In this document: piece after piece, positions 1 through 53,472 of the stretch
Layout: each line of letters opens with the position of its first letter
Position numbering within the stretch: the stretch's first letter is position 1
Origin: Lysobacter soli
Lineage (GTDB): Bacteria > Pseudomonadota > Gammaproteobacteria > Xanthomonadales > Xanthomonadaceae
Assembly: GCF_003382285.1 (NCBI RefSeq)
Contig: NZ_QTJR01000019.1
Span: 1-53,472, forward strand
Length of the DNA: 53,472 nt
Direction: 5' to 3'
Notes under the pieces: model-generated
What the model was told of the DNA's origin: nothing
The model's input: the letters and a program-made list of their open reading frames with translations, nothing else
Database searches by the model: none
Translations under genes and position numbers: made by a program

Positions 1-68
1 TCGCGTCAGGAGCGAATGGTTTTGGTTACTTTTGCCGAAACAAAAGTAACCCGCTCGTTTACGAGCGG
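1..68 (+). repeat. Family B structured repeat, partial copy B1
   Basis: This is the 3' end of a family B repeat, cut by the window edge. It keeps hairpin P4, with GTTACTTTTG at 25-34 pairing with CAAAAGTAAC at 41-50. It also keeps hairpin P5, with CCGCTCGT at 51-58 pairing with ACGAGCGG at 61-68. The conserved GGAAGCT tail follows. Longer copies lie at 37.1, 37.4 and 53.2 kb. It sits downstream of the minus-strand DoxX gene. Positions 69-153 hold nothing I recognise. Confidence 0.8.
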
Positions 69-153
69 AAGCTCTTGACCTTGCTTCTACACAATCCCGC
101 GAACGGGACAAGGTCGGCTGCAGCCATCACATTGCTGCAACCGACCCGCAGAC

Positions 154-549
154 TCACCTCTGATTGAACGCCCACTTCCCCGGCCCCAACAGCGCAATCG
201 CCGCGGCCGTCGCCAGGAACATCACCTGCAGTTCGATCGCCCAGCCGCCCTGCTGGTTGAGGTGCCCGATGTCGCCCAGGTGCACCAGGTACAGCGCGAA
301 CAGCATGTTGATCACGATCAGGATCGCGCCGATGCGCGAGAAGAAGCCGGTGATGACCAGCAGCGGGGCGATCACCTCGCCGATGATCACGCCGTAGGCG
401 AAAAAGCCGGGAAAGCCCTGCGTTTCGACCAGGCCGACGATGCCGTCCAGGCCACCTTCGAGCTTGCTCAGGCCATGCAGGAAAACCAGTACGCCGAGCG
501 CGATGCGGAGGATCAGCTTGCCTGCGTCTTGCTGGGTGCTGCCGTTCAT
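154..549 (-). CDS. DoxX family membrane protein
   Basis: This 131-residue protein has about four hydrophobic segments. It opens with a Lys-Leu-Ile-Leu-Arg-Ile helix followed by FLHGLSKLEGG, the usual DoxX start, and has a Gly-Glu-Val-Ile-Ala-Pro turn in the second helix. DoxX proteins are small inner-membrane proteins linked to redox and thiol stress; the substrate here cannot be read from sequence. I chose the ATG at 549 because GAGGGGGT precedes it at ribosome-binding distance. The longer reading frame upstream adds an Arg-rich stretch without DoxX character. It lies about 120 bp downstream of gspB on the same strand and may be a separate unit. Confidence 0.85.
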   Translation of the reverse strand: MNGSTQQDAGKLILRIALGVLVFLHGLSKLEGGLDGIVGLVETQGFPGFFAYGVIIGEVIAPLLVITGFFSRIGAILIVINMLFALYLVHLGDIGHLNQQGGWAIELQVMFLATAAAIALLGPGKWAFNQR

Positions 550-671
550 GCGGTACCCCCTCGGTTGGACGTGCGTGCTTTTCTGGATTCGCGTGCTGCG
601 GAGTCGTGCGTTGAAGGCGTGCTTGGAAGGAACAGGCGGATCGTCCGCTGCCGCCGCGTCCGGCGCAACCG

Positions 672-1511
672 TCAACGCAGGGGCAGGGCGACGCGGCGGC
701 CGTGCCAGTTGAGCACCACGCCGTCGGCGGCGATCTCCTCCACCACCGCCTCGCCGACTCGGTCGCCCTGGCCGACGCGGGCGCCGTCGATGATCGCGAA
801 CCGCTGCGAGGGCGTGGGCCCGAACATGTGCATGCTGATCTTCAGCGCGGGCAGCTGTTCGCGTTCGCCCGGCGACAGGTCGGACAGCCGCACCGGCGCG
901 CCCGTGGCGGGCGGCGGAGCCGGCAGCGGCGCGACGGGCGCCGGCGTGGCCGCGGGCGAGCGCGGCGTCGAGGCGGTCGCGGCATTGGCGATGGCCTGCT
1001 GATACCGCTCGTTCGGGCGCGCCGGTGCAGGCGCCTGCGTCGCAGGCGGCTCCGGCTGCGTTGCGTCCGTCGGTGTAGGCGCGGTCGGCGTCTGCGCCGT
1101 CGGCGGCGGGTAGGCGGCGGACGCCGCGGCGTAGACGTCGTCTTCGACAGGCTGGGTCGGTTCCGGCTCTGCGCCGGGCAACGGTTTCGACTTCGGAAGC
1201 GGCGAGGCGGCGGGCGGCGCGGCGACCACGGCCGGTTCGACGGGTAGCTCCGCCGTGTCCGATGGAGGCGGTGCATCGGCCGGAATCGCGACAGCCTCTA
1301 CTGCTGGCGGCGCGTCCGGCGTGCGGTTCCAGAACCCCCAGCCCAGCGCGACGATCGCAACCAGTACCGCAATGCCGGCGAACCAGAACGGCCAGCGGCG
1401 ACGCGGCGCGACATTGCGCGCGACGGGCGGAAGTTCGGCGCGAAGGTCGGGCATCTCGCCACGTCGGCGTTGCGCTTCGGACTTGCGCAGGGCGTCGAGG
1501 ATCAACGACAT
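672..1511 (-). CDS. gspB: General secretion pathway protein B (GspB/ExeB-type)
   Basis: This protein of about 279 residues begins MSLILDALRKSE, the conserved cytoplasmic start of GspB/ExeB proteins. A single membrane helix lies near residues 40-60. A long Pro/Ala/Thr-rich periplasmic linker follows, ending in a small C-terminal domain (LKISMHMFGP...GVVLNWHGRR) that resembles the PulC/T2SSB homology region. In Aeromonas-type systems ExeB partners the ExeA ATPase to help the type II secretin cross or assemble through peptidoglycan. Here the start codon follows the gspA stop by 4 bp, which indicates an operon. No other gsp gene is visible, so the main T2SS cluster must lie elsewhere. The ATG at 1511 is preferred over an in-frame start 10 codons upstream because it gives the conserved N-terminus. 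Confidence 0.85.
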   Translation of the reverse strand: MSLILDALRKSEAQRRRGEMPDLRAELPPVARNVAPRRRWPFWFAGIAVLVAIVALGWGFWNRTPDAPPAVEAVAIPADAPPPSDTAELPVEPAVVAAPPAASPLPKSKPLPGAEPEPTQPVEDDVYAAASAAYPPPTAQTPTAPTPTDATQPEPPATQAPAPARPNERYQQAIANAATASTPRSPAATPAPVAPLPAPPPATGAPVRLSDLSPGEREQLPALKISMHMFGPTPSQRFAIIDGARVGQGDRVGEAVVEEIAADGVVLNWHGRRVALPLR

Positions 1512-1515
1512 CGCG

Positions 1516-2817
1516 TCACTGCGCTCCCGTATCGGATTCAAGCGCGGCGGTTCGAGCCGGCGCCTCGTACGCGGCCAGCGCCATCAGCGTCGCCGGGCCG
1601 ACCACGCCATCGGCGGAGAGGCCCGCATCGCGCTGGAAACGCCGCACCGCATCCTGCATCGTCGCATCGAATACCGCCGGCGCGCCGGAGGTTGCCAGGT
1701 AGGCGGGATGCAGGCGCTGCGAAATCCATTCGACCACCGCGCCGCTCGCGCCCGGCTTCAGCGGCGCGTCGCGCAACGCGGCGGCGAAGGCTTCCGCGTC
1801 GAGTTGCGCGACATCGGGCTTTGCAACGGGCGGCACGACCGCCGGCTTCGTCACGACCAACGGCTTCGTCGGCACGACCGGCGTCGTCGCGGGCTTCGCC
1901 TGTACCGGCGCGCGCGGCCACCACCATGCGGCCATGCCCATCGACGCCAGCAACAGCGCGGCCACCGGCACCGCGAAGAGCCACCGTCGCGTGCGGCGCG
2001 CCGGGGCGGGCAGCACTTCGGCGGCGGCGCGATCGACCCAGCGCGCATCCAGCATCGGCACGTCGTGCGCGAAACCGGCGAGCAGGCTGCGTTCGGCGAT
2101 CACGTTGATCAGCCGCGGCACGCCGCCGGAATGCACGTGGATGCGCTTCACCGCCGATGCATCGAACGGAAAGCGCGTGCCGCCGGCGACGCGGTAGCGA
2201 TGGCGCAGGTATTCGCCGGTTTCGGATGCATCCAGCGGCGTCAGGTGGAAGCGCGCGGTGATGCGCTGCGCGAGCTGGCGCATGTCCTCGCGTGCGAGCA
2301 TCGCGCGCAGTTCCGGCTGCGCCAGAAGCACGATCTGCAGCAGCTTCTGCGTCGGTGTTTCCAGGTTGGTGAGCAGGCGCACCTGCTCCAACGCCTCGAC
2401 CGACAGGTTCTGCGCCTCGTCGATCACCAGCACGACACGCAGGCCCTGCGCGTAGGCATCCAGCAGGTAGACATTGAGCGCGTCGACCAGCGCCTTCGTG
2501 CTGCCGCGCCGGCCTTCCAGTTCGATGTGCAGTTCTTCGCAGATCGATTCGAGCAGTTCGACGGGCGTGACGCGCGGGTTGAGCACCAGCGCGACGCGTG
2601 TGTTCTCCGGAACTTGTTCCAGCAGCAGGCGGCACAGCGTCGTCTTGCCCGTGCCCACTTCGCCCGTCAGCTGCACGAAGCCGCCGCCGCCGCCCTGCGT
2701 GATCCCAAACAGCAGGTGCGCCAGCGCATCGCGATGGCGTTCGCTGAGGAAGACGAAGCGCGGGTCCGGCGTGATCGAGAAGGGGGGCTCGATCAGGCCG
2801 TAGTGCTCCAGGTACAT
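1516..2817 (-). CDS. gspA: General secretion pathway protein A (ExeA-type AAA ATPase with peptidoglycan-binding domain)
   Basis: This is a 433-residue protein. The N-terminal AAA domain begins MYLEHYGLIEPPF, a hallmark of the ExeA family. Walker A is GEVGTGKT at residues 52-59 and Walker B is VVLVIDEAQ near 128-136. A membrane helix lies near 282-303. A Pro/Lys/Val-rich linker leads to a C-terminal peptidoglycan-binding-1 domain near 358-415, containing DAVRRFQRDAGLSADGVVG. The family couples ATP hydrolysis to remodelling of the cell wall so that the type II secretin can be inserted. It is the first gene of a two-gene unit with gspB. Length and domain order are normal for the family. Confidence 0.9.
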   Translation of the reverse strand: MYLEHYGLIEPPFSITPDPRFVFLSERHRDALAHLLFGITQGGGGGFVQLTGEVGTGKTTLCRLLLEQVPENTRVALVLNPRVTPVELLESICEELHIELEGRRGSTKALVDALNVYLLDAYAQGLRVVLVIDEAQNLSVEALEQVRLLTNLETPTQKLLQIVLLAQPELRAMLAREDMRQLAQRITARFHLTPLDASETGEYLRHRYRVAGGTRFPFDASAVKRIHVHSGGVPRLINVIAERSLLAGFAHDVPMLDARWVDRAAAEVLPAPARRTRRWLFAVPVAALLLASMGMAAWWWPRAPVQAKPATTPVVPTKPLVVTKPAVVPPVAKPDVAQLDAEAFAAALRDAPLKPGASGAVVEWISQRLHPAYLATSGAPAVFDATMQDAVRRFQRDAGLSADGVVGPATLMALAAYEAPARTAALESDTGAQ

Positions 2818-2895
2818 GGGCGACGGTCTGGCGGCGTTGGCGTCAGGGTAAGCGAGAAACGGCCCGCCGCGGTCGCCGCCGGCCGCAACCCCGCG

Positions 2896-3825
2896 TCAGC
2901 TTTTGGCTTCCGCCGTACCCAGCAGCTCCGGATCGACGCGATGCGGCCGTCCCAGCAGCGGATGGATGAACACGGCGGCGAGGATGATGACCACGCCGAC
3001 GTAGAACAGCGTGGTCAGTTCGCGCTGTTCGCCCAGCAGCAGCGCGGCGAGGACGATCGCGTACACCGGTTCCAGGTTCACCGCCAGTTGCTGCGCGAAG
3101 GCGCTCATGTGGCGCAGCGCCACCAGCGACAGACTGAACGGGAGCAGCGTGCAGGCCAGCGCCAGGCCCAGCAGCAGCCAGGCGTCGTGCGCCGACGGCG
3201 TCACCAGCAGCGGACCCGCGAACGCCGGAAACACCAGCGGCATCAGCGGTGCGAGCAGGCTCAGCGTGAGCACGCCGGCGCCGAGTTCGAGCGCGGTGAC
3301 GGTCAACGGATCGCCGTGTTCGACCATGCGCTTGTTGAGCGAGCCGAAGATCGCCACCAGCAGCGCCGACACCGCGCCCACCGCGATGCCCGCGCGCATG
3401 CCCGCGGGCACGCCGCCGACGACCATCGCCACGCCGGGCAGCACCATCAGGCCGAGCGCGAGTTCGCGCTTGGAAAACCGCGTGCGCGTCAGCCACGGTT
3501 CGATCATCGCCACGAACACCGTGCCGAGCGCCATGCAGGTCGCGCCGACGGAGGCGTTCGAGAGCTTGATCGCGCCGTAGAAGGTGAGCCAGTGCAGCGC
3601 GACCAGCGCGCCGATGCCGGCGTAGGCGAGCATCGTGCGGCCCGACATCGCGCGCAGCCCGCGCCACACCCGCGGCACCAGTGCGAGCGCCGCGACCACC
3701 AGCAACATGCGCCACCACACCAGCGGCAGCGCGGGCAGGGTGATCAGCTTGCCCAGGATCGCCGTGAAGCCCCACAGCAGCACGCAGAAGTGGATTTGCA
3801 GGTGGGCCTTGCGGGTCGGGGTCAT
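2896..3825 (-). CDS. EamA/DMT family transporter
   Basis: This protein of 309 residues has about ten hydrophobic helices in two EamA repeats. The first begins HFCVLLWGFTAILGKLITLP. The second includes SAFAQQLAVNLEPVYAIVLAALLLGE, the typical EamA end motif with a conserved Pro-Val-Tyr and a Gly-Glu turn. These inner-membrane proteins usually export amino acids, metabolites or drugs; the substrate cannot be inferred. The ATG at 3825 is chosen because it places a short charged N-terminus before the first helix. The reading frame extends 56 codons upstream but that extension is Arg/Pro-rich and lacks a helix. It is divergent from the TonB receptor gene. Confidence 0.85.
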   Translation of the reverse strand: MTPTRKAHLQIHFCVLLWGFTAILGKLITLPALPLVWWRMLLVVAALALVPRVWRGLRAMSGRTMLAYAGIGALVALHWLTFYGAIKLSNASVGATCMALGTVFVAMIEPWLTRTRFSKRELALGLMVLPGVAMVVGGVPAGMRAGIAVGAVSALLVAIFGSLNKRMVEHGDPLTVTALELGAGVLTLSLLAPLMPLVFPAFAGPLLVTPSAHDAWLLLGLALACTLLPFSLSLVALRHMSAFAQQLAVNLEPVYAIVLAALLLGEQRELTTLFYVGVVIILAAVFIHPLLGRPHRVDPELLGTAEAKS

Positions 3826-4007
3826 GCGGGGCGATGCGCGGCGGGACGGGTGCGCATTGTCGCCGCAGTGGCGGGGCGGTGTGCCTCCCCGAGGCGGCGG
3901 TCGAAACCGGACGGGCGGCATGGTATTTGCCGAGTCAGGCGAAACCCCTAGCAAATTCTTAACAACCCGTTTTAGGCTGGGGCCATCCGCCACCGCAGGG
4001 AGTGCCC

Positions 4008-6455
4008 ATGAGCCAGCATCGCAGCCGTCTGTTCACCGCAGTCACGACCGCCCTCTGGCTCGGAGGCGGGCTGCTGGTCAGCGCCGCGGCCGCCGCGCAG
4101 CAGGCGCCGCCAGTCACCGGCGAGCCCCAGACCCCGGCCGAGGAGCGCGCCGAGGACGCCCGCGCCAAGACGCTCGACACCGTCTCCGTGCTGGGTTCGC
4201 GCCGCATCCAGCGCTCGTCCGATACCGCCTCGATGTCCCCGGTCGACGTGCTGCCGATGGACCAGGCGGTCGAGGAAGGCGCGCAGTTCGACCTTGCGCA
4301 GACGCTGCAGTACGCCTCGCCCTCGTTCACCTCGACGCGCCAGACCGGCGCCGATGGCGCGGACCTGATCGACGGCGCCGCGCTGCGCGGCCTGGGCTCC
4401 GACCAGACGCTGGTGCTGGTCAACGGCAAGCGCCGCCACACCGTGTCGCTGGTGAACATCTACGGCGCGCGCAACCGCGGCAACACCGGCACCGACCTCA
4501 ACTCGCTCCCGCTCATGGCGATCGACGCGGTCGAAGTGCTGCGCGATGGCGCTGCGGCGCAATACGGCTCCGATGCGATCGCCGGGGTCATGAACATCTC
4601 GCTCAAGCGCAGCAAGGGCTGCGAGGCCGTCGCCGGCTACGGCGAATACACCCGTGGCGACGGCGAGAACTGGCTCGCCACCGCCTACTGCGGCGCGGAA
4701 CTGGCCACCGGCGGCATGTTCGCCGTCACCGGCGAATGGCAGGACCGCGGCCGCTCCGACCGCTCCGTGCCCAAGGGCAGCCCGCGCATCATCGGCGACT
4801 CGGAAGTGACCAACCGGACCGTGTACCTCAACGGCGATTCGCCGCTGGGCGAGGCCGCCGAGGTCTACTTCACCGCCGGCATGCAGTCGCGCGATGCGTC
4901 TTCGGCCGCGTTCGCGCGCGAAGGCATCGGTTCGGAAGACATCCCGTCGCGCAATTCCGCCGCGATGTATCCGGACGGCTTCGTGCCCTTCATCGACGGC
5001 GTGCTCGAAGACCGCTACGGCATCCTCGGCCTGCGCGGCGATGTGTCGCAGTGGCACTGGGACCTGTCGCACACCTACGGCTACAACGAGCTGCGCTACA
5101 CGATCAACGGCACGCTCAACGCCTCGCTGGCGAACCTCGACCTGCTGAACGGCGGCGCGGGCATCAGCCCGACCAGCTTCGACGCGGGCGGTTTCTCGTT
5201 CCAGCAGAAGACCAGCAACTTGGACGTCTCGCGCTATTTCGACAGCGCGCTGGCCGGCGTCAATGTCGCCTTCGGCCTGGAGCAGCGCGAGGAGCGCTAC
5301 CGCATCCGCGAGGGCGAGGAAGGCTCGTACCTGGACTACGACGGCGCGGGCGAGGGCGGCAATCCGGGCAGCCAGGGCTTCCCGGGCTTCCAGCCGGGCG
5401 ACGTCACCGACAAGTCGCGCGACAGCACCGCCGGTTACGTCGACGTGGAAGTGAACTTCACCGATCGCTTCATGATGGATTACGCGGTGCGCTACGAGGA
5501 CTACAGCGACTTCGGCAGCACGCTCGACGGCAAGATCGCCGCCGGCTTCCGCGCCACCGACACGGTGATGCTGCGCGGTTCGGTCAGCACCGGCTTCCGC
5601 GCGCCGTCGCTGCAGCAGAAGTATTTCTCCTCGACGATCACCGACTTCATCAGCGGCGAGCCGGTGGACGTGGTGATCGCCTCCAACGACAGCGAACTGG
5701 CCGCCCTTGCCGGCGTGCCGAACCTCACCGAGGAAACCTCGGAAAGCGCCACGCTGGGCCTGACGTGGACGCCGCGCGACAACGTGTCGCTGACGCTGGA
5801 CCTGTACCGCATCGACATCGACGACCGCGTCGTGCTCAGCGGCGACTTCGACACCAGCGACCCTGCGATCGGGCCGATCCTGGAAGCGATGGACGTCGGC
5901 CTGGCGCGCTTCTTCTTCAACGCGGTGGACACCAAGACCGAAGGCGCCGACCTCACGGTGACCTACGACTTCGACTGGGCCGATGCGAAGTGGAGCACCT
6001 ACCTCGGCGCGAACTGGAACAAGACCGAAGTCACGCACGTCAACACGCCGCCGGCGCTGGCCGGCCGCGAGGACACGCTGCTGCCCGAGCGGGACCGCCT
6101 CTTCATCGAAAACGGCGCGCCGCGCAGCAAGGCGGTGCTCGGCGTGGACTACACGCGCGGTTCGTGGTCGGCCAGCGCGAAGGGCATTTACTTCGGCGAG
6201 CAGGAGCTGGGCACGTTCTCCGGCACCGAGGCAGGCGTGCCGAACCAGCACTACGCGAGCAAGGCCTCGGCCGACGTCAGCGTCACCTACGCCTTCGCCG
6301 AGAACACCAAGCTCACCGTGGGCGGTTCTAACGTGTTCGATACCTTCCCGACGAAGCAGAACCCCGACGAGACCGACAACGGCCACATCTACGAGAGCGT
6401 GCAGTTCGGCCTGAACGGCGCCGCGTGGTACGTGCGGTTGTGGCACAAGTTCTGA
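4008..6455 (+). CDS. TonB-dependent outer-membrane receptor
   Basis: This protein of 815 residues has an N-terminal signal peptide with a hydrophobic core and an Ala-rich cleavage region near residue 30. A TonB-box-like segment, LDTVSVLGSR, lies near residue 62. The plug domain follows (ALRGLGSDQTLVLVNGKRRH, then EVLRDGAAAQYGSDAIAGVMNI). A 22-strand-type beta barrel continues to WYVRLWHKF, with the expected C-terminal Phe. The family imports siderophores, cobalamin, glycans or other large nutrients with energy from TonB-ExbBD. No transporter or regulator flanks it, so the ligand is unknown. The ATG at 4008 is preferred to an in-frame GTG at 4002 because GCAGGGAG lies six bases ahead of it. 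Confidence 0.93.
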   Translation: MSQHRSRLFTAVTTALWLGGGLLVSAAAAAQQAPPVTGEPQTPAEERAEDARAKTLDTVSVLGSRRIQRSSDTASMSPVDVLPMDQAVEEGAQFDLAQTLQYASPSFTSTRQTGADGADLIDGAALRGLGSDQTLVLVNGKRRHTVSLVNIYGARNRGNTGTDLNSLPLMAIDAVEVLRDGAAAQYGSDAIAGVMNISLKRSKGCEAVAGYGEYTRGDGENWLATAYCGAELATGGMFAVTGEWQDRGRSDRSVPKGSPRIIGDSEVTNRTVYLNGDSPLGEAAEVYFTAGMQSRDASSAAFAREGIGSEDIPSRNSAAMYPDGFVPFIDGVLEDRYGILGLRGDVSQWHWDLSHTYGYNELRYTINGTLNASLANLDLLNGGAGISPTSFDAGGFSFQQKTSNLDVSRYFDSALAGVNVAFGLEQREERYRIREGEEGSYLDYDGAGEGGNPGSQGFPGFQPGDVTDKSRDSTAGYVDVEVNFTDRFMMDYAVRYEDYSDFGSTLDGKIAAGFRATDTVMLRGSVSTGFRAPSLQQKYFSSTITDFISGEPVDVVIASNDSELAALAGVPNLTEETSESATLGLTWTPRDNVSLTLDLYRIDIDDRVVLSGDFDTSDPAIGPILEAMDVGLARFFFNAVDTKTEGADLTVTYDFDWADAKWSTYLGANWNKTEVTHVNTPPALAGREDTLLPERDRLFIENGAPRSKAVLGVDYTRGSWSASAKGIYFGEQELGTFSGTEAGVPNQHYASKASADVSVTYAFAENTKLTVGGSNVFDTFPTKQNPDETDNGHIYESVQFGLNGAAWYVRLWHKF

Positions 6456-6513
6456 TGCGCGTTTGAGCACCGTGCAGGTGCCTCGCCCGCGCGCGGCAGG
6501 GAGCTTGCAGCAA

Positions 6514-6574
6514 CCCATTCCCGCCTGCGGGAGAGGTCCTCGCAGTAACCCCTCTCCCGCTTGCGGGAGAGGGG
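6514..6574. repeat. R2 palindromes in the gap between the receptor and the TfoX-N gene
   Basis: A perfect palindrome has arms CCCCTCTCCCGC (6549-6560) and GCGGGAGAGGGG (6563-6574) around a TT loop. It is followed by the conserved CAGGGGTGAGGG tail of the R2 family. A partial copy lies just upstream at 6514-6537. The hairpin could act as a barrier to transcription or mRNA decay after the receptor gene, but there is no T-run, so it is not a standard terminator. Confidence 0.8.
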
Positions 6575-6632
6575 CAGGGGTGAGGGCGAGGTGCCCGCCA
6601 CGTTCCGCTCGTACTGCCATCGCCGACCACGC

Positions 6633-6965
6633 ATGACCAACGCCTTCCTCGCCCACGTCCACGACCTGCTCGATCCCCTTGGCGCGGTGTCCACGCGCGC
6701 GATGTTCGGCGGACACGGCGTGTACCTGGACGGCGAACTGATCGGCGTGGTGATGGGCGAGGCGCTGTACCTCAAGGTCGACGCCGAAACGCGCCTGCAT
6801 TTCGAAGCCGCCGGCTGCGAGCCGTACCTGTATCTGGGCCAGGCGGAGCCGATCACGCTGAGCTACTGGTCGGTCCCCGAATCGGCGATGGACTCGGCCG
6901 AGGCGATGCGGCCGTGGGCGGAACTGGCGCGCGCGGCGGCGCATCGGGCGGGGCGCGGGAGGTAA
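6633..6965 (+). CDS. TfoX N-terminal domain protein
   Basis: This 110-residue protein matches the stand-alone TfoX/Sxy N-terminal domain, with RAMFGGHGVYLDGELIGVVMGEALYLKVD as the core (residues about 22-50). Full-length TfoX/Sxy controls natural competence with CRP. This short form lacks the C-terminal helix-hairpin domain, so a competence role is uncertain. The ATG at 6633 starts at the family N-terminus. I see no good Shine-Dalgarno sequence before it, and R2 palindromes occupy the upstream leader. In-frame sequence further upstream is only repeat DNA. Confidence 0.8.
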   Translation: MTNAFLAHVHDLLDPLGAVSTRAMFGGHGVYLDGELIGVVMGEALYLKVDAETRLHFEAAGCEPYLYLGQAEPITLSYWSVPESAMDSAEAMRPWAELARAAAHRAGRGR

Positions 6966-6974
6966 CCTCCTCCG

Positions 6975-7373
6975 CCATCCCGGCGAAAGCTGGAGTCCAT
7001 TTGGGCTTTTCCGCATGCATTGCGGAAAGCAACACCGCAGCGCTGCGCGGCAGCAACGGGTCACCGCCACCTCTCCGTTGCCCCTCACCCCAACCCCTCT
7101 CCCGATGGGAGAGGGGCTTCAACCGTCATCCCGGCGAAAGCCGGGACCCAGGCCGGTAAGGCACGGGCACTCCCACTGCGGTGAACCACCTCACCGTCAT
7201 TCCAGCGAAAGCTGGAATCCATTTGGCTTCTGCGCGCGGCCGCCGAAGCAACACCACAGCGCTGTGCGGCACCAGTCGGTCACCGCTGCCTCTCCGTTGC
7301 CCCTCACCCCAACCCCTCTCCCAGTGGGAGAGGGGCTTCATACCGTCATCCCGGCAAAGGCCGGGGCCCAGGC
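6975..7373. repeat. Cluster of R1 and R2 palindromic repeats
   Basis: The 499 bp between the TfoX-N gene and yceI is almost wholly repeats. R1 hairpins (about 20 bp, stems such as ATTCCAGC/GCTGGAAT or ATCCCGGC/GCCGGG around GAAA) occur at about 6976, 7123, 7194 and 7341. R2 hairpins (CCCCTCTCCC/GGGAGAGGGG) occur at about 7090 and 7310. The order is R1-R2-R1-R1-R2-R1. Between an R1 and the next R2 is a spacer with a GCAGCGCTGCGC-like palindrome. No gene is supported here. Confidence 0.85.
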
Positions 7374-7390
7374 TCGCAGCCTCGTCGGAA

Positions 7391-7417
7391 TGTCGATTTC
7401 CGAACCCCCCATTCGTC
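7391..7417 (+). promoter_or_regulatory. Predicted ECF42-type promoter upstream of yceI-DUF1428
   Basis: TGTCGA (7391-7396) and CGTC (7414-7417) are separated by 17 bases. As I recall, the motif reported for ECF42 sigma factors is a TGTCGA -35 and a CG(A/T)C -10. The same two boxes with the same 17-base spacer and the same 47-base distance to the start codon precede the YCII/DGPF operon at 12720-12746. Both spacers also begin TTTCC. The ECF42-like sigma gene lies 1.3 kb away. Confidence 0.7.
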
Positions 7418-7464
7418 GAACCCATGAAGGCCGCAAACCGCGGCCACCTTTGACGAGGAATCGC

Positions 7465-8055
7465 ATGTCCACCCGCAAGCCGTTTCCCCAGCTCCTGCTC
7501 GCCGCCGCGCTGTCGCTGTCCGCCGCCGCCACCGTCGCCGCACCGGCCGTGTACGAGATCGATCCGGCGCACACATTTCCGAGTTTCGAAGCCGACCACA
7601 TGGGCATTTCCGTGTGGCGCGGCAAGTTCGATCGCAGCAGTGGCGAGATCACGCTCGATCGCGAGAAGCAGAGCGGCAGCGTCAACGTCGTCATCGACAC
7701 CGCCAGCGTCGACTACGGCCTGGACGCGATGAACACCGAAGCGCGCAAGGACACGCTGCTGGACACGACGAAGTTCCCGCAGGCCACCTACAAGGGCACG
7801 CTCGCGGATTTCCGCGACGGCGCACCGACGCGCGTGAAGGGCGAACTGACGCTGCACGGTGTGACCAGGCCCGTGGACCTGACGATCAGGCGCTTCAAGT
7901 GCATCCCGCATCCGCTGAACAAGCGCGAGCTCTGCGGCGCCGATGCCTACGGCGATTTCCAGCGCGATGCGTTCGGCATCGACGCCGGCAAGGATTACGG
8001 CTTCGACATGACTGTGTCGCTGCGTATCCAGGTCGAGGCGACGCGCAAGCCGTGA
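7465..8055 (+). CDS. YceI family periplasmic protein
   Basis: This protein of 196 residues has a signal peptide (hydrophobic core near residues 9-24, Ala-Ala-Pro cleavage region). It then begins VYEIDPAHTFPSFEADHMG, the YceI start. Further YceI features are FPQATYKGT, GELTLHGVTRPV and a terminal DFQRDAFGI segment. YceI proteins form lipocalin-like barrels that bind polyprenoid lipids, and some are induced by base, osmotic or oxidative stress. The start at 7465 follows GACGAGGA. A predicted ECF42 promoter ends 47 bp before it, so it probably belongs to the nearby ECF regulon together with the DUF1428 gene 68 bp downstream. Confidence 0.92.
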   Translation: MSTRKPFPQLLLAAALSLSAAATVAAPAVYEIDPAHTFPSFEADHMGISVWRGKFDRSSGEITLDREKQSGSVNVVIDTASVDYGLDAMNTEARKDTLLDTTKFPQATYKGTLADFRDGAPTRVKGELTLHGVTRPVDLTIRRFKCIPHPLNKRELCGADAYGDFQRDAFGIDAGKDYGFDMTVSLRIQVEATRKP

Positions 8056-8123
8056 TTTTCCGTTCCGCTAACACCGCTTCCCCCAAGCTGCGGCTTCCCG
8101 CCGCGACACCACAGGAGTGAACG

Positions 8124-8492
8124 ATGGCTTTCTACGTCGATGGATTCGTACTGCCCGTCCCGCGCGACAAGGTGGACGACTACAAGAAGCTCGCGCGCAT
8201 GGCCGGCAAGATCTGGCTGCAATACGGCGCGCTGGAATACCACGAATGCCTCGCCGACGACGTGCAGCCCGGCAAGGTCACCTCCTTCCCGCAGGCGGTG
8301 AAACTCAAGCCGGACGAGGTCGTGGTGTTCTCGTGGATCGTCTACAAGTCGCGCAGGCAACGCGACAAGATCAATGCGCAGGTGATGAAGGACCCCCGCC
8401 TGGCCGGCATGGACCCCAAGTCGCTGCCGTTCGACGGCAAGCGCATGTTCTGGGGCGGCTTCAAGCCGATCGTTTCGATGACGGCGGAATAA
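8124..8492 (+). CDS. DUF1428 family protein (YbaA-like)
   Basis: This 122-residue protein begins MAFYVDGFVLPVP and contains GALEYHECLADD and DPKSLPFDGKRMFWGGFKPIV, which are typical of DUF1428. The family adopts a dimeric alpha-beta barrel fold, like the YCII proteins of the neighbouring operon; no catalytic activity is established. It follows yceI by 68 bp with CAGGAGTGA as the ribosome-binding site, so the two are probably co-transcribed. Its last 32 bases overlap, tail to tail, the 3' end of the sigma factor gene. Confidence 0.9.
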   Translation: MAFYVDGFVLPVPRDKVDDYKKLARMAGKIWLQYGALEYHECLADDVQPGKVTSFPQAVKLKPDEVVVFSWIVYKSRRQRDKINAQVMKDPRLAGMDPKSLPFDGKRMFWGGFKPIVSMTAE

Positions 8493-9789
8493 CCACGTCG
8501 TTCGCGCCGGCCGCCGCCTCGCACTCGGCGGCGCGCCGGCGCAGCAGCGCTTGTTCGCGCGCGTTGCGCGTCATCTGCGCGGCGCGCTCGAACGCGTCGC
8601 GCGCCTCGTCCCAGCGTTCGAGCTTCTTCAGCAGATCGCCGCGCACCGCCGGCAGCAGGTGGTAGTCCTTCAACGCCGGCTCGTCGGTCAGCGCATCGAC
8701 CACCGCGAGGCCCGATTCGGGACCGAACAGCATCGACAAGGCCACCGCGCGATTGAGCTCGATCACCGGCGACGGCGTGATGCGCGCGAGCGCGCCGTAC
8801 AGGCCGACGATCGCGGCCCAGTCGGTTTCCTCTGCCGTGACCGCACGCGCGTGGCACGCGGCGATCGCGGCCTGCAGCGTGTACGGGCCGCCTGGCGTTG
8901 TGCCGCGCGCGGCGCTCTGCTTCTGCGCGCGATCGAGCGCCGCCAGCCCGCGATGGATCAGCAACTGGTCCCACCGCGCGCGGTTCTGTTCCAGCAGCAG
9001 CACCGGCTCGCCATCGGGCGCGACGCGCGCGGCCGAACGCGATGCCTGGATTTCCATCAGCGCGACCAAGCCGTGCACTTCCGGCTCGTTCGGCATCAGC
9101 TCCGCAAGCATGCGTCCGAGGCGCAGCGCGTCCTCGCACAGGCCCGGGCGCATCCAGTCGTCGCCGGCGGTGGCGGCATAGCCCTCGTTGAAGATCAGGT
9201 AGATCACCGCGAGCACCGACGCCAGGCGCTCGTTGAGCTCGTCGCCGCGCGGCATTTCGTACGGGACCTGCTTTTCGGCGAGCGTGCGCTTGGCGCGCAC
9301 GATGCGCTGGGCGATGGTCGGTTCGGGCACGAGGAAGGCGCGCGCGATCTCGTCCGTGGTGAGGCCGCCGAGCAGGCGCAGCGTCAGCGCGACCTGCGCG
9401 TGGGTGGGCAGCACCGGATGGCAGGCGGTGAAGACCAGCCGCAGCAGGTCGTCGTTGAACGGGTTGTCGAGCGCGTCCAGGTGCGCGTCATCCGCGTGCG
9501 CCTGTTCGTCTTCGAGTTCGCGCGCGATCTCCTCGTGCTTGCGCTGCTGCAGCTTGCTGCGGCGAAGGCGGTCGATCGCGCGATGCTTGGCGGTGGCCAT
9601 GAGCCACGCGCCGGGCTGGTCGGGCACGCCGCTTTCGGGCCATTTTTCCAGCGCCGCGACGAGCGCGTCCTGGGCCAGTTCCTCGGCCAGCCCCACGTCG
9701 CGCAGCATGCGCGCTAGCGAGGCGATGAGCCGGGCGGATTCGATGCGCCATACAGCATCGATGGTGCGATGGATGTCGGTCGCCGTCAT
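8461..9789 (-). CDS. ECF RNA polymerase sigma factor, ECF42-like with C-terminal extension
   Basis: This protein has 442 residues. Sigma region 2 (residues about 10-75) includes LAEELAQDALVAALEKWP and PGAWLMATAKHRAIDRLRR. Region 4 near 115-165 includes LRLLGGLTTDEIARAFLVPEPTIAQRIVRAKRTL. A long helical, TPR-like C-terminal domain (DUF6596-type) then starts with LNERLASVLAVIYLIFNEGY. This architecture defines the ECF42 group, which usually lacks an anti-sigma factor and sits beside YCII/DGPF genes, as here. The C-terminal domain is thought to be needed for activity. The ATG at 9789 is chosen over one six codons upstream. Unusually, 555 bp of repeats separate it from the rest of the operon. Confidence 0.9.
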   Translation of the reverse strand: MTATDIHRTIDAVWRIESARLIASLARMLRDVGLAEELAQDALVAALEKWPESGVPDQPGAWLMATAKHRAIDRLRRSKLQQRKHEEIARELEDEQAHADDAHLDALDNPFNDDLLRLVFTACHPVLPTHAQVALTLRLLGGLTTDEIARAFLVPEPTIAQRIVRAKRTLAEKQVPYEMPRGDELNERLASVLAVIYLIFNEGYAATAGDDWMRPGLCEDALRLGRMLAELMPNEPEVHGLVALMEIQASRSAARVAPDGEPVLLLEQNRARWDQLLIHRGLAALDRAQKQSAARGTTPGGPYTLQAAIAACHARAVTAEETDWAAIVGLYGALARITPSPVIELNRAVALSMLFGPESGLAVVDALTDEPALKDYHLLPAVRGDLLKKLERWDEARDAFERAAQMTRNAREQALLRRRAAECEAAAGANDVVIPPSSKRSA

Positions 9790-9925
9790 GGCGACGGATG
9801 AGAGCATCGCGGGCTGTGCGGTGCAAGTGCGGGGAGTGTGTTTTGCTCCGGGTTGTGTGGTGGGGCGCGGAGGGGGTTGTCGGGGTTAAGGAAATGTCAG
9901 TCCTGCCACGTGCCTCGGCTTCCAT

Positions 9926-9990
9926 TGGATGTCATCCGATATGGACGTCATCTCCAATGGACTTCATCCCCAAATGGACGTCATCCCGGC
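9926..9990. repeat. Four imperfect 16-17 bp tandem repeats
   Basis: Four head-to-tail units of the form tggacgtcatc plus 4-6 bases lie at about 9926, 9942, 9958 and 9975. The last unit runs into an R1 hairpin, whose first bases match the unit. The array lies about 140 bp upstream of the sigma factor start. It may be slippage from an R1 edge or, less likely, a repeated operator. Confidence 0.7.
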
Positions 9991-10328
9991 GAAGGCCGGG
10001 ATCCAGGCTGTCACGGCATCCATCTCCTTGCTCGTCATTCCAGCGAAAGCTGGAATCCATTCCGATGTTCTGGAAGAGCAACAGCCCAGCGCTGTGCGGA
10101 AAAAGTTGTTCACCCTATCCGCTCCGTTGCCCCTCACCCCAACCCCTCTCCCGATGGGAGAGGGGCTATGAGCACCGTCATTCCAGCGAGAGCCGGAATC
10201 CATCTTGATGTGCGAAGAGCAGCAGCGCAGCACTGTACGTCGAATGTTGGTTGCCTCTTCCGCTCCGTTACCCCTCACCCCAACCCCTCTCAGCTCTGCA
10301 CTCCCTTCGGTCGCCGACGGGAGAGGGG
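9980..10328. repeat. Cluster of R1 and R2 palindromic repeats
   Basis: R1 hairpins lie at about 9980, 10035 and 10180, and R2 hairpins at about 10140 and 10287. The last R2 copy has a long loop, with arms CCCCTCTC and GAGAGGGG around about 28 bases. The same loop in reverse occurs in the R2 copy near 43090. The cluster sits inside the predicted ECF42 operon, between the SRPBCC gene and the sigma gene. Confidence 0.85.
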
Positions 10329-10344
10329 CTAAGAGCAACGGCAC

Positions 10345-10878
10345 TCACCCCTGCTCAGCCAGCTTCTTCAGATTCGCCAAACCGCGCTCGAAGTCCTTGC
10401 CGACCATGCGGTCCATGCTGAATACCAATGACATCACCTTGCCGATGTAAGGCTGCGGACCGTGCATCGCCCAGGTGACGCGGCTTGCATTGGTTCCTTC
10501 GGGGACGATCACGAACTCGGCCGTGTTGTGCGCTTCCATCGGGCGCGTGAAGTCGAGCTTGATGCCGACCTTCGACGCGGGCACCGACTCGACGATCTCC
10601 ATGCGCCCCGCGCCCGCCTTCGAGTTTCCATCCCACGTATACACCGCGCCGGTGCCGCATTGCGCACCGGCGATCTCGCGCTTCATCGCCGGATCCAGCG
10701 TCTCGAACGGCGACCACGCGCGCCAGCGGTTGAAATCGTTGACCTGTTCGAACACGCGCTGCGGAGGCGCGTTGACGACGATGCTGCGTTCGATTCGGAA
10801 CGTGTCCGGTCGCGTCGCCGCGAATACCAGCACGGCCACGATAACCACCAGCACGATCAATCCGATGATCTTCCACAT
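10345..10878 (-). CDS. SRPBCC family protein with N-terminal membrane anchor
   Basis: This 177-residue protein has one N-terminal transmembrane helix (residues 4-21, IIGLIVLVVIVAVLVFAA). A polyketide-cyclase/START-type domain follows, starting RIERSIVVNAPPQRVFEQVNDFNRW and containing WSPFETLDPAM. SRPBCC domains bind hydrophobic ligands. The protein is the last gene before the repeat block in a run of five minus-strand genes; the gap to the preceding YCII gene is 11 bp. SRPBCC and DoxX-like genes commonly accompany ECF42 and YCII modules. The ATG at 10878 places the anchor at the N-terminus. Confidence 0.85.
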   Translation of the reverse strand: MWKIIGLIVLVVIVAVLVFAATRPDTFRIERSIVVNAPPQRVFEQVNDFNRWRAWSPFETLDPAMKREIAGAQCGTGAVYTWDGNSKAGAGRMEIVESVPASKVGIKLDFTRPMEAHNTAEFVIVPEGTNASRVTWAMHGPQPYIGKVMSLVFSMDRMVGKDFERGLANLKKLAEQG

Positions 10879-10889
10879 GCGCGACGTCC

Positions 10890-11315
10890 TCAGTTCTTCG
10901 GCCGTTGGGTGGATTGCTGCATCTGTTCGAAGCCGGCCGCCGCTTCCTGCACCTCGGCGGGGAAATCGTCGAACTCCTGCACCTGGCGTATTTCGATGAC
11001 CTCGTTCTCCGAGCCAGGGCAACGCGACGCCCACGCGATGGCGTCCTCGCGCGACTTCACCTGGATCATCCAGTAGCCGCCGAGCACTTCCTTCGCCTCG
11101 GCGAACGGACCGTCGGTGACATGCGGGCGACCGCCCTCGAAGCTCACGCGCGCGCCCATCGACGGCGGATGCAGGCCATCGAGCGCAAGCAATACCCCGG
11201 CTTTCTGCAGCGATTCGTTGTATTTCATCATCGCCGCGACGCGGTCGGCCGGCGGCATCGTACCGGGCGTCGCGTCTTCGTAGCCCTTGGGGATCATCAG
11301 CATCATGAAGCGCAT
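10890..11315 (-). CDS. YCII/DGPF domain protein (second copy)
   Basis: This 141-residue protein begins MRFMMLMIPKGYED and carries the DGPF motif as VTDGPFAEAKE (residues about 67-77), followed by GGYWMIQVKSREDAIAWASRCP. YCII-related DGPF proteins are the signature partners of ECF42 sigma factors. They have a ferredoxin-like fold and no proven reaction. It is related to the first operon gene at 12244 but diverged, with a different C-terminal tail rich in Gln and Glu. It lies 32 bp after the VOC gene stop. Confidence 0.92.
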   Translation of the reverse strand: MRFMMLMIPKGYEDATPGTMPPADRVAAMMKYNESLQKAGVLLALDGLHPPSMGARVSFEGGRPHVTDGPFAEAKEVLGGYWMIQVKSREDAIAWASRCPGSENEVIEIRQVQEFDDFPAEVQEAAAGFEQMQQSTQRPKN

Positions 11316-11347
11316 GGTCGTGTCTCCTGTTCGATGGATGCGTGGAA

Positions 11348-11752
11348 TCAAGCCTGGTCCGGCATGCCGCTCATGTGCACGAATTCCCAGTGATTTCCGT
11401 CGAGGTCCTCGAACGCGCGCGAGTACATGAAGCCCATGTCCTGCGGATCGCCGCCCGACTTCGCGCCAGCCTTCACCGCCTTTGAATGGATGTCGTCGAC
11501 CGCTTCGCGGCTGTCCAGCGAAAGGCAGTTGATCGCGCCGACGACCTGTCGCGTATCGGCGACGGGCTTTTTCACGAACGAGCCGAAGAACTCGCGCGTG
11601 AGCAGCATCACGTGGATGGTGTCGTCGACGACCATGCAGGCCGCCTTGTCGTCGGTGAACTGCGGGTTGTTCCTGTAACCGATCGCTTCGTAGAAGGCCT
11701 TGGCCTTCGGAAGGTCATGGCAGGGAAGGTTGACGAAGATCTGGGTCGACAT
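11348..11752 (-). CDS. VOC family protein (glyoxalase/bleomycin-resistance fold)
   Basis: This 134-residue protein begins MSTQIFVNLPCHDLPKAKAFYEAIGY and ends with FEDLDGNHWEFVHM, the paired beta-alpha-beta-beta-beta units of the VOC superfamily. The Glu of the final strand is kept, but only one His is at the usual metal-ligand positions, so metal dependence is uncertain. It is the third gene of the predicted ECF42 operon, 51 bp after the PhnB-like gene. The substrate is unknown. Confidence 0.88.
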   Translation of the reverse strand: MSTQIFVNLPCHDLPKAKAFYEAIGYRNNPQFTDDKAACMVVDDTIHVMLLTREFFGSFVKKPVADTRQVVGAINCLSLDSREAVDDIHSKAVKAGAKSGGDPQDMGFMYSRAFEDLDGNHWEFVHMSGMPDQA

Positions 11753-11803
11753 GGTCTGTTCCTGTGTGGTGTTCTGTAGGTTCGAAACGGGGGCGCGAGC
11801 GGA

Positions 11804-12214
11804 TCATTCCTTCTCGCAGTTCACCATCCACGACACGCCGAAGCGGTCGACGAACATGCCGAATCGCGCGGCCCAGAACGTGGGGCCAAGCGGCATGATC
11901 ACGTGGCCGCCTTCGCTCATCGCGGCGAACACGCGTTCGGCTTCGCTCGCCGAATCGACGTTGATGGCGATCGACACGCCCTTGATGCCTTCGTACGGAT
12001 GCTCGGGCACCGAGTCCGAACCCATGATCGCCTGGTCGCCAACGACCAGCCGCGCGTGCATGATCCGGTCGCGATGCGACTGGGGCACGTGGTCGCAGGC
12101 GGGCGTGTCGCCGAAGCGGCTGAGCTGCTCGAGCGTTCCGCCCAGGCACTGGTGGTAGAAGCGGAACGCGGCTTCGCACTGGTCGTCGAAAGACAGGTAG
12201 GCGTTGATCTTCAT
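11804..12214 (-). CDS. VOC family protein, PhnB-like
   Basis: This 136-residue protein begins MKINAYLSFDDQCEAAFRFYHQCLGG, the PhnB/3-demethylubiquinone-methyltransferase-like VOC type, and ends FGMFVDRFGVSWMVNCEKE. A middle segment, RIMHARLVVGDQAIMGSD, matches the same subgroup. Function is not known for this subgroup. PhnB-like genes often sit beside YCII and ECF42 genes. It is the second gene of the operon, 29 bp after the first YCII gene. Confidence 0.9.
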   Translation of the reverse strand: MKINAYLSFDDQCEAAFRFYHQCLGGTLEQLSRFGDTPACDHVPQSHRDRIMHARLVVGDQAIMGSDSVPEHPYEGIKGVSIAINVDSASEAERVFAAMSEGGHVIMPLGPTFWAARFGMFVDRFGVSWMVNCEKE

Positions 12215-12243
12215 CGTGGCGGCTTCCTTGTGTTGGACCGCGA

Positions 12244-12672
12244 TTACTGGGCGCGCGCGTCGATCTGCGCGCGGATGCGTTCGCCCTGCGCCTTGAGTTC
12301 CGGCGTGACTTCACCGCCGCAGGCGTGGCCTTCGTAGACCTGGCGGATTTCGATCTGGCTCGGGCCGCAATCGGGATTCGGACAGCGCTTCACCCATTCG
12401 ATCGCTTCCTGCAGCGACGCCGTCTGGAACAGCCAGTAGCCGGCGATGAGTTCCTTCGACTCGGTGAAGGGGCCGTCGATCACGCTGCGACGATCGCCGT
12501 CGAAACGAACGCGCGCGCCGTGCGAGCTGGCGTACAGCCCCGCGGCGTCGAGCAGCACGCCGGCCTTCGCCAACTGCTCGTTGTAGTGGCCCATCTGCTC
12601 GATCAGTTCGGCGCTTGGCGGCGCGCCGGCTTCGCTTTCGGGCGTGGCATGGACGATCACCATGAACTTCAT
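12244..12672 (-). CDS. YCII/DGPF domain protein (first gene of ECF42 operon)
   Basis: This 142-residue protein begins MKFMVIVHATPESE. It carries the DGPF motif as VIDGPFTESKE, then AGYWLFQTASLQEAIEWVKRCPNPD and IEIRQVYE. It opens a five-gene minus-strand run: YCII, PhnB-like, VOC, YCII, SRPBCC. A TGTCGA-N17-CGTC promoter lies 47 bp before the ATG. The start at 12672 follows GGAGACACGACA. The reading frame continues 25 codons upstream, but that stretch includes the leader and has no YCII similarity. Confidence 0.93.
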   Translation of the reverse strand: MKFMVIVHATPESEAGAPPSAELIEQMGHYNEQLAKAGVLLDAAGLYASSHGARVRFDGDRRSVIDGPFTESKELIAGYWLFQTASLQEAIEWVKRCPNPDCGPSQIEIRQVYEGHACGGEVTPELKAQGERIRAQIDARAQ

Positions 12673-12719
12673 TGTCGTGTCTCCGTTTTGGCGCGCGTTT
12701 TGCGCGCATCTGTGGAGAC

Positions 12720-12746
12720 GACGAAGGGACGCGGGGGAAATCGACA
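12720..12746 (-). promoter_or_regulatory. Predicted ECF42-type promoter of the YCII/VOC operon
   Basis: On the minus strand TGTCGA (12746-12741) is followed after 17 bases by CGTC (12723-12720). The leader to the YCII start codon is 47 bases. Boxes, spacing and leader length match the yceI promoter at 7391-7417. An A/T run upstream of the -35 box (12757-12766) could act as an UP-like element, but that is speculative. Confidence 0.75.
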
Positions 12747-12786
12747 CGGTCCCGGAATTTTTTTTTGCGCGCCCTGCGCCCGGTCG

Positions 12787-13674
12787 TTATCCGTCCCGTG
12801 CCGTATCCAGCAGCCAGTCCAGGAACACCTGCGCCGCCGGCCGCAGGCGCCGGTGCGCCGGATACACCGCGTAGTAGCCCCACCGCGCCGGCATCGACGG
12901 CACGGGCAGGCGCACCAGCTCGCCGCCTTGCAGGTACGGCACGGCGATCCACGAGCGCGCCAGTGCGATGCCGAGCCCCGCGGCGGCGGCCTTCATGGCG
13001 TCGGTGGTGTCGCTGAAGGTGTAGCGCTCCTCGAACTTCGCGCCATGCACGTGCGCCGCGCGGAACCAGTCGTGCCAGCCCTGACGGGCGTGGTCGGCGA
13101 TCAGCGGATGCCGCGTCAGGTCGGCCGCGCCGCCGATCCCGGCCGCCGCGGCGTACTCGGGCGAGGTCACCGGGAACAGCGCTTCGTCCATCAGGAAATG
13201 CGCCGTCAGCCCCGGCCAGTGGCCCGGCCCGTGGCGGATGCCCAGGTCCGGGCCGCCGTCGTCGAAGCGGGTGAGGGCGATCTCGGTGTCCACGCTCAGC
13301 GCGATGCCCGGGTGCGCCTGCGTGAAGGCCGGCAGCCGCGGCAGCAGCCAGGTGTAGGTCAGCGAATGCAGCGTGGTGATGCGCACGCGGCCTTCGTCGT
13401 CGCGCGCCCCGCGCAGGCTGCGCAGCACGCCATCCACGTCGGCTAGCGCGGTTCCGGCGGCGTCGGCGAGCTGGCGGCCTTCGGCGGTGAGCGAGACCCC
13501 GCGCGCATGGCGCTGGAACAACGCCACGCCCAGGCGCGATTCCAGCTTGCGCACGTGGTGGCTGACCGCGCTCGCGGTGAGGTGCAGTTCCTCCGCGGCG
13601 TGGGCGAAGTTCTGGTGCCGCGCCGCCGATTCGAACGCCGTGAGGGCAGGGAGCCAGTCCGCGCGAAGGGCCAT
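12787..13674 (-). CDS. LysR family transcriptional regulator (GcvA-like)
   Basis: This 295-residue protein has an N-terminal winged helix-turn-helix (residues about 6-65: LTAFESAARHQNFAHAAEELHLTASAVSHHVRKLESRLGVALF, shown here in outline). A LysR substrate-binding domain to the C-terminus includes RITTLHSLTYTWLLPRLPAF and KAAAAGLGIALARSW. The form resembles GcvA-type regulators. It is divergent from a cupin gene, with a 114-bp gap that holds a perfect CAAATC-T-GATTTG palindrome, so it probably controls itself and the cupin/DMT genes. The effector is unknown. The ATG at 13674 gives the usual short N-terminus. Confidence 0.92.
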   Translation of the reverse strand: MALRADWLPALTAFESAARHQNFAHAAEELHLTASAVSHHVRKLESRLGVALFQRHARGVSLTAEGRQLADAAGTALADVDGVLRSLRGARDDEGRVRITTLHSLTYTWLLPRLPAFTQAHPGIALSVDTEIALTRFDDGGPDLGIRHGPGHWPGLTAHFLMDEALFPVTSPEYAAAAGIGGAADLTRHPLIADHARQGWHDWFRAAHVHGAKFEERYTFSDTTDAMKAAAAGLGIALARSWIAVPYLQGGELVRLPVPSMPARWGYYAVYPAHRRLRPAAQVFLDWLLDTARDG

Positions 13675-13682
13675 GTGAGCCT

Positions 13683-13695
13683 CAAATCTGATTTG
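13683..13695. promoter_or_regulatory. Candidate LysR-type operator palindrome
   Basis: CAAATC (13683-13688), T, GATTTG (13690-13695) form a perfect 13-bp inverted repeat in the divergent LysR/cupin gap, 9 bp from the regulator start codon. It lies in a relatively AT-rich patch. LysR regulators typically bind such dyads near their own promoter. Confidence 0.5.
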
Positions 13696-13788
13696 TGTCT
13701 GCCTTCGAAAGTATGCGCTTGTAAGGCCTTGTGGCGTAACGACAATGACGGTTCGGGCTGAGCCACACTCTTGATCGCGGAGCAACGC

Positions 13789-14235
13789 ATGGATCGTTCC
13801 AACGACACCGCACACCCGGACGTCCCGAACGACGCTCCATTCGAGGCGCCGGCCCCCGCACATCCGGCGATGCAGGCCTGGGCCATCGACGCCGTGCCCG
13901 CGTTGCAGGTCGGCGAAGGCTGCACGCGTCGCGACCTGCCCGCCGGCCCCGGCGTGCGCGTGTGGGTGGTCGACATGGCGCCGGGCGCGCAGTGGCCGGT
14001 GCTGGATCACCACGAAACCGGCGAGTCGTACTACGTCATCGCCGGCGAAGTGATCGAAGGGCAGGCGCGCTTCGGCCCCGGCACGTACGTGTACTTCGCG
14101 CCGGACACCCGCCATCGCCCGCATACCGAAACCGGCGTGAGGCTCATCGGCATGAACCTGGGCTACTCGGCGTTCCTTGCGGCCGGCGGCAGCCCCGAAT
14201 CGATCACGCACTGCTACCACCCCACACAGGGCTGA
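13789..14235 (+). CDS. Cupin domain protein
   Basis: This 148-residue protein contains a single cupin barrel. Motif 1 resembles GAQWPVLDHHETGESYYVIAGEVIEG, with His-His, Glu and a later His in TRHRPHTETG. These could bind a metal. It resembles ChrR-like sensor cupins or small dioxygenase-like cupins; I cannot tell which. It is divergent from the LysR gene and 51 bp ahead of a DMT exporter, so cupin and exporter may be co-regulated. The ATG at 13789 follows GGAG at six bases. A TTG six codons upstream is less likely. Confidence 0.82.
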   Translation: MDRSNDTAHPDVPNDAPFEAPAPAHPAMQAWAIDAVPALQVGEGCTRRDLPAGPGVRVWVVDMAPGAQWPVLDHHETGESYYVIAGEVIEGQARFGPGTYVYFAPDTRHRPHTETGVRLIGMNLGYSAFLAAGGSPESITHCYHPTQG

Positions 14236-14286
14236 TGCCCGCAGGGCCTGGCCCTGCGCCACACTTCCTCCCCCACGAGGCTTGCG

Positions 14287-15186
14287 ATGAACACCGCCGT
14301 GACCGCACCCGCACTACCCGACGCCCGCGAAGGCGGGTGGCTCACGCCGCTGGAACTCGCGCTGCTGGGCGCAATCTGGGGCGCTTCGTTCCTCTTCATG
14401 CGCGTGGCGGCGAAGGACTTCGGCGCGATGCCGCTAGTCGAGCTGCGACTCGGGCTCGGCTCGCTGGTGCTGCTGCCGTTCCTGCTGCGCGCGCGCTCGC
14501 AGTTCCCGCTGAAGCTGTGGCCGAAGCTGGCGATCATCGGCGCGATCAATTCGGCCGCGCCATTCATGCTCTTCGCGTGGGCCGCGCAGCGTGCGCCGGC
14601 CGGCATCGGCGCCATTTCGAACGCGATGACCGTGCTGTTCACCGCACTGGTCGGCGCGCTGTTCTTCCACGAGAAGATCGGCGCGCGCCGCGCCATCGCG
14701 CTGGTGATCGGATTCGCGGGCGTGGTCGTGCTGGCGAGCGACAAGACCGCCGGTGGCGATCAGGTCGGTTGGGCGGTGGCGGCGGGCGCCACGGCGTCGT
14801 TCCTGTACGGCATCGGCATCAACCTGGTGCGCCGCCATCTGACCGGCCTTCCGCCGGCGGCCGTGGCCTCGGCGACGCTCGGCGCCGCGGCGCTGCTGAC
14901 GCTGCCGTTCGCGCTCGCGACGTGGCCGACGCACGCGATTCCCGCGAAGTCGTGGTTCTCGGTCGGCATGCTCGGCGTGGTCTGCACGGGCTTGGCGTTC
15001 GTCATGTACTACCGCCTGATCGCGCGCATCGGCGCGAGCCGCGCCTCCACCGTGACGTACCTGATCCCGGTGTTCGGCGTCGCGTGGGCGTGGTTGCTGC
15101 TCGACGAGCCGCTGACGATCAAGATGGGCATCGCCGGCGCGATGATCCTGGGCAGCGTGGCCTTCAGTCAGCGCGCTGCGAAGTGA
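14287..15186 (+). CDS. EamA/DMT family transporter
   Basis: This 299-residue protein has about ten transmembrane helices in two EamA repeats. The first contains LALLGAIWGASFLFMRVAAKDFG and the second ends RASTVTYLIPVFGVAWAWLLLDEPLT, the typical second-repeat Pro and Asp-Glu-Pro motif. The substrate is unknown. It follows the cupin gene on the same strand with a 51-bp gap. It differs from the DMT protein at 2896, so the two are not recent duplicates. Confidence 0.9.
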   Translation: MNTAVTAPALPDAREGGWLTPLELALLGAIWGASFLFMRVAAKDFGAMPLVELRLGLGSLVLLPFLLRARSQFPLKLWPKLAIIGAINSAAPFMLFAWAAQRAPAGIGAISNAMTVLFTALVGALFFHEKIGARRAIALVIGFAGVVVLASDKTAGGDQVGWAVAAGATASFLYGIGINLVRRHLTGLPPAAVASATLGAAALLTLPFALATWPTHAIPAKSWFSVGMLGVVCTGLAFVMYYRLIARIGASRASTVTYLIPVFGVAWAWLLLDEPLTIKMGIAGAMILGSVAFSQRAAK

Positions 15187-15195
15187 CGTTGTTTT

Positions 15196-15394
15196 AGCCC
15201 CTCTCCCCACGGGAGAGGGGTTGGGGGTGAGATGGCGCTGCTTGCGAACCATTGGTTCGCGCGCCTTCGAACGCCCGAACGCCATGCGTTCGGGCGGGAG
15301 AGGGTCGGGGCGCGCGGTGCAACGACGCTCGCCTTAAGCCGGCCGCGCTGTGCACTTCACCCCTCCCCAACCCTCCCCTGCAAGCAGGGGAGGG
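15196..15394. repeat. R2-led composite repeat with several hairpins
   Basis: An R2 palindrome (CCCCTCTCCC/GGGAGAGGGG, about 15197-15218) is followed by GCGAACC-ATT-GGTTCGC and then CGCCCGAACGC-CAT-GCGTTCGGGCG. The same order is found at about 37696-37800 with changed loops. A further 11-bp stem, CCCTCCCCTGC (15371-15381) with GCAGGGGAGGG (15384-15394), lies 25 bp ahead of the cyclase start. No gene is supported in 15187-15419. Confidence 0.8.
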
Positions 15395-15419
15395 AGTCCA
15401 AACCCTACGGCCCGATCCC

Positions 15420-16325
15420 ATGACCCAGAAACGCGTCGTCTTCGACTTCGACCTGCAGTTCACCAACGGCGGTGGCATCCAGGGGCAGGATTTCCGCCTC
15501 GACATCGACGGCGACGACATCGACGACGCCGCGCTCGTCGACTACATCGTGCGCGACCTGCGCCTGCTGATGGTCGGACCCGCGCGCATCCTCAACAAGA
15601 AGATCATCGTCGAGGCGCACAAGCGCAAGGCGCAGGGCGATGGCAGTCGTCGCGTGTACGTCGAACTCAGCCACGACATCGAGGACGGCATGGTGACCTA
15701 TCCCGGTCTTCCGGCCGCGCGCATCTGCGATTACCTCAGCCGCGAGCGTTCGCGCGAGATCTACGAGGCGGGCACGGAATTCCAGATCGCGACGATCGAG
15801 ATCGTCGCCAACACCGGCACCTACCTCGATTGCCCGTCGCATCGCTACGAACACGGCCACGACCTGTCGCAGATCGGGCCGGAGTCCTTTTGCGATCTGG
15901 ACACGATCGTGATCCGCGCCGACCACCGGCAGGTGCGCGCGATCGACGCCTCGTACTTCCGCGACCGCGAATTGCGCGGTCGCGCGGTGCTGGTGCACAC
16001 CGGGTGGGACGCGTACTGGCGCGAGGAGGCGTACGCAGTCGAGCATCCGTTCCTGACGCAGGACGCGGCCGAATACCTGCGCGATTGCGGCGTCAAACTC
16101 GTCGGCATCGATTCGATGAACATCGACGACACCTCGCGCGACGGTGAAGGCGGCAAGTCGCGCCCGGTGCATTCGATCCTGCTGGGCGCGGACATCCTCA
16201 TCGTCGAACACCTGTGCAACCTGGCCGCACTGCCGGACGAAGGCTTCGAGTTCAGCGCGATGCCGCCGAAGGTCAAAGGCGCGGGGACGTTCCCGGTGCG
16301 GGCGATGGCGCGGCTGCGGGGCTAG
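15420..16325 (+). CDS. Cyclase/kynurenine-formamidase-like family protein with N-terminal extension
   Basis: This protein has 301 residues. The first 75 residues (MTQKRVVFDFDLQFTNGGG...) precede the cyclase-family domain, which starts VYVELSHDIEDGMVTYPGLP. The usual metal motif HxGTHxDxPxH appears as NTGTYLDCPSH, so two His positions are Asn and Tyr, while the Asp and last His remain. Later conserved parts are VLVHTGWDAYW, VGIDSMNIDD and HSILLGADILIVEHLCNL. Family members hydrolyse cyclic amides or N-formylkynurenine; with the changed site the reaction here is uncertain. No strong ribosome-binding site is visible. It ends 13 bp from the convergent NTT-like gene. Confidence 0.85.
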   Translation: MTQKRVVFDFDLQFTNGGGIQGQDFRLDIDGDDIDDAALVDYIVRDLRLLMVGPARILNKKIIVEAHKRKAQGDGSRRVYVELSHDIEDGMVTYPGLPAARICDYLSRERSREIYEAGTEFQIATIEIVANTGTYLDCPSHRYEHGHDLSQIGPESFCDLDTIVIRADHRQVRAIDASYFRDRELRGRAVLVHTGWDAYWREEAYAVEHPFLTQDAAEYLRDCGVKLVGIDSMNIDDTSRDGEGGKSRPVHSILLGADILIVEHLCNLAALPDEGFEFSAMPPKVKGAGTFPVRAMARLRG

Positions 16326-16338
16326 CCCTTCGCGGGCG

Positions 16339-17658
16339 TCAGCGACGCAGTCCTTCGCCCGCCACGTCGAGACCTTCCGGCAGCGGTTCCTTCTCCACGC
16401 GCGCCTGCGCACGCGCCAGGCCCGCGCCGGTCAGCGCCCATGCCAACGCGATCGCCGCGCCCAGCAGCGCGGCGATCGCCGGCTGCTGCGCCAGCATGTC
16501 GACCAGCGCCTTCGCCCAGCCGCTCACGGCATCGGCGCCGCGGTAAACGACCGAGTCGATGAAGTTCTTCGCCTTGTACTTGGCTTCCGTCGGCACGACG
16601 GTGAACAGCATCTCGCGGCCCGGTCGCACGAAGGCGTATTCGCCGGCGCGACGCACCACCATCACCACCGCCAGCACCGCGAACGTCGGCGCAAAGGCCA
16701 GCCACACGAAGCCGAGCATGGTCACCACCGGCACGGCGACCAACAACGCCGCCATGCCCAGGCGCTGCACCAGCCGGCCGGTGATGAACACCTGCGAGAG
16801 GATCGTCAGGCTCTGCACGATCACGTCGATCGTGCCGAACACGCGCGTCTGGTCCGCGCGGTCGGGGAACTTCATCTCGACCAGCCGCGCCTGTTCGAAG
16901 TACAGGAACGTGGTCACGCTCGCCAGCAGCAGCACGAACAGCGAAATACTGAGCAGGTAGGGCGAGCGCATCACCGTGGTGATCCCCGCGAACGGATGCC
17001 CGCCCAGCGGCCGCGCGCGGGCCTGCGCGCTGAGGTTCTCGCCCGCCGGCTGCGCGTCGCGCCATCGCTGCAGATGCCGCGCGATGAAGATGCCGACCAC
17101 GAGGAACGCCGCGGCAAGCCACAGCAGACCGGCGTGCCCGATCGGCCCCACCAGCGCGATGCCCAGCAGCGGCCCGACCAGGCCGCCGATGCTCGCGCCG
17201 GCGGCCATCAGTGCGAACAGGCGCTTGGCCTGCGCGCTGGGGAACAGGTCGACGCACACGCTCCAGATCACCGAGATCGCGATCAGGTTGAACACCGAGA
17301 TCCAGATGTAGAACGTGCGCGCGATCCATGCGTTCTCCGGATCGCGCTGGAACGCGATGGCGAACAGCGCCAGGTTCACCGCGAAGAAGCCGAACGTCCA
17401 CGGCAGGATGCGACGCCGCGGCACCTTCGATGCGATCCACCCGAACAGCGGCATCGCCGCCAGCGTCGCCAGGAACGTGCCGGTGAACAGCCATTGCAGG
17501 TTGTCCACGCCGCCGGCGACGCCCATCGTCTCGCGCACCGGCCGCAGCATGAAGTAGCCGGCGAACATCACGAAGAACAGCGTGGCGCCGATGAGGACCG
17601 GACGGGATTCGTCTTCGGTGATGCCGAAGGTGCGGGCGATGCGCGCGGACAGGCTCAT
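16339..17658 (-). CDS. NTT-like/MFS-type membrane transporter
   Basis: This 439-residue protein has about twelve transmembrane helices. Its start resembles bacterial homologues of ATP/ADP translocases (FGITEDESRPVLIGATLFFVMFAGYFMLRPVRETMG). Other markers are WSVCVDLFPSAQAKRLFALMAAGASIGGLVGP and EYAFVRPGREMLFTVVPTEAKYKAKNFIDSVVYRGAD. Homologues in free-living bacteria are annotated as NTP/NDP exchangers or MFS transporters, but nucleotide exchange has been shown mainly in intracellular bacteria. The function here is therefore open. It lies 13 bp downstream of the aldo/keto reductase gene on the same strand. Confidence 0.8.
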   Translation of the reverse strand: MSLSARIARTFGITEDESRPVLIGATLFFVMFAGYFMLRPVRETMGVAGGVDNLQWLFTGTFLATLAAMPLFGWIASKVPRRRILPWTFGFFAVNLALFAIAFQRDPENAWIARTFYIWISVFNLIAISVIWSVCVDLFPSAQAKRLFALMAAGASIGGLVGPLLGIALVGPIGHAGLLWLAAAFLVVGIFIARHLQRWRDAQPAGENLSAQARARPLGGHPFAGITTVMRSPYLLSISLFVLLLASVTTFLYFEQARLVEMKFPDRADQTRVFGTIDVIVQSLTILSQVFITGRLVQRLGMAALLVAVPVVTMLGFVWLAFAPTFAVLAVVMVVRRAGEYAFVRPGREMLFTVVPTEAKYKAKNFIDSVVYRGADAVSGWAKALVDMLAQQPAIAALLGAAIALAWALTGAGLARAQARVEKEPLPEGLDVAGEGLRR

Positions 17659-17671
17659 GCGGAATCCGTGC

Positions 17672-18637
17672 TCAGGCCAGCGCGGCGATCAGCGCCTGCC
17701 GCTGCTTCGCATCCAGCAGCGCGCCGGTGCCCGCACGCAGGTTGTCCACCTGGTGCTTCACCTTCGACGTCGCGGGAATCACCACCGTCACGGCCGGATG
17801 GCTCAGCACGAACTTCAGGAACAGCTGCGCCCACGAATCGGCGCCGACGTCCTTCGCCCACGGCGGCAGCGGCTTGTCGCGCACCTGCGTGATCAGGCGG
17901 CCGTCCTCGAACGCGCGGTTGATCATCACGGCGCAACCGAGCTCCTGCGCGAGCGGGAAAATCGTCTGCTCCGCGCCGCGCGAAACGGGTGAGTAGTTGA
18001 TCTGGATGAAGTCGGGCTTGTGCTTGCGCATCTCGTCGGCGAGCTGCGCCTGGCCGTCCTCGCGGTAATGCGTGAGGCCGGTGTACTTCGTCTTGCCCTG
18101 CTGCTTGAGCTCGCGCGCGAGCGCGATCTGCGTCGTCGTATCACGCAGGTTGTGCACCTGCAGCAGCTCGACCTTGTCGGTGCGCAGGCGGCGCAGCGAA
18201 TCGTTGAACTGCTTGAGCCCCTCGTCGCGCCCGGTGACGCCGGACAGTTTCGTCGCAAGGAAGAGCTTGCCGCGCGTGTTCGTCTGTGCGATGAGGTCGC
18301 CCAGTACGTCCTCGGCCGTGGAGTAGGTGGGCGCAGTGTCGATGAGCGAGCCGCCCGCGGCGACGAACGCCTGCAGCACGTCCCGTAGCGGTCCGCGTTC
18401 GCCCGCATCCGCGCCGACTTCGAAACTGCCCGACGTGCCCATGCCGATGACGGGGATCTTCTCGCCGCTGGACGGGATCGTGCGCGTGATCAGCGTGCCG
18501 CTGAACGGCTTCGGCGGCGCGGCACTGGCCGCGGGCGTTGCGGGCGGGCGCTCCTGGCTGCAGGCGGCGAGCGGCGCGAGCGCGACGCCCGCGGCGGCCA
18601 GGGTGGCGGTGGAAATGAATTCGCGACGGCTGGTCAT
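17672..18637 (-). CDS. Aldo/keto reductase, predicted Tat-exported lipoprotein
   Basis: This 321-residue protein begins MTSRREFISTATLAAAG, a twin-arginine signal, and continues to LAPLAACSQ, a lipobox with Cys26. The catalytic tetrad is visible: Asp100 and Tyr105 in LIDTAPTYSTAEDVLG, Lys130 in FLATKLSG, and His162 in LLQVHNLRD. A C-terminal segment VIPATSKVKHQVDN fits cofactor binding. Tat export suggests it folds with NADP(H) before transport. The substrate is unknown. It may be co-transcribed with the NTT-like gene 13 bp downstream. Confidence 0.9.
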   Translation of the reverse strand: MTSRREFISTATLAAAGVALAPLAACSQERPPATPAASAAPPKPFSGTLITRTIPSSGEKIPVIGMGTSGSFEVGADAGERGPLRDVLQAFVAAGGSLIDTAPTYSTAEDVLGDLIAQTNTRGKLFLATKLSGVTGRDEGLKQFNDSLRRLRTDKVELLQVHNLRDTTTQIALARELKQQGKTKYTGLTHYREDGQAQLADEMRKHKPDFIQINYSPVSRGAEQTIFPLAQELGCAVMINRAFEDGRLITQVRDKPLPPWAKDVGADSWAQLFLKFVLSHPAVTVVIPATSKVKHQVDNLRAGTGALLDAKQRQALIAALA

Positions 18638-18821
18638 GGCGATCTCCCTTCACGGCGACAGGAACGTCGATAGTGACGTTGATAGTGTCGTGGGCGTGCG
18701 CACGGGAGTGCCGTTCGGCACGGTCCGGTGTAGGGGTTTGCGACGAAACGCCGGGAATGTGCGGTGGGGCGTTCCGATACGGGGGCGGTTTGCGTGATTA
18801 CCCCGCGTGCCTCCGCGGCCG

Positions 18822-18926
18822 TCATCCCCGCGAAGGCGGGGATCCATGCTTGCGCGCGTCAACGCCTCCGAAGATCGGATCAAGCCGGACCGATGGATCC
18901 CCGCCTTCGCGGGGATGACAGCAAAG
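18822..18926. repeat. Inverted pair of R1 palindromes
   Basis: Two R1 hairpins (ATCCCCGC-GAAG-GCGGGGAT form) lie at about 18822-18845 and 18900-18926 in opposite orientation around 55 bp of unique sequence. The rest of 18638-18970 shows nothing I recognise. This is the leader of the minus-strand aldo/keto reductase gene and the tail of the DUF72 gene. Confidence 0.85.
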
Positions 18927-18970
18927 AGCGACGCTGCGAAACGGCGCCGCCTACAACCTCCCGAACCGCG

Positions 18971-19786
18971 CTACAACTTCCCGATCAATGCCATCGCCGC
19001 CGCGGGGTTGCGTTCCTTCGCCGCGCTGATGAAGAAGACGAAGACATCGCGCTTGCGCTTGGGTGCGGCATCCTTCGCCAGCGTCGGCAGCGCGTCCGGC
19101 TGGCCGCCTTTCGCCCATTCGTGCGCACGCTTCGCCCACGTCGACAGTTCGCTGTCGGTGTAGCCGGTCGGCACGTCGCTGCGGGCGCGCATCAGGCGCG
19201 CGTAAACGAAATCGGCGGTGACGTCGCCGAAGGATGGGTGTTCGTCCGAATCGGTGAACACCGTCGCCATGTTGTGCTTGCGGGCGAGCGCGACGTAGTC
19301 GGCGTCGACGAAATTCGGATCGCGCACGTCCAGCACGTGACGCAGCGCACGGCCGTCGATCTGGCGCGGGAGCAGCGACAGGAACTCCGTGAAGCTCTCG
19401 CGCTGGATCTTCTGGTTCGCATCGAACTGCCACACGATCGGCCCGAGGCGATCGCCGAGCGAGGCGATGCCGCCGAGGAAATCTTCGATCTGCGGCCCGG
19501 TCTTCGCGAGCGCGCGCGACTGCATGATGCGCATCGGCGCCTTCGCGGAGAACACGAAGCCTTCCGGCGTTTCCGCCGCCCACTTGGCGTAGGTCGCCGG
19601 CTTCTGCGCGCCGTAGTAGGTGCCGTTGACCTCGATCGCGGTGAGCTTGCGGCTGGCGTATTCCAGCTCGCGTCGCTGCACCAGGCCCTTCGGATAAAAA
19701 TTGTCGCGCCACGGCGCGAACGTCCAGCCGCCGATGCCGACGCGGATGCCCTCGACGGGCCGGGGATGTTCGTCGAACAGTTCCAT
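18971..19786 (-). CDS. DUF72 domain protein (YecE-like)
   Basis: This 271-residue protein begins with VRVGIGGWTFAPWRDNFYPKG-like sequence (residues about 14-34) and continues with LTAIEVNGTYYGAQKPATYAKWAAETPEGFVFSAKAPMRI (outlined). Other markers are RHVLDVRDPNF and FFISAAKERNP. DUF72 proteins form TIM-barrel-like folds of unknown function. The ATG at 19786 is two bases beyond the stop of the VOC gene, so the pair is translated from one mRNA. The open frame extends far upstream over the VOC gene but that part is out-of-frame shadow. Confidence 0.9.
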   Translation of the reverse strand: MELFDEHPRPVEGIRVGIGGWTFAPWRDNFYPKGLVQRRELEYASRKLTAIEVNGTYYGAQKPATYAKWAAETPEGFVFSAKAPMRIMQSRALAKTGPQIEDFLGGIASLGDRLGPIVWQFDANQKIQRESFTEFLSLLPRQIDGRALRHVLDVRDPNFVDADYVALARKHNMATVFTDSDEHPSFGDVTADFVYARLMRARSDVPTGYTDSELSTWAKRAHEWAKGGQPDALPTLAKDAAPKRKRDVFVFFISAAKERNPAAAMALIGKL

Positions 19787-19788
19787 GC

Positions 19789-20226
19789 TCAGGCGTTCTC
19801 GCTTTCGTTCCACGGATCGTAGGTGCCGAACCACCACACGTAGCCTTCCGGATCGCGGGCCGCGTAGCCGCGACCGCCGTAGTGCTGGTCGGCGATGTCG
19901 ATGACGATCGCCGCGCCGGCGGCCTTCGCGCGGGCGTAATGCGCGTCGGCGTCGTCGACGATCACGCACACGCCGTGCGTCGAACGGCCGCCGATGTCGT
20001 CGGGCTGCGCCATCAGCTTCGCCCAGTCGCCGTCCTTGTTCGCCGAGCCGAGCATGATCATGCCGGTATCGCGATACGTCAGCTGCGCATGCAGCACGAC
20101 GTCGCCGTCCATGTAGACGGCCTGTTTCGTGAAGCCGAACGCGCGCACGAGCCAGTCGATCATCGCCGGCGCGTCGCGATAGCTCAGGGTGGGGACGACG
20201 GTGCTGCCGTGGCGTGGCGAAGGCAT
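19789..20226 (-). CDS. VOC family protein
   Basis: This 145-residue protein begins VVPTLSYRDAPAMIDWLVRAFGFTKQAVY after a short leader and ends YAARDPEGYVWWFGTYDPW, a typical VOC/glyoxalase pattern (YVWWFGTYDP is common in one proteobacterial subgroup). The substrate is unknown. Its stop lies 2 bp before the DUF72 start. It is divergent from the GFA gene with a gap of about 146 bp. The ATG at 20226 is chosen because the upstream in-frame part is not VOC-like. Confidence 0.9.
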   Translation of the reverse strand: MPSPRHGSTVVPTLSYRDAPAMIDWLVRAFGFTKQAVYMDGDVVLHAQLTYRDTGMIMLGSANKDGDWAKLMAQPDDIGGRSTHGVCVIVDDADAHYARAKAAGAAIVIDIADQHYGGRGYAARDPEGYVWWFGTYDPWNESENA

Positions 20227-20372
20227 GGCGACTCCGGTTCGGCGCTGAGGCACGGGGTGGGGGCGAAGCATAGCGCCGACCGGTTAAGCCGATGTCGCTT
20301 CGGGCACATTCGGCCGGCGCCGCGCTGGGGCACAATCGGCCCTTCCACCTTCACCAGCATGGAGCACGCGTC

Positions 20373-20723
20373 ATGGCGCATTACAGCGGCGGTTGTCACT
20401 GCGGCGGCATCGCCTACGAGGTCGATGGCGACATCGACCAGGTCCTGGACTGCAACTGCTCGCTGTGCGCCAAGCGCGGCGGCCTGCTCTGGTTCGTGCC
20501 GCGCACGGCCTTCGAACTGAAGACACCCGAGTCGAACTACCGCACCTACACCTTCAACACGCACAAGCTGCAGCATCACTTCTGCCCGGAGTGCGGCATC
20601 TCGCCGTTCACCGAAGGCCAGATGCCCGACGGTACGCCGATGGTGGCGATCAACGCGCGCTGCCTGGAGGGCGTGGATCCGGCGTCGCTGAAGGTGGTGC
20701 ATTTCGATGGGCGTTCGCGCTGA
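20373..20723 (+). CDS. GFA family (glutathione-dependent formaldehyde-activating-like) zinc protein
   Basis: This 116-residue protein carries the GFA cysteine pattern. Cys8 and Cys10 are in GGCHCGG. Cys27, Cys29 and Cys32 are in LDCNCSLCAKRG. Cys71 and Cys74 are in HFCPECGI. Family members bind two zinc ions, and some were described as S-hydroxymethylglutathione synthases, but most have no shown activity. The ATG at 20373 follows GGAG eight bases upstream. No formaldehyde pathway gene is near. Confidence 0.92.
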   Translation: MAHYSGGCHCGGIAYEVDGDIDQVLDCNCSLCAKRGGLLWFVPRTAFELKTPESNYRTYTFNTHKLQHHFCPECGISPFTEGQMPDGTPMVAINARCLEGVDPASLKVVHFDGRSR

Positions 20724-20745
20724 TTCGATTGCGACACCCTCGCTG

Positions 20746-20972
20746 TCATTCCCGCAAAGGCGGGAATCCATGCCTGCGTGCTCGCACGGTTACCGGAGAG
20801 CGTGATGCGTCGGACAGTTGGATCCCCGCCTGCGCGGGGATGACAACAAAAAAGGCGGCGGCTTATGGCAGCCGCGGCCTCGATCGGTGGATCACCGGAC
20901 ACTTGGATCCCCGTCTGCGCGGGATGACGTTCCGGCAAAGCCTCTGGATCCCCGCCTTCGCGGGGATGACGA
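20746..20972. repeat. Four R1 palindromes
   Basis: R1 hairpins occur at about 20747 (ATTCCCGC...GCGGGAAT, matching the dRS3 consensus), 20820, 20905 and 20947. The last three are in the opposite orientation. The 291-bp gap lies between the convergent GFA and DUF885 genes. A short GC-rich inverted repeat near 20985-21003 (GCCGCGGCC...GCGGCCGCGGGCC) lies just before the DUF885 stop and might serve as its terminator. Confidence 0.8.
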
Positions 20973-21014
20973 ACCGGCAAAGCCGCGGCCGCAAAGCGGC
21001 CGCGGGCCGGTTCG

Positions 21015-22838
21015 TCACTTGATCGGCTCGTCCAGCATCATCTCGCGCACGTAGCGCACCGGCGGGGCGCCGTAGCTCAGCACCTGGTCGTGGTAGGCCT
21101 TGGCGTTGAACTTGTCGCCGAGCTTGGCTTCCACGGCCTTGCGCATGTCGAAGTGCTCCTGCGCGCCGACGAAGTACGTCGGCAGCTGCGCGCTGGTCAG
21201 CTGCGCGCGGATCCACTTGCCGGCAGCCTCGCGTTCCTGCTGGAAGGCCTGCTTGGTCATCAGCTCCATCGCCTGTTCCTGTGTCCAGTTGTCGACATGG
21301 ACGCCCTGGTCGAGGATCGCGTTGGCGATGGTGCGCAGGTAAAACTTCAACTGCACGAGTCGGAACAGCGGGTCGTTATCCAGGTAGCCCGCGTCGGCCA
21401 TCATGTCCTCGGTGTAGACCGCCCAGCCTTCGGCGAACAGGCCCGAACGCAGCACCGAACGCAGCGTCGAATGCGACTTCACCGAATGCGCGCCTTCCAG
21501 GTAGTGGCCCGGCATCGCCTCGTGGATCGACAACAGGTGGATCATGCGGCTGTTGTATTCGCGCAGGAACGAATCGACCTGCTTGGCGTCCCAGTCGTCC
21601 GGGATCGGCGAAATCGCGTAGTAAGTGTCCAGGCCCTTGTCGAGCGGACCCGGCGAATCGCAGTACGCCACCGCGACGCCACGCTGGAATTCCGGCATCA
21701 GGATGATCTTCACCGGATCGTTCGGCACGGTGACCAGGTCGTGCTTGCGCGTGAAATCGGTCGCCTGCTCAAGCGTCTTCTTCGCGAAATCGACCACCTG
21801 GTCGCGCGCGGGCTTGTCGGCGTAGGCCAGTTCGAGCGCGGCCTCGATCGCCTTCTGCTGCTGCTCCGGCGACGGGTTGGCCGGCATCTCCGGCGCGTTC
21901 GGCTTGTCCTTCAGCACGGTCTGCGCGATGGCGTACATCTCGCCGCGCACGCGCTTGAGTTCGCCTTCGGCTCGCTGCTTGATCTCCGCGCGCGACAGCG
22001 ACGAATTCAGCGAGAACTGCAGCTTCTCGTCGTACAGCTTCTGGCCGATGCGGAAGTCGCCCTTCGCGTTCGGCACCAGCGTCTTGTCTAGCCACGTCTG
22101 CTGGTCGGCGACCGCCTTGCGCAGGTTCGTCACGGCCTCGTCGAGCTGCTTGCGGTCCTCGCCCTGCAGCTGGTCGGCGTTGGGCGTGATGAAGGTGTCG
22201 ATCAGGCTCAGGATGCCGGCGTTCTGCCTGGCGACCGTTTCGGCGTGGATCTTCGGCACGCGCGCCGGATCGAGGTTCTCGCGCATCTGCGCGTAGATGC
22301 CCGGGATCTTCTGCATGCGCGCGGTCGCCGACTTCAGGCGCTGCGGCATCGGCGCGAACTCGCGCGCCATCAGGTTGTAGATCGCGCCGCCGGCCAGGCC
22401 GCTGTACACCTGCGGATCCCACGCCCAGCTCTGCAGCGTCTCGACGTTCCAGATATCGCCCTGCACCTGGTTGCGCAGGATCGCCGCGTCGATCTGGTTC
22501 TCGCGCGAGAGCTTGGTGGTGTCGATGCCGTCGAGCGCCGCCAGCGTCTTCTTCGCGAAATCCACCTGCGCCTGCCGGCCGGCGGCCGAAAGGTCGTCGA
22601 CCTCGCTGTCGAAATCGTGCTTGCCGATCTGCGTGGCGGACACCGGGTTCAGGCGCAGCCAGCCGTCGAGCCACTGCTGGGACACTTCGGCCAGGCGCGC
22701 GTCGGTCGCGGCGTCCGACGCCGGCGCGGCGGCGGTGGCCTTCGTGTCGGCGGGCGCGGGCGTGGTCTGCGGCTGGCAGGCGGCGAGGCCGGCGCTGAGC
22801 ACGGCGACGGCGAGGAGGGTGGGACGCAACGAGGGCAT
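21015..22838 (-). CDS. DUF885 family lipoprotein, putative metallopeptidase-like
   Basis: This 607-residue protein starts with a lipoprotein signal ending LSAGLAAC (Cys21), then an Ala/Thr-rich linker. The DUF885 domain follows to the C-terminus. A HEAMPGHYLEGAH motif near residues 438-450 matches the family HExxPGH signature, which resembles a zinc-metallopeptidase site. The end (KLGDKFNAKAYHDQVLSYGAPPVRYVREMM) is also conserved. It is probably anchored in the periplasm. Enzymatic function is not established for most members. It is a single-gene unit on the minus strand. Confidence 0.9.
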   Translation of the reverse strand: MPSLRPTLLAVAVLSAGLAACQPQTTPAPADTKATAAAPASDAATDARLAEVSQQWLDGWLRLNPVSATQIGKHDFDSEVDDLSAAGRQAQVDFAKKTLAALDGIDTTKLSRENQIDAAILRNQVQGDIWNVETLQSWAWDPQVYSGLAGGAIYNLMAREFAPMPQRLKSATARMQKIPGIYAQMRENLDPARVPKIHAETVARQNAGILSLIDTFITPNADQLQGEDRKQLDEAVTNLRKAVADQQTWLDKTLVPNAKGDFRIGQKLYDEKLQFSLNSSLSRAEIKQRAEGELKRVRGEMYAIAQTVLKDKPNAPEMPANPSPEQQQKAIEAALELAYADKPARDQVVDFAKKTLEQATDFTRKHDLVTVPNDPVKIILMPEFQRGVAVAYCDSPGPLDKGLDTYYAISPIPDDWDAKQVDSFLREYNSRMIHLLSIHEAMPGHYLEGAHSVKSHSTLRSVLRSGLFAEGWAVYTEDMMADAGYLDNDPLFRLVQLKFYLRTIANAILDQGVHVDNWTQEQAMELMTKQAFQQEREAAGKWIRAQLTSAQLPTYFVGAQEHFDMRKAVEAKLGDKFNAKAYHDQVLSYGAPPVRYVREMMLDEPIK

Positions 22839-22961
22839 GTTCTCTGGGGCTCGGATCAGGCGGCGTGGCCGCGGGTCGGCCGAGGATATCGCCTGCGTGC
22901 CCGCCACCGCATGGGCCGGAGGGCGGGCGCGTCTTGCCGAATCGGGCCGCAGGCCCTTCGC

Positions 22962-23759
22962 TCAGGATCCGGCCACGATCCGTTCCGGGTGCGCGTACAC
23001 GTTCAGCGAATCGCCGCGCGCGAACGCCGCCAGCGTCACGCCGGCGGTGTCCGCGGTGCGGATGGCCAGGTCCGTCGGTGCGGAAATCGCCACGACCAGT
23101 CCAATGCCCGCCGTGGCCGCCTTGTGCACGATCTCGTACGACGCGCGCGAGGTGATCACGACGAATCCCGAGTCCGGCGCGATCGCGTTGCGCGCCATCG
23201 CGCCGATGAGTTTGTCGAGCGCGTTGTGCCGGCCGACGTCCTCGCGGACCAGCAGGCCACCGTCGTGCGCGAAGCCCGCCGCGTGCACGCCGCCGCTGAG
23301 CGCGTTCAGCGGCTGCTGCGCGGCGAGGGCATCGAGCTTTGCGCGGATCGCCCCGACGTCCACGCGCGTGGATGACGTGACGCGCGGCACCGGTCGCAGC
23401 GCCGCCTGTAGGCTTTCGACACCGCACAGGCCGCAGCCGCTGCGGCCTTCCATGCCGCGCCGGCGTTCGGCGAGCGCATCGAAACGCACTTGCGGGATCG
23501 CGGCGTGCAATGCGATGCCTTCGTCATGACGCACGACGTCGACGAGGCGGAACTCGGATGCATCGCCGACGATGCCTTCCCCCAGCGCGAAGCCGAGCGC
23601 GAAGTCCTCCAGCGACTCGGGCGTGGCCATCATCACGGCGAAGGACTCGCCGTTGTAGAGCAATGCGATGGGCGCTTCCACGATCACGCGATCGTCGTGC
23701 GCCGCGCGATCGCCCGCACGTAGGCGCAGCGCCTGCACCGGTTGCAGCGGCCCGTTCAT
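22962..23759 (-). CDS. fdhD: Formate dehydrogenase accessory sulfurtransferase FdhD
   Basis: This 265-residue protein has the FdhD loop with Cys109 and Cys112 in RSGCGLCGVES. It also has GGVHAAGF, LVREDVGRHNALDKLIG and FVVITSRASYEIVHKAA, all conserved in FdhD. The protein transfers sulfur to the molybdenum cofactor of formate dehydrogenase-type enzymes. Its ATG overlaps the stop of the small gene upstream (shared ATGA), and that gene overlaps the oxidoreductase gene in the same way, so the three are translationally coupled. This strongly suggests that FdhD sulfurates the adjacent FdhF/YdeP protein. Confidence 0.95.
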   Translation of the reverse strand: MNGPLQPVQALRLRAGDRAAHDDRVIVEAPIALLYNGESFAVMMATPESLEDFALGFALGEGIVGDASEFRLVDVVRHDEGIALHAAIPQVRFDALAERRRGMEGRSGCGLCGVESLQAALRPVPRVTSSTRVDVGAIRAKLDALAAQQPLNALSGGVHAAGFAHDGGLLVREDVGRHNALDKLIGAMARNAIAPDSGFVVITSRASYEIVHKAATAGIGLVVAISAPTDLAIRTADTAGVTLAAFARGDSLNVYAHPERIVAGS

Positions 23760-23992
23760 GCCGAATCCACCAGGCTGCGTCCCTTCTCGGTGAGCCAGAG
23801 CAGCGTGCGTTCGCCGTCCTGGCGGCGTTCGACCAGGTCGAGCCCGTCGAACCGCGGATCGTCGCCGAGCGCGGCGAGCACGCGCTGCAGTTCGCTCAAG
23901 CCCAGCTGCAATCGCTTGGCGACGCGATGGATCGACTGGCCGTCTTCCTCGCGCAGCAGGCGCAGCACGGCGAGCGCCGATTCCTCGCTCAT
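23756..23992 (-). CDS. Small winged-helix-like protein between fdhF/ydeP-type gene and fdhD
   Basis: This 78-residue protein has a helical N-terminal half (SALAVLRLLREEDGQSIHRVAKRLQLGLSELQRVLAAL, outlined). A short strand-rich part follows (LDLVERRQDGERTLLWLTEKGRSLV), the helix-turn-helix plus wing pattern of MarR-like domains. It overlaps its upstream and downstream neighbours by four bases each. It could be a regulator or an assembly factor for the Mo enzyme. I do not recognise a named family. Confidence 0.75.
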   Translation of the reverse strand: MSEESALAVLRLLREEDGQSIHRVAKRLQLGLSELQRVLAALGDDPRFDGLDLVERRQDGERTLLWLTEKGRSLVDSA

Positions 23993-26229
23993 GCCGCGCT
24001 CCGGCGCAGCAGTCGCACGGGAATGGATTTCGACGCCGGCGTGCGTGCGCGTTCGGCGTGATGGTCCAGCGGAACGAGCGGATTGGTCTCGGGGAAATAC
24101 GCGGCGAGGCAACCGGGCGGGATGTCGTATTCGACCAGCCGGAAATCGCGCACGACGCGTTCGCCGTCGTGCCACACGGAGGCGATGTCGACGTGCTCGC
24201 CGTCGCGCAGCTGCAATCGTTCAAGGTCGGCGCGCGAGATGAACACGACGCGGCGCAGGCCGTGCACGCCGCGGTAGCGGTCGTCCATGCCGTACACGGT
24301 GGTGTTGTACTGGTCGTGCGAGCGCACGGTCATCAGTTGCAGCACGTCGGCCTGTGGCTTGCGATCATCCAGCGCGTGCGCGTAGAAGCCCGCCTTGCCG
24401 CGCCGGGTCGGGAACACGCGCTCTCGACCCGGATGGTGCAGGTGGAACCCGCCGTCGGTGCGCACGCGCGCGTTGAAATCGGCGAAGCCGTCGACCACCT
24501 GCGCGATGCGTTCGCGGATGCGGTCGTAATCCTCGATCAGCGACAACCACGGCGTGCGACTGCGCGGCAACGTGGCGGCCGCGAGGTGCGCGATGATGGC
24601 CGGCTCCGACATCAGGTGCTCGGACGCCGGCGGATTCATGCCCGACGAAAGATGCACCATGCTCATCGAATCCTCCACCGTCACCGCCTGCGGGCCGCTG
24701 GCCTGCACGTCGATCTCGGTGCGGCCCAGGCACGGCAGGATCAGGGCATCGCGCCCATGCACCAGGTGCGAGCGGTTGAGCTTGGTGCTCACGTGCACGG
24801 TGAGTTCGCAGCGACGCAGCGCTTCGTGCGTATGCGCGGTGTCGGGCGTGGCGGCGGCGAAATTGCCGCCCATCGCGAAGAACACCTTCGCGCGACGGTC
24901 GAACATCGCCTCGATGGCGGCGACGGTGTCGTAGCCGTGCTCGCGCGGCGGCTGGAAATCGAACGCCGCGCCGAGGCGATCGAGGAACGCGGCCGAGGGT
25001 TGTTCGTAGATGCCCATCGTGCGGTCGCCCTGCACGTTGGAATGCCCGCGCACCGGGCACGGTCCGGCGCCCGCCTTGCCGATGTTCCCGCGCAACAGCA
25101 GCAGGTTGCCGAGCATCTGGATCGTCGCCACGCTGCGCGCGTGCTGCGTGATGCCCATGCCCCAGCAGACGATGGTCGCGGTGCTGTCGAGGTACGTGCG
25201 GCCGGCCTGTTCGAGGTCCGCGCGCGACAGGCCCGACTCGCATTCCAGCGCCTCCCAAGGCGTCGCGCGCACGCTGTCGGCGAAGTCGTCGTAACCGTGC
25301 GTGTGCCTCGCCACGAACGTGTGATCCACCGCGCCCGATTCGATCACCACCTTGCACAGCGCCGTGGCGACGGCGAGGTCGCCGCCGATGCGCGGCTGGT
25401 AGTACTCCGAGGCGATGCGCGTGCTGCCGCCGAGCATTTCGGCTGGCGCCTTGGGATCGGCGAAACGCTCCAGCCCGCGCTCGCGCAACGGGTTGAACGC
25501 GACGATTCGGCACCCGCGTTTCGCTGCACTGCGCAGTTCGCCGAGCATGCGCGGGTGGTTGGTGCCGGGGTTCTGCCCGAAGATGAAGATCGCCTGCGCG
25601 TGTTCGAAATCCTCCAGCGTCACCGAGCCCTTGCCGCTGCCGAGCTGTTCGGTGAGCGCCACGCCCGAGGCTTCGTGGCACATGTTCGAGCAGTCGGGCA
25701 GGTTGTTCGTGCCGTATTCGCGCACGAACAGCTGGTACAGGAACGCCGCCTCGTTCGACGTGCGTCCGGAGGTGTAGAAGATCGCTTCGTTCGGCGACGC
25801 GAGTGAATTCAGGGCGCGTGCGATCGTCGCGAACGCCTCGCTCCACGCGATCGGCCGATAGGTGTCGCTCGCGGCGTCGTACGCCATCGGTTCGGTGAGG
25901 CGGCCCTGCGCTTCGAGGAAGCGGTCGTCCTGCTCGTTCAACGACGCGACCGTGTGTTGCGCGAAGAACTCGGGCGTGACGCGACGGGACGTCGCCTCGT
26001 TCGCCACGGCCTTGACGCCGTTCTCGCAGAATTCGAACGTCGAATGCACGTTGCGGTCCGGCCACGCGCAGCCGGGGCAGTCGAAGCCGCTGGGCTGGTT
26101 GGCGCGCAGCAGCGTGCTGGCGCCTTTCATCACGACCTGCTGGTCGCGCAGCGCCTGCCAGGAGCTGCGCAGCGCATCCCAGCCGCCGGCGGGCTTCACG
26201 TAGAGTTCGATGGATTTCTTGTCTGACAT
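23989..26229 (-). CDS. FdhF/YdeP family molybdopterin oxidoreductase
   Basis: This 746-residue protein begins MSDKKSIELYVKPAGGWDAL, as YdeP-type proteins do. Near the N-terminus it has only Cys51 and Cys54 (DCPGCAW), not the four-Cys iron-sulfur motif of classical formate dehydrogenases. Cys184 in CSNMCHEASGVAL aligns with the Mo-ligating Sec/Cys, and His185 follows as in formate dehydrogenases. Other cofactor-binding segments are FGQNPGTNHPRML and CPVRGHSNVQGDRTMG. YdeP contributes to acid resistance in E. coli; the substrate is not settled. It is the first gene of a coupled three-gene unit with fdhD. Confidence 0.92.
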   Translation of the reverse strand: MSDKKSIELYVKPAGGWDALRSSWQALRDQQVVMKGASTLLRANQPSGFDCPGCAWPDRNVHSTFEFCENGVKAVANEATSRRVTPEFFAQHTVASLNEQDDRFLEAQGRLTEPMAYDAASDTYRPIAWSEAFATIARALNSLASPNEAIFYTSGRTSNEAAFLYQLFVREYGTNNLPDCSNMCHEASGVALTEQLGSGKGSVTLEDFEHAQAIFIFGQNPGTNHPRMLGELRSAAKRGCRIVAFNPLRERGLERFADPKAPAEMLGGSTRIASEYYQPRIGGDLAVATALCKVVIESGAVDHTFVARHTHGYDDFADSVRATPWEALECESGLSRADLEQAGRTYLDSTATIVCWGMGITQHARSVATIQMLGNLLLLRGNIGKAGAGPCPVRGHSNVQGDRTMGIYEQPSAAFLDRLGAAFDFQPPREHGYDTVAAIEAMFDRRAKVFFAMGGNFAAATPDTAHTHEALRRCELTVHVSTKLNRSHLVHGRDALILPCLGRTEIDVQASGPQAVTVEDSMSMVHLSSGMNPPASEHLMSEPAIIAHLAAATLPRSRTPWLSLIEDYDRIRERIAQVVDGFADFNARVRTDGGFHLHHPGRERVFPTRRGKAGFYAHALDDRKPQADVLQLMTVRSHDQYNTTVYGMDDRYRGVHGLRRVVFISRADLERLQLRDGEHVDIASVWHDGERVVRDFRLVEYDIPPGCLAAYFPETNPLVPLDHHAERARTPASKSIPVRLLRRSAA

Positions 26230-26398
26230 CGGATGCTGCAGAAGGGCCGCGAAGGCGCACGCCAGCATCATAGGCCCGCGCGCCCGCGCCGGCGATGACG
26301 TCCGGCGGGTTCCGGCGGGCGCGAAGCAGTGGCATAGTCACCGCACTTTCCGGCCGGATTCGCGTTTTCGCGGGTCGCCCTCCGCACGGACCCACCAC

Positions 26399-27298
26399 AT
26401 GCGCCTTTCGCTGCGTTTGCTCGCGTTGCTGTTCACCGTCGGCCTTACGGCGCCCGCGTTGGCGGCGCCGGCCTGCCCGCCAGAGGGCTGGCCGCTCGAA
26501 CGGCTGGAAGCCTTGCGCCAGAGCGGTTTCGTCGTCGCCGATCCCGGCGAGCGCGCGACGCTGGCGTATGCGCTGTCGAACTGCCTCGCGGCGAGCGATC
26601 CGCAACTGCGCGACGAACTGGCGTACGAAGCGCTGTCGACGTGGATGCGCAAGGGCGAGCTCGCGCCCGACACGCTGCGCGCGTTGCGGGACCGCTTCTA
26701 CGCGATGCTCGGCGAGCCCGATCCGGACGGCGTCGCGTGGCCGTTCGCCGCGCTGGCGCTGTCGGAAGTGGCGCGCACCGACCGCATCTCGCCCTGGATG
26801 ACGCCGGCCGAACGGACGGCGATGGTGCTGCGCGCGGTGACGTACCTGGAATCGGTGCGCGACTACCGCGGCTTCGAGCCGGGCGAGGGCTGGCGGCACG
26901 GCGTCGCGCATGGCGCCGACTGGCTGATGCAGCTCACGCTGAATCCCGCGCTGGATGCGCCGCAGCTGCATCGCATCGTCGATGCGGTGGCGGCGCAGGT
27001 CGTGCCGGCGACCGGCGTCGCGTACGTGTTCGGCGAACCGCAGCGGCTCGCCGCGCCCATCGTGTACGCGGCGCAGCGCGGCGTGCGCGACGAGGCCGGC
27101 TGGACGGCGTGGTTCGCCGCGCTGGTGCCGCGCCTGGGCGATCCGTCGCAGGCGTGGAAGGATCCGGCGTGGCTCGCACGCCGGCACGATCTGGTCGCGT
27201 TCCTGCAGGCCGTGTACGTGGAAGCCGACCAGTCCACCGACAAACGCACGCGTACGGTCATTCCCGGCGTCGTCGCGGCGCTGAAAGCGCTGCCTTGA
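26399..27298 (+). CDS. DUF2785 family protein, predicted secreted
   Basis: This 299-residue protein has a signal peptide (LRLLALLFTVGLTAPALAAP) and then a helical domain of the DUF2785 type. Features include LAYALSNCLAASDPQLRDELAYEAL and SDRG-like repeats such as GWRHGVAHGADWLMQLTLNP. Function is unknown. The ATG at 26399 is chosen because the signal peptide starts there; in-frame sequence upstream is Arg-rich. It is divergent from the oxidoreductase operon. Confidence 0.8.
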   Translation: MRLSLRLLALLFTVGLTAPALAAPACPPEGWPLERLEALRQSGFVVADPGERATLAYALSNCLAASDPQLRDELAYEALSTWMRKGELAPDTLRALRDRFYAMLGEPDPDGVAWPFAALALSEVARTDRISPWMTPAERTAMVLRAVTYLESVRDYRGFEPGEGWRHGVAHGADWLMQLTLNPALDAPQLHRIVDAVAAQVVPATGVAYVFGEPQRLAAPIVYAAQRGVRDEAGWTAWFAALVPRLGDPSQAWKDPAWLARRHDLVAFLQAVYVEADQSTDKRTRTVIPGVVAALKALP

Positions 27299-27360
27299 GG
27301 CGCTGCGCGACGGCGTAATTCGGACCTGTCCGATTCAAGCGCGTCCGGGATCTGCCGACC

Positions 27361-27852
27361 ATGGCCGTTTGTTCGGACAGGGACGACGGCCGGATGCGCC
27401 ATACCCAACCTCGCGAAACCTGCCCGCGCTGCGGCGCGAACGTGCGCACGCTGCAGCTCGCCGGCGAGCCGGTGCGGCATCACCAGTGCACCGGCTGCGG
27501 TTACCGCTACGAGAACGTGCCCGAGGGCTACGACGAGCAGGGAAAACTCGATGGCCTCGCTGGAATCGATGCCCTTCCGGAAGACGACCGCGATGCCATG
27601 GAAGGCATGATCTTCCTGATCCTCGGCGCGGGCACGATGATGGGCGGGATCGAACTGACCTCGCGTTCGATCGCCGAACTGGTCGCCGAACATGGTGCGC
27701 CAGAGTCGGTCTTGCGTAATTTCGCGTGGCCGGCGCACCAGTGGCTGCTCAAGCGCGTGAAACGCTTCACGTCGCATCTGGTCGCCATCGACCAGGGACA
27801 ATGGCGCGTGTGTTTCACCGTGCGGCGACTGAGTCCCGTGGCGCTGGGCTGA
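27361..27852 (+). CDS. Hypothetical protein with N-terminal zinc ribbon
   Basis: This protein of 163 residues (from the ATG at 27361) or 152 residues (from the ATG at 27394) has Cys21-Pro-Arg-Cys24 and Cys43-Thr-Gly-Cys46, a zinc-ribbon spacing. A Gly/Met-rich hydrophobic segment (GMIFLILGAGTMMGGIEL) and a basic C-terminal half follow. I do not recognise a named family. A TCGGAC-CT-GTCCGA palindrome lies upstream at 27320-27333. The start is uncertain because neither ATG has a clear ribosome-binding site. Confidence 0.65.
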   Translation: MAVCSDRDDGRMRHTQPRETCPRCGANVRTLQLAGEPVRHHQCTGCGYRYENVPEGYDEQGKLDGLAGIDALPEDDRDAMEGMIFLILGAGTMMGGIELTSRSIAELVAEHGAPESVLRNFAWPAHQWLLKRVKRFTSHLVAIDQGQWRVCFTVRRLSPVALG

Positions 27853-27878
27853 CGTCCCGCCGCAAACGACGATGCGGA

Positions 27879-28172
27879 TCAGCCTTCGTCGTTGTCGAAT
27901 TCCACCAGCACGTCCAGGTCGAACGCGAGTGCTTCGACCGCATCGCGCACGCGGTTGGCAGTGGCCTGGTTGGGCGCGTCGATTTCCAGCGCGTGCTGGC
28001 CCGGGCCCTGGTCGTCGGGCAGGCCGGCGGAACTGGAATCGTCGTCGTCCATGTGCGGCATGAGGTCGTCGACTTCCTCGATGTGCTCGATGCCGTCCAG
28101 GCTGGTGAGGAGGTTGGCGATGGCGCGGACGTCGTCGTCGCTGCCGGTCACGCGCAGGCGCATCAGGGGCAT
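27879..28172 (-). CDS. Hypothetical acidic small protein
   Basis: This 97-residue acidic protein begins MPLMRLRVTGSDDDVRAIANLLTSLDGIEHIEEVDDLMP. It has an Asp/Ser cluster near residue 42 (HMDDDDSSSAG) and a second half HALEIDAPNQATANRVRDAVEALAFDLDVLVEF. The predicted beta-alpha-beta pattern resembles small ACT-like or ferredoxin-like folds. I do not know its function. It is convergent with the zinc-ribbon gene (26-bp gap) and divergent from speG. Confidence 0.7.
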   Translation of the reverse strand: MPLMRLRVTGSDDDVRAIANLLTSLDGIEHIEEVDDLMPHMDDDDSSSAGLPDDQGPGQHALEIDAPNQATANRVRDAVEALAFDLDVLVEFDNDEG

Positions 28173-28286
28173 GGGGTCGAACCTTCGTCGGTGTGGCCGT
28201 TGGAGGCAGGCTATTGAGCGACCGGGCAAGGCGGCGTGATGGCGCCCGGCGTGCGCGTGTCATGCGCGAGGAGTAGGGTTGGGCGC

Positions 28287-28871
28287 ATGAATGCGAAGCT
28301 TCCCGTGCCCGGCGTCACCCTTCGCCCGCTCGAACGCGGCGACCTGCATTTCGTGCATGTGCTCAACAACAACCGCAGCGTGATGGGCTACTGGTTCGAG
28401 GAACCGTACGAGTCGTTCGTCGAGCTGGAAGAGCTGTATCGCAAGCACATCCACGACCAGTCCGAACGGCGTTTCATCGTCGAGGACACGGCGCACGAAC
28501 GCGTGGGACTGGTCGAACTGGTGGAGATCGACCACCTGCACCGGCGCGCGGAATTCCTGATCATGATCTCGCCCGACCAGCAGGGCCGCGGCTATGCGCG
28601 CGCGGCGACGCGGCTGGCGATCAACTACGCGTTCCGCGTGCTCAACCTCTACAAGCTGTACCTGCTGGTCGACGTGGACAACACGCGTGCGATCCGTATC
28701 TACGAGGACGCGGGGTTCCGTCGCGAAGGCGTGCTGGTCGACGAATTCTTCAGCGACGGTCGCTATCACGACGTGGTGCGGATGTGTTTGTTCCAGCGCG
28801 ATGTGTTGCGTGAGGATGCGGGGCGCAGGGAGGCGGGCGTCGGTGTTGAGGAGCGCACGGCGCCGCCGTAG
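28287..28871 (+). CDS. speG: Spermidine N1-acetyltransferase-like GNAT protein
   Basis: This 194-residue protein closely follows Spe[39 protein letters not shown] (outlined), [44 protein letters not shown] and [26 protein letters not shown]. SpeG acetylates spermidine and spermine with acetyl-CoA to lower polyamine toxicity. The Q-G-R-G-Y-A acetyl-CoA loop is intact. The last 20 residues are variable. The ATG at 28287 follows GAGGAGTAGGG. It stands alone on the plus strand. Confidence 0.9.
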
Positions 28872-28929
28872 GGCGGACGGCGTCGTTGCAGTTGCCCTGG
28901 CTCCTGCCCCGCTTTTGTTCTTGCTCGTC

Positions 28930-29312
28930 ATTCCCGCGAAGGCGGGAATCCAGGGACTTTCCACGCTTTCCCGGTAACGTTCGAAGAGCAAAGAAGAATC
29001 ACCCGCCAAGCTTCCGATCGCCTGCGGCGCTCGGGTCACTTTTCTTTGCTTGCCCAAAGAAAAGTAACCAAAAGAAAGGGCCTTCCATTTGCCCAAATCA
29101 ATCCTGCGACCGGCGAAGGAGTAGGCGCGTTCGCGATTCGCCATCCATGGCTCAGCGCTCACCGCCGCACATCCTGTGCGGCGCCCTTCGGGGCTAGCAA
29201 CGAACAGGCTGTTCAACAGCAACCGCAACAGCAACAGCAACAAACGGATCCTGCTTCCCCTGGAATGACGGCGCGCCTTAGCCCCTCTCCCATCGGGAGA
29301 GGGGTTGGGGTG
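28930..29312. repeat. Family A composite repeat, copy A1 (with R1 and R2)
   Basis: The left edge is an R1 palindrome (ATTCCCGCGAAGGCGGGAAT at 28930-28949). Then come hairpin P5' (CCGATCGCC/GGCGCTCGG, 29014-29034) and hairpin P4' (CTTTTCTTTG 29039-29048 with CAAAGAAAAG 29055-29064). A CCGCACA/TGTGCGG hairpin follows, then a CAACAG-type run near 29215-29250, a decayed R1 and an R2 palindrome near 29282. Copies A2 and A3 have the same order. It lies between the convergent speG and cyclophilin genes. The rest of 28872-29440 holds no gene; reading frames through it recur in all copies and are spurious. Confidence 0.85.
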
Positions 29313-29440
29313 AGGGGTAACGAAGCCTCAACGGCGAACGACCGTTCCCGCACAGCGCTGCGCTGCGCCTTTGCAGCTCGGATGCAGAAGCGAATGGAGT
29401 CCACTTTCGCCGGAATGACGATGCGCCCCGCGACAAACCG

Positions 29441-30466
29441 CTACGACTTCGTAGCACCCGCCGCCTTCGCACCCGAACGCGGCTTCTTCGCACGCGGCTT
29501 GGGCTTCGCCTTTTCGGCCACCGGCTTCGGCGGCGGCGCACGCGTCGGGAGCGGGACGTTGCACAGGTCGATGTGGCCGGCCATGTGCTTGTACCACTCG
29601 TCGCGACGGTTGCGCCGCGCTTCGACGAGTTCGGCGAACAGCGGCGTGTCGGTGCGCAGCACCTCGATGCCGACGCGCTCCTTCTTCGGCACTTCCGACG
29701 CAAGACGGATCGACTTGATCGGCGTGCGCTGCGACGGCTGTTCGTAGAAACCCAGCGGGCCGGTGCCGCGCGGCAGGACCGACAGCAACTCCATGCCCTG
29801 CAGCACGCGACCGACCACGGTGATGTTGCGGTCGAGCTGGCGCGGCGACTGGCCGATCACGACATACAGCTCGGTGCCGTTGCTCGAATCGGCGGCCATG
29901 TCGCGGCCAGCGCCCACGGTGCCGTAGCAGTGCGCCATCCACGCGGCATCGGCGCCCGGATCGCGCCCGGCCGGAAAACCGCTGGAGAAGCCCACTTCCG
30001 GCGCCCAGCCGTCCACGTCAGGCAGCTTGTCGAAGGGCAGGCCCTTGGTCTTGCGCGCGAATTCCGCCGGCAGCTTCGCCTTGGCGCCGCGACCGAGCGG
30101 CTTGCGGTCCTTCTCTTCCTGCGCCGGATCGCCCCATTGCACGACGAAGTTGTCCTGCGAGCGGTTGATGCTCATGCCGTTCCAGTAGCCGTTCTTCGCC
30201 AGCGCACGGATGTTGGCCACGTGTGCCGGAGCAAAGGCGGGCGCCAGTTCGATCAGCACACGACCGGAATCCAGGTCCAGGTACAGCAGGTTCTTGTTGT
30301 CCGGCGTGCGCCAGTCCGTCGGCTGGGAGGCGTCGAGGATTTCCTGCATCGACCGCGGCTTGCCGGGCACGGCGTCCTCGGCGGCGACCTGCGCCAGGGG
30401 CAGGACAGCGAGCAGGGCGACGAGCAGGGCAGGGCGCCAGCGGCGCGCGCCGGGCTTGGGCGCCAT
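29441..30466 (-). CDS. Cyclophilin-type peptidyl-prolyl isomerase, secreted
   Basis: This 341-residue protein has a signal peptide ([24 protein letters not shown]) followed by a cyclophilin-like domain. Features are [49 protein letters not shown] and [30 protein letters not shown] (outlined). The C-terminal 35 residues are rich in Lys, Pro and Ala. It is probably a periplasmic folding catalyst. The ATG at 30466 is chosen for the signal peptide; a GTG at 30544 would add 26 residues. Its regulation is not visible. Confidence 0.85.
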
Positions 30467-30656
30467 GGGTTCCAACGCGACAGGCTTCGACAGAACGGGT
30501 TTGCGCACGACGGAAATCCCCCTTGGATCCGGATCGCTGAACACGCGGATTCTGGCTCACCGCCCCTCCGGGCGGCCAGCCCCATGCCGTGGGAACGTGA
30601 TGGCCGTTGCGCGACCGGACATCACGACCCGCCGTCAGGCGGATCGTGACGGGCCA

Positions 30657-31187
30657 TCAGGACGAAGCGCCGTTCGTGCCCTTGCGGGCGCGGGTCCGGG
30701 CGGCTTTCTTCGCCGCGGCGCTGCGCGAGGCAGAAGTGCGGGTCGATTTCTTCGCCGCCTTCTTCGCGGTCTTGCGGCCCGCGGTCTTCTTCGCGGCTTT
30801 CTTCGTCGCCTTCTTCGTCGCCTTCCTTGCCGTGGTCTTCCTGCCGCTGGTTTTCCTGGCCGCCTTGCGGGCGCCGGTCTTCTTCGCGGCCTTCTTCGTC
30901 GCCTTCTTCGCCGTCTTCCGCGCGGTCTTCTTGGCCGCCTTCTTCGCCGGGCTCTTGCGAGCGGTCTTCTTTGCGGCCTTCTTGGTGGCCTTCTTCGTGG
31001 CTTTCTTCGCCGACTTCTTGCGGCCCGAACCGCTGCGTTTGCCGCCACCGTCCTGCTTGTTGACCGTCGCCCAGGCGATGCGCTCGGCGGCTTCCTCGGA
31101 GCGGCCTTCCTTGCGCTCGCTCTCCTCGATGTGCTCGGCCTGTCGCTGCTGTTTGTCGGTGTAAGCGGATTTGTCGCCTCTGGGCAT
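30657..31187 (-). CDS. Histone H1-like Lys/Ala-rich protein with plasmid-stabilization-like N-terminus
   Basis: This 176-residue protein has two parts. Residues 1-58 (MPRGDKSAYTDKQQRQAEHIEES, then AERIAWATVNKQDGGGKRSG) match the short proteins often labelled plasmid stabilization proteins. Residues 59-176 are about twenty repeats of KKAAKK, KKATKK or ARK type, like bacterial histone H1-like proteins and AlgP. The tail should bind DNA through charge. The repeats make the gene prone to length change. It is divergent from the PadR gene with a 152-bp gap. Confidence 0.85.
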   Translation of the reverse strand: MPRGDKSAYTDKQQRQAEHIEESERKEGRSEEAAERIAWATVNKQDGGGKRSGSGRKKSAKKATKKATKKAAKKTARKSPAKKAAKKTARKTAKKATKKAAKKTGARKAARKTSGRKTTARKATKKATKKAAKKTAGRKTAKKAAKKSTRTSASRSAAAKKAARTRARKGTNGASS

Positions 31188-31339
31188 CACGTCGCTCCTC
31201 GGCCGCGGGGCATGCGGCACCGGATTCGGTCATAGCAGCCGCGCGGTGGAGATCCCGGCAAGGCGCGTGACTAATGGCAGGTTCGGTATATGGAACTTCA
31301 CAGTAGTGTTGAGTCCAGCCTACCGGCCGACCCGTCGAC

Positions 31340-31705
31340 ATGATCGAACTCGATACGCAGCTGCGGAAATTCCAGAAGGAGCTCAGCGCGGGCACCGTGT
31401 CGCTGGCGCTGCTGGCGGTGCTGGGATCGGCGCCGGAGCCGCTGTACGGCTACCAGATCGCCAAGCAGCTCGAACGCATCGGCGGCGGCGTGCTCGCCGG
31501 CAAGCAGAGCGCGCTGTACCCGGTGCTGCGCAACCTCGAAGGGGCGGGGTTGCTGGACAGCCACGTCGAGCCGTCGATGACCGGCCCGCCGCGGCGCTAC
31601 TACCGCATCACCGATGCAGGTCGCACGGTGCTGCACGAATGGGCCGCCGCGTGGCGCGCGACCCGCGACAGTGTCGATTCCGTCCTGGGGGGACTTGAGC
31701 CATGA
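31340..31705 (+). CDS. PadR family transcriptional regulator
   Basis: This 121-residue protein begins with a helix (LRKFQKELSAGTVSLALLAVLG) and the PadR winged helix (LYGYQIAKQLERIGGGVLAGKQSALYPVLRNLEGAGLL, outlined), then PPRRYYRITDAGRTVLHEW. PadR proteins usually repress adjacent genes. Its stop overlaps the start of the next gene by four bases (ATGA at 31702), the classic arrangement with its membrane partner. The region before it includes an AT-rich stretch near 31285-31310 that could hold its operator. Confidence 0.92.
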   Translation: MIELDTQLRKFQKELSAGTVSLALLAVLGSAPEPLYGYQIAKQLERIGGGVLAGKQSALYPVLRNLEGAGLLDSHVEPSMTGPPRRYYRITDAGRTVLHEWAAAWRATRDSVDSVLGGLEP

Positions 31706-32640
31706 ACGCCTTCGAAGCCAGCAGCAGCGTCCGCCCCGGTGGCCTGCCCACGACCATTCCCGAATACCTCGAACACCTGCGTCGTTCGCTCGCCGGCGCC
31801 GATCCCGCGCTCGTGCAGGACGCGCTGTACGACGCCGAGGAATACCTGCGTTCGGAACTGGCCGAAAACCCCGGCAGGAGCGAGGCCGACGTGATCGTCG
31901 CCGTTGCCGGCAGCTACGGCGCGCCCGACGAGGTCGCCGACATCTACCGCGACACCGAAGTGAAGGTGCAGACGGCACTGCGTCCGCCGGCACCGAAGCC
32001 GCGCCGCTCGTGGATGGGCCAGTTCTTCGGCGTGATCGCCGAGCCGCGCACGTACGGCGCGCTGTTCTACATGCTGCTGTCGCTGGCCACGGGCATCTTC
32101 TACTTCACGTGGGTGGTGACGGGTTTGTCGCTGTCGGCCGGCCTGGCGGTGCTGATCATCGGCGTGCCGTTCGTGATCCTGTATTTCGGTTCGATCCGCG
32201 TGCTCTCGCTGGTGGAAGGCCGCATCGTGGAAACCATGCTCGGCGAACGCATGCCGCGTCGTCCGCTGTACAGCAGCCGCGGCCAGCCGCTGCTCAAGCG
32301 CATCGGCGAGCTGTTCACCGATCCGCGCATCTGGGCGACGCAGCTGTACTTCCTCTTCATGCTGCCGCTGGGCATCGTGTATTTCACCGTCGTGGTGACG
32401 TGCCTGAGCGTGTCGCTGGCGTTGATCGCGGCGCCGATCGGACTGGTGCTGGGTCATGCCCACGTCCTTTCGCTCGACCCCTGGAACATCAACTCGAACG
32501 ACCAGCCGTGGTTGTGGCCGATCGCGATGCTGGTGGGCGTGCTGCTGCTGTTCGTCACGCTGCACATCGCGCGCGGCGTCGGTTACCTGCACGCACTGCT
32601 GGCCAAGCACATGCTGGTGAAGACGGCGCAGTACGACTGA
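31702..32640 (+). CDS. PadR-linked membrane protein (DUF1700/putative sensor-domain type)
   Basis: This 312-residue protein has a cytoplasmic helical N-terminal part (YLEHLRRSLAGADPALVQDALYDAEEYLRSEL, outlined) resembling DUF1700/HAAS domains. Two pairs of transmembrane segments follow: near residues 112-155 (FYMLLSLATGIFYFTWVVTGLS) and near 215-290. The second half repeats the pattern LGIVYFTVVVTCLSVSLALI, like the putative Sensor domain. It is translationally coupled to PadR. The pair probably senses envelope stress, by analogy with other PadR-DUF1700 pairs. Confidence 0.82.
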   Translation: MNAFEASSSVRPGGLPTTIPEYLEHLRRSLAGADPALVQDALYDAEEYLRSELAENPGRSEADVIVAVAGSYGAPDEVADIYRDTEVKVQTALRPPAPKPRRSWMGQFFGVIAEPRTYGALFYMLLSLATGIFYFTWVVTGLSLSAGLAVLIIGVPFVILYFGSIRVLSLVEGRIVETMLGERMPRRPLYSSRGQPLLKRIGELFTDPRIWATQLYFLFMLPLGIVYFTVVVTCLSVSLALIAAPIGLVLGHAHVLSLDPWNINSNDQPWLWPIAMLVGVLLLFVTLHIARGVGYLHALLAKHMLVKTAQYD

Positions 32641-32776
32641 GCGAAACCGATCGCGTGAAGGCGCGCATGTGAAGGCGTCGTTCACGCGCGGAGTGCGGGC
32701 TGGTTAACAGAACCGGCCCGCTGCATCGCCTACGGTGCGCGGGCGGAACCTTGCCGCGACATCAAAGGAGATGAGC

Positions 32777-32986
32777 ATGCGTCGTTTCAGGATCTTCGCA
32801 TTGGCCGCGCTGGTGGGCCTGTCGTCGTTCACCGCATCCGCGAGCTGGCAGGGCACGTGGTTGTACTACGACGACGAAGGCGTGCTGGTCGACTCGTGGA
32901 CCGCCGGCTGCCGCGAACTGGACGGCCGCTGGGGCGTGGAGACCGACAACAAGGTGTTCGTGCAGGGTTGCCGCGCGTCGAGTTGA
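32777..32986 (+). CDS. Small secreted protein, possibly DUF6289-like
   Basis: This 69-residue protein has a signal peptide (RRFRIFALAALVGLSSFTASAS). The mature part is about 47 residues, containing WLYYDDEGVLVDSW and two Cys (AGCRELDG and QGCRAS) that could form a disulfide. The pattern resembles DUF6289 peptides of Xanthomonadaceae, an uncertain match. The ATG at 32777 is chosen because AAAGGAG ends six bases before it; the ATG at 32771 directly abuts that site. A strong terminator follows at 33010. Confidence 0.7.
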   Translation: MRRFRIFALAALVGLSSFTASASWQGTWLYYDDEGVLVDSWTAGCRELDGRWGVETDNKVFVQGCRASS

Positions 32987-33009
32987 GCCGGTCGCGATCG
33001 TGTGTCGAA

Positions 33010-33037
33010 GAAGCCCCGCGATGCGGGGCTTCTTTTT
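33010..33037 (+). terminator. Rho-independent terminator
   Basis: GAAGCCCCGC (33010-33019), loop GAT, GCGGGGCTTC (33023-33032), then TTTTT. It lies 24 bp after the small secreted protein gene. It may also stop the convergent glycosylase transcript, although the T-run on that side is weak. Confidence 0.92.
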
Positions 33038-33040
33038 GCG

Positions 33041-33646
33041 CTAGACCTTCTTCCGCACCTTCGGCTTGCCGCCTTTCGAAACATGCGGATCGGCCGCCAC
33101 GTGCCATCGCCAGTGCAGGTCCGTCGCCTTGCTGATGCCGATGCGCGGCGACGCGACGGGCGAGTCGGGCGGCGGCGTTCCGTCGTCGCCGAACCACACC
33201 GGCGAGTTCCGATCCGTGATGTCCACGCCGTTGTGCACGCCGCTCAGGCCCATCGCCTGCGCGAGGCGGCCGGGACCGCTCGCAAGCAGTCGAATGTCCT
33301 CCATGCCGCGTGCGCGACGCATGCGGTCGATGCCCTCCATCGGCGACAACGCGCGGATCAGCACCGCGTGCCCGGCCGGCCCGCCGCACACCGCGTTGAT
33401 CGCCCAGTGCATGCCGTAGATGAAATACACGTACAGATGCCCGGGCGGTCCGAACATCACCTGCGTGCGTTTCGTGGGTCCGCGAAACGAATGCGCGGCC
33501 GGATCCTCGCCGCCGCGATAGGCCTCCACTTCGACGATGCGCCCGACGCGTCCGTCGGCAGTGACGATCACCTTGTTGAGCAGCAACGGAGCGACGTCGC
33601 GTGAATCGTGCGCGTAGAAGCGGCGGGGCAGGGGCTTGATGGGCAT
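33041..33646 (-). CDS. DNA-3-methyladenine glycosylase (AAG/MPG family)
   Basis: This 201-residue protein has the AAG core: [27 protein letters not shown] (outlined), with Glu41 as the likely catalytic residue, then [24 protein letters not shown] and [15 protein letters not shown]. The enzyme removes alkylated purines such as 3-methyladenine and hypoxanthine by base flipping. The last residues are a Lys/Arg-rich tail. It stands alone on the minus strand. Confidence 0.95.
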
Positions 33647-33736
33647 GGGCGGATGCTACGACGGCGCGCGGTGAGGCGACGGCATCACAGCCGCGCGCAT
33701 CCCGACTTCACGCCCGCCGCGCTATTCCTTCGTCCG

Positions 33737-34708
33737 ATGGCAGACGAAACCGCACAGAACCCGGTCGAGAAAACGGCGGAGAAGCTCGATCCCACCGCGC
33801 CGCGCCGGACCGAGCCCGACCGTGGCGACTCGTTCCGTCGCCCCGCGATGCAGGCGCTCGTGCGCCGCGCGCAGGGCAGCCTGCCGGCCGACCTGGTGCG
33901 GCGTTTCGTCGATACCGAGCTGATGGCGCAGGCGGCGGCGCTCGCGCTGTACGCGATGCTCTCGCTCGCGCCGCTGCTGCTGATCCTGGTTTGGCTGACC
34001 AGCGCGCTGCTGCCCGGCGCGCAGGAATCGCTGATGCAGCAGATCGGCCTGCTCGCGGGCGGCGAAGCCGAACGCGTCGCGCGCACCGTGGTCGACAACG
34101 CGCGCGACCGGCCCGATACGGGTTCGATCGCCGGATGGTGGAGCGTCGCACTGCTGTTCATCGGCGCCACGGCGGTGTTCGCGCAGTTGCAGGACGTGCT
34201 CAACAAGATCTTCCGCACCGATGCCACGCGCCTGGCCGGCGCAATGGCGTGGCTGCGCAAGCGCGTGTTCTCGATGGGCCTGGTGCTCGCGATGGGCTTC
34301 CTGCTGCTGGTGTCGATGACGGTATCGACACTCGTGCAGCTGGCGTTCTCGCGCATGGAATGGGCGCTGCCCATCGTGATGAACGTGGCGACGTGGCTGG
34401 TGTACGCGATCAGCTTCGCGCTGATGTACCACTACCTGCCGGACCGCTCGGTCGGCTGGAAGCGCGCGCTCGGCGGCGGTGCGATCACCGCGCTGCTGTT
34501 CGTGCTCGGGCGTTGGCTGATCGGCTGGTACCTGCGCGAGTCCAATCCCGGTTCGGCCTATGGCTCGATGGGCGCGCTGGTGCTGGCGCTGGTTTGGATG
34601 TACTACGCGGCGCTGATCGTGTTCATCGGCGCGCTGATCACGGCGGTGATCGATGAGCGGCGGAAGCAGAAGCGGGGCGGGGTAGCGGCGGCCAAGCGTG
34701 ACGGCTGA
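33737..34708 (+). CDS. YihY/BrkB family inner-membrane protein
   Basis: This 323-residue protein has about six transmembrane helices: near residues 72-95 (AQAAALALYAMLSLAPLLLILVWLTSALL, outlined), 135-155, 180-200 and three more. Conserved points are NKIFRT and NPGSAYGSMGALVLALVWMYYAALIVFIGALI (outlined). The first 50 residues are cytoplasmic and charged. The family has no proven function; an old tRNA-processing RNase BN assignment for it was incorrect. The ATG at 33737 is chosen because upstream in-frame sequence is Arg-rich. Confidence 0.9.
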   Translation: MADETAQNPVEKTAEKLDPTAPRRTEPDRGDSFRRPAMQALVRRAQGSLPADLVRRFVDTELMAQAAALALYAMLSLAPLLLILVWLTSALLPGAQESLMQQIGLLAGGEAERVARTVVDNARDRPDTGSIAGWWSVALLFIGATAVFAQLQDVLNKIFRTDATRLAGAMAWLRKRVFSMGLVLAMGFLLLVSMTVSTLVQLAFSRMEWALPIVMNVATWLVYAISFALMYHYLPDRSVGWKRALGGGAITALLFVLGRWLIGWYLRESNPGSAYGSMGALVLALVWMYYAALIVFIGALITAVIDERRKQKRGGVAAAKRDG

Positions 34709-34734
34709 GGTCACCTCGCCGACTACTCTCACGT

Positions 34735-34922
34735 CATCCCGGCGAAGGCCGGGACCCAGGCTCGCAGCCTCCGGGCACTCCACCTGACGGTGCCCAGGTC
34801 CCCGTTATTCCAGCGAAAGCTGGATCCATTTTGCTTTTGGGGGAACTAAGCACCACGAGCGGCGGCCGCATCGCTCGGCCCGCCCTCACCCCACCCCCTC
34901 TCCCGCAAGCGGGAGAGGGGCT
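34735..34922. repeat. R1 and R2 palindromic repeats
   Basis: R1 hairpins lie at about 34735 (ATCCCGGC form) and 34806 (ATTCCAGC form, one base lost on the right arm). An R2 hairpin with arms CCCCTCTCCCGC/GCGGGAGAGGGG lies at about 34896-34921. They fill most of the 334-bp gap before the LytS-like kinase. The remaining 120 bp holds no clear promoter. Confidence 0.85.
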
Positions 34923-35042
34923 ATCAAGAGGGGTGCGAGGCCTCCAAGCGCCGAACCGTGCACCACCGCCGACGAACCGTTCCCGCCCGGACCCGCCGAA
35001 GGGCTAGCATCGCTGCACCGCGTCCTCGCTCCTGCGGCTTCC

Positions 35043-36128
35043 ATGGCCATTACCGCGACCCACCCGCTGGATCTGCCCCGCCAGCACCTGTTCTGGATCT
35101 TCCATTCCGCCGGCTGGCTCGGCTATTTCGGCCAGAGCTGGCTGTCGGCGATCGCCTACGGCAAGCCGTCCGGCTACTGGATCGTCCCGTTCACGGCCGC
35201 CTGCACCGGCTTCGTCGTCACGCTCGGGCTGCGCTACCTGCTGCGCGCGTGCTGGGGCCTGTCGCCGCGCAAGCTGCTGATGACGATGATCGTGCCGATC
35301 CTCGCCAGCTCCGCGGTGATGGACCTGACCACGCGCACGATGCTCGTGCGCTTCTGCGACACCTGTGCGCCCACCAGCCGCATGGCATACATCGCCTACT
35401 CGCTGACCTACATCTACGTGGTGCTGGCGTGGGTCGGCCTGTACCTGGGCATCAAGTATTACCGCCAGCTGCAGGACGAAACGCAACGCGCGCTAGCCGC
35501 CCGCACGATGGCGCACCAGGCGCAGCTGAAGATGCTGCGCTACCAGCTCAATCCGCACTTCCTGTTCAACACGCTCAACGCGATCTCCACGCTGGTGCTC
35601 GATCGCGACAACGCCACGGCGAACCGCATGGTGCAGGGCTTGTCGTCGTTCCTGCGGCATTCGCTGGACAACGATCCAATGCAGCGCGTCACGTTGCGGC
35701 AGGAGCTGGACGCGCTCACGTTGTATCTGGACATCGAAAAGATCCGCTTCGCCGAGCGCCTGCGCATCGAGACCGACATCGACGAGGACTGCTGGCGCGC
35801 GCTGCTGCCGAGCCTGCTGATGCAGCCGCTGGTGGAAAACGCGATCAAGTACGCCGTCGCCAAGCAGGTCGCCGGCGGGCTGCTTCGCATCGAAGCCGAA
35901 CGCGATGGCGATCAGCTGGTGCTGCGCGTGATCGACGACGGCCCGGGGTGCTCGAGCCTGGAAGGCAACCAGCTTCCGCCGGGCAAGGGCGTCGGCCTGC
36001 GCAACACACGCGAACGCCTCAACGTGCTGTACGGCGAGGAAAGCAGCTTCTCCGTGCGCAACCGCGCGCGCGGCATCGAAGTCGAACTGCGCCTGCCGTT
36101 CGAAACCAAGCAGCTGGGTGGAGACTGA
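35043..36128 (+). CDS. LytS/AlgZ-type membrane sensor histidine kinase
   Basis: This 361-residue protein has four predicted transmembrane helices within residues 15-140. A His_kinase domain has the phosphoacceptor His172 in LRYQLNPHFLFNTLNAIS. A HATPase domain follows with Asn266 in QPLVENAIKY, then DDGPGCSS and KGVGLRNTRERL. This is the LytS/YehU/AlgZ architecture. The kinase should phosphorylate the LytTR regulator that starts 2 bp after its stop. The signal is unknown. Confidence 0.92.
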   Translation: MAITATHPLDLPRQHLFWIFHSAGWLGYFGQSWLSAIAYGKPSGYWIVPFTAACTGFVVTLGLRYLLRACWGLSPRKLLMTMIVPILASSAVMDLTTRTMLVRFCDTCAPTSRMAYIAYSLTYIYVVLAWVGLYLGIKYYRQLQDETQRALAARTMAHQAQLKMLRYQLNPHFLFNTLNAISTLVLDRDNATANRMVQGLSSFLRHSLDNDPMQRVTLRQELDALTLYLDIEKIRFAERLRIETDIDEDCWRALLPSLLMQPLVENAIKYAVAKQVAGGLLRIEAERDGDQLVLRVIDDGPGCSSLEGNQLPPGKGVGLRNTRERLNVLYGEESSFSVRNRARGIEVELRLPFETKQLGGD

Positions 36129-36130
36129 AG

Positions 36131-37027
36131 ATGGATCGAGCGGTCGACAGTCGCGTAGTGGAACGCGAGCGCCAGTCCGAATCCGCCACGCACGGCACGC
36201 GCCTTCGCGCGCTGATCGTCGACGACGAGCCGCTCGCGCGCCGCGGGCTTGAAATCCGCCTGGAAGCGCATCCGGACGTCGAGATCGTCGGCGAGTACGG
36301 CGACGGCCTGTCGGCCATCGCTGGCATGCGCGAGCATCGCCCGGACCTGGTCTTCCTCGACGTGCAGATGCCGGGCATGGACGGCTTCGAAACGCTGCGC
36401 AGCATTCCCGCGCACGAGATGCCGCTGGTGGTCTTCGTCACCGCGTACGACCACTACGCGATCCGCGCATTCGAGGCCTCCGCGACCGACTACCTGCTCA
36501 AGCCCGTCGAGGAGGGCCGCCTGGCGCAGGCGCTTGCCCGCGTGCAGCAGGCGCGTTCGCAGCGCGAGGCGAGCGGCCACTGCGCGCATCTGCTCGGCCT
36601 GCTCGGCGAGCTGAGTGGGCGGCCGCTGCTCGACCTGGACGAAGCGTTGAAGCCTGATGCGCTGGAACAACTGCGCCGCGACGACAAGCTCGCCGTGCGC
36701 GACGGCGGCCGCACCGTGCGCGTGGACCTGTCGAGCATCCGCTGGATCGATGCGGCCGGCGATTACATGTGCATCCACACCGACGGTCCGGCCGATCGCG
36801 CCGCGCCGCAGGGCGAGACGCTGGTGCTGCGCGCGACGATGCGCGATCTGGAAAAACAGCTGGACCCGCAGCGCTTCCCGCGCATCCACCGGTCTACGAT
36901 CGTGAATGCGCGCCGCGTGGTGGAGTTGCGGCCGCATACAAACGGGGAAGGATTCCTGCGGCTGGATTGCGGGCAGGAGTTGAAGTTGTCGCGGACGCAT
37001 CGCGACAAGCTGGCGCTTTTGATTTGA
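36131..37027 (+). CDS. LytTR family response regulator
   Basis: This 298-residue protein has a receiver domain (residues 26-140) with acidic pocket VDDEP, phosphoacceptor Asp77 in LVFLDVQMPGMDG, Thr104 in VTAYD and Lys124 in LLKPVEEG. A C-terminal LytTR DNA-binding domain (about 195-298) includes IRWIDAAGDYMCIH and RFPRIHRSTIVNARRV. It is the cognate partner of the kinase gene upstream. LytTR regulators bind direct repeats; I could not point to sites in the window. A family B repeat begins about 60-80 bp after its stop. Confidence 0.94.
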   Translation: MDRAVDSRVVERERQSESATHGTRLRALIVDDEPLARRGLEIRLEAHPDVEIVGEYGDGLSAIAGMREHRPDLVFLDVQMPGMDGFETLRSIPAHEMPLVVFVTAYDHYAIRAFEASATDYLLKPVEEGRLAQALARVQQARSQREASGHCAHLLGLLGELSGRPLLDLDEALKPDALEQLRRDDKLAVRDGGRTVRVDLSSIRWIDAAGDYMCIHTDGPADRAAPQGETLVLRATMRDLEKQLDPQRFPRIHRSTIVNARRVVELRPHTNGEGFLRLDCGQELKLSRTHRDKLALLI

Positions 37028-37104
37028 GGCTTGCGACAGCTCTTGCCGTAGCTCGGGCTTGTGCTCGGGCTTTTGATGTTGACCTTGATCTTCATCAGCG
37101 ACTT

Positions 37105-37371
37105 AAAGCGAGCCGAGCACCGGAGCTGGAAAAGGGCGAAGAGTCGCCCGCTGTCTGAGCGGAGCGTAGCGCAGCGAGTTCGGGCGACGACCCTTTTCCG
37201 GCGAGGAGCGCAGGGCACCGCCGCGCAGCGGCGACTCGCGTCAGGAGCGAACGGTTTTGGCTACTTTTGCCAAGACAAAAGTAATCGCCCTTCAGGGCGG
37301 AAGCTGTTGCTCGTGATGTTGATCTTGTTGCTGCGGCCTTGGGCAGCCATTAGCAAAGCTGTAGCAACAGC
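37105..37371 (+). repeat. Family B structured repeat, copy B2
   Basis: The order of elements is as follows. P1: GGAAAAGGG (37128-37136) pairs with CCCTTTTCC (37191-37199). P2: GTCGCCCG (37143-37150) pairs with CGGGCGAC (37181-37188). P3: CGCCGC (37219-37224) pairs with GCGGCG (37228-37233). P4: TACTTTTG (37262-37269) pairs with CAAAAGTA (37276-37283). P5: CGCCCT (37286-37291) pairs with AGGGCG (37294-37299). A tail GGAAGCTGTTGCTCGTG... runs to about 37371. P1 differs on both arms from copies B3 and B4, yet pairs. Confidence 0.88.
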
Positions 37372-37392
37372 ATTCAAGCAAGTGCAAAGCTT

Positions 37393-37590
37393 CCGCTCGC
37401 AAGCGAGCGGGTTACTTTTGTTTCGGCAAAAGTAACCAAAACCAACCGCTCCTGACGCGAGCCGGCGCCGCTACGCGACGCCGGTCCCCTGCGCTCCTCG
37501 CCAATCAGGGGACGTCGCCCAAACTCGCTGCGCTCGGACAGTGGGCGACTCTTCGCCCCTGATTGGCTCCGGTGCTCGGCTCGCTTTAAG
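37393..37590 (-). repeat. Family B structured repeat, copy B3 (reverse orientation)
   Basis: B3 faces B2. P1 arms lie at 37503-37511 and 37556-37564 (AATCAGGGG/CCCCTGATT). P2 arms lie at 37514-37521 and 37542-37549 (GTCGCCCA/TGGGCGAC). P3 arms lie at 37462-37471 and 37475-37484. P4 arms lie at 37411-37420 and 37427-37436. P5 arms lie at 37393-37400 and 37403-37410 (CCGCTCGC/GCGAGCGG). The P2 loop is 10 bases shorter than in B2 and B4. B2 and B3 together form an inverted pair in the 1284-bp gap before the RND genes. Confidence 0.88.
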
Positions 37591-37617
37591 TCGCTGCAAA
37601 AGACGGAAAGCAACGGC

Positions 37618-37985
<368 letters not shown>

Positions 37986-38311
37986 AACGGCCTACGGGCT
38001 ACAGGCAACGGATGAAGAACGAAGACGCATTCGGCGCCGCGTCCGCGACGCACACCAGACATATGCGCAACGCACAAAACCCGCCACGACCACGTGCAAG
38101 CCCGTACGCCCAATACCCCTGCCATTAGTTGGGTGCACACAACGCCCCACGTTGCACCGAAGAAACACGAATACCCCATCCAGGAACGCTTCACCGCGAC
38201 GACTCAACGACTGAACGCAAAGCCGGGCCACGCGTGACTTCCGGACCATCCCGGCAAAGTCGCGCAGGCGCATCGTGCGCACCGCACTCGTCCCCCGAGC
38301 GGAGCCGCACG

Positions 38312-41300
38312 ATGAAACTCACCGAAGCCTCGTTGCGCAATCCCGCCGCGGTCGCCGTCGCCGTCGCGATGGTCTGCGCCTTCGGCCTGCTGTGCCTTCT
38401 CAAGCTGCCGCTGCAACTGTTCCCCGATATCGAACGCCCGCAGATGTCGATCCAGACCAGCTGGCGCGCCGCGTCGCCGCAGGAAATGGAATCGGAAATC
38501 GTCGAGCCGATCGAAGCGGTGATGCAGGGGCTGCCCGGGCTGGCGGAGATCGAATCCAACATCAACGCCGGCAACAGTTTCATCAACCTGACCTTCGCCG
38601 TCGGCAGCGACATGGACGCCACGCTGGTCGAAGTGCTCTCGCGCATGAACCGCCTGCAGCCGCTGCCGCGCGATGCCACGCCGCCGGTCGTGCAGGCCGG
38701 CGCCGACAACGCCAACAACTCGCTCACCTATTTCTTCGTGCAGCAATTGCCGGGCACGCCGGGCGACATCCTCGACCAGCGGCAAATGATCGAGGACCGC
38801 ATCGTGCCGCGGCTGTCCGCCGTGGAGGGCGTCGCGGGCGTGGAGATCAACGGCGGCGCGCCGGAGGAACTCACCATCACGGTGAACCTGGAGCGCGCGG
38901 CCGCACTGGGCATCCAGATCCCGCAGATAGCCGACGTCGCCGCGCGCGCGACCGACGTGTCCGGCGGTGTCGTCGAGGCCGGTCGTCGCGAATACGTTCT
39001 GAGGTTCGCCGGGCGCTATTCCCCCGAAGCGCTCGGCAACCTCATCCTCGCCTGGCGCGACGGCCGGCCGGTGCGGCTGGGCGATGTCGCCAATGTGGAA
39101 GTGAAGCGGCCCGAGCAGCGCTTTTTCGCCTACCAGAACGGCAATCCCGCCATCGGCCTGCGCATCCTGCGCGAGAGCGGCGCGAACGTGCTCGACACGC
39201 TCGACCGCGTGAAGGCGGTCGTGGAGGAAGTGCGCTTGAAGGAACTGGCGCCGCTCGGGCTCGACATCCGCCAGAGCTTCGACGCCTCGGTGTTCATCAA
39301 CCGCGCGATCGGCCTGCTGTCGGGCAGCCTCGGCGCAGGCGTGCTGCTCGCGGTGGGCTGCCTGTGGTGGTTCCTGCGCGACGTCCGCGCGACCGCGCTC
39401 ATCGCCTGCGCGATTCCTATTTCGCTGCTGGCGACCTTCATCGTGCTCAAGCTCACCGGGCGCAGCCTCAACGTGATCTCGCTCGCCGGCCTGGCGTTCG
39501 CGGTCGGCATGGTGATGGACGCCGCGGTCGTCGTCGCCGAAAACATCGTACGCCTGCGCGAAGAAGGCGTGCCTGCCAAACAGCCCGCGCTCGACGGCAC
39601 GCGGCAGGTCGGCGGCGCGCTGGTCGCGTCCACGCTGACGACCATAGCGGTGTTCCTGCCGGTGATCTTCATGGAAGACGTCGAAGGGCAGCTGTTCGCG
39701 GACCTCGCGCTGACGATTTCCATCGCCGTCGGCATCTCGCTGCTGATCGCCGTCACCGTGCTGCCCGCCGCCGCGAGTTCGTGGCTGCGCACGCGCGAGG
39801 ACGTGCACGAGCAGAAGCAGCATCGCTTCTGGATCGGCGTCAGCGACTGGGCGATGCGCGCCACGAGCAGCCGCCGCAACCAGCTGGCATGGGTCGGTGC
39901 GCTGGTCGTCGCGCCGATCGTGCTGACCGTGGTGCTGATGCCGAAGATCGACTACCTGCCGCCGGTGAAGCGCGCGGCGGTGGACGCGATCTTCAACTTC
40001 CCGCCCGGCATGAGCCCGGAGCGCGTGAACGCCGAGATCGCGCCGACGCTGCTGGCGCGTATGAAGCCGTACATGGACGGCGAGAAGGCGCCGCAGCTGA
40101 GCAACTGGTACCTCAACCTGTGGCCCGGCGGCGGCACCGTGGGTGCACGCGTGGTCGATCCGGACGACATCGGCGAACTCGAACGCATCGTGCGCGATGA
40201 AGTGGCCGTCGGTTTCCCCGACACGCGCGCCTTCGCCAGCGAAGGCGAGTTGTTTGGCAGCTTCGGCGGTTCGGCGCGCGCCATCGCGATCCACCTCCAG
40301 CACGCAGACGGCGACGCGCTGACGCGCGCGGCGGAAACCGGCCGGAAACTGCTGTCGGAGAAGTTCGCCGGCGCGAACGTGCAGGCGTGGCCGAATGCCG
40401 ACGCCGGCACGCCGGAGCTGCGCATCAATCCCGACGATCGCCGCCTCGCCGAAGTGGGCTGGCGCCGGCCGGATCTTGCCACGGTGGTGCGTGCGCTCGG
40501 CGACGGGCAATGGCTTGGCGAATACTTCGACGGCGACCGGCGCCTGGCGATCATCCTTCGCAGCGATCGCGAGGACGACGTCGAGCGCCTGGGCGCCGCG
40601 CCGCTCGCCACGCCGAACGGCGGCGCGCTGACGCTGGCGGAACTGGCGCAGGTCGACACCGTGCTCGCGCCCAACCAGATGCGGCGCGTCGATCGGCGCC
40701 GCACGGTGACCCTCACCGTCGATCCGCCGCCAGCGATGTCGCTGGAAGAGGCGCTGGGCATCGTCGAAGGCGACGTCGTGCCCGTGCTGCGCGATGCGCT
40801 GCCGCAGGATGCCGCGATCCGCGTATCGGGCAGCGCCGACCGCCTCGGCGAGGTCGTGCGCAGCATGGGCACGAACTTCGCGATGGCACTGGTGGTGTTG
40901 TTCCTGCTGATGGCGGCGATGTTCAGGTCGCTGCGTGATTCGGCCTACGTGATGGCGACACTGCCGATGGCGGTTCTCGGCGGCGTGATCGGCCTGCGCG
41001 TGCTGGACCTCATCGCCGGACAGACGCTCGACCTGCTGTCGATGATCGGTTTCATCATGCTGCTGGGCATGGTGATCAACAACGCGATCCTGCTCGTTGC
41101 GCAGGCGCGCGAAGGGCAGGCCGCGGGCGTGACGCTCGACGAGGCGCTCAAGCAGGCGCTGGACCAGCGGCTTCGCCCGATCCTCATCGGTGCGTTGACC
41201 GGCGTGCTTGGCGCGCTGCCGATGGCGATCAACCCCGGCCCGGGCGCGGTGATCTACCGCGGGCTTGCCGCGGTGTCCGTCGGCGGCGTCGCGCTGAGCC

Positions 41301-41392
41301 TGGTGTTCATCGTGGTGCTGGTGCCGGCGCTGCTGCGACTGGCCGAATCGCGCCGCGAACGCATCGAAGCCGGCGCCCCCGCGCTGGCCTGA
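38312..41392 (+). CDS. RND efflux transporter permease
   Basis: This 1026-residue protein has twelve predicted helices and two large periplasmic loops, the normal RND size and layout. It begins MKLTEASLRNPAAVAVAVAM, with a periplasmic start LKLPLQLFPDIERPQMSI. In helix 4, AVGMVMDAAVVVAENIVR has one Asp where AcrB has two. In helix 10, MLLGMVINNAILLVAQARE has Asn where AcrB has the essential Lys. These changes match an RND subgroup rather than a broken gene. The adaptor follows 30 bp downstream. No outer-membrane factor is present. The ATG at 38312 follows GGAGCCGCACG. Confidence 0.93.
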   Translation: MKLTEASLRNPAAVAVAVAMVCAFGLLCLLKLPLQLFPDIERPQMSIQTSWRAASPQEMESEIVEPIEAVMQGLPGLAEIESNINAGNSFINLTFAVGSDMDATLVEVLSRMNRLQPLPRDATPPVVQAGADNANNSLTYFFVQQLPGTPGDILDQRQMIEDRIVPRLSAVEGVAGVEINGGAPEELTITVNLERAAALGIQIPQIADVAARATDVSGGVVEAGRREYVLRFAGRYSPEALGNLILAWRDGRPVRLGDVANVEVKRPEQRFFAYQNGNPAIGLRILRESGANVLDTLDRVKAVVEEVRLKELAPLGLDIRQSFDASVFINRAIGLLSGSLGAGVLLAVGCLWWFLRDVRATALIACAIPISLLATFIVLKLTGRSLNVISLAGLAFAVGMVMDAAVVVAENIVRLREEGVPAKQPALDGTRQVGGALVASTLTTIAVFLPVIFMEDVEGQLFADLALTISIAVGISLLIAVTVLPAAASSWLRTREDVHEQKQHRFWIGVSDWAMRATSSRRNQLAWVGALVVAPIVLTVVLMPKIDYLPPVKRAAVDAIFNFPPGMSPERVNAEIAPTLLARMKPYMDGEKAPQLSNWYLNLWPGGGTVGARVVDPDDIGELERIVRDEVAVGFPDTRAFASEGELFGSFGGSARAIAIHLQHADGDALTRAAETGRKLLSEKFAGANVQAWPNADAGTPELRINPDDRRLAEVGWRRPDLATVVRALGDGQWLGEYFDGDRRLAIILRSDREDDVERLGAAPLATPNGGALTLAELAQVDTVLAPNQMRRVDRRRTVTLTVDPPPAMSLEEALGIVEGDVVPVLRDALPQDAAIRVSGSADRLGEVVRSMGTNFAMALVVLFLLMAAMFRSLRDSAYVMATLPMAVLGGVIGLRVLDLIAGQTLDLLSMIGFIMLLGMVINNAILLVAQAREGQAAGVTLDEALKQALDQRLRPILIGALTGVLGALPMAINPGPGAVIYRGLAAVSVGGVALSLVFIVVLVPALLRLAESRRERIEAGAPALA

Positions 41393-41422
41393 ACCAACCC
41401 ATCCTTCCCCCGGAGGCATGCA

Positions 41423-42571
41423 ATGAAGTTCAAGTCCCGTAAGCCGTCGTCCCGCCTGCCCGGCCGGATCATCCTGGTCCTCGCGCTGGTGCCCGTGCTG
41501 CTGGTTCCGCTGATCCGCTGGGAAGTCGAGGCGACGCCGCCCGCCAAGCCCGCCACGCCGCCGGCGGTGGTCGGCGTTGCAAGTGCAGTGACGACGGAGC
41601 TGGCGCCGATGCACTGGGCGCCGGGCAGCGTGATCAGCCGCCGTGATGCGAAGGTCGCCAGCGAGCAGGACGGCCGCGTCGTGCGCGTGGCCGAAGTCGG
41701 GCAGAAGGTGCGCGCAGGCGAACCGCTGGCGGTGCTCGACGACAGCACGCTGGCCTTGCAACAGCAGCAGGGTGAAGCGGACGTGGCGCGCATCCGGGCG
41801 CAACTGGAGATGGCCGCGCGGCAGGAGCAGCGCTATGCGCAGCTCGCCGCGCAGCAGAACATCGCGCGTGCGCAGTACGAACAGACGCGCGCCGATCGCG
41901 ACATGCTCGCGCAGGACCTTGCGCGTGCGCAGGCGTTGCTCGCGCAGACGCGGCTTCGCCGCACGCAGATGGTGGTGCGCGCGCCGTTCGACGGCGTGGT
42001 CGCCGAGCGTTCCGTGCAGCTGGGCGAATACGTCGGCATCGGCGATCCGGTCGCGCGGCTGGTCGACACCGGCGCGCAGGAAGTACGCGTTCGTGCGCCG
42101 GTCGATCTGGCGCAGCATCTGGCGGTCGGCATGCCGGTGGAAGTCAGCGTCGGCAAGCGTGGGACCGCCGAGAAGAGCGGTACCCGCACGCATCCGGTGA
42201 GTGCGCTGGTGCCGGTCGGTGACGAGGCGTCGCGCCAGCTCGAACTGCGCATCGCGATGGAGGACGGCGAACTTCCCGTCGGCACCGCGGTGGACGTCGG
42301 CATGCCCGATTCGGGCAGGCGTTCGGTGGTCGCGGTGCCGCGCGACGCGCTGATCCTGCGACGCGATGGCGACTACGTGCTGCGCGTGGCATCGAACAAC
42401 ACGGCCGAACGCCTGCCGGTGAAAACCGGCACGGAGGTCGACGGCCTGGTGGAAGTGCAGGGCGCGGTGAAGCCGGGCGACCGGCTGATCGTGCGCGGCG
42501 GTGAGCGGATCGAAGCCGGGCAGGCGGTGACGATCCAGCAGGATCTGTCGCGGGCGACGGCGGCGAGATAA
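41423..42571 (+). CDS. RND efflux periplasmic adaptor (membrane fusion protein)
   Basis: This 382-residue protein has an N-terminal membrane anchor (residues 15-31, RIILVLALVPVLLVPLI). It then has a biotinyl/lipoyl-like hairpin domain (GSVISRRDAKVASEQDGRVVRVAEVGQKVRAGEPLAVLD, outlined), a coiled-coil hairpin near 110-170 rich in Gln, Arg and Ala, the rest of the lipoyl domain (VVRAPFDGVVAERSVQLGEYV), and beta-barrel and proximal domains. It links the RND pump to an outer-membrane channel, which must be encoded elsewhere. The gene order pump then adaptor is the reverse of most such operons. Confidence 0.93.
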   Translation: MKFKSRKPSSRLPGRIILVLALVPVLLVPLIRWEVEATPPAKPATPPAVVGVASAVTTELAPMHWAPGSVISRRDAKVASEQDGRVVRVAEVGQKVRAGEPLAVLDDSTLALQQQQGEADVARIRAQLEMAARQEQRYAQLAAQQNIARAQYEQTRADRDMLAQDLARAQALLAQTRLRRTQMVVRAPFDGVVAERSVQLGEYVGIGDPVARLVDTGAQEVRVRAPVDLAQHLAVGMPVEVSVGKRGTAEKSGTRTHPVSALVPVGDEASRQLELRIAMEDGELPVGTAVDVGMPDSGRRSVVAVPRDALILRRDGDYVLRVASNNTAERLPVKTGTEVDGLVEVQGAVKPGDRLIVRGGERIEAGQAVTIQQDLSRATAAR

Positions 42572-42601
42572 CGCTGCGGTTCTCGCGGGTGGACTGCACG
42601 G

Positions 42602-42631
42602 CCCCTCTGCTGGATGGTGGAGGGGTTTTTT
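42602..42631 (+). terminator. Rho-independent terminator after the RND operon
   Basis: CCCCTC (42602-42607) pairs with GAGGGG (42620-42625) around a 12-base loop, followed by TTTTTT. It lies 31 bp after the adaptor stop codon. The T-run continues directly into a gttgctgttgctgttg hexamer stretch. Confidence 0.8.
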
Positions 42632-43144
42632 GTTGTTGCTGTTGCTGTTGATTTGCGCGTGCTCTTGTTCGTCATTCCAGCGAAAGCTGGAATCCATCTT
42701 GCCGTTGCCGTTGCCGTTGTAGTTGCCGTTGCTCTTGCTCGTCATTCCCGCGAAGGCGGGAATCCATGGACTTCCACGCTTTACCTGAAGCCTGGAAGAG
42801 CAAAGAAGAATCACAATCCAAGCTTCCGATCGCCTGCGGCGCTCGGGTCACTTTTCTTTGCTTGCCCAAAGAAAAGTAACCAAAAGAAAGGGCCTTCCAT
42901 TTGCCCAAATCAATCCCACGACCGGAAAGCGAGTAGGCGCGTTCGCGATTCGCCATCCATGGCTCAGCGCTCACCGCCGCACATCCTGTGCGGCGCCCTA
43001 CGGGGCTAGCAATGAATGGGCTGTTCGACAGCAAACAGCAACAGCAAATGGATTCCAGCTTTCGCTGGAATGACGGCGCGCCTAAGCCCCTCTCCCTCCG
43101 GCGACCGAAGGGAGTGCAGAGCTGAGAGGGGTTGGGGTGAGGGT
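42632..43144. repeat. Hexamer stretch, R1 and family A composite repeat copy A2
   Basis: The stretch begins with GTTGCT-type hexamers (about 42632-42655 and 42700-42735) and an R1 copy at 42674-42693. Copy A2 proper runs from R1 at 42744-42763, through P5' (from 42826) and P4' (42846-42881), to a CAGCAA run at about 43028-43048. It ends with an inverted R1 at 43052-43071 and an R2 with a long loop (43087-43132). It lies between the convergent adaptor and EAL genes. No gene is supported in 42572-43207. Confidence 0.85.
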
Positions 43145-43207
43145 CGGGGCATGCGATCACGCTGGCGCTTGCGAAAGCTCGTTGCTTGTAGCTGCCGAAA
43201 GGAAGGC

Positions 43208-46200
43208 TCACCCCTCCGTCGCAAACGCCTGCCACGGCCCGTCCACCCACTCGCGCATTTCGCGCAGCGTTTCGATCGCCTGCGCCAGCGGTGCCGGACG
43301 ATGGATGCCGAAGCCCTGGACCTGGTTGCAGCCGTGCATGGCGAGCCATTCGTATTGCGCGCGCGTTTCCACGCCTTCGCCGACGACCTCCAGCCCGAGT
43401 CCGTGGCCGAGCGCGAGCAACGCCTGGCAGATCGACGCACTGCGCTCGTCGCGATGCACGTCGCGCACGAAGGACTGGTCGATCTTGATCGCATCCAGCG
43501 GCAGCTGCTTGAGGTACGACATGCTCGAAAAGCCCGTGCCGAAATCGTCCAGCGACAGGCAGACGCCTGCCGACTGCAATCGCCGCAATGTTTCCAGCGC
43601 CTGTTCCGGACGCGTCATCAGCACGCTTTCGGTCAGTTCGATGTGCAGCGCGCCGCGCGGCAGTTCGTATTCGCGCAGCACGCTTTCGATGTCGTGCGCG
43701 ATGTCGCCATCGAGGAACTGCATCAGCGACACGTTCACCGCCACCGGCAGTCCGGGGAAGCCGGCGCGTTCGAGCAGGCGGTGCGCGGCGGCCGCCTCGC
43801 GCAGGGCCCAGCGGCCGAGCGGCACGATCAGGCCGGTGTCTTCGCACAGGCCGATGAATTCCGACGGCGGCAGGTAACCGCCACCGCGTTGCGGCCAGCG
43901 GATCAGCGTTTCCAGCCCCGCCGGGCGCGAATACGCCACGTCCCACAGGATCTGGAAATGCAGTTCGAATTCGCCTGCGTCGATCGCGCGGTGGATGCGG
44001 CCGGCCAGTCGCAGGCGATCGCTCGCGTGGCGCGCCATGCCCGGCTCGAACACGACGATTGGCCGATGCTCGGTGCGTGCGACGTGCGCCGCCAGCCCCG
44101 CGTTGCTGATCGCCTGCACTGCCTCGTCGTCGCCGGTGCGCATGTCGGACACGCCGATCCACGATTCCAGCCGGTGCAGCGTGTCCTCGCCAGGAATCGG
44201 TCGCGCGAGTTCCTGCTGAAGGCATTCGAGCGCTTCACCCCAAGCCTCCACCGGATGCACCGCGAGCGCGAACTCCTCGCCGCGCACGTGCCCGGCCACG
44301 CCGAAGCGCTCGCCCAGGCGCGCGATGCGCGTGGCGATGACGCGCAGCGTGTCGTGTCCGGCTTCGCGGCCGAGGCTGTCCTCGATCAGTTCCAGCCCGC
44401 GCAACTGCACGCACGCGATGCGGCACGGGCCAGACGGCAACGCATCCACGCGCTGCGCCAGCGCATCGGCGTTGAGCAGGCCGCTGGTCATGTCGTGGCT
44501 CGCGCGATAGGCCAGCTCGCGCTGCTGCGCCATGCGATCGGTGACGTCCTCGGCCAACACCAGCCGTGCGGGATTGCCGCGGAAATCGATGTCGGTTGCG
44601 TGGATGCGCACTTCCAGCAGGCGGCCGTTCTTGCGGCGATGCACCCACAGGCGGATCTCGTCTCGATCCCCGGGGCGATGGTTCGCCAGGTCGTTGGCGA
44701 CCTCTTCGCGATGCTCTTCGGGGCGGATGTCGTAGATGGTCATCGCGAGGAATTCCTCGCGCGAGTAGCCGTACTGGTCGATCGCTGCCTGGTTCACTTC
44801 GAGGAAGCGCAGCGTGCGTACGTCGAAGACCCAGAATGGCAGCGGGTTGCGCTCGAACAGCAGGCGGAACTGGCGTTCGGCTTCCTCCAGCGCCAGCTGC
44901 GCCTCGATGCGATCGGTGACGTCCACCACGGTTCCGGCCATTTCGACCGTGCCGTCGTCGTCGCGCGTGGCGGCGCCGCGCGCGGAGATCCAGCGCACGC
45001 GGGCGTCGTCGCCACGGATGATGCGATAGTCCAGCGAGTACGGCGCGCCGGTCCGCCACGCCTCGTTGAAGTGCTGGGACAACCGTTCGCGGTCGTCCGG
45101 ATGCACGATCGCGTAGAACTCGCCGATGGTCGCGGCCGATTGTCCTTCCGGCAGGCCGAGCAGGTCGCTGACCGGTTCGGACCAGCAGATCGTGCCGTTG
45201 CGGTCGGCGATCCACGTGCCCGTTCGGCCAAGCTGCTGTGCGCGGCGCAGGTTGTCGGCCGCTTCGGTCAGGCGTTCGACCATCTGCGCGTTCGCCCGCG
45301 CGTTGCGACGGACCACGCGCACGACGTACACCAGGCCCCCCAGGTACAGCAGGTAGAGCGCGATGCCCGCCGCGACCAGGCGCCACCACGGCGCGAGGAT
45401 GTACCCGCGCGCGATGGCGACGTCGACATGCAGCGGGTAGTCGGGCACCAGTCCGCTGACGGTCATGCGCGACACGCCGTCACGGTGGTCGTCATCGTCC
45501 TCTGCCATCAGCTTCGGTTCGACCTGCGTCGGCACGACGGCATCGTCGGGCTGGCCGACGTACTGCTCGCCACGCGTGTCGGCGACCAGCCGGCCGTCGG
45601 TCCCGGCGAGCTGGATCAGGTGGATGCGGTCGGCATCCAGGTGCATGACCAGTTTCTGCAGTTCGGTCGTGCGCAGGCGAGCGACGATCCAGCGTCCATC
45701 GTCCATCGGTAGGGCGAGCGGCAGCAGCCATTGGCCGCGATGCTGTGCGAGCGGGCCGACAAACATCGACTGCGCATGCGGCTGCGGCGTGCGGCGATCC
45801 GGCCAGTTCGGCAGGTCCGGCTCGCCGCGGCCGCTGCTGATGGGGCGGCCCTGCGCATCGGTGAGCTCGAGGCTTTCCAGTTCCTGCTGGCGCTGGGAGA
45901 CGCCGGCGAAGAACTCGGTGATCAGCTGCGGCAGGTGTTCAGGTGCGGCAACGGCGACACCCTGCACATCGTTGGAGATGCCGCGCATCGCGCGTTCGAG
46001 GTTGCGCAGCTGCAGCCAGACCAGGCGCTCGGCGCCGGCGGCCAGCGCGAGGTTCTGCCGTTCGGCCGCTTCGAGCCGGTTGCTCCGATCGGACGCGGCG
46101 ACGGCGAACAACGTCGCGGCGAGCACCACCGCCAGCGCCAGTCCGAAGCCGAGCACGGCGGCGGCCGATTGCGTGCGGCGACTGGCGGGACGGGAGCGTT

Positions 46201-46213
46201 CGTCGGGAGGCAT
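43208..46213 (-). CDS. Membrane PAS-GGDEF(degenerate)-EAL signalling protein
   Basis: This 1001-residue protein has a transmembrane helix near residues 17-40, a periplasmic sensor region to about 280, a second helix near 285-305 and two PAS domains (about 325-440 and 445-570). A GGDEF-like domain follows whose active motif is RGEEF (near 643), so diguanylate cyclase activity is unlikely. The EAL domain begins near 735 and has ETLIRW in place of EALLRW (Glu kept), the Asn of VAVNVSLMQF, the Glu of HIELTESVL, DDFGTGFSSM, the Lys of AIKIDQSF and the Glu of EVVGEGVET. A cyclic-di-GMP phosphodiesterase role is probable. It is a single-gene unit. Confidence 0.92.
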   Translation of the reverse strand: MPPDERSRPASRRTQSAAAVLGFGLALAVVLAATLFAVAASDRSNRLEAAERQNLALAAGAERLVWLQLRNLERAMRGISNDVQGVAVAAPEHLPQLITEFFAGVSQRQQELESLELTDAQGRPISSGRGEPDLPNWPDRRTPQPHAQSMFVGPLAQHRGQWLLPLALPMDDGRWIVARLRTTELQKLVMHLDADRIHLIQLAGTDGRLVADTRGEQYVGQPDDAVVPTQVEPKLMAEDDDDHRDGVSRMTVSGLVPDYPLHVDVAIARGYILAPWWRLVAAGIALYLLYLGGLVYVVRVVRRNARANAQMVERLTEAADNLRRAQQLGRTGTWIADRNGTICWSEPVSDLLGLPEGQSAATIGEFYAIVHPDDRERLSQHFNEAWRTGAPYSLDYRIIRGDDARVRWISARGAATRDDDGTVEMAGTVVDVTDRIEAQLALEEAERQFRLLFERNPLPFWVFDVRTLRFLEVNQAAIDQYGYSREEFLAMTIYDIRPEEHREEVANDLANHRPGDRDEIRLWVHRRKNGRLLEVRIHATDIDFRGNPARLVLAEDVTDRMAQQRELAYRASHDMTSGLLNADALAQRVDALPSGPCRIACVQLRGLELIEDSLGREAGHDTLRVIATRIARLGERFGVAGHVRGEEFALAVHPVEAWGEALECLQQELARPIPGEDTLHRLESWIGVSDMRTGDDEAVQAISNAGLAAHVARTEHRPIVVFEPGMARHASDRLRLAGRIHRAIDAGEFELHFQILWDVAYSRPAGLETLIRWPQRGGGYLPPSEFIGLCEDTGLIVPLGRWALREAAAAHRLLERAGFPGLPVAVNVSLMQFLDGDIAHDIESVLREYELPRGALHIELTESVLMTRPEQALETLRRLQSAGVCLSLDDFGTGFSSMSYLKQLPLDAIKIDQSFVRDVHRDERSASICQALLALGHGLGLEVVGEGVETRAQYEWLAMHGCNQVQGFGIHRPAPLAQAIETLREMREWVDGPWQAFATEG

Positions 46214-46368
46214 CGCGTCGCGTGTTCTTCCGGCAGCGGTCCGGGACCTTTCGGTGCGTTCTATTCAGTGCGTCCGACGGTGACAACGTTGTGAGCGCAT
46301 CGCCGCGCGGACACGGTTACATCGGCATCACCTTTCGATATCGGCCGAAGCGGGCACAACTTCAGTCT

Positions 46369-46749
46369 TCACGCCGGCAGTGGTGCATCGCCCGGCTCGG
46401 CGCGCTCGGGAAGCAGCGCCAGCAGTTGCGGGATACGGTAGGGCTTGGGCAGGAAGATCACGTTCCCCGGAAGCGCCGGCAGCTGCGCGCGCGCGAAGCC
46501 CGACGCCAGGATCACGCGCGCGTGCGGCTGCAATCGCGCGACGTGGTCTGACAGCTCGATCCCCGACATCCCGTTGGGCATACTCACGTCGCTGACCACG
46601 ACGTCGAACGCTTCGCGCTCCATCGCGGTCACCGCCTGCGGGCCGTCGGCGGCGGTGCTGACGCGGTAGCCGGTCATGCGCAGCGCTTCACCGATCAGCA
46701 GGCGCAGATCGTCCTCGTCCTCGACCAGCAGGACGCGTACCTCAGACAT
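46369..46749 (-). CDS. Single-domain response regulator
   Basis: This 126-residue receiver domain has acidic residues in VEDEDD (near 10-15), phosphoacceptor Asp54 in VVVSDVSMPNGMSG, Ser83 in ILASGF and Lys102 in FLPKPY. There is no output domain. Its start overlaps the end of the upstream PAS kinase gene by 8 bp, so the kinase is the likely donor. Such free receivers usually act by protein contact or in a phosphorelay. Confidence 0.92.
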   Translation of the reverse strand: MSEVRVLLVEDEDDLRLLIGEALRMTGYRVSTAADGPQAVTAMEREAFDVVVSDVSMPNGMSGIELSDHVARLQPHARVILASGFARAQLPALPGNVIFLPKPYRIPQLLALLPERAEPGDAPLPA

Positions 46750-47971
46750 CGGTTGTTTCTCCGTTCGCGGCGTCGCCCGCGGGCGCCAGTTGTGCGGGAA
46801 GGTGGATGCGCACCTGCGTGCCCTGGCCGGGCTCGCTCTGCAGCAGCACGAAACCGCCGGACTGCGCGGCGAAACCAAACACCTGGCTCAGGCCCAGCCC
46901 GCTGCCCTTGCCGATTTCCTTCGTCGTGAAGAACGGCTCGGCAGCGCGTTCCGCGACCTCGCTGCTCATGCCCGAACCATCGTCGATCACCTCGACCACG
47001 ACGTACTCGCGATCGCCCTCGTCGGGCGCTTCGGGTCGCGTGCATTTCGTGCGGCGCGTGCGCACCGTGATCGTGCCGCCGGCGGGCATCATCGCGTCGC
47101 GGCTGTTGGCGACCAGGTTGAGCACGGCGGCCTCGAACTGGGCGGCGTCGACTTCCAGCGACGGCGCATCATCGGACAGGTCGAACTCGAACCGGATCGA
47201 TGCACCGCATGCGCGGCGGTAGAGCTCGGACGAACGCGACAGCAGGTCGTTGATGTCGTGGGGTTCCGGCGCCAGGTTCTGGCCGCGCGCGAACGCGAGC
47301 AGCTGCCGGGTGAGCAGGGTGCCGCGATCGGCGGCGCGCTGCGCGGCTTCGATCCACTCCAGCGTGCGCGCGTCCTGCGTGTTCTTCAGGCCGATCAGGT
47401 CCAGGCTGTTGACGATGACCGTCAGCAGGTTGTTGAAGTCGTGCGCCAGGCCCAGGGTGAGCTTGCCGATGGCCTCCAGCTTCTGCGACTGGGCCAGCGC
47501 CTTCTGCGCGGCCTGCAGGCGCAGCATCGCCTCGTAGCGTTCGGTGACATCGCGCGTGACCTTGGCGAAGCCGATCAGTTCGCCGTCCTGCCAGATCGGG
47601 TCGATCACCACGCTGGCGCGGAACCGCGTGCCGTCCTTGCGCAGGCGCCAGCCTTCGGCCTCGAACTTGCCTTCGGTGCGCGCCGCTTCCAGGCCGCGCT
47701 GCGGTTCGCCGCGGACGATGTCCTCGGGCGTGTAGAAGCGGGAGAAATGCTGGCCGACGATCTCGCGGTCGGTGTAGCCCTTGATGCGTTCGCCGCCGGG
47801 GTTCCAGCTGCGGATGACGCCGTTGGGGTCGAGCATGTAGATGGCGTAGTCCGTCACGCTTCCGATGAGAAGCGCGAACTGGCGGGACTCGTCGTCGAGC
47901 CCGCGAACGGATACATCGCCAAAGTCCACGCCCGTATCACGCGGCGTGGGAATCGCGTCGACCAATGTCAC
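46742..47971 (-). CDS. PAS domain histidine kinase
   Basis: This 409-residue soluble protein has a PAS domain (residues 33-145, with YAIYMLDPNGVIRSWNPGGERIKGY, outlined). The kinase core has His177 in LTLGLAHDFNNLLTVIVNSLDL, an N-box NLVANSRDAM, G1 box DDGSGM and G2 box GSGLGLSQVFGF. The HDFNN form is typical of kinases paired with single receivers, and one follows with an 8-bp overlap. The start is a GTG at 47971 directly after AGGGGGAAG, an unusually short spacing, so the true start might be slightly downstream. Confidence 0.92.
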   Translation of the reverse strand: MTLVDAIPTPRDTGVDFGDVSVRGLDDESRQFALLIGSVTDYAIYMLDPNGVIRSWNPGGERIKGYTDREIVGQHFSRFYTPEDIVRGEPQRGLEAARTEGKFEAEGWRLRKDGTRFRASVVIDPIWQDGELIGFAKVTRDVTERYEAMLRLQAAQKALAQSQKLEAIGKLTLGLAHDFNNLLTVIVNSLDLIGLKNTQDARTLEWIEAAQRAADRGTLLTRQLLAFARGQNLAPEPHDINDLLSRSSELYRRACGASIRFEFDLSDDAPSLEVDAAQFEAAVLNLVANSRDAMMPAGGTITVRTRRTKCTRPEAPDEGDREYVVVEVIDDGSGMSSEVAERAAEPFFTTKEIGKGSGLGLSQVFGFAAQSGGFVLLQSEPGQGTQVRIHLPAQLAPAGDAANGETTDV

Positions 47972-48041
47972 TTCCCCCTGTGCGGCGACGAGCCTAGTGC
48001 GCCCGCCGTTAAATTTCCGTGCAAAACGCCACGTCCTGCGA

Positions 48042-48233
48042 TCAACGCTCGGCCTGCGAGGGCGTCCCGTTGTCGGGCAGGTCGTACTCGGCGTCCAGCG
48101 CCGTGTCCCGCAGCGGTGGGGTGAGGTCCGCGCCCTGTCCGGGCTGATCGTCGCGGTCGTCGGGTTTGCGCAGCTCGCCCTTGCGGGTGTCGGCCTCGGG
48201 CAGTCCCTCGTGGTCGCGATGGAATTTGCTCAT
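48042..48233 (-). CDS. Small hypothetical charged protein
   Basis: This 63-residue hydrophilic protein starts MSKFHRDHEGLPEADTRKGELRKPDDRDDQPGQGADLTPP. It has no membrane helix or Cys and looks disordered. It lies 70 bp upstream of the PAS kinase on the same strand and may be its first operon gene. I do not recognise a family. Confidence rests on a plausible start and codon pattern only. Confidence 0.5.
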   Translation of the reverse strand: MSKFHRDHEGLPEADTRKGELRKPDDRDDQPGQGADLTPPLRDTALDAEYDLPDNGTPSQAER

Positions 48234-48492
48234 GGCGTGGGTCCACGGTGTTTCCAGGGTGCAAAGGTGACCACACCGGGCGAGGACGGCAAGTGAAGCC
48301 CGGCCCTTGCGCCGCCGCGCCGCGACGCTCCGACCCGATACGGCAAAGCGCCGCACGCGGCCTTCACCTGACGCACGCGCCGCCATCGGCTAGCATCGGC
48401 GCGCTTCACGGCGCGTGTTCAGGCGCGCATGCAGTGGAGCTGCACGTCTCGAATCAGTTTGCCGGCGGGCCATTCGCCGGTACCGGGGAAAG

Positions 48493-50304
48493 ATGGAACC
48501 AGTCACGACTCGCATCCCGTGGGGCCGATGGAGGCTGCCGCTTCTGGCGGCCGGCATCGTCCTGATCATGGTCGCGCCCTTCCTGCTGCTGCAGCGGTTG
48601 TCCGAGCAGAACCTCGCGGCGGCGGACGCGGTGTCGCACACGCACGAGGTGGAGGCATCCGTGGCCTCGCTCGCGCTGAGCGTGCGCGACGCCGAATCGG
48701 CCGCCATGTCCATCGCACTGGGCCACGACCGGCCGTTGACGCGCCAGCGCTATGCCGAAAGCAAGGCCGCCGTCGGCCCGAACCTCGACAGGCTGACCGT
48801 GCTCACCGCCGACAACCCGGCGCAGCAGGTGCTGATCGGCCGCCTGCGCGAGCTGGTCGAGAACCGCATGGACGTCATGGACGAGCTCCTGCGCGATACG
48901 GCGAGCGGCGGTGCGGTCCATAGCGCGCAGATCCTCGCGCCGCTGGCCGATCGTTTCGCGATCCGCCCGGCGCTGGACGAAATGCGGAAGAACGAACGCG
49001 ACCTGCTGGCGCGCCGGAACTTCGACGCCGATCAGCAGCGGCGCCACGCCACCTGGCTCGGCTGGGGCGCGATGACCGCGCAGCTGGTCCTGATGGGCAT
49101 CGTGATGCTCCTGCTGGGACGGCAGATCTCTAGCCGCATCAACGCCGAGAAACGCTCCACGCAGGCCAGCGCCCGCGCGATGGCGGTGCTGCAGACGGTG
49201 CGCGAGCCGATCGTGCTGTTCGACGACGACCAGCGCATCGTGATGCACAACGCCGCGTTCGCCGAGATGTACGGCATCGAGGGGGACGGCGTGTCGCTGT
49301 CGTTGTCCGACATCGGCCACGGCGCATGGGACGATCCGGTCCTGCGCCAGCGCCTGCGCGACGTGCTGCAGCGCGGCCGCGAGCTGTGGGACTTCGAACA
49401 GGACCAGAAGCAGCCGGACGGTCCGTCGCGCACGGTGCTGCTCAACGCGCGCCGCATGCCGCTGCCCGATGTCGACGACCACGTCGTGCTGATGACGATC
49501 TCCGACGTCTCCGCGCAGAAGGCCACCAACCAGAAGATCGCCGAACTCAACCGCCAGCTGGAAGGCAAGGTCGAGCAGGTGTCGGAAGTGAACCGCGAGC
49601 TGGAGGCCTTCAGCTATTCGGTCTCGCACGACCTGCGCGCGCCCCTGCGCCACGTCGCTGGTTTCTCCGACAAGCTCGCGCGGCACCTGTCCGAAAGCGC
49701 CGACGAGAAGACGCACCACTACCTGGACGTCATCGGCAGTTCGGCGCGACGCATGTCGCAGCTGATCGACGACCTGCTGGTGTATTCGCGCCTGGGCCGC
49801 AGCGCGCTGCGCCTGCAGGCGGTGGACATGCAGTCTGTCGTGGCCGAAACGCGCGCGATGCTCGATGCCGGCGCCGAAGCGCGGGCGCCGCGCGTGGAAT
49901 GGCGCATCGCGCCGCTGCCGATCCTGGTCGCCGACGAAAACATGATGCGCCAGCTGTGGACCAACCTGCTGGGCAACGCGGTGAAGTACTCATCGCGCCG
50001 GGACGTGGCGACGATCGAGGTCGCGCATCGCATGCTCGACGACGGCTCGCACGAATTCAGCGTGCGCGACAACGGCGCCGGTTTCGACATGGCGTACGCG
50101 AGCAAGCTGTTCGGCGTGTTCCAGCGCATGCACAAGGCGACCGAATTCCCCGGCACCGGCATCGGCCTGGCCAGCGTGCGCCGCGTGCTGGCGCGCCACG
50201 GCGGCCGCATCTGGGCCGAATCCGCGCCCGATGCCGGCACCACCTTCCATTTCACCCTTCCCGCGGCGCTGGACGCGCCCACTTACGAGCGAACCGCCGC
50301 ATGA
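48493..50304 (+). CDS. CHASE3-like/PAS membrane histidine kinase
   Basis: This 603-residue protein has a transmembrane helix near residues 15-34 and a helical periplasmic CHASE3-like domain (about 40-185, with VASLALSVRDAESAAMSIALGHDRPLTRQRY, outlined). A second helix lies near 188-208, a PAS domain near 225-345 and a coiled coil near 345-370. The kinase core has His379 in FSYSVSHDLRAPLRHVAGF, an N-box NLLGNAVKYS, G1 box DNGAGF and G2 box GTGIGLASVRRV. The bacteriophytochrome-type kinase core is commonly paired with Rcp1-like receivers. One follows with a 4-bp ATGA overlap. The ATG at 48493 follows GGGGAAAG. Confidence 0.93.
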   Translation: MEPVTTRIPWGRWRLPLLAAGIVLIMVAPFLLLQRLSEQNLAAADAVSHTHEVEASVASLALSVRDAESAAMSIALGHDRPLTRQRYAESKAAVGPNLDRLTVLTADNPAQQVLIGRLRELVENRMDVMDELLRDTASGGAVHSAQILAPLADRFAIRPALDEMRKNERDLLARRNFDADQQRRHATWLGWGAMTAQLVLMGIVMLLLGRQISSRINAEKRSTQASARAMAVLQTVREPIVLFDDDQRIVMHNAAFAEMYGIEGDGVSLSLSDIGHGAWDDPVLRQRLRDVLQRGRELWDFEQDQKQPDGPSRTVLLNARRMPLPDVDDHVVLMTISDVSAQKATNQKIAELNRQLEGKVEQVSEVNRELEAFSYSVSHDLRAPLRHVAGFSDKLARHLSESADEKTHHYLDVIGSSARRMSQLIDDLLVYSRLGRSALRLQAVDMQSVVAETRAMLDAGAEARAPRVEWRIAPLPILVADENMMRQLWTNLLGNAVKYSSRRDVATIEVAHRMLDDGSHEFSVRDNGAGFDMAYASKLFGVFQRMHKATEFPGTGIGLASVRRVLARHGGRIWAESAPDAGTTFHFTLPAALDAPTYERTAA

Positions 50305-50756
50305 CCGACTACCGCACCATCCTCCTCGCCGAAGACAGCCAGGCCGACGCCGAAATGGCGATCGACGCACTGCGCGAGGCCAACCTCATCAATCCCATCG
50401 TGCACGTCGAGGACGGCGTCGAGGCGCTGGATTACCTCCTGCGTCGCGGCAAATTCGCCGATCGGGGCGAGGGCATGCCGGCCGTGCTGCTGCTCGACAT
50501 CAAGATGCCGCGCATGGACGGCCTGGAAGTCCTGCAGGCCATCCGCGAGCACGACCACCTGCGTTGCCTGCCGGTGGTGATCCTGTCGTCCTCGCGTGAG
50601 GAGAGCGACCTGGCCCGCAGCTGGGACATGGGCGTGAACGCCTACGTGGTCAAGCCCGTCGATGTCGACCAGTTCTTCCAGGCGGTGAAGACGCTCGGCA
50701 CGTTCTGGGCCGTCATCAACCAGGCGCCCGAGCGCGCTGGACAGCAGCCGGTCTGA
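50301..50756 (+). CDS. Rcp1-like single-domain response regulator
   Basis: This 151-residue receiver has acidic residues in LLAEDSQADAEM, phosphoacceptor Asp66 in VLLLDIKMPRMDGLE, Ser96 in VILSSSREESD and Lys118 in YVVKPVDVDQF. The N-terminal loop with a short insertion (RRGKFADRGEGMP) is typical of Rcp1/CheY-like partners of phytochrome-type kinases. It is translationally coupled to the kinase before it and lies 2 bp before the REC-kinase-REC gene. Confidence 0.94.
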   Translation: MTDYRTILLAEDSQADAEMAIDALREANLINPIVHVEDGVEALDYLLRRGKFADRGEGMPAVLLLDIKMPRMDGLEVLQAIREHDHLRCLPVVILSSSREESDLARSWDMGVNAYVVKPVDVDQFFQAVKTLGTFWAVINQAPERAGQQPV

Positions 50757-50758
50757 GC

Positions 50759-52291
50759 ATGCAGTCCAAAGGGACGCCATCGACGCTGGGCCCGCTGAGC
50801 GTCCTCATGGTCGAGGACTGCAGCGAGGACGCCGAACTGCTCAGCGAGCAGTTGCTGGAGTCCGGGCTGCAGGCGCGGTTCCATCGCGTCGACAGCGAGC
50901 CCGCGCTGCGCGACGCGCTCGCCCGCGAGCGCTTCGACGTGGTGCTGTCTGACCTGTCGCTGCCGGGCTTCTCCGGCATGGAAGCGCTGCGCATCCTGCG
51001 CGAGCGCGATGCCGAGCTGCCCTTCATCTTCGTCTCCGGCACCATCGGCGAGGAAACGGCGGTCGACGCGTTGCATCGCGGCGCGAACGACTATGTGCTC
51101 AAGCAGAATCCCGCGCGCCTGCCCAACGCGGTGGCGCGTGCGGTGCGCGAGGCGCGCAACGCACGCGAGCGCGAACTCGCCGAGAAGGAGCTGATGCGTT
51201 CGCAGCGCCTGGATTGCCTCGCGATGCTGGCCGCAGGCCTGAGTCATGACCTTCGCAACGTGCTGCAACCGCTGCTGATCGTGCCGGATCTGCTGAACTC
51301 CTACAGCGACGATCCGAACATCCATCGGCTGTCGTCGCTGATCGCCGAAAGCGGGCGGCGCGGCCACGAGATGGCCGAGTCCATGCTCGCTTTCGTTCGT
51401 GGCTCGCATCGGGCGAGCGAGGACGTCGCCGTCGCGCAGCTTTTCCAGGCGGTGCAGCTGCTGCTTCAGGGCACGCTGCCGCGCGACATCCAGCTGGTGT
51501 GCGAGCCGCTGGAGGAAGACCTCGTCATCCGCTGCAACCACATCGAATTCCAGCAGTGCCTGGTGAACCTCGCGCTCAACGGCGTGCAGGCGATGAGGGA
51601 ACGAGGCGGCGAACTTCGGCTGTCCGCGCGCCGCGCCACGCATGAGGGCGGCGATCACTTGTGCATCCGCATTTCCGACCGCGGCTGCGGCATGGATGCG
51701 AACACACGAGCGCGGCTGTTCACGCCGTTCTTCACCACCAAGCCCGACGGCACGGGGCTCGGGCTGATGTCGTGCAAGCGTTTCGTCGATTCGCTGCAGG
51801 GCCGCATCGTGGTGGAAAGCGAAGTCGGGCAGGGCACCACGTTCGAACTGCACCTGCCGCTGCGCGCGCCCGGTGCCGATGGCGATGCCGCCGGCGAGCG
51901 TTTCGCCGTGGGCAATGGCCAGCGCATCCTGCTGGTCGATGGCGATGGCACGCGCCTGTCGCTGCTGGCGAACGCGCTCGACAGCCAGGGCTACGAGCCG
52001 CAGATCGCCGTCGACGGTGCCGCGGCGCTGCGTCTGCTCGCTCGCGAGGGCCTGCCGTCGGTCGCCATCATCGACAGCGACATCCTGATGCTCTCCGCCG
52101 TCAGCCTGCTGCTGGCGCTACGCGATGCGGGCTTCGATGGGCCGGTGATCACGCTGGGCGACCCGGCCGATCCGCTCCGCCACGACGCGTTGCCGTCCGA
52201 TGCGGTCGCCGCCGTATTGCAGAAGCCGCTGCAGATGAGTGCGGTGTTCCGCGCGGTGGAAGTGGCGCTGCGGGCGCGGGAGCCTGCTTAG
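50759..52291 (+). CDS. Hybrid REC-histidine kinase-REC protein
   Basis: This 510-residue soluble protein has an N-terminal receiver with Asp65 in VVLSDLSLPGFSG, Ser93 and Lys115 in DYVLKQNP. A kinase core follows with His163 in AAGLSHDLRNVLQ, N-box NLALNGVQAM, G1 box DRGCGM and G2 box GTGLGLMSCKRF. A C-terminal receiver-like domain starts RILLVDGDGTRL, with IIDSDILMLSA where the phosphoacceptor is expected. The last receiver looks diverged. The three plus-strand genes 48493-52291 form one operon that could work as a phosphorelay. No DNA-binding output is encoded. Confidence 0.92.
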   Translation: MQSKGTPSTLGPLSVLMVEDCSEDAELLSEQLLESGLQARFHRVDSEPALRDALARERFDVVLSDLSLPGFSGMEALRILRERDAELPFIFVSGTIGEETAVDALHRGANDYVLKQNPARLPNAVARAVREARNARERELAEKELMRSQRLDCLAMLAAGLSHDLRNVLQPLLIVPDLLNSYSDDPNIHRLSSLIAESGRRGHEMAESMLAFVRGSHRASEDVAVAQLFQAVQLLLQGTLPRDIQLVCEPLEEDLVIRCNHIEFQQCLVNLALNGVQAMRERGGELRLSARRATHEGGDHLCIRISDRGCGMDANTRARLFTPFFTTKPDGTGLGLMSCKRFVDSLQGRIVVESEVGQGTTFELHLPLRAPGADGDAAGERFAVGNGQRILLVDGDGTRLSLLANALDSQGYEPQIAVDGAAALRLLAREGLPSVAIIDSDILMLSAVSLLLALRDAGFDGPVITLGDPADPLRHDALPSDAVAAVLQKPLQMSAVFRAVEVALRAREPA

Positions 52292-52401
52292 GCTGCTGTG
52301 GTTCTGGAGGATGTCGGGAGGTCGGGAGGTCCGCCCGAACATTCGCGAGGTCCATGCCGCGAAAGACGGTCGGGCACTCCGGCCACGTTGAACCACACCA
52401 G

Positions 52402-52979
<578 letters not shown>

Positions 52980-53039
52980 GGGCGGGCGAGTACGTTGGCG
53001 CTCGCAATGCTCGTCGCCATAAAGCGCTGGCAGAAGCAA

Positions 53040-53472
53040 ATGGATCCCAGCGTTCCCTGGAATGACGTGGGAATGGGTCAACGTTGAAGGAGTGCCCAAG
53101 CACTCCTGGCCTGGATCCCGGCTTTCGCCGGGATGACGATGTTCTTGACCCGCCATCGCCCTTTCCGCTTGCCGCTGCCTTTGCCGTTGCTTGCGCTCTT
53201 GATCTCCAGCGACTTAAAGCGAGCCGAGCACCGCAGGGAATCAGGGGCGTAGAGTCGCCCACTGTTTGAGCGGAGCGAAGCGCAGCGAGTTTGGGCGACG
53301 TCCCCTGATTGCCGAGGAGCACAGGGCACCGCCGCGCAGCGGCGGCTCGCGTCAGGAGCGAACGGTTTTGGTTACTTTTGCCAAGACAAAAGTAACCCGC
53401 CCTTCAGGGCGGAAGCTGTTGCTCGTGATGTTGATCTTGTTGTGCGGCTTTGGGCAGCCATTAGCAAAGCTG
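53040..53472 (+). repeat. R1 copies and family B structured repeat copy B4
   Basis: Degraded and intact R1 copies lie near 53045 and 53115. B4 starts near 53208 and runs off the window. P1: AATCAGGGG (53239-53247) pairs with CCCCTGATT (53302-53310). P2: GTCGCCCA (53254-53261) pairs with TGGGCGAC (53292-53299). P3: CCGCCGC (53329-53335) pairs with GCGGCGG (53339-53345). P4: GTTACTTTTG (53371-53380) pairs with CAAAAGTAAC (53387-53396). P5: CCGCCCT (53397-53403) pairs with AGGGCGG (53406-53412). The tail matches that of B2. Confidence 0.88.

Follow-up and report, generated by a model that had tools for sequence, protein, structure and literature searches.

The question raised by this locus is whether a repeated, hairpin-rich intergenic sequence serves as a structured RNA or as a folded single strand of DNA. 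The window is the whole stretch analyzed, 53,472 nucleotides of a Lysobacter soli contig (NZ_QTJR01000019.1, assembly GCF_003382285.1). A preliminary description made from the sequence alone had reported at positions 37105-37590 a repeat, family B, with five hairpins and coordinated changes on both sides of its stems, and had proposed it as a candidate structured RNA or ssDNA element. A fold of about 205 nt with compensatory change at nearly every pair, found in about one third of the sampled genomes of the bacterial family (49/149), is rarely functionless. Our best reading is that family B is a large, REP/BIME-like, non-autonomous chromosomal repeat that is recognized through a folded strand.

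Anatomy of the repeat in the window

The repeat unit is an arm of about 205 nt, and the window contains three such arms (B2, B3 and B4) together with a fragment, B1 (Table 1). Since B3 lies on the minus strand, the interval 37105-37590 is an inverted pair and not a single five-hairpin unit: the repeat is real, but it consists of two arms facing each other. The stems quoted in the preliminary description exist, although the fold also has a closing stem and a three-way junction. Present in the sequence as described were the P1 alleles (GGAAAAGGG/CCCTTTTCC in B2, AATCAGGGG/CCCCTGATT in B3 and B4), the last P2 pair (G-C in B2, A-T in B3 and B4), the variation of P5 among copies and, in the window arms, the P1-P2 internal loop of six bases on one side and two on the other. 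The B2/B3 pair sits between co-directional genes. Two open reading frames overlapping the arms had no Pfam match at E 0.001, and a protein-coding reading of the arms was rejected on that basis.

Table 1. Positions of family B features in the window and of nested modules at other loci
Feature	Position	Strand	Remarks
B2, type A arm (closing stem, Pa, P1, P2, P3, P4, P5)	37098..37304	+	RNA fold z -2.91
B2 P1, 5' side	37125..37136	+	pairs with 37191-37202; sequence, fold, covariation
B2 P1, 3' side	37191..37202	+	pairs with 37125-37136; sequence, fold, covariation
B2 P2, 5' side	37143..37150	+	pairs with 37181-37188; apical part is an (AGCGN)n run
B2 P2, 3' side	37181..37188	+	pairs with 37143-37150
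B2 P3 hairpin	37219..37233	+	GCA triloop
B2 P4 hairpin	37262..37283	+	tacttttg ... caaaagta
B2 P5 hairpin	37286..37299	+	cgccc ttca gggcg
Centre separating B2 and B3	37305..37388		84 nt
B3, type B arm	37389..37594	-	P4 loop CGAAAC, P5 CGCTCGCTTGCGAGCG; anatomy as B2, inverted; RNA fold z -4.79
5' flank of B2	37039..37097	+	T-rich; 6-nt periodicity weak or none by eye
5' leader of B3	37595..37655	-	(GTTGCT/GTTGCC)n array, reads as CAACAG repeats on +
B4 arm	53209..53416	+	contig end 56 nt downstream; RNA fold z -3.61
B1 fragment	1..73	+	3' part of arm (junction end, P4, P5), truncated by contig start
LytTR response-regulator gene	36158-37027	+	one side of B2/B3 pair; Pfam, gene calls
AcrB-type transporter gene	38312-41392	+	other side of B2/B3 pair; Pfam, gene calls
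Nested module in P2 loop	L042 2036-2317; L043 12-283; L047 2086-2367; L063 2476-2765
Nested module at another place, not P2 loop	L068 2013-2291

Consensus fold and covariation

To describe the fold we used RNAalifold on an alignment (A1) of 43 arms, 42 of them distinct, from five genomes. Sixty-three hits had yielded 48 cut arms (15 partial or divergent hits were omitted), from which the five arms carrying nested inserts were dropped. The consensus contained 60 pairs in 11 helices. A closing stem (GC/GC, CTT/AGG and GCGA/TCGC), a long arm (CC/GG, then Pa, GCACC/GGAGC with an A.A mismatch, then P1 and P2) and P3 form a three-way-junction domain of about 160 nt, which is followed on the 3' side by the P4 and P5 hairpins.

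Standard pairs accounted for 98.6% of the 2512 pair cells of A1 versus 92.4% in shuffles, and double changes were found at 24 of the 60 pairs, versus 11.0 in shuffles and at most 12 when the partners were slid by 1-3 columns. A covariance model made from A1 (R1) gave 126 matches among 80 of 116 scaffold-pattern stretches listed. The alignment of these homologues was fitted to the R1 model and so leans toward it; within it, standard pairs reached 94.9% (75.8% shuffled), double changes occurred at 57/60 pairs (33.9 shuffled, at most 36 slid) and the covariation score was 0.432 (at most 0.058 slid). The scaffold scan pattern fixes part of the junction sequence, so the constancy of the junction arises partly by selection of copies. 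One Pa pair, columns 24:113, was also read with no structural fitting; both anchors were located in 146 of 174 arms, and the other 28 were omitted. It was C-G in 91 arms, T-A in 49, T-G in 2, C-A in 2, G-C in 1 and C-C in 1, and was non-standard in only 3 of the 146. Among 24 arms of a single genome (G008), which were 82%-99% identical, paired columns differed at 0.077 and unpaired columns at 0.129. The single DNA fold run gave a z-score of -2.16 (RNA values in Table 1).

The proposal that the coordinated stem changes reflect a selected fold was thus borne out in both alignments: the repeat is conserved so that its sense strand can fold. It is extremely unlikely that the apparent covariation is an artefact of a few ancestral palindromes copied around in the absence of selection for pairing. 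Blocks of P1 alleles do spread, and some history is shared by sequences counted separately, but 57 of the 60 pairs were double-changed across many genera in the 126 homologues (80 of 116 stretches listed), the Pa pair covaries with no structural fitting, and the strand asymmetry described below persists when sequences are collapsed into source groups.

The sense strand is the strand kept foldable

Mismatches within stems were used to determine which strand folds. Stems were defined from Watson-Crick pairs only, with equal cost for every mismatch, and single mismatches flanked by Watson-Crick pairs were counted. Among 251 unique stems there were 59 G.T versus 9 A.C mismatches, and 39 G.A/A.G versus 6 C.T/T.C. 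With one count per source group, a count in which 25 of 169 rows lacked usable anchors, the values were 40 versus 9 (p 9e-6) and 30 versus 6 (p 7e-5), and A.C exceeded G.T in no group among the 15 that had such mismatches. As a control, CGTC-type REPs gave 2 G.T and 4 A.C in a small set of only 24 unique stems, and 1 of each in 10 stems with a stricter pattern. The excess of G.T and G.A over A.C and C.T indicates that the sense strand, on which the stems had originally been described, is the one kept foldable. Thermodynamics alone separated the strands poorly (for B2, z -2.91 sense and -2.09 antisense). RNA and single-stranded DNA both tolerate G.T and G.A better, so the asymmetry does not choose between them; a structured RNA or ssDNA element is supported, and these data do not decide which of the two it is.

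A period-6 leader precedes many arms

The preliminary description had missed a feature of many copies, a degenerate, A-poor array of period 6 lying directly 5' of the arm with units of the type (GTTGCC)n, (GTTGCT)n or (TTTGGC)n. A strict pattern with TTG every 6 nt was present in 84 of 170 upstream flanks and absent from 86. By source, it was found in 21/25 flanks in G008, 0/3 in G013 and 54/122 at the loci of the scaffold scan (80 of 116 stretches listed). Its complement was found in 0/170 upstream flanks, and the strict pattern itself in 19/171 downstream flanks and 15/11451 background windows. Identity at lag 6 was 0.567 upstream, compared with 0.341 downstream and 0.328 in 9790 background windows, and exceeded 0.6 in 39.6% of 169 upstream windows versus a fraction of 0.000 of background. 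Upstream flanks contained 9.0% A and 32.7% T. In the window the leader is clear next to B3 and weak next to B2.

Distribution and gene context

A DNA-level search gave 30 matches in the genome of origin (G000), both strands counted, while R1 gave 14. DNA-level matches were found in 11 of 39 relatives, and within one genus the number ranged from none (G001, G004, G007, G010, G011) to 54 (G008), again with both strands counted. R1 found the repeat in 49 of the 149 family genomes sampled and in 26 of 54 genera; its per-genome counts are lower bounds, as 16 candidates were scored per genome. Among the matches listed, the scaffold pattern occurred in Stenotrophomonas, Luteimonas, Pseudoxanthomonas, Xanthomonas, Lysobacter and a few other Gammaproteobacteria.

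Arm groups were placed relative to genes called with a codon model that reproduces the Pfam-supported genes. The units lie between genes, as single arms or as inverted pairs of both orientations (>< and <>): none of 119 groups overlapped a called gene by more than 60 nt, open reading frames wholly within a group being set aside. Gene context could be classed for 82 of the 119 groups (of the rest, 5 had a neighbour beyond 700 nt and 32 lacked one in the stretch). Of the 82, 48 lay between convergent, 30 between co-directional and 4 between divergent genes, whereas the 396 intergenic gaps above 50 nt at the same loci, repeat sites included, comprised 84 convergent, 211 co-directional and 101 divergent gaps. 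Single arms between co-directional genes were in sense in 5 cases and antisense in 10, which is unlike a cis-acting mRNA element.

Hairpins that stop or protect transcripts from either side, as bidirectional terminators or 3' barriers of mRNA, would be expected to gather between convergent genes, and the enrichment there and the rarity between divergent genes agree with this. Terminator-like sites were also more frequent than expected at 37000-37700 (5 versus 1.5), three of the five entries being the P5 hairpins of B2 and B3 in antisense reading. On the other hand, a plain terminator needs no conserved three-way junction, covarying Pa helix or 5' array, the T-tract is short and interrupted, and the element of the window itself lies between co-directional genes. 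REPs generally avoid promoters, so position alone says little. We consider a terminator function improbable; the terminator-like P5 sites do not explain the junction.

Comparison with known repeats and RNAs

No named RNA family had been recognized beforehand, and a search of the whole window against Rfam likewise gave no match at gathering score, which places the window copies outside the Rfam families at that score. A MIR904 hit at 37237-37459 (30.7 bits; gathering 80) was taken as chance arising from the inverted arms. A transposon end or an rRNA- or tRNA-derived repeat had been named as a finding that would speak against the proposal, and the searches made found no such match. No published description of the repeat was found in the open-licence PMC literature, as judged by titles and the starts of abstracts, and sequence words of the repeat matched there only papers unrelated by title.

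The closest likeness is to REP/BIME elements of the GTAG and CGTC types. In the portions of Di Nocera 2013 (PMC3733652) available to us, these are hairpin repeats scattered through intergenic DNA, frequently as inverted pairs and mostly between convergent or co-directional genes, and CGTC REPs also occur with no transposase. Family B likewise has many extragenic copies (119 groups), both single and in inverted pairs, and CGTC-type REPs sit in the centres of arm pairs in G008. REPs are however palindromes of 20-40 bp (PMC3733652, same portions), those of the GTAG type with an unpaired GTAG tag, whereas a family B unit is a branched structure of about 205 nt and 60 pairs that includes a three-way junction and two extra hairpins and often has a period-6 leader. 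GTAG REPs accompany RAYT transposases in those portions of PMC3733652, while a family B arm was absent beside 34 Y1 transposase loci at E 0.01. The terminal inverted repeats (TIRs) of the TIRYT transposases of S. maltophilia, a species which also carries family B, are moderately abundant, partly self-complementary and paired according to the same source (PMC3733652, in part). At the one S. maltophilia Y1 locus compared (L217), the GGGGTCAG palindromes fit the GGGGWSAS motif given there (PMC3733652) and are unlike the arms; this comparison covers the L217 palindromes only.

Neisserial intergenic mosaic elements (NIMEs) resemble family B as intergenic mosaics of several repeat classes with short palindromes, for which recombination between copies has been proposed (PMC3898611, excerpts). 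They differ in combining 20-bp dRS3 with 30-160 bp RS repeats, and a covarying fold is not among the traits described in those excerpts of PMC3898611. Family B shares with structured noncoding RNAs the compensatory changes and the single favoured strand. It is a dispersed intergenic hairpin repeat that stands out by how large and branched it is, by its strand-specific conservation, by the leader array and by the exchange of modules.

Age, loss and mobility

At the window locus the relative G002 keeps the pair, with P4, P5 and the centre missing (L046), and ten other relatives of the genus lack the element. In seven of these (G004, G005, G006, G007, G009, G010 and G011) the flanking matches were separated by only 85-232 bp, compared with approximately 1090-1220 bp in the window, while G008, G003 and G001 had other sequence of 678, 793 and 1197 bp, respectively. 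Certain positions were common to species, namely L039/L045 and the site of L037. At the latter, G000 carries an arm, G002 an arm in the other orientation with a nested insert, and G008 an arm beside the same upstream gene; no arm was found at this site in G001 and G007. Positions shared between species indicate that many copies are old, and repeat positions can be old while individual copies decay or are lost. The loci compared showed neither a target duplication nor a clean empty site; the intergenic sequence surrounding the element cannot be aligned from one species to another, which kept clean empty sites from being obtained. MITEs are marked by terminal inverted repeats with a target duplication; in family B the arms are inverted in pairs, and no duplication was seen at these loci.

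Two further observations were made in G008. At L060 (2078-2290) an arm judged by eye to be chimeric combines the 5' side of P1 from one allele with the 3' side from a second, which leaves its P1 mispaired, a sign of recombination between copies. In the pair centres of L054-L067, facing CGTC-type REPs form a repeat within a repeat.

Enzymes that might move the repeat were then searched for. Y1_Tnp scored above cut-off in none of 12 genomes of the genus, and below it in one of the 12. Three Y1 transposases were present in the carrier G013, of another genus, and some in 11 of 12 other carriers. No arm was detected at E 0.01 within 1.5 kb of 34 Y1 loci from G001, G013 and other carriers (34 of 35 places), the best score being 17.1 bits, and when all 174 arms were compared with these loci by blastn, no more than 5 short matches (22-35 nt) emerged. 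The low-scoring model hits that flank the L217 Y1 gene of S. maltophilia D457 (15.7 and 11.9 bits) were its GGGGTCAG palindromes. With no arm near the 34 Y1 loci at E 0.01 and the L217 palindromes unlike the arms, an origin as RAYT or TIRYT ends was not supported. A retroelement was rejected, as reverse transcriptase (PF00078) was found in 0/13 genomes, while 3/14 control genomes were positive. Searches of plasmids and phages with arm B2 as query, and of viral contigs with the exact scaffold pattern, gave no match, although either could miss diverged copies. Family B provides a test case for the spread of large intergenic repeats where a search of the carriers in the genus found no RAYT or reverse transcriptase.

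RNA or single-stranded DNA

We lean toward DNA. The unit consists of the period-6 array (in many copies), the junction domain of about 160 nt and the two 3' hairpins. In the mechanism we consider, its sense strand would become single-stranded during lagging-strand replication or in repair or recombination intermediates, and would then fold. A DNA-processing protein acting in trans may recognize the folded sense strand and copy or move the repeat, and recombination between copies, or between the flanking arrays, could swap P1-P2 blocks and generate inverted pairs. That folded single-stranded sense DNA is processed in trans in this way has, in our estimation, somewhat less than an even chance of being right.

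Several features point to DNA. Triloops end 34 of 69 unique P3 stems; 23 of the 34 unique triloops are GNA, and 33 of the 34 are closed by C-G. GNA triloops can form in RNA too. The motif GCGNAGC occurs 352 times in 169 arms versus 24.9 in 20 base shuffles and 9 for the other-strand form, a count to which the tandem (AGCGN)n run contributes many occurrences, and it is described as an unusually stable DNA mini-hairpin in the part of PMC4686876 available to us. Copy number is high and occurrence patchy (49/149 family genomes), and single arms between co-directional genes do not prefer the sense orientation. The mechanism is also favoured by the short distances at the window locus in 7 of 11 genus relatives and by the chimeric arm at L060. 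Positions shared between species speak against it, as does the lack of matches in plasmids and phages (arm B2 as query) and in viral contigs (exact scaffold pattern). Also against the mechanism, the genus carriers tested have neither Y1 (RAYT/IS200) transposase above cut-off nor reverse transcriptase, and 3 of the 10 relatives lacking the element have other sequence in its place (678-1197 bp). The RNA z-scores (-2.9 to -4.8) are also more negative than that of the sole DNA fold (-2.16).

Alternatively, the sense strand may act as a transcript, either within a 3' untranslated region or in the form of a small RNA, the junction domain binding a protein or protecting the transcript, with the repeats as its dispersed genes. 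The strand-specific fold, the RNA folding z-scores and the enrichment between convergent genes (48/82 groups versus 84/396 gaps) are consistent with this, as is the presence of TwoAYGGAY, an RNA motif with CsrA sites, in the scaffold of Pseudomaricurvus sp. HS19 and one metagenome-assembled genome (MAG). Where single arms lie between co-directional genes, however, they do not favour the sense orientation; no sigma-70-like promoter was found at 37000-37700, inverted pairs place one arm antisense to any read-through, and a single genus spans genomes with no match and one with 54 (counting both strands). We regard a structured RNA as possible but rather doubtful.

Modules, TwoAYGGAY and CsrA

TwoAYGGAY (RF01731; Weinberg 2010, PMC2864571, consulted in excerpt), an orphan RNA motif with two apical AYGGAY loops, is linked here to the repeat scaffold of family B. 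Rfam gave six matches above gathering, in Pseudomaricurvus sp. HS19 (L102, L105 and L136) and the MAG (L155), within the same outer scaffold. Four of the six lay between GCCGAGCACCGCAG and GCRCAGGG anchors and the other two in arms lacking these anchors; inside the scaffold the motif occupies the place where P1-P2 would be. The window arms differ in having no match at the gathering score of 43 bits and no GGA hairpin, and the region 37080-37610 gave no TwoAYGGAY hit up to E 1.

A second repeat of the window, family A (minus strand, 28960-29222, 42772-43034 and 52571-52830), has two GGA-loop hairpins resembling TwoAYGGAY and a (GTTGCT)n leader, and its P4-P5 tail looks by eye like that of family B. 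The strict leader pattern was found in 5 of 9 distinct family A flanks (9 of 14 when places are counted repeatedly), and a family A copy of the same genome scored 34.3 bits to TwoAYGGAY, under the gathering score. Five family B arms also contain a nested module of about 80 nt with two GGA-loop hairpins (Table 1), which gave no TwoAYGGAY hit up to E 0.5. The insertion point of the nested module was after CGA and before G.

TwoAYGGAY has been proposed to bind CsrA (PMC4333381, excerpt), and family B could by the same token act as a sponge for the RNA-binding protein CsrA/RsmA. The modules nested in L042, L043, L047, L063 and L068, the TwoAYGGAY matches within the scaffold of other genera and the score of the family A copy would fit such a role, and the density of GGA hairpins is higher within arms (0.96 per kb in sense, 0.71 in antisense) than in the DNA flanking them (0.34). 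Of 174 arms, however, only 24 have such a hairpin in sense and 26 have one in antisense, the three arms of the window have none, and the nested modules lack a TwoAYGGAY hit. A CsrA sponge as the function of family B was accordingly not supported and is very unlikely.

Tentatively, and with clearly less than an even chance of being right, one may envisage a gammaproteobacterial superfamily of modular elements that fold in a strand-specific way, in which a common period-6 leader and P4-P5 tail would surround exchangeable bodies, namely the family B junction or the TwoAYGGAY-type CsrA-site hairpins of family A and Pseudomaricurvus. Such elements would be spread and kept by a chromosomal process using neither Y1 transposase nor reverse transcriptase, and TwoAYGGAY would be one module and not an independent RNA. 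Another intergenic palindrome, at L092 (2860-3120), carries the TGAGCG(NAGCG)n tip also seen in the family B P2, so that this hairpin tip looks like a separate module.
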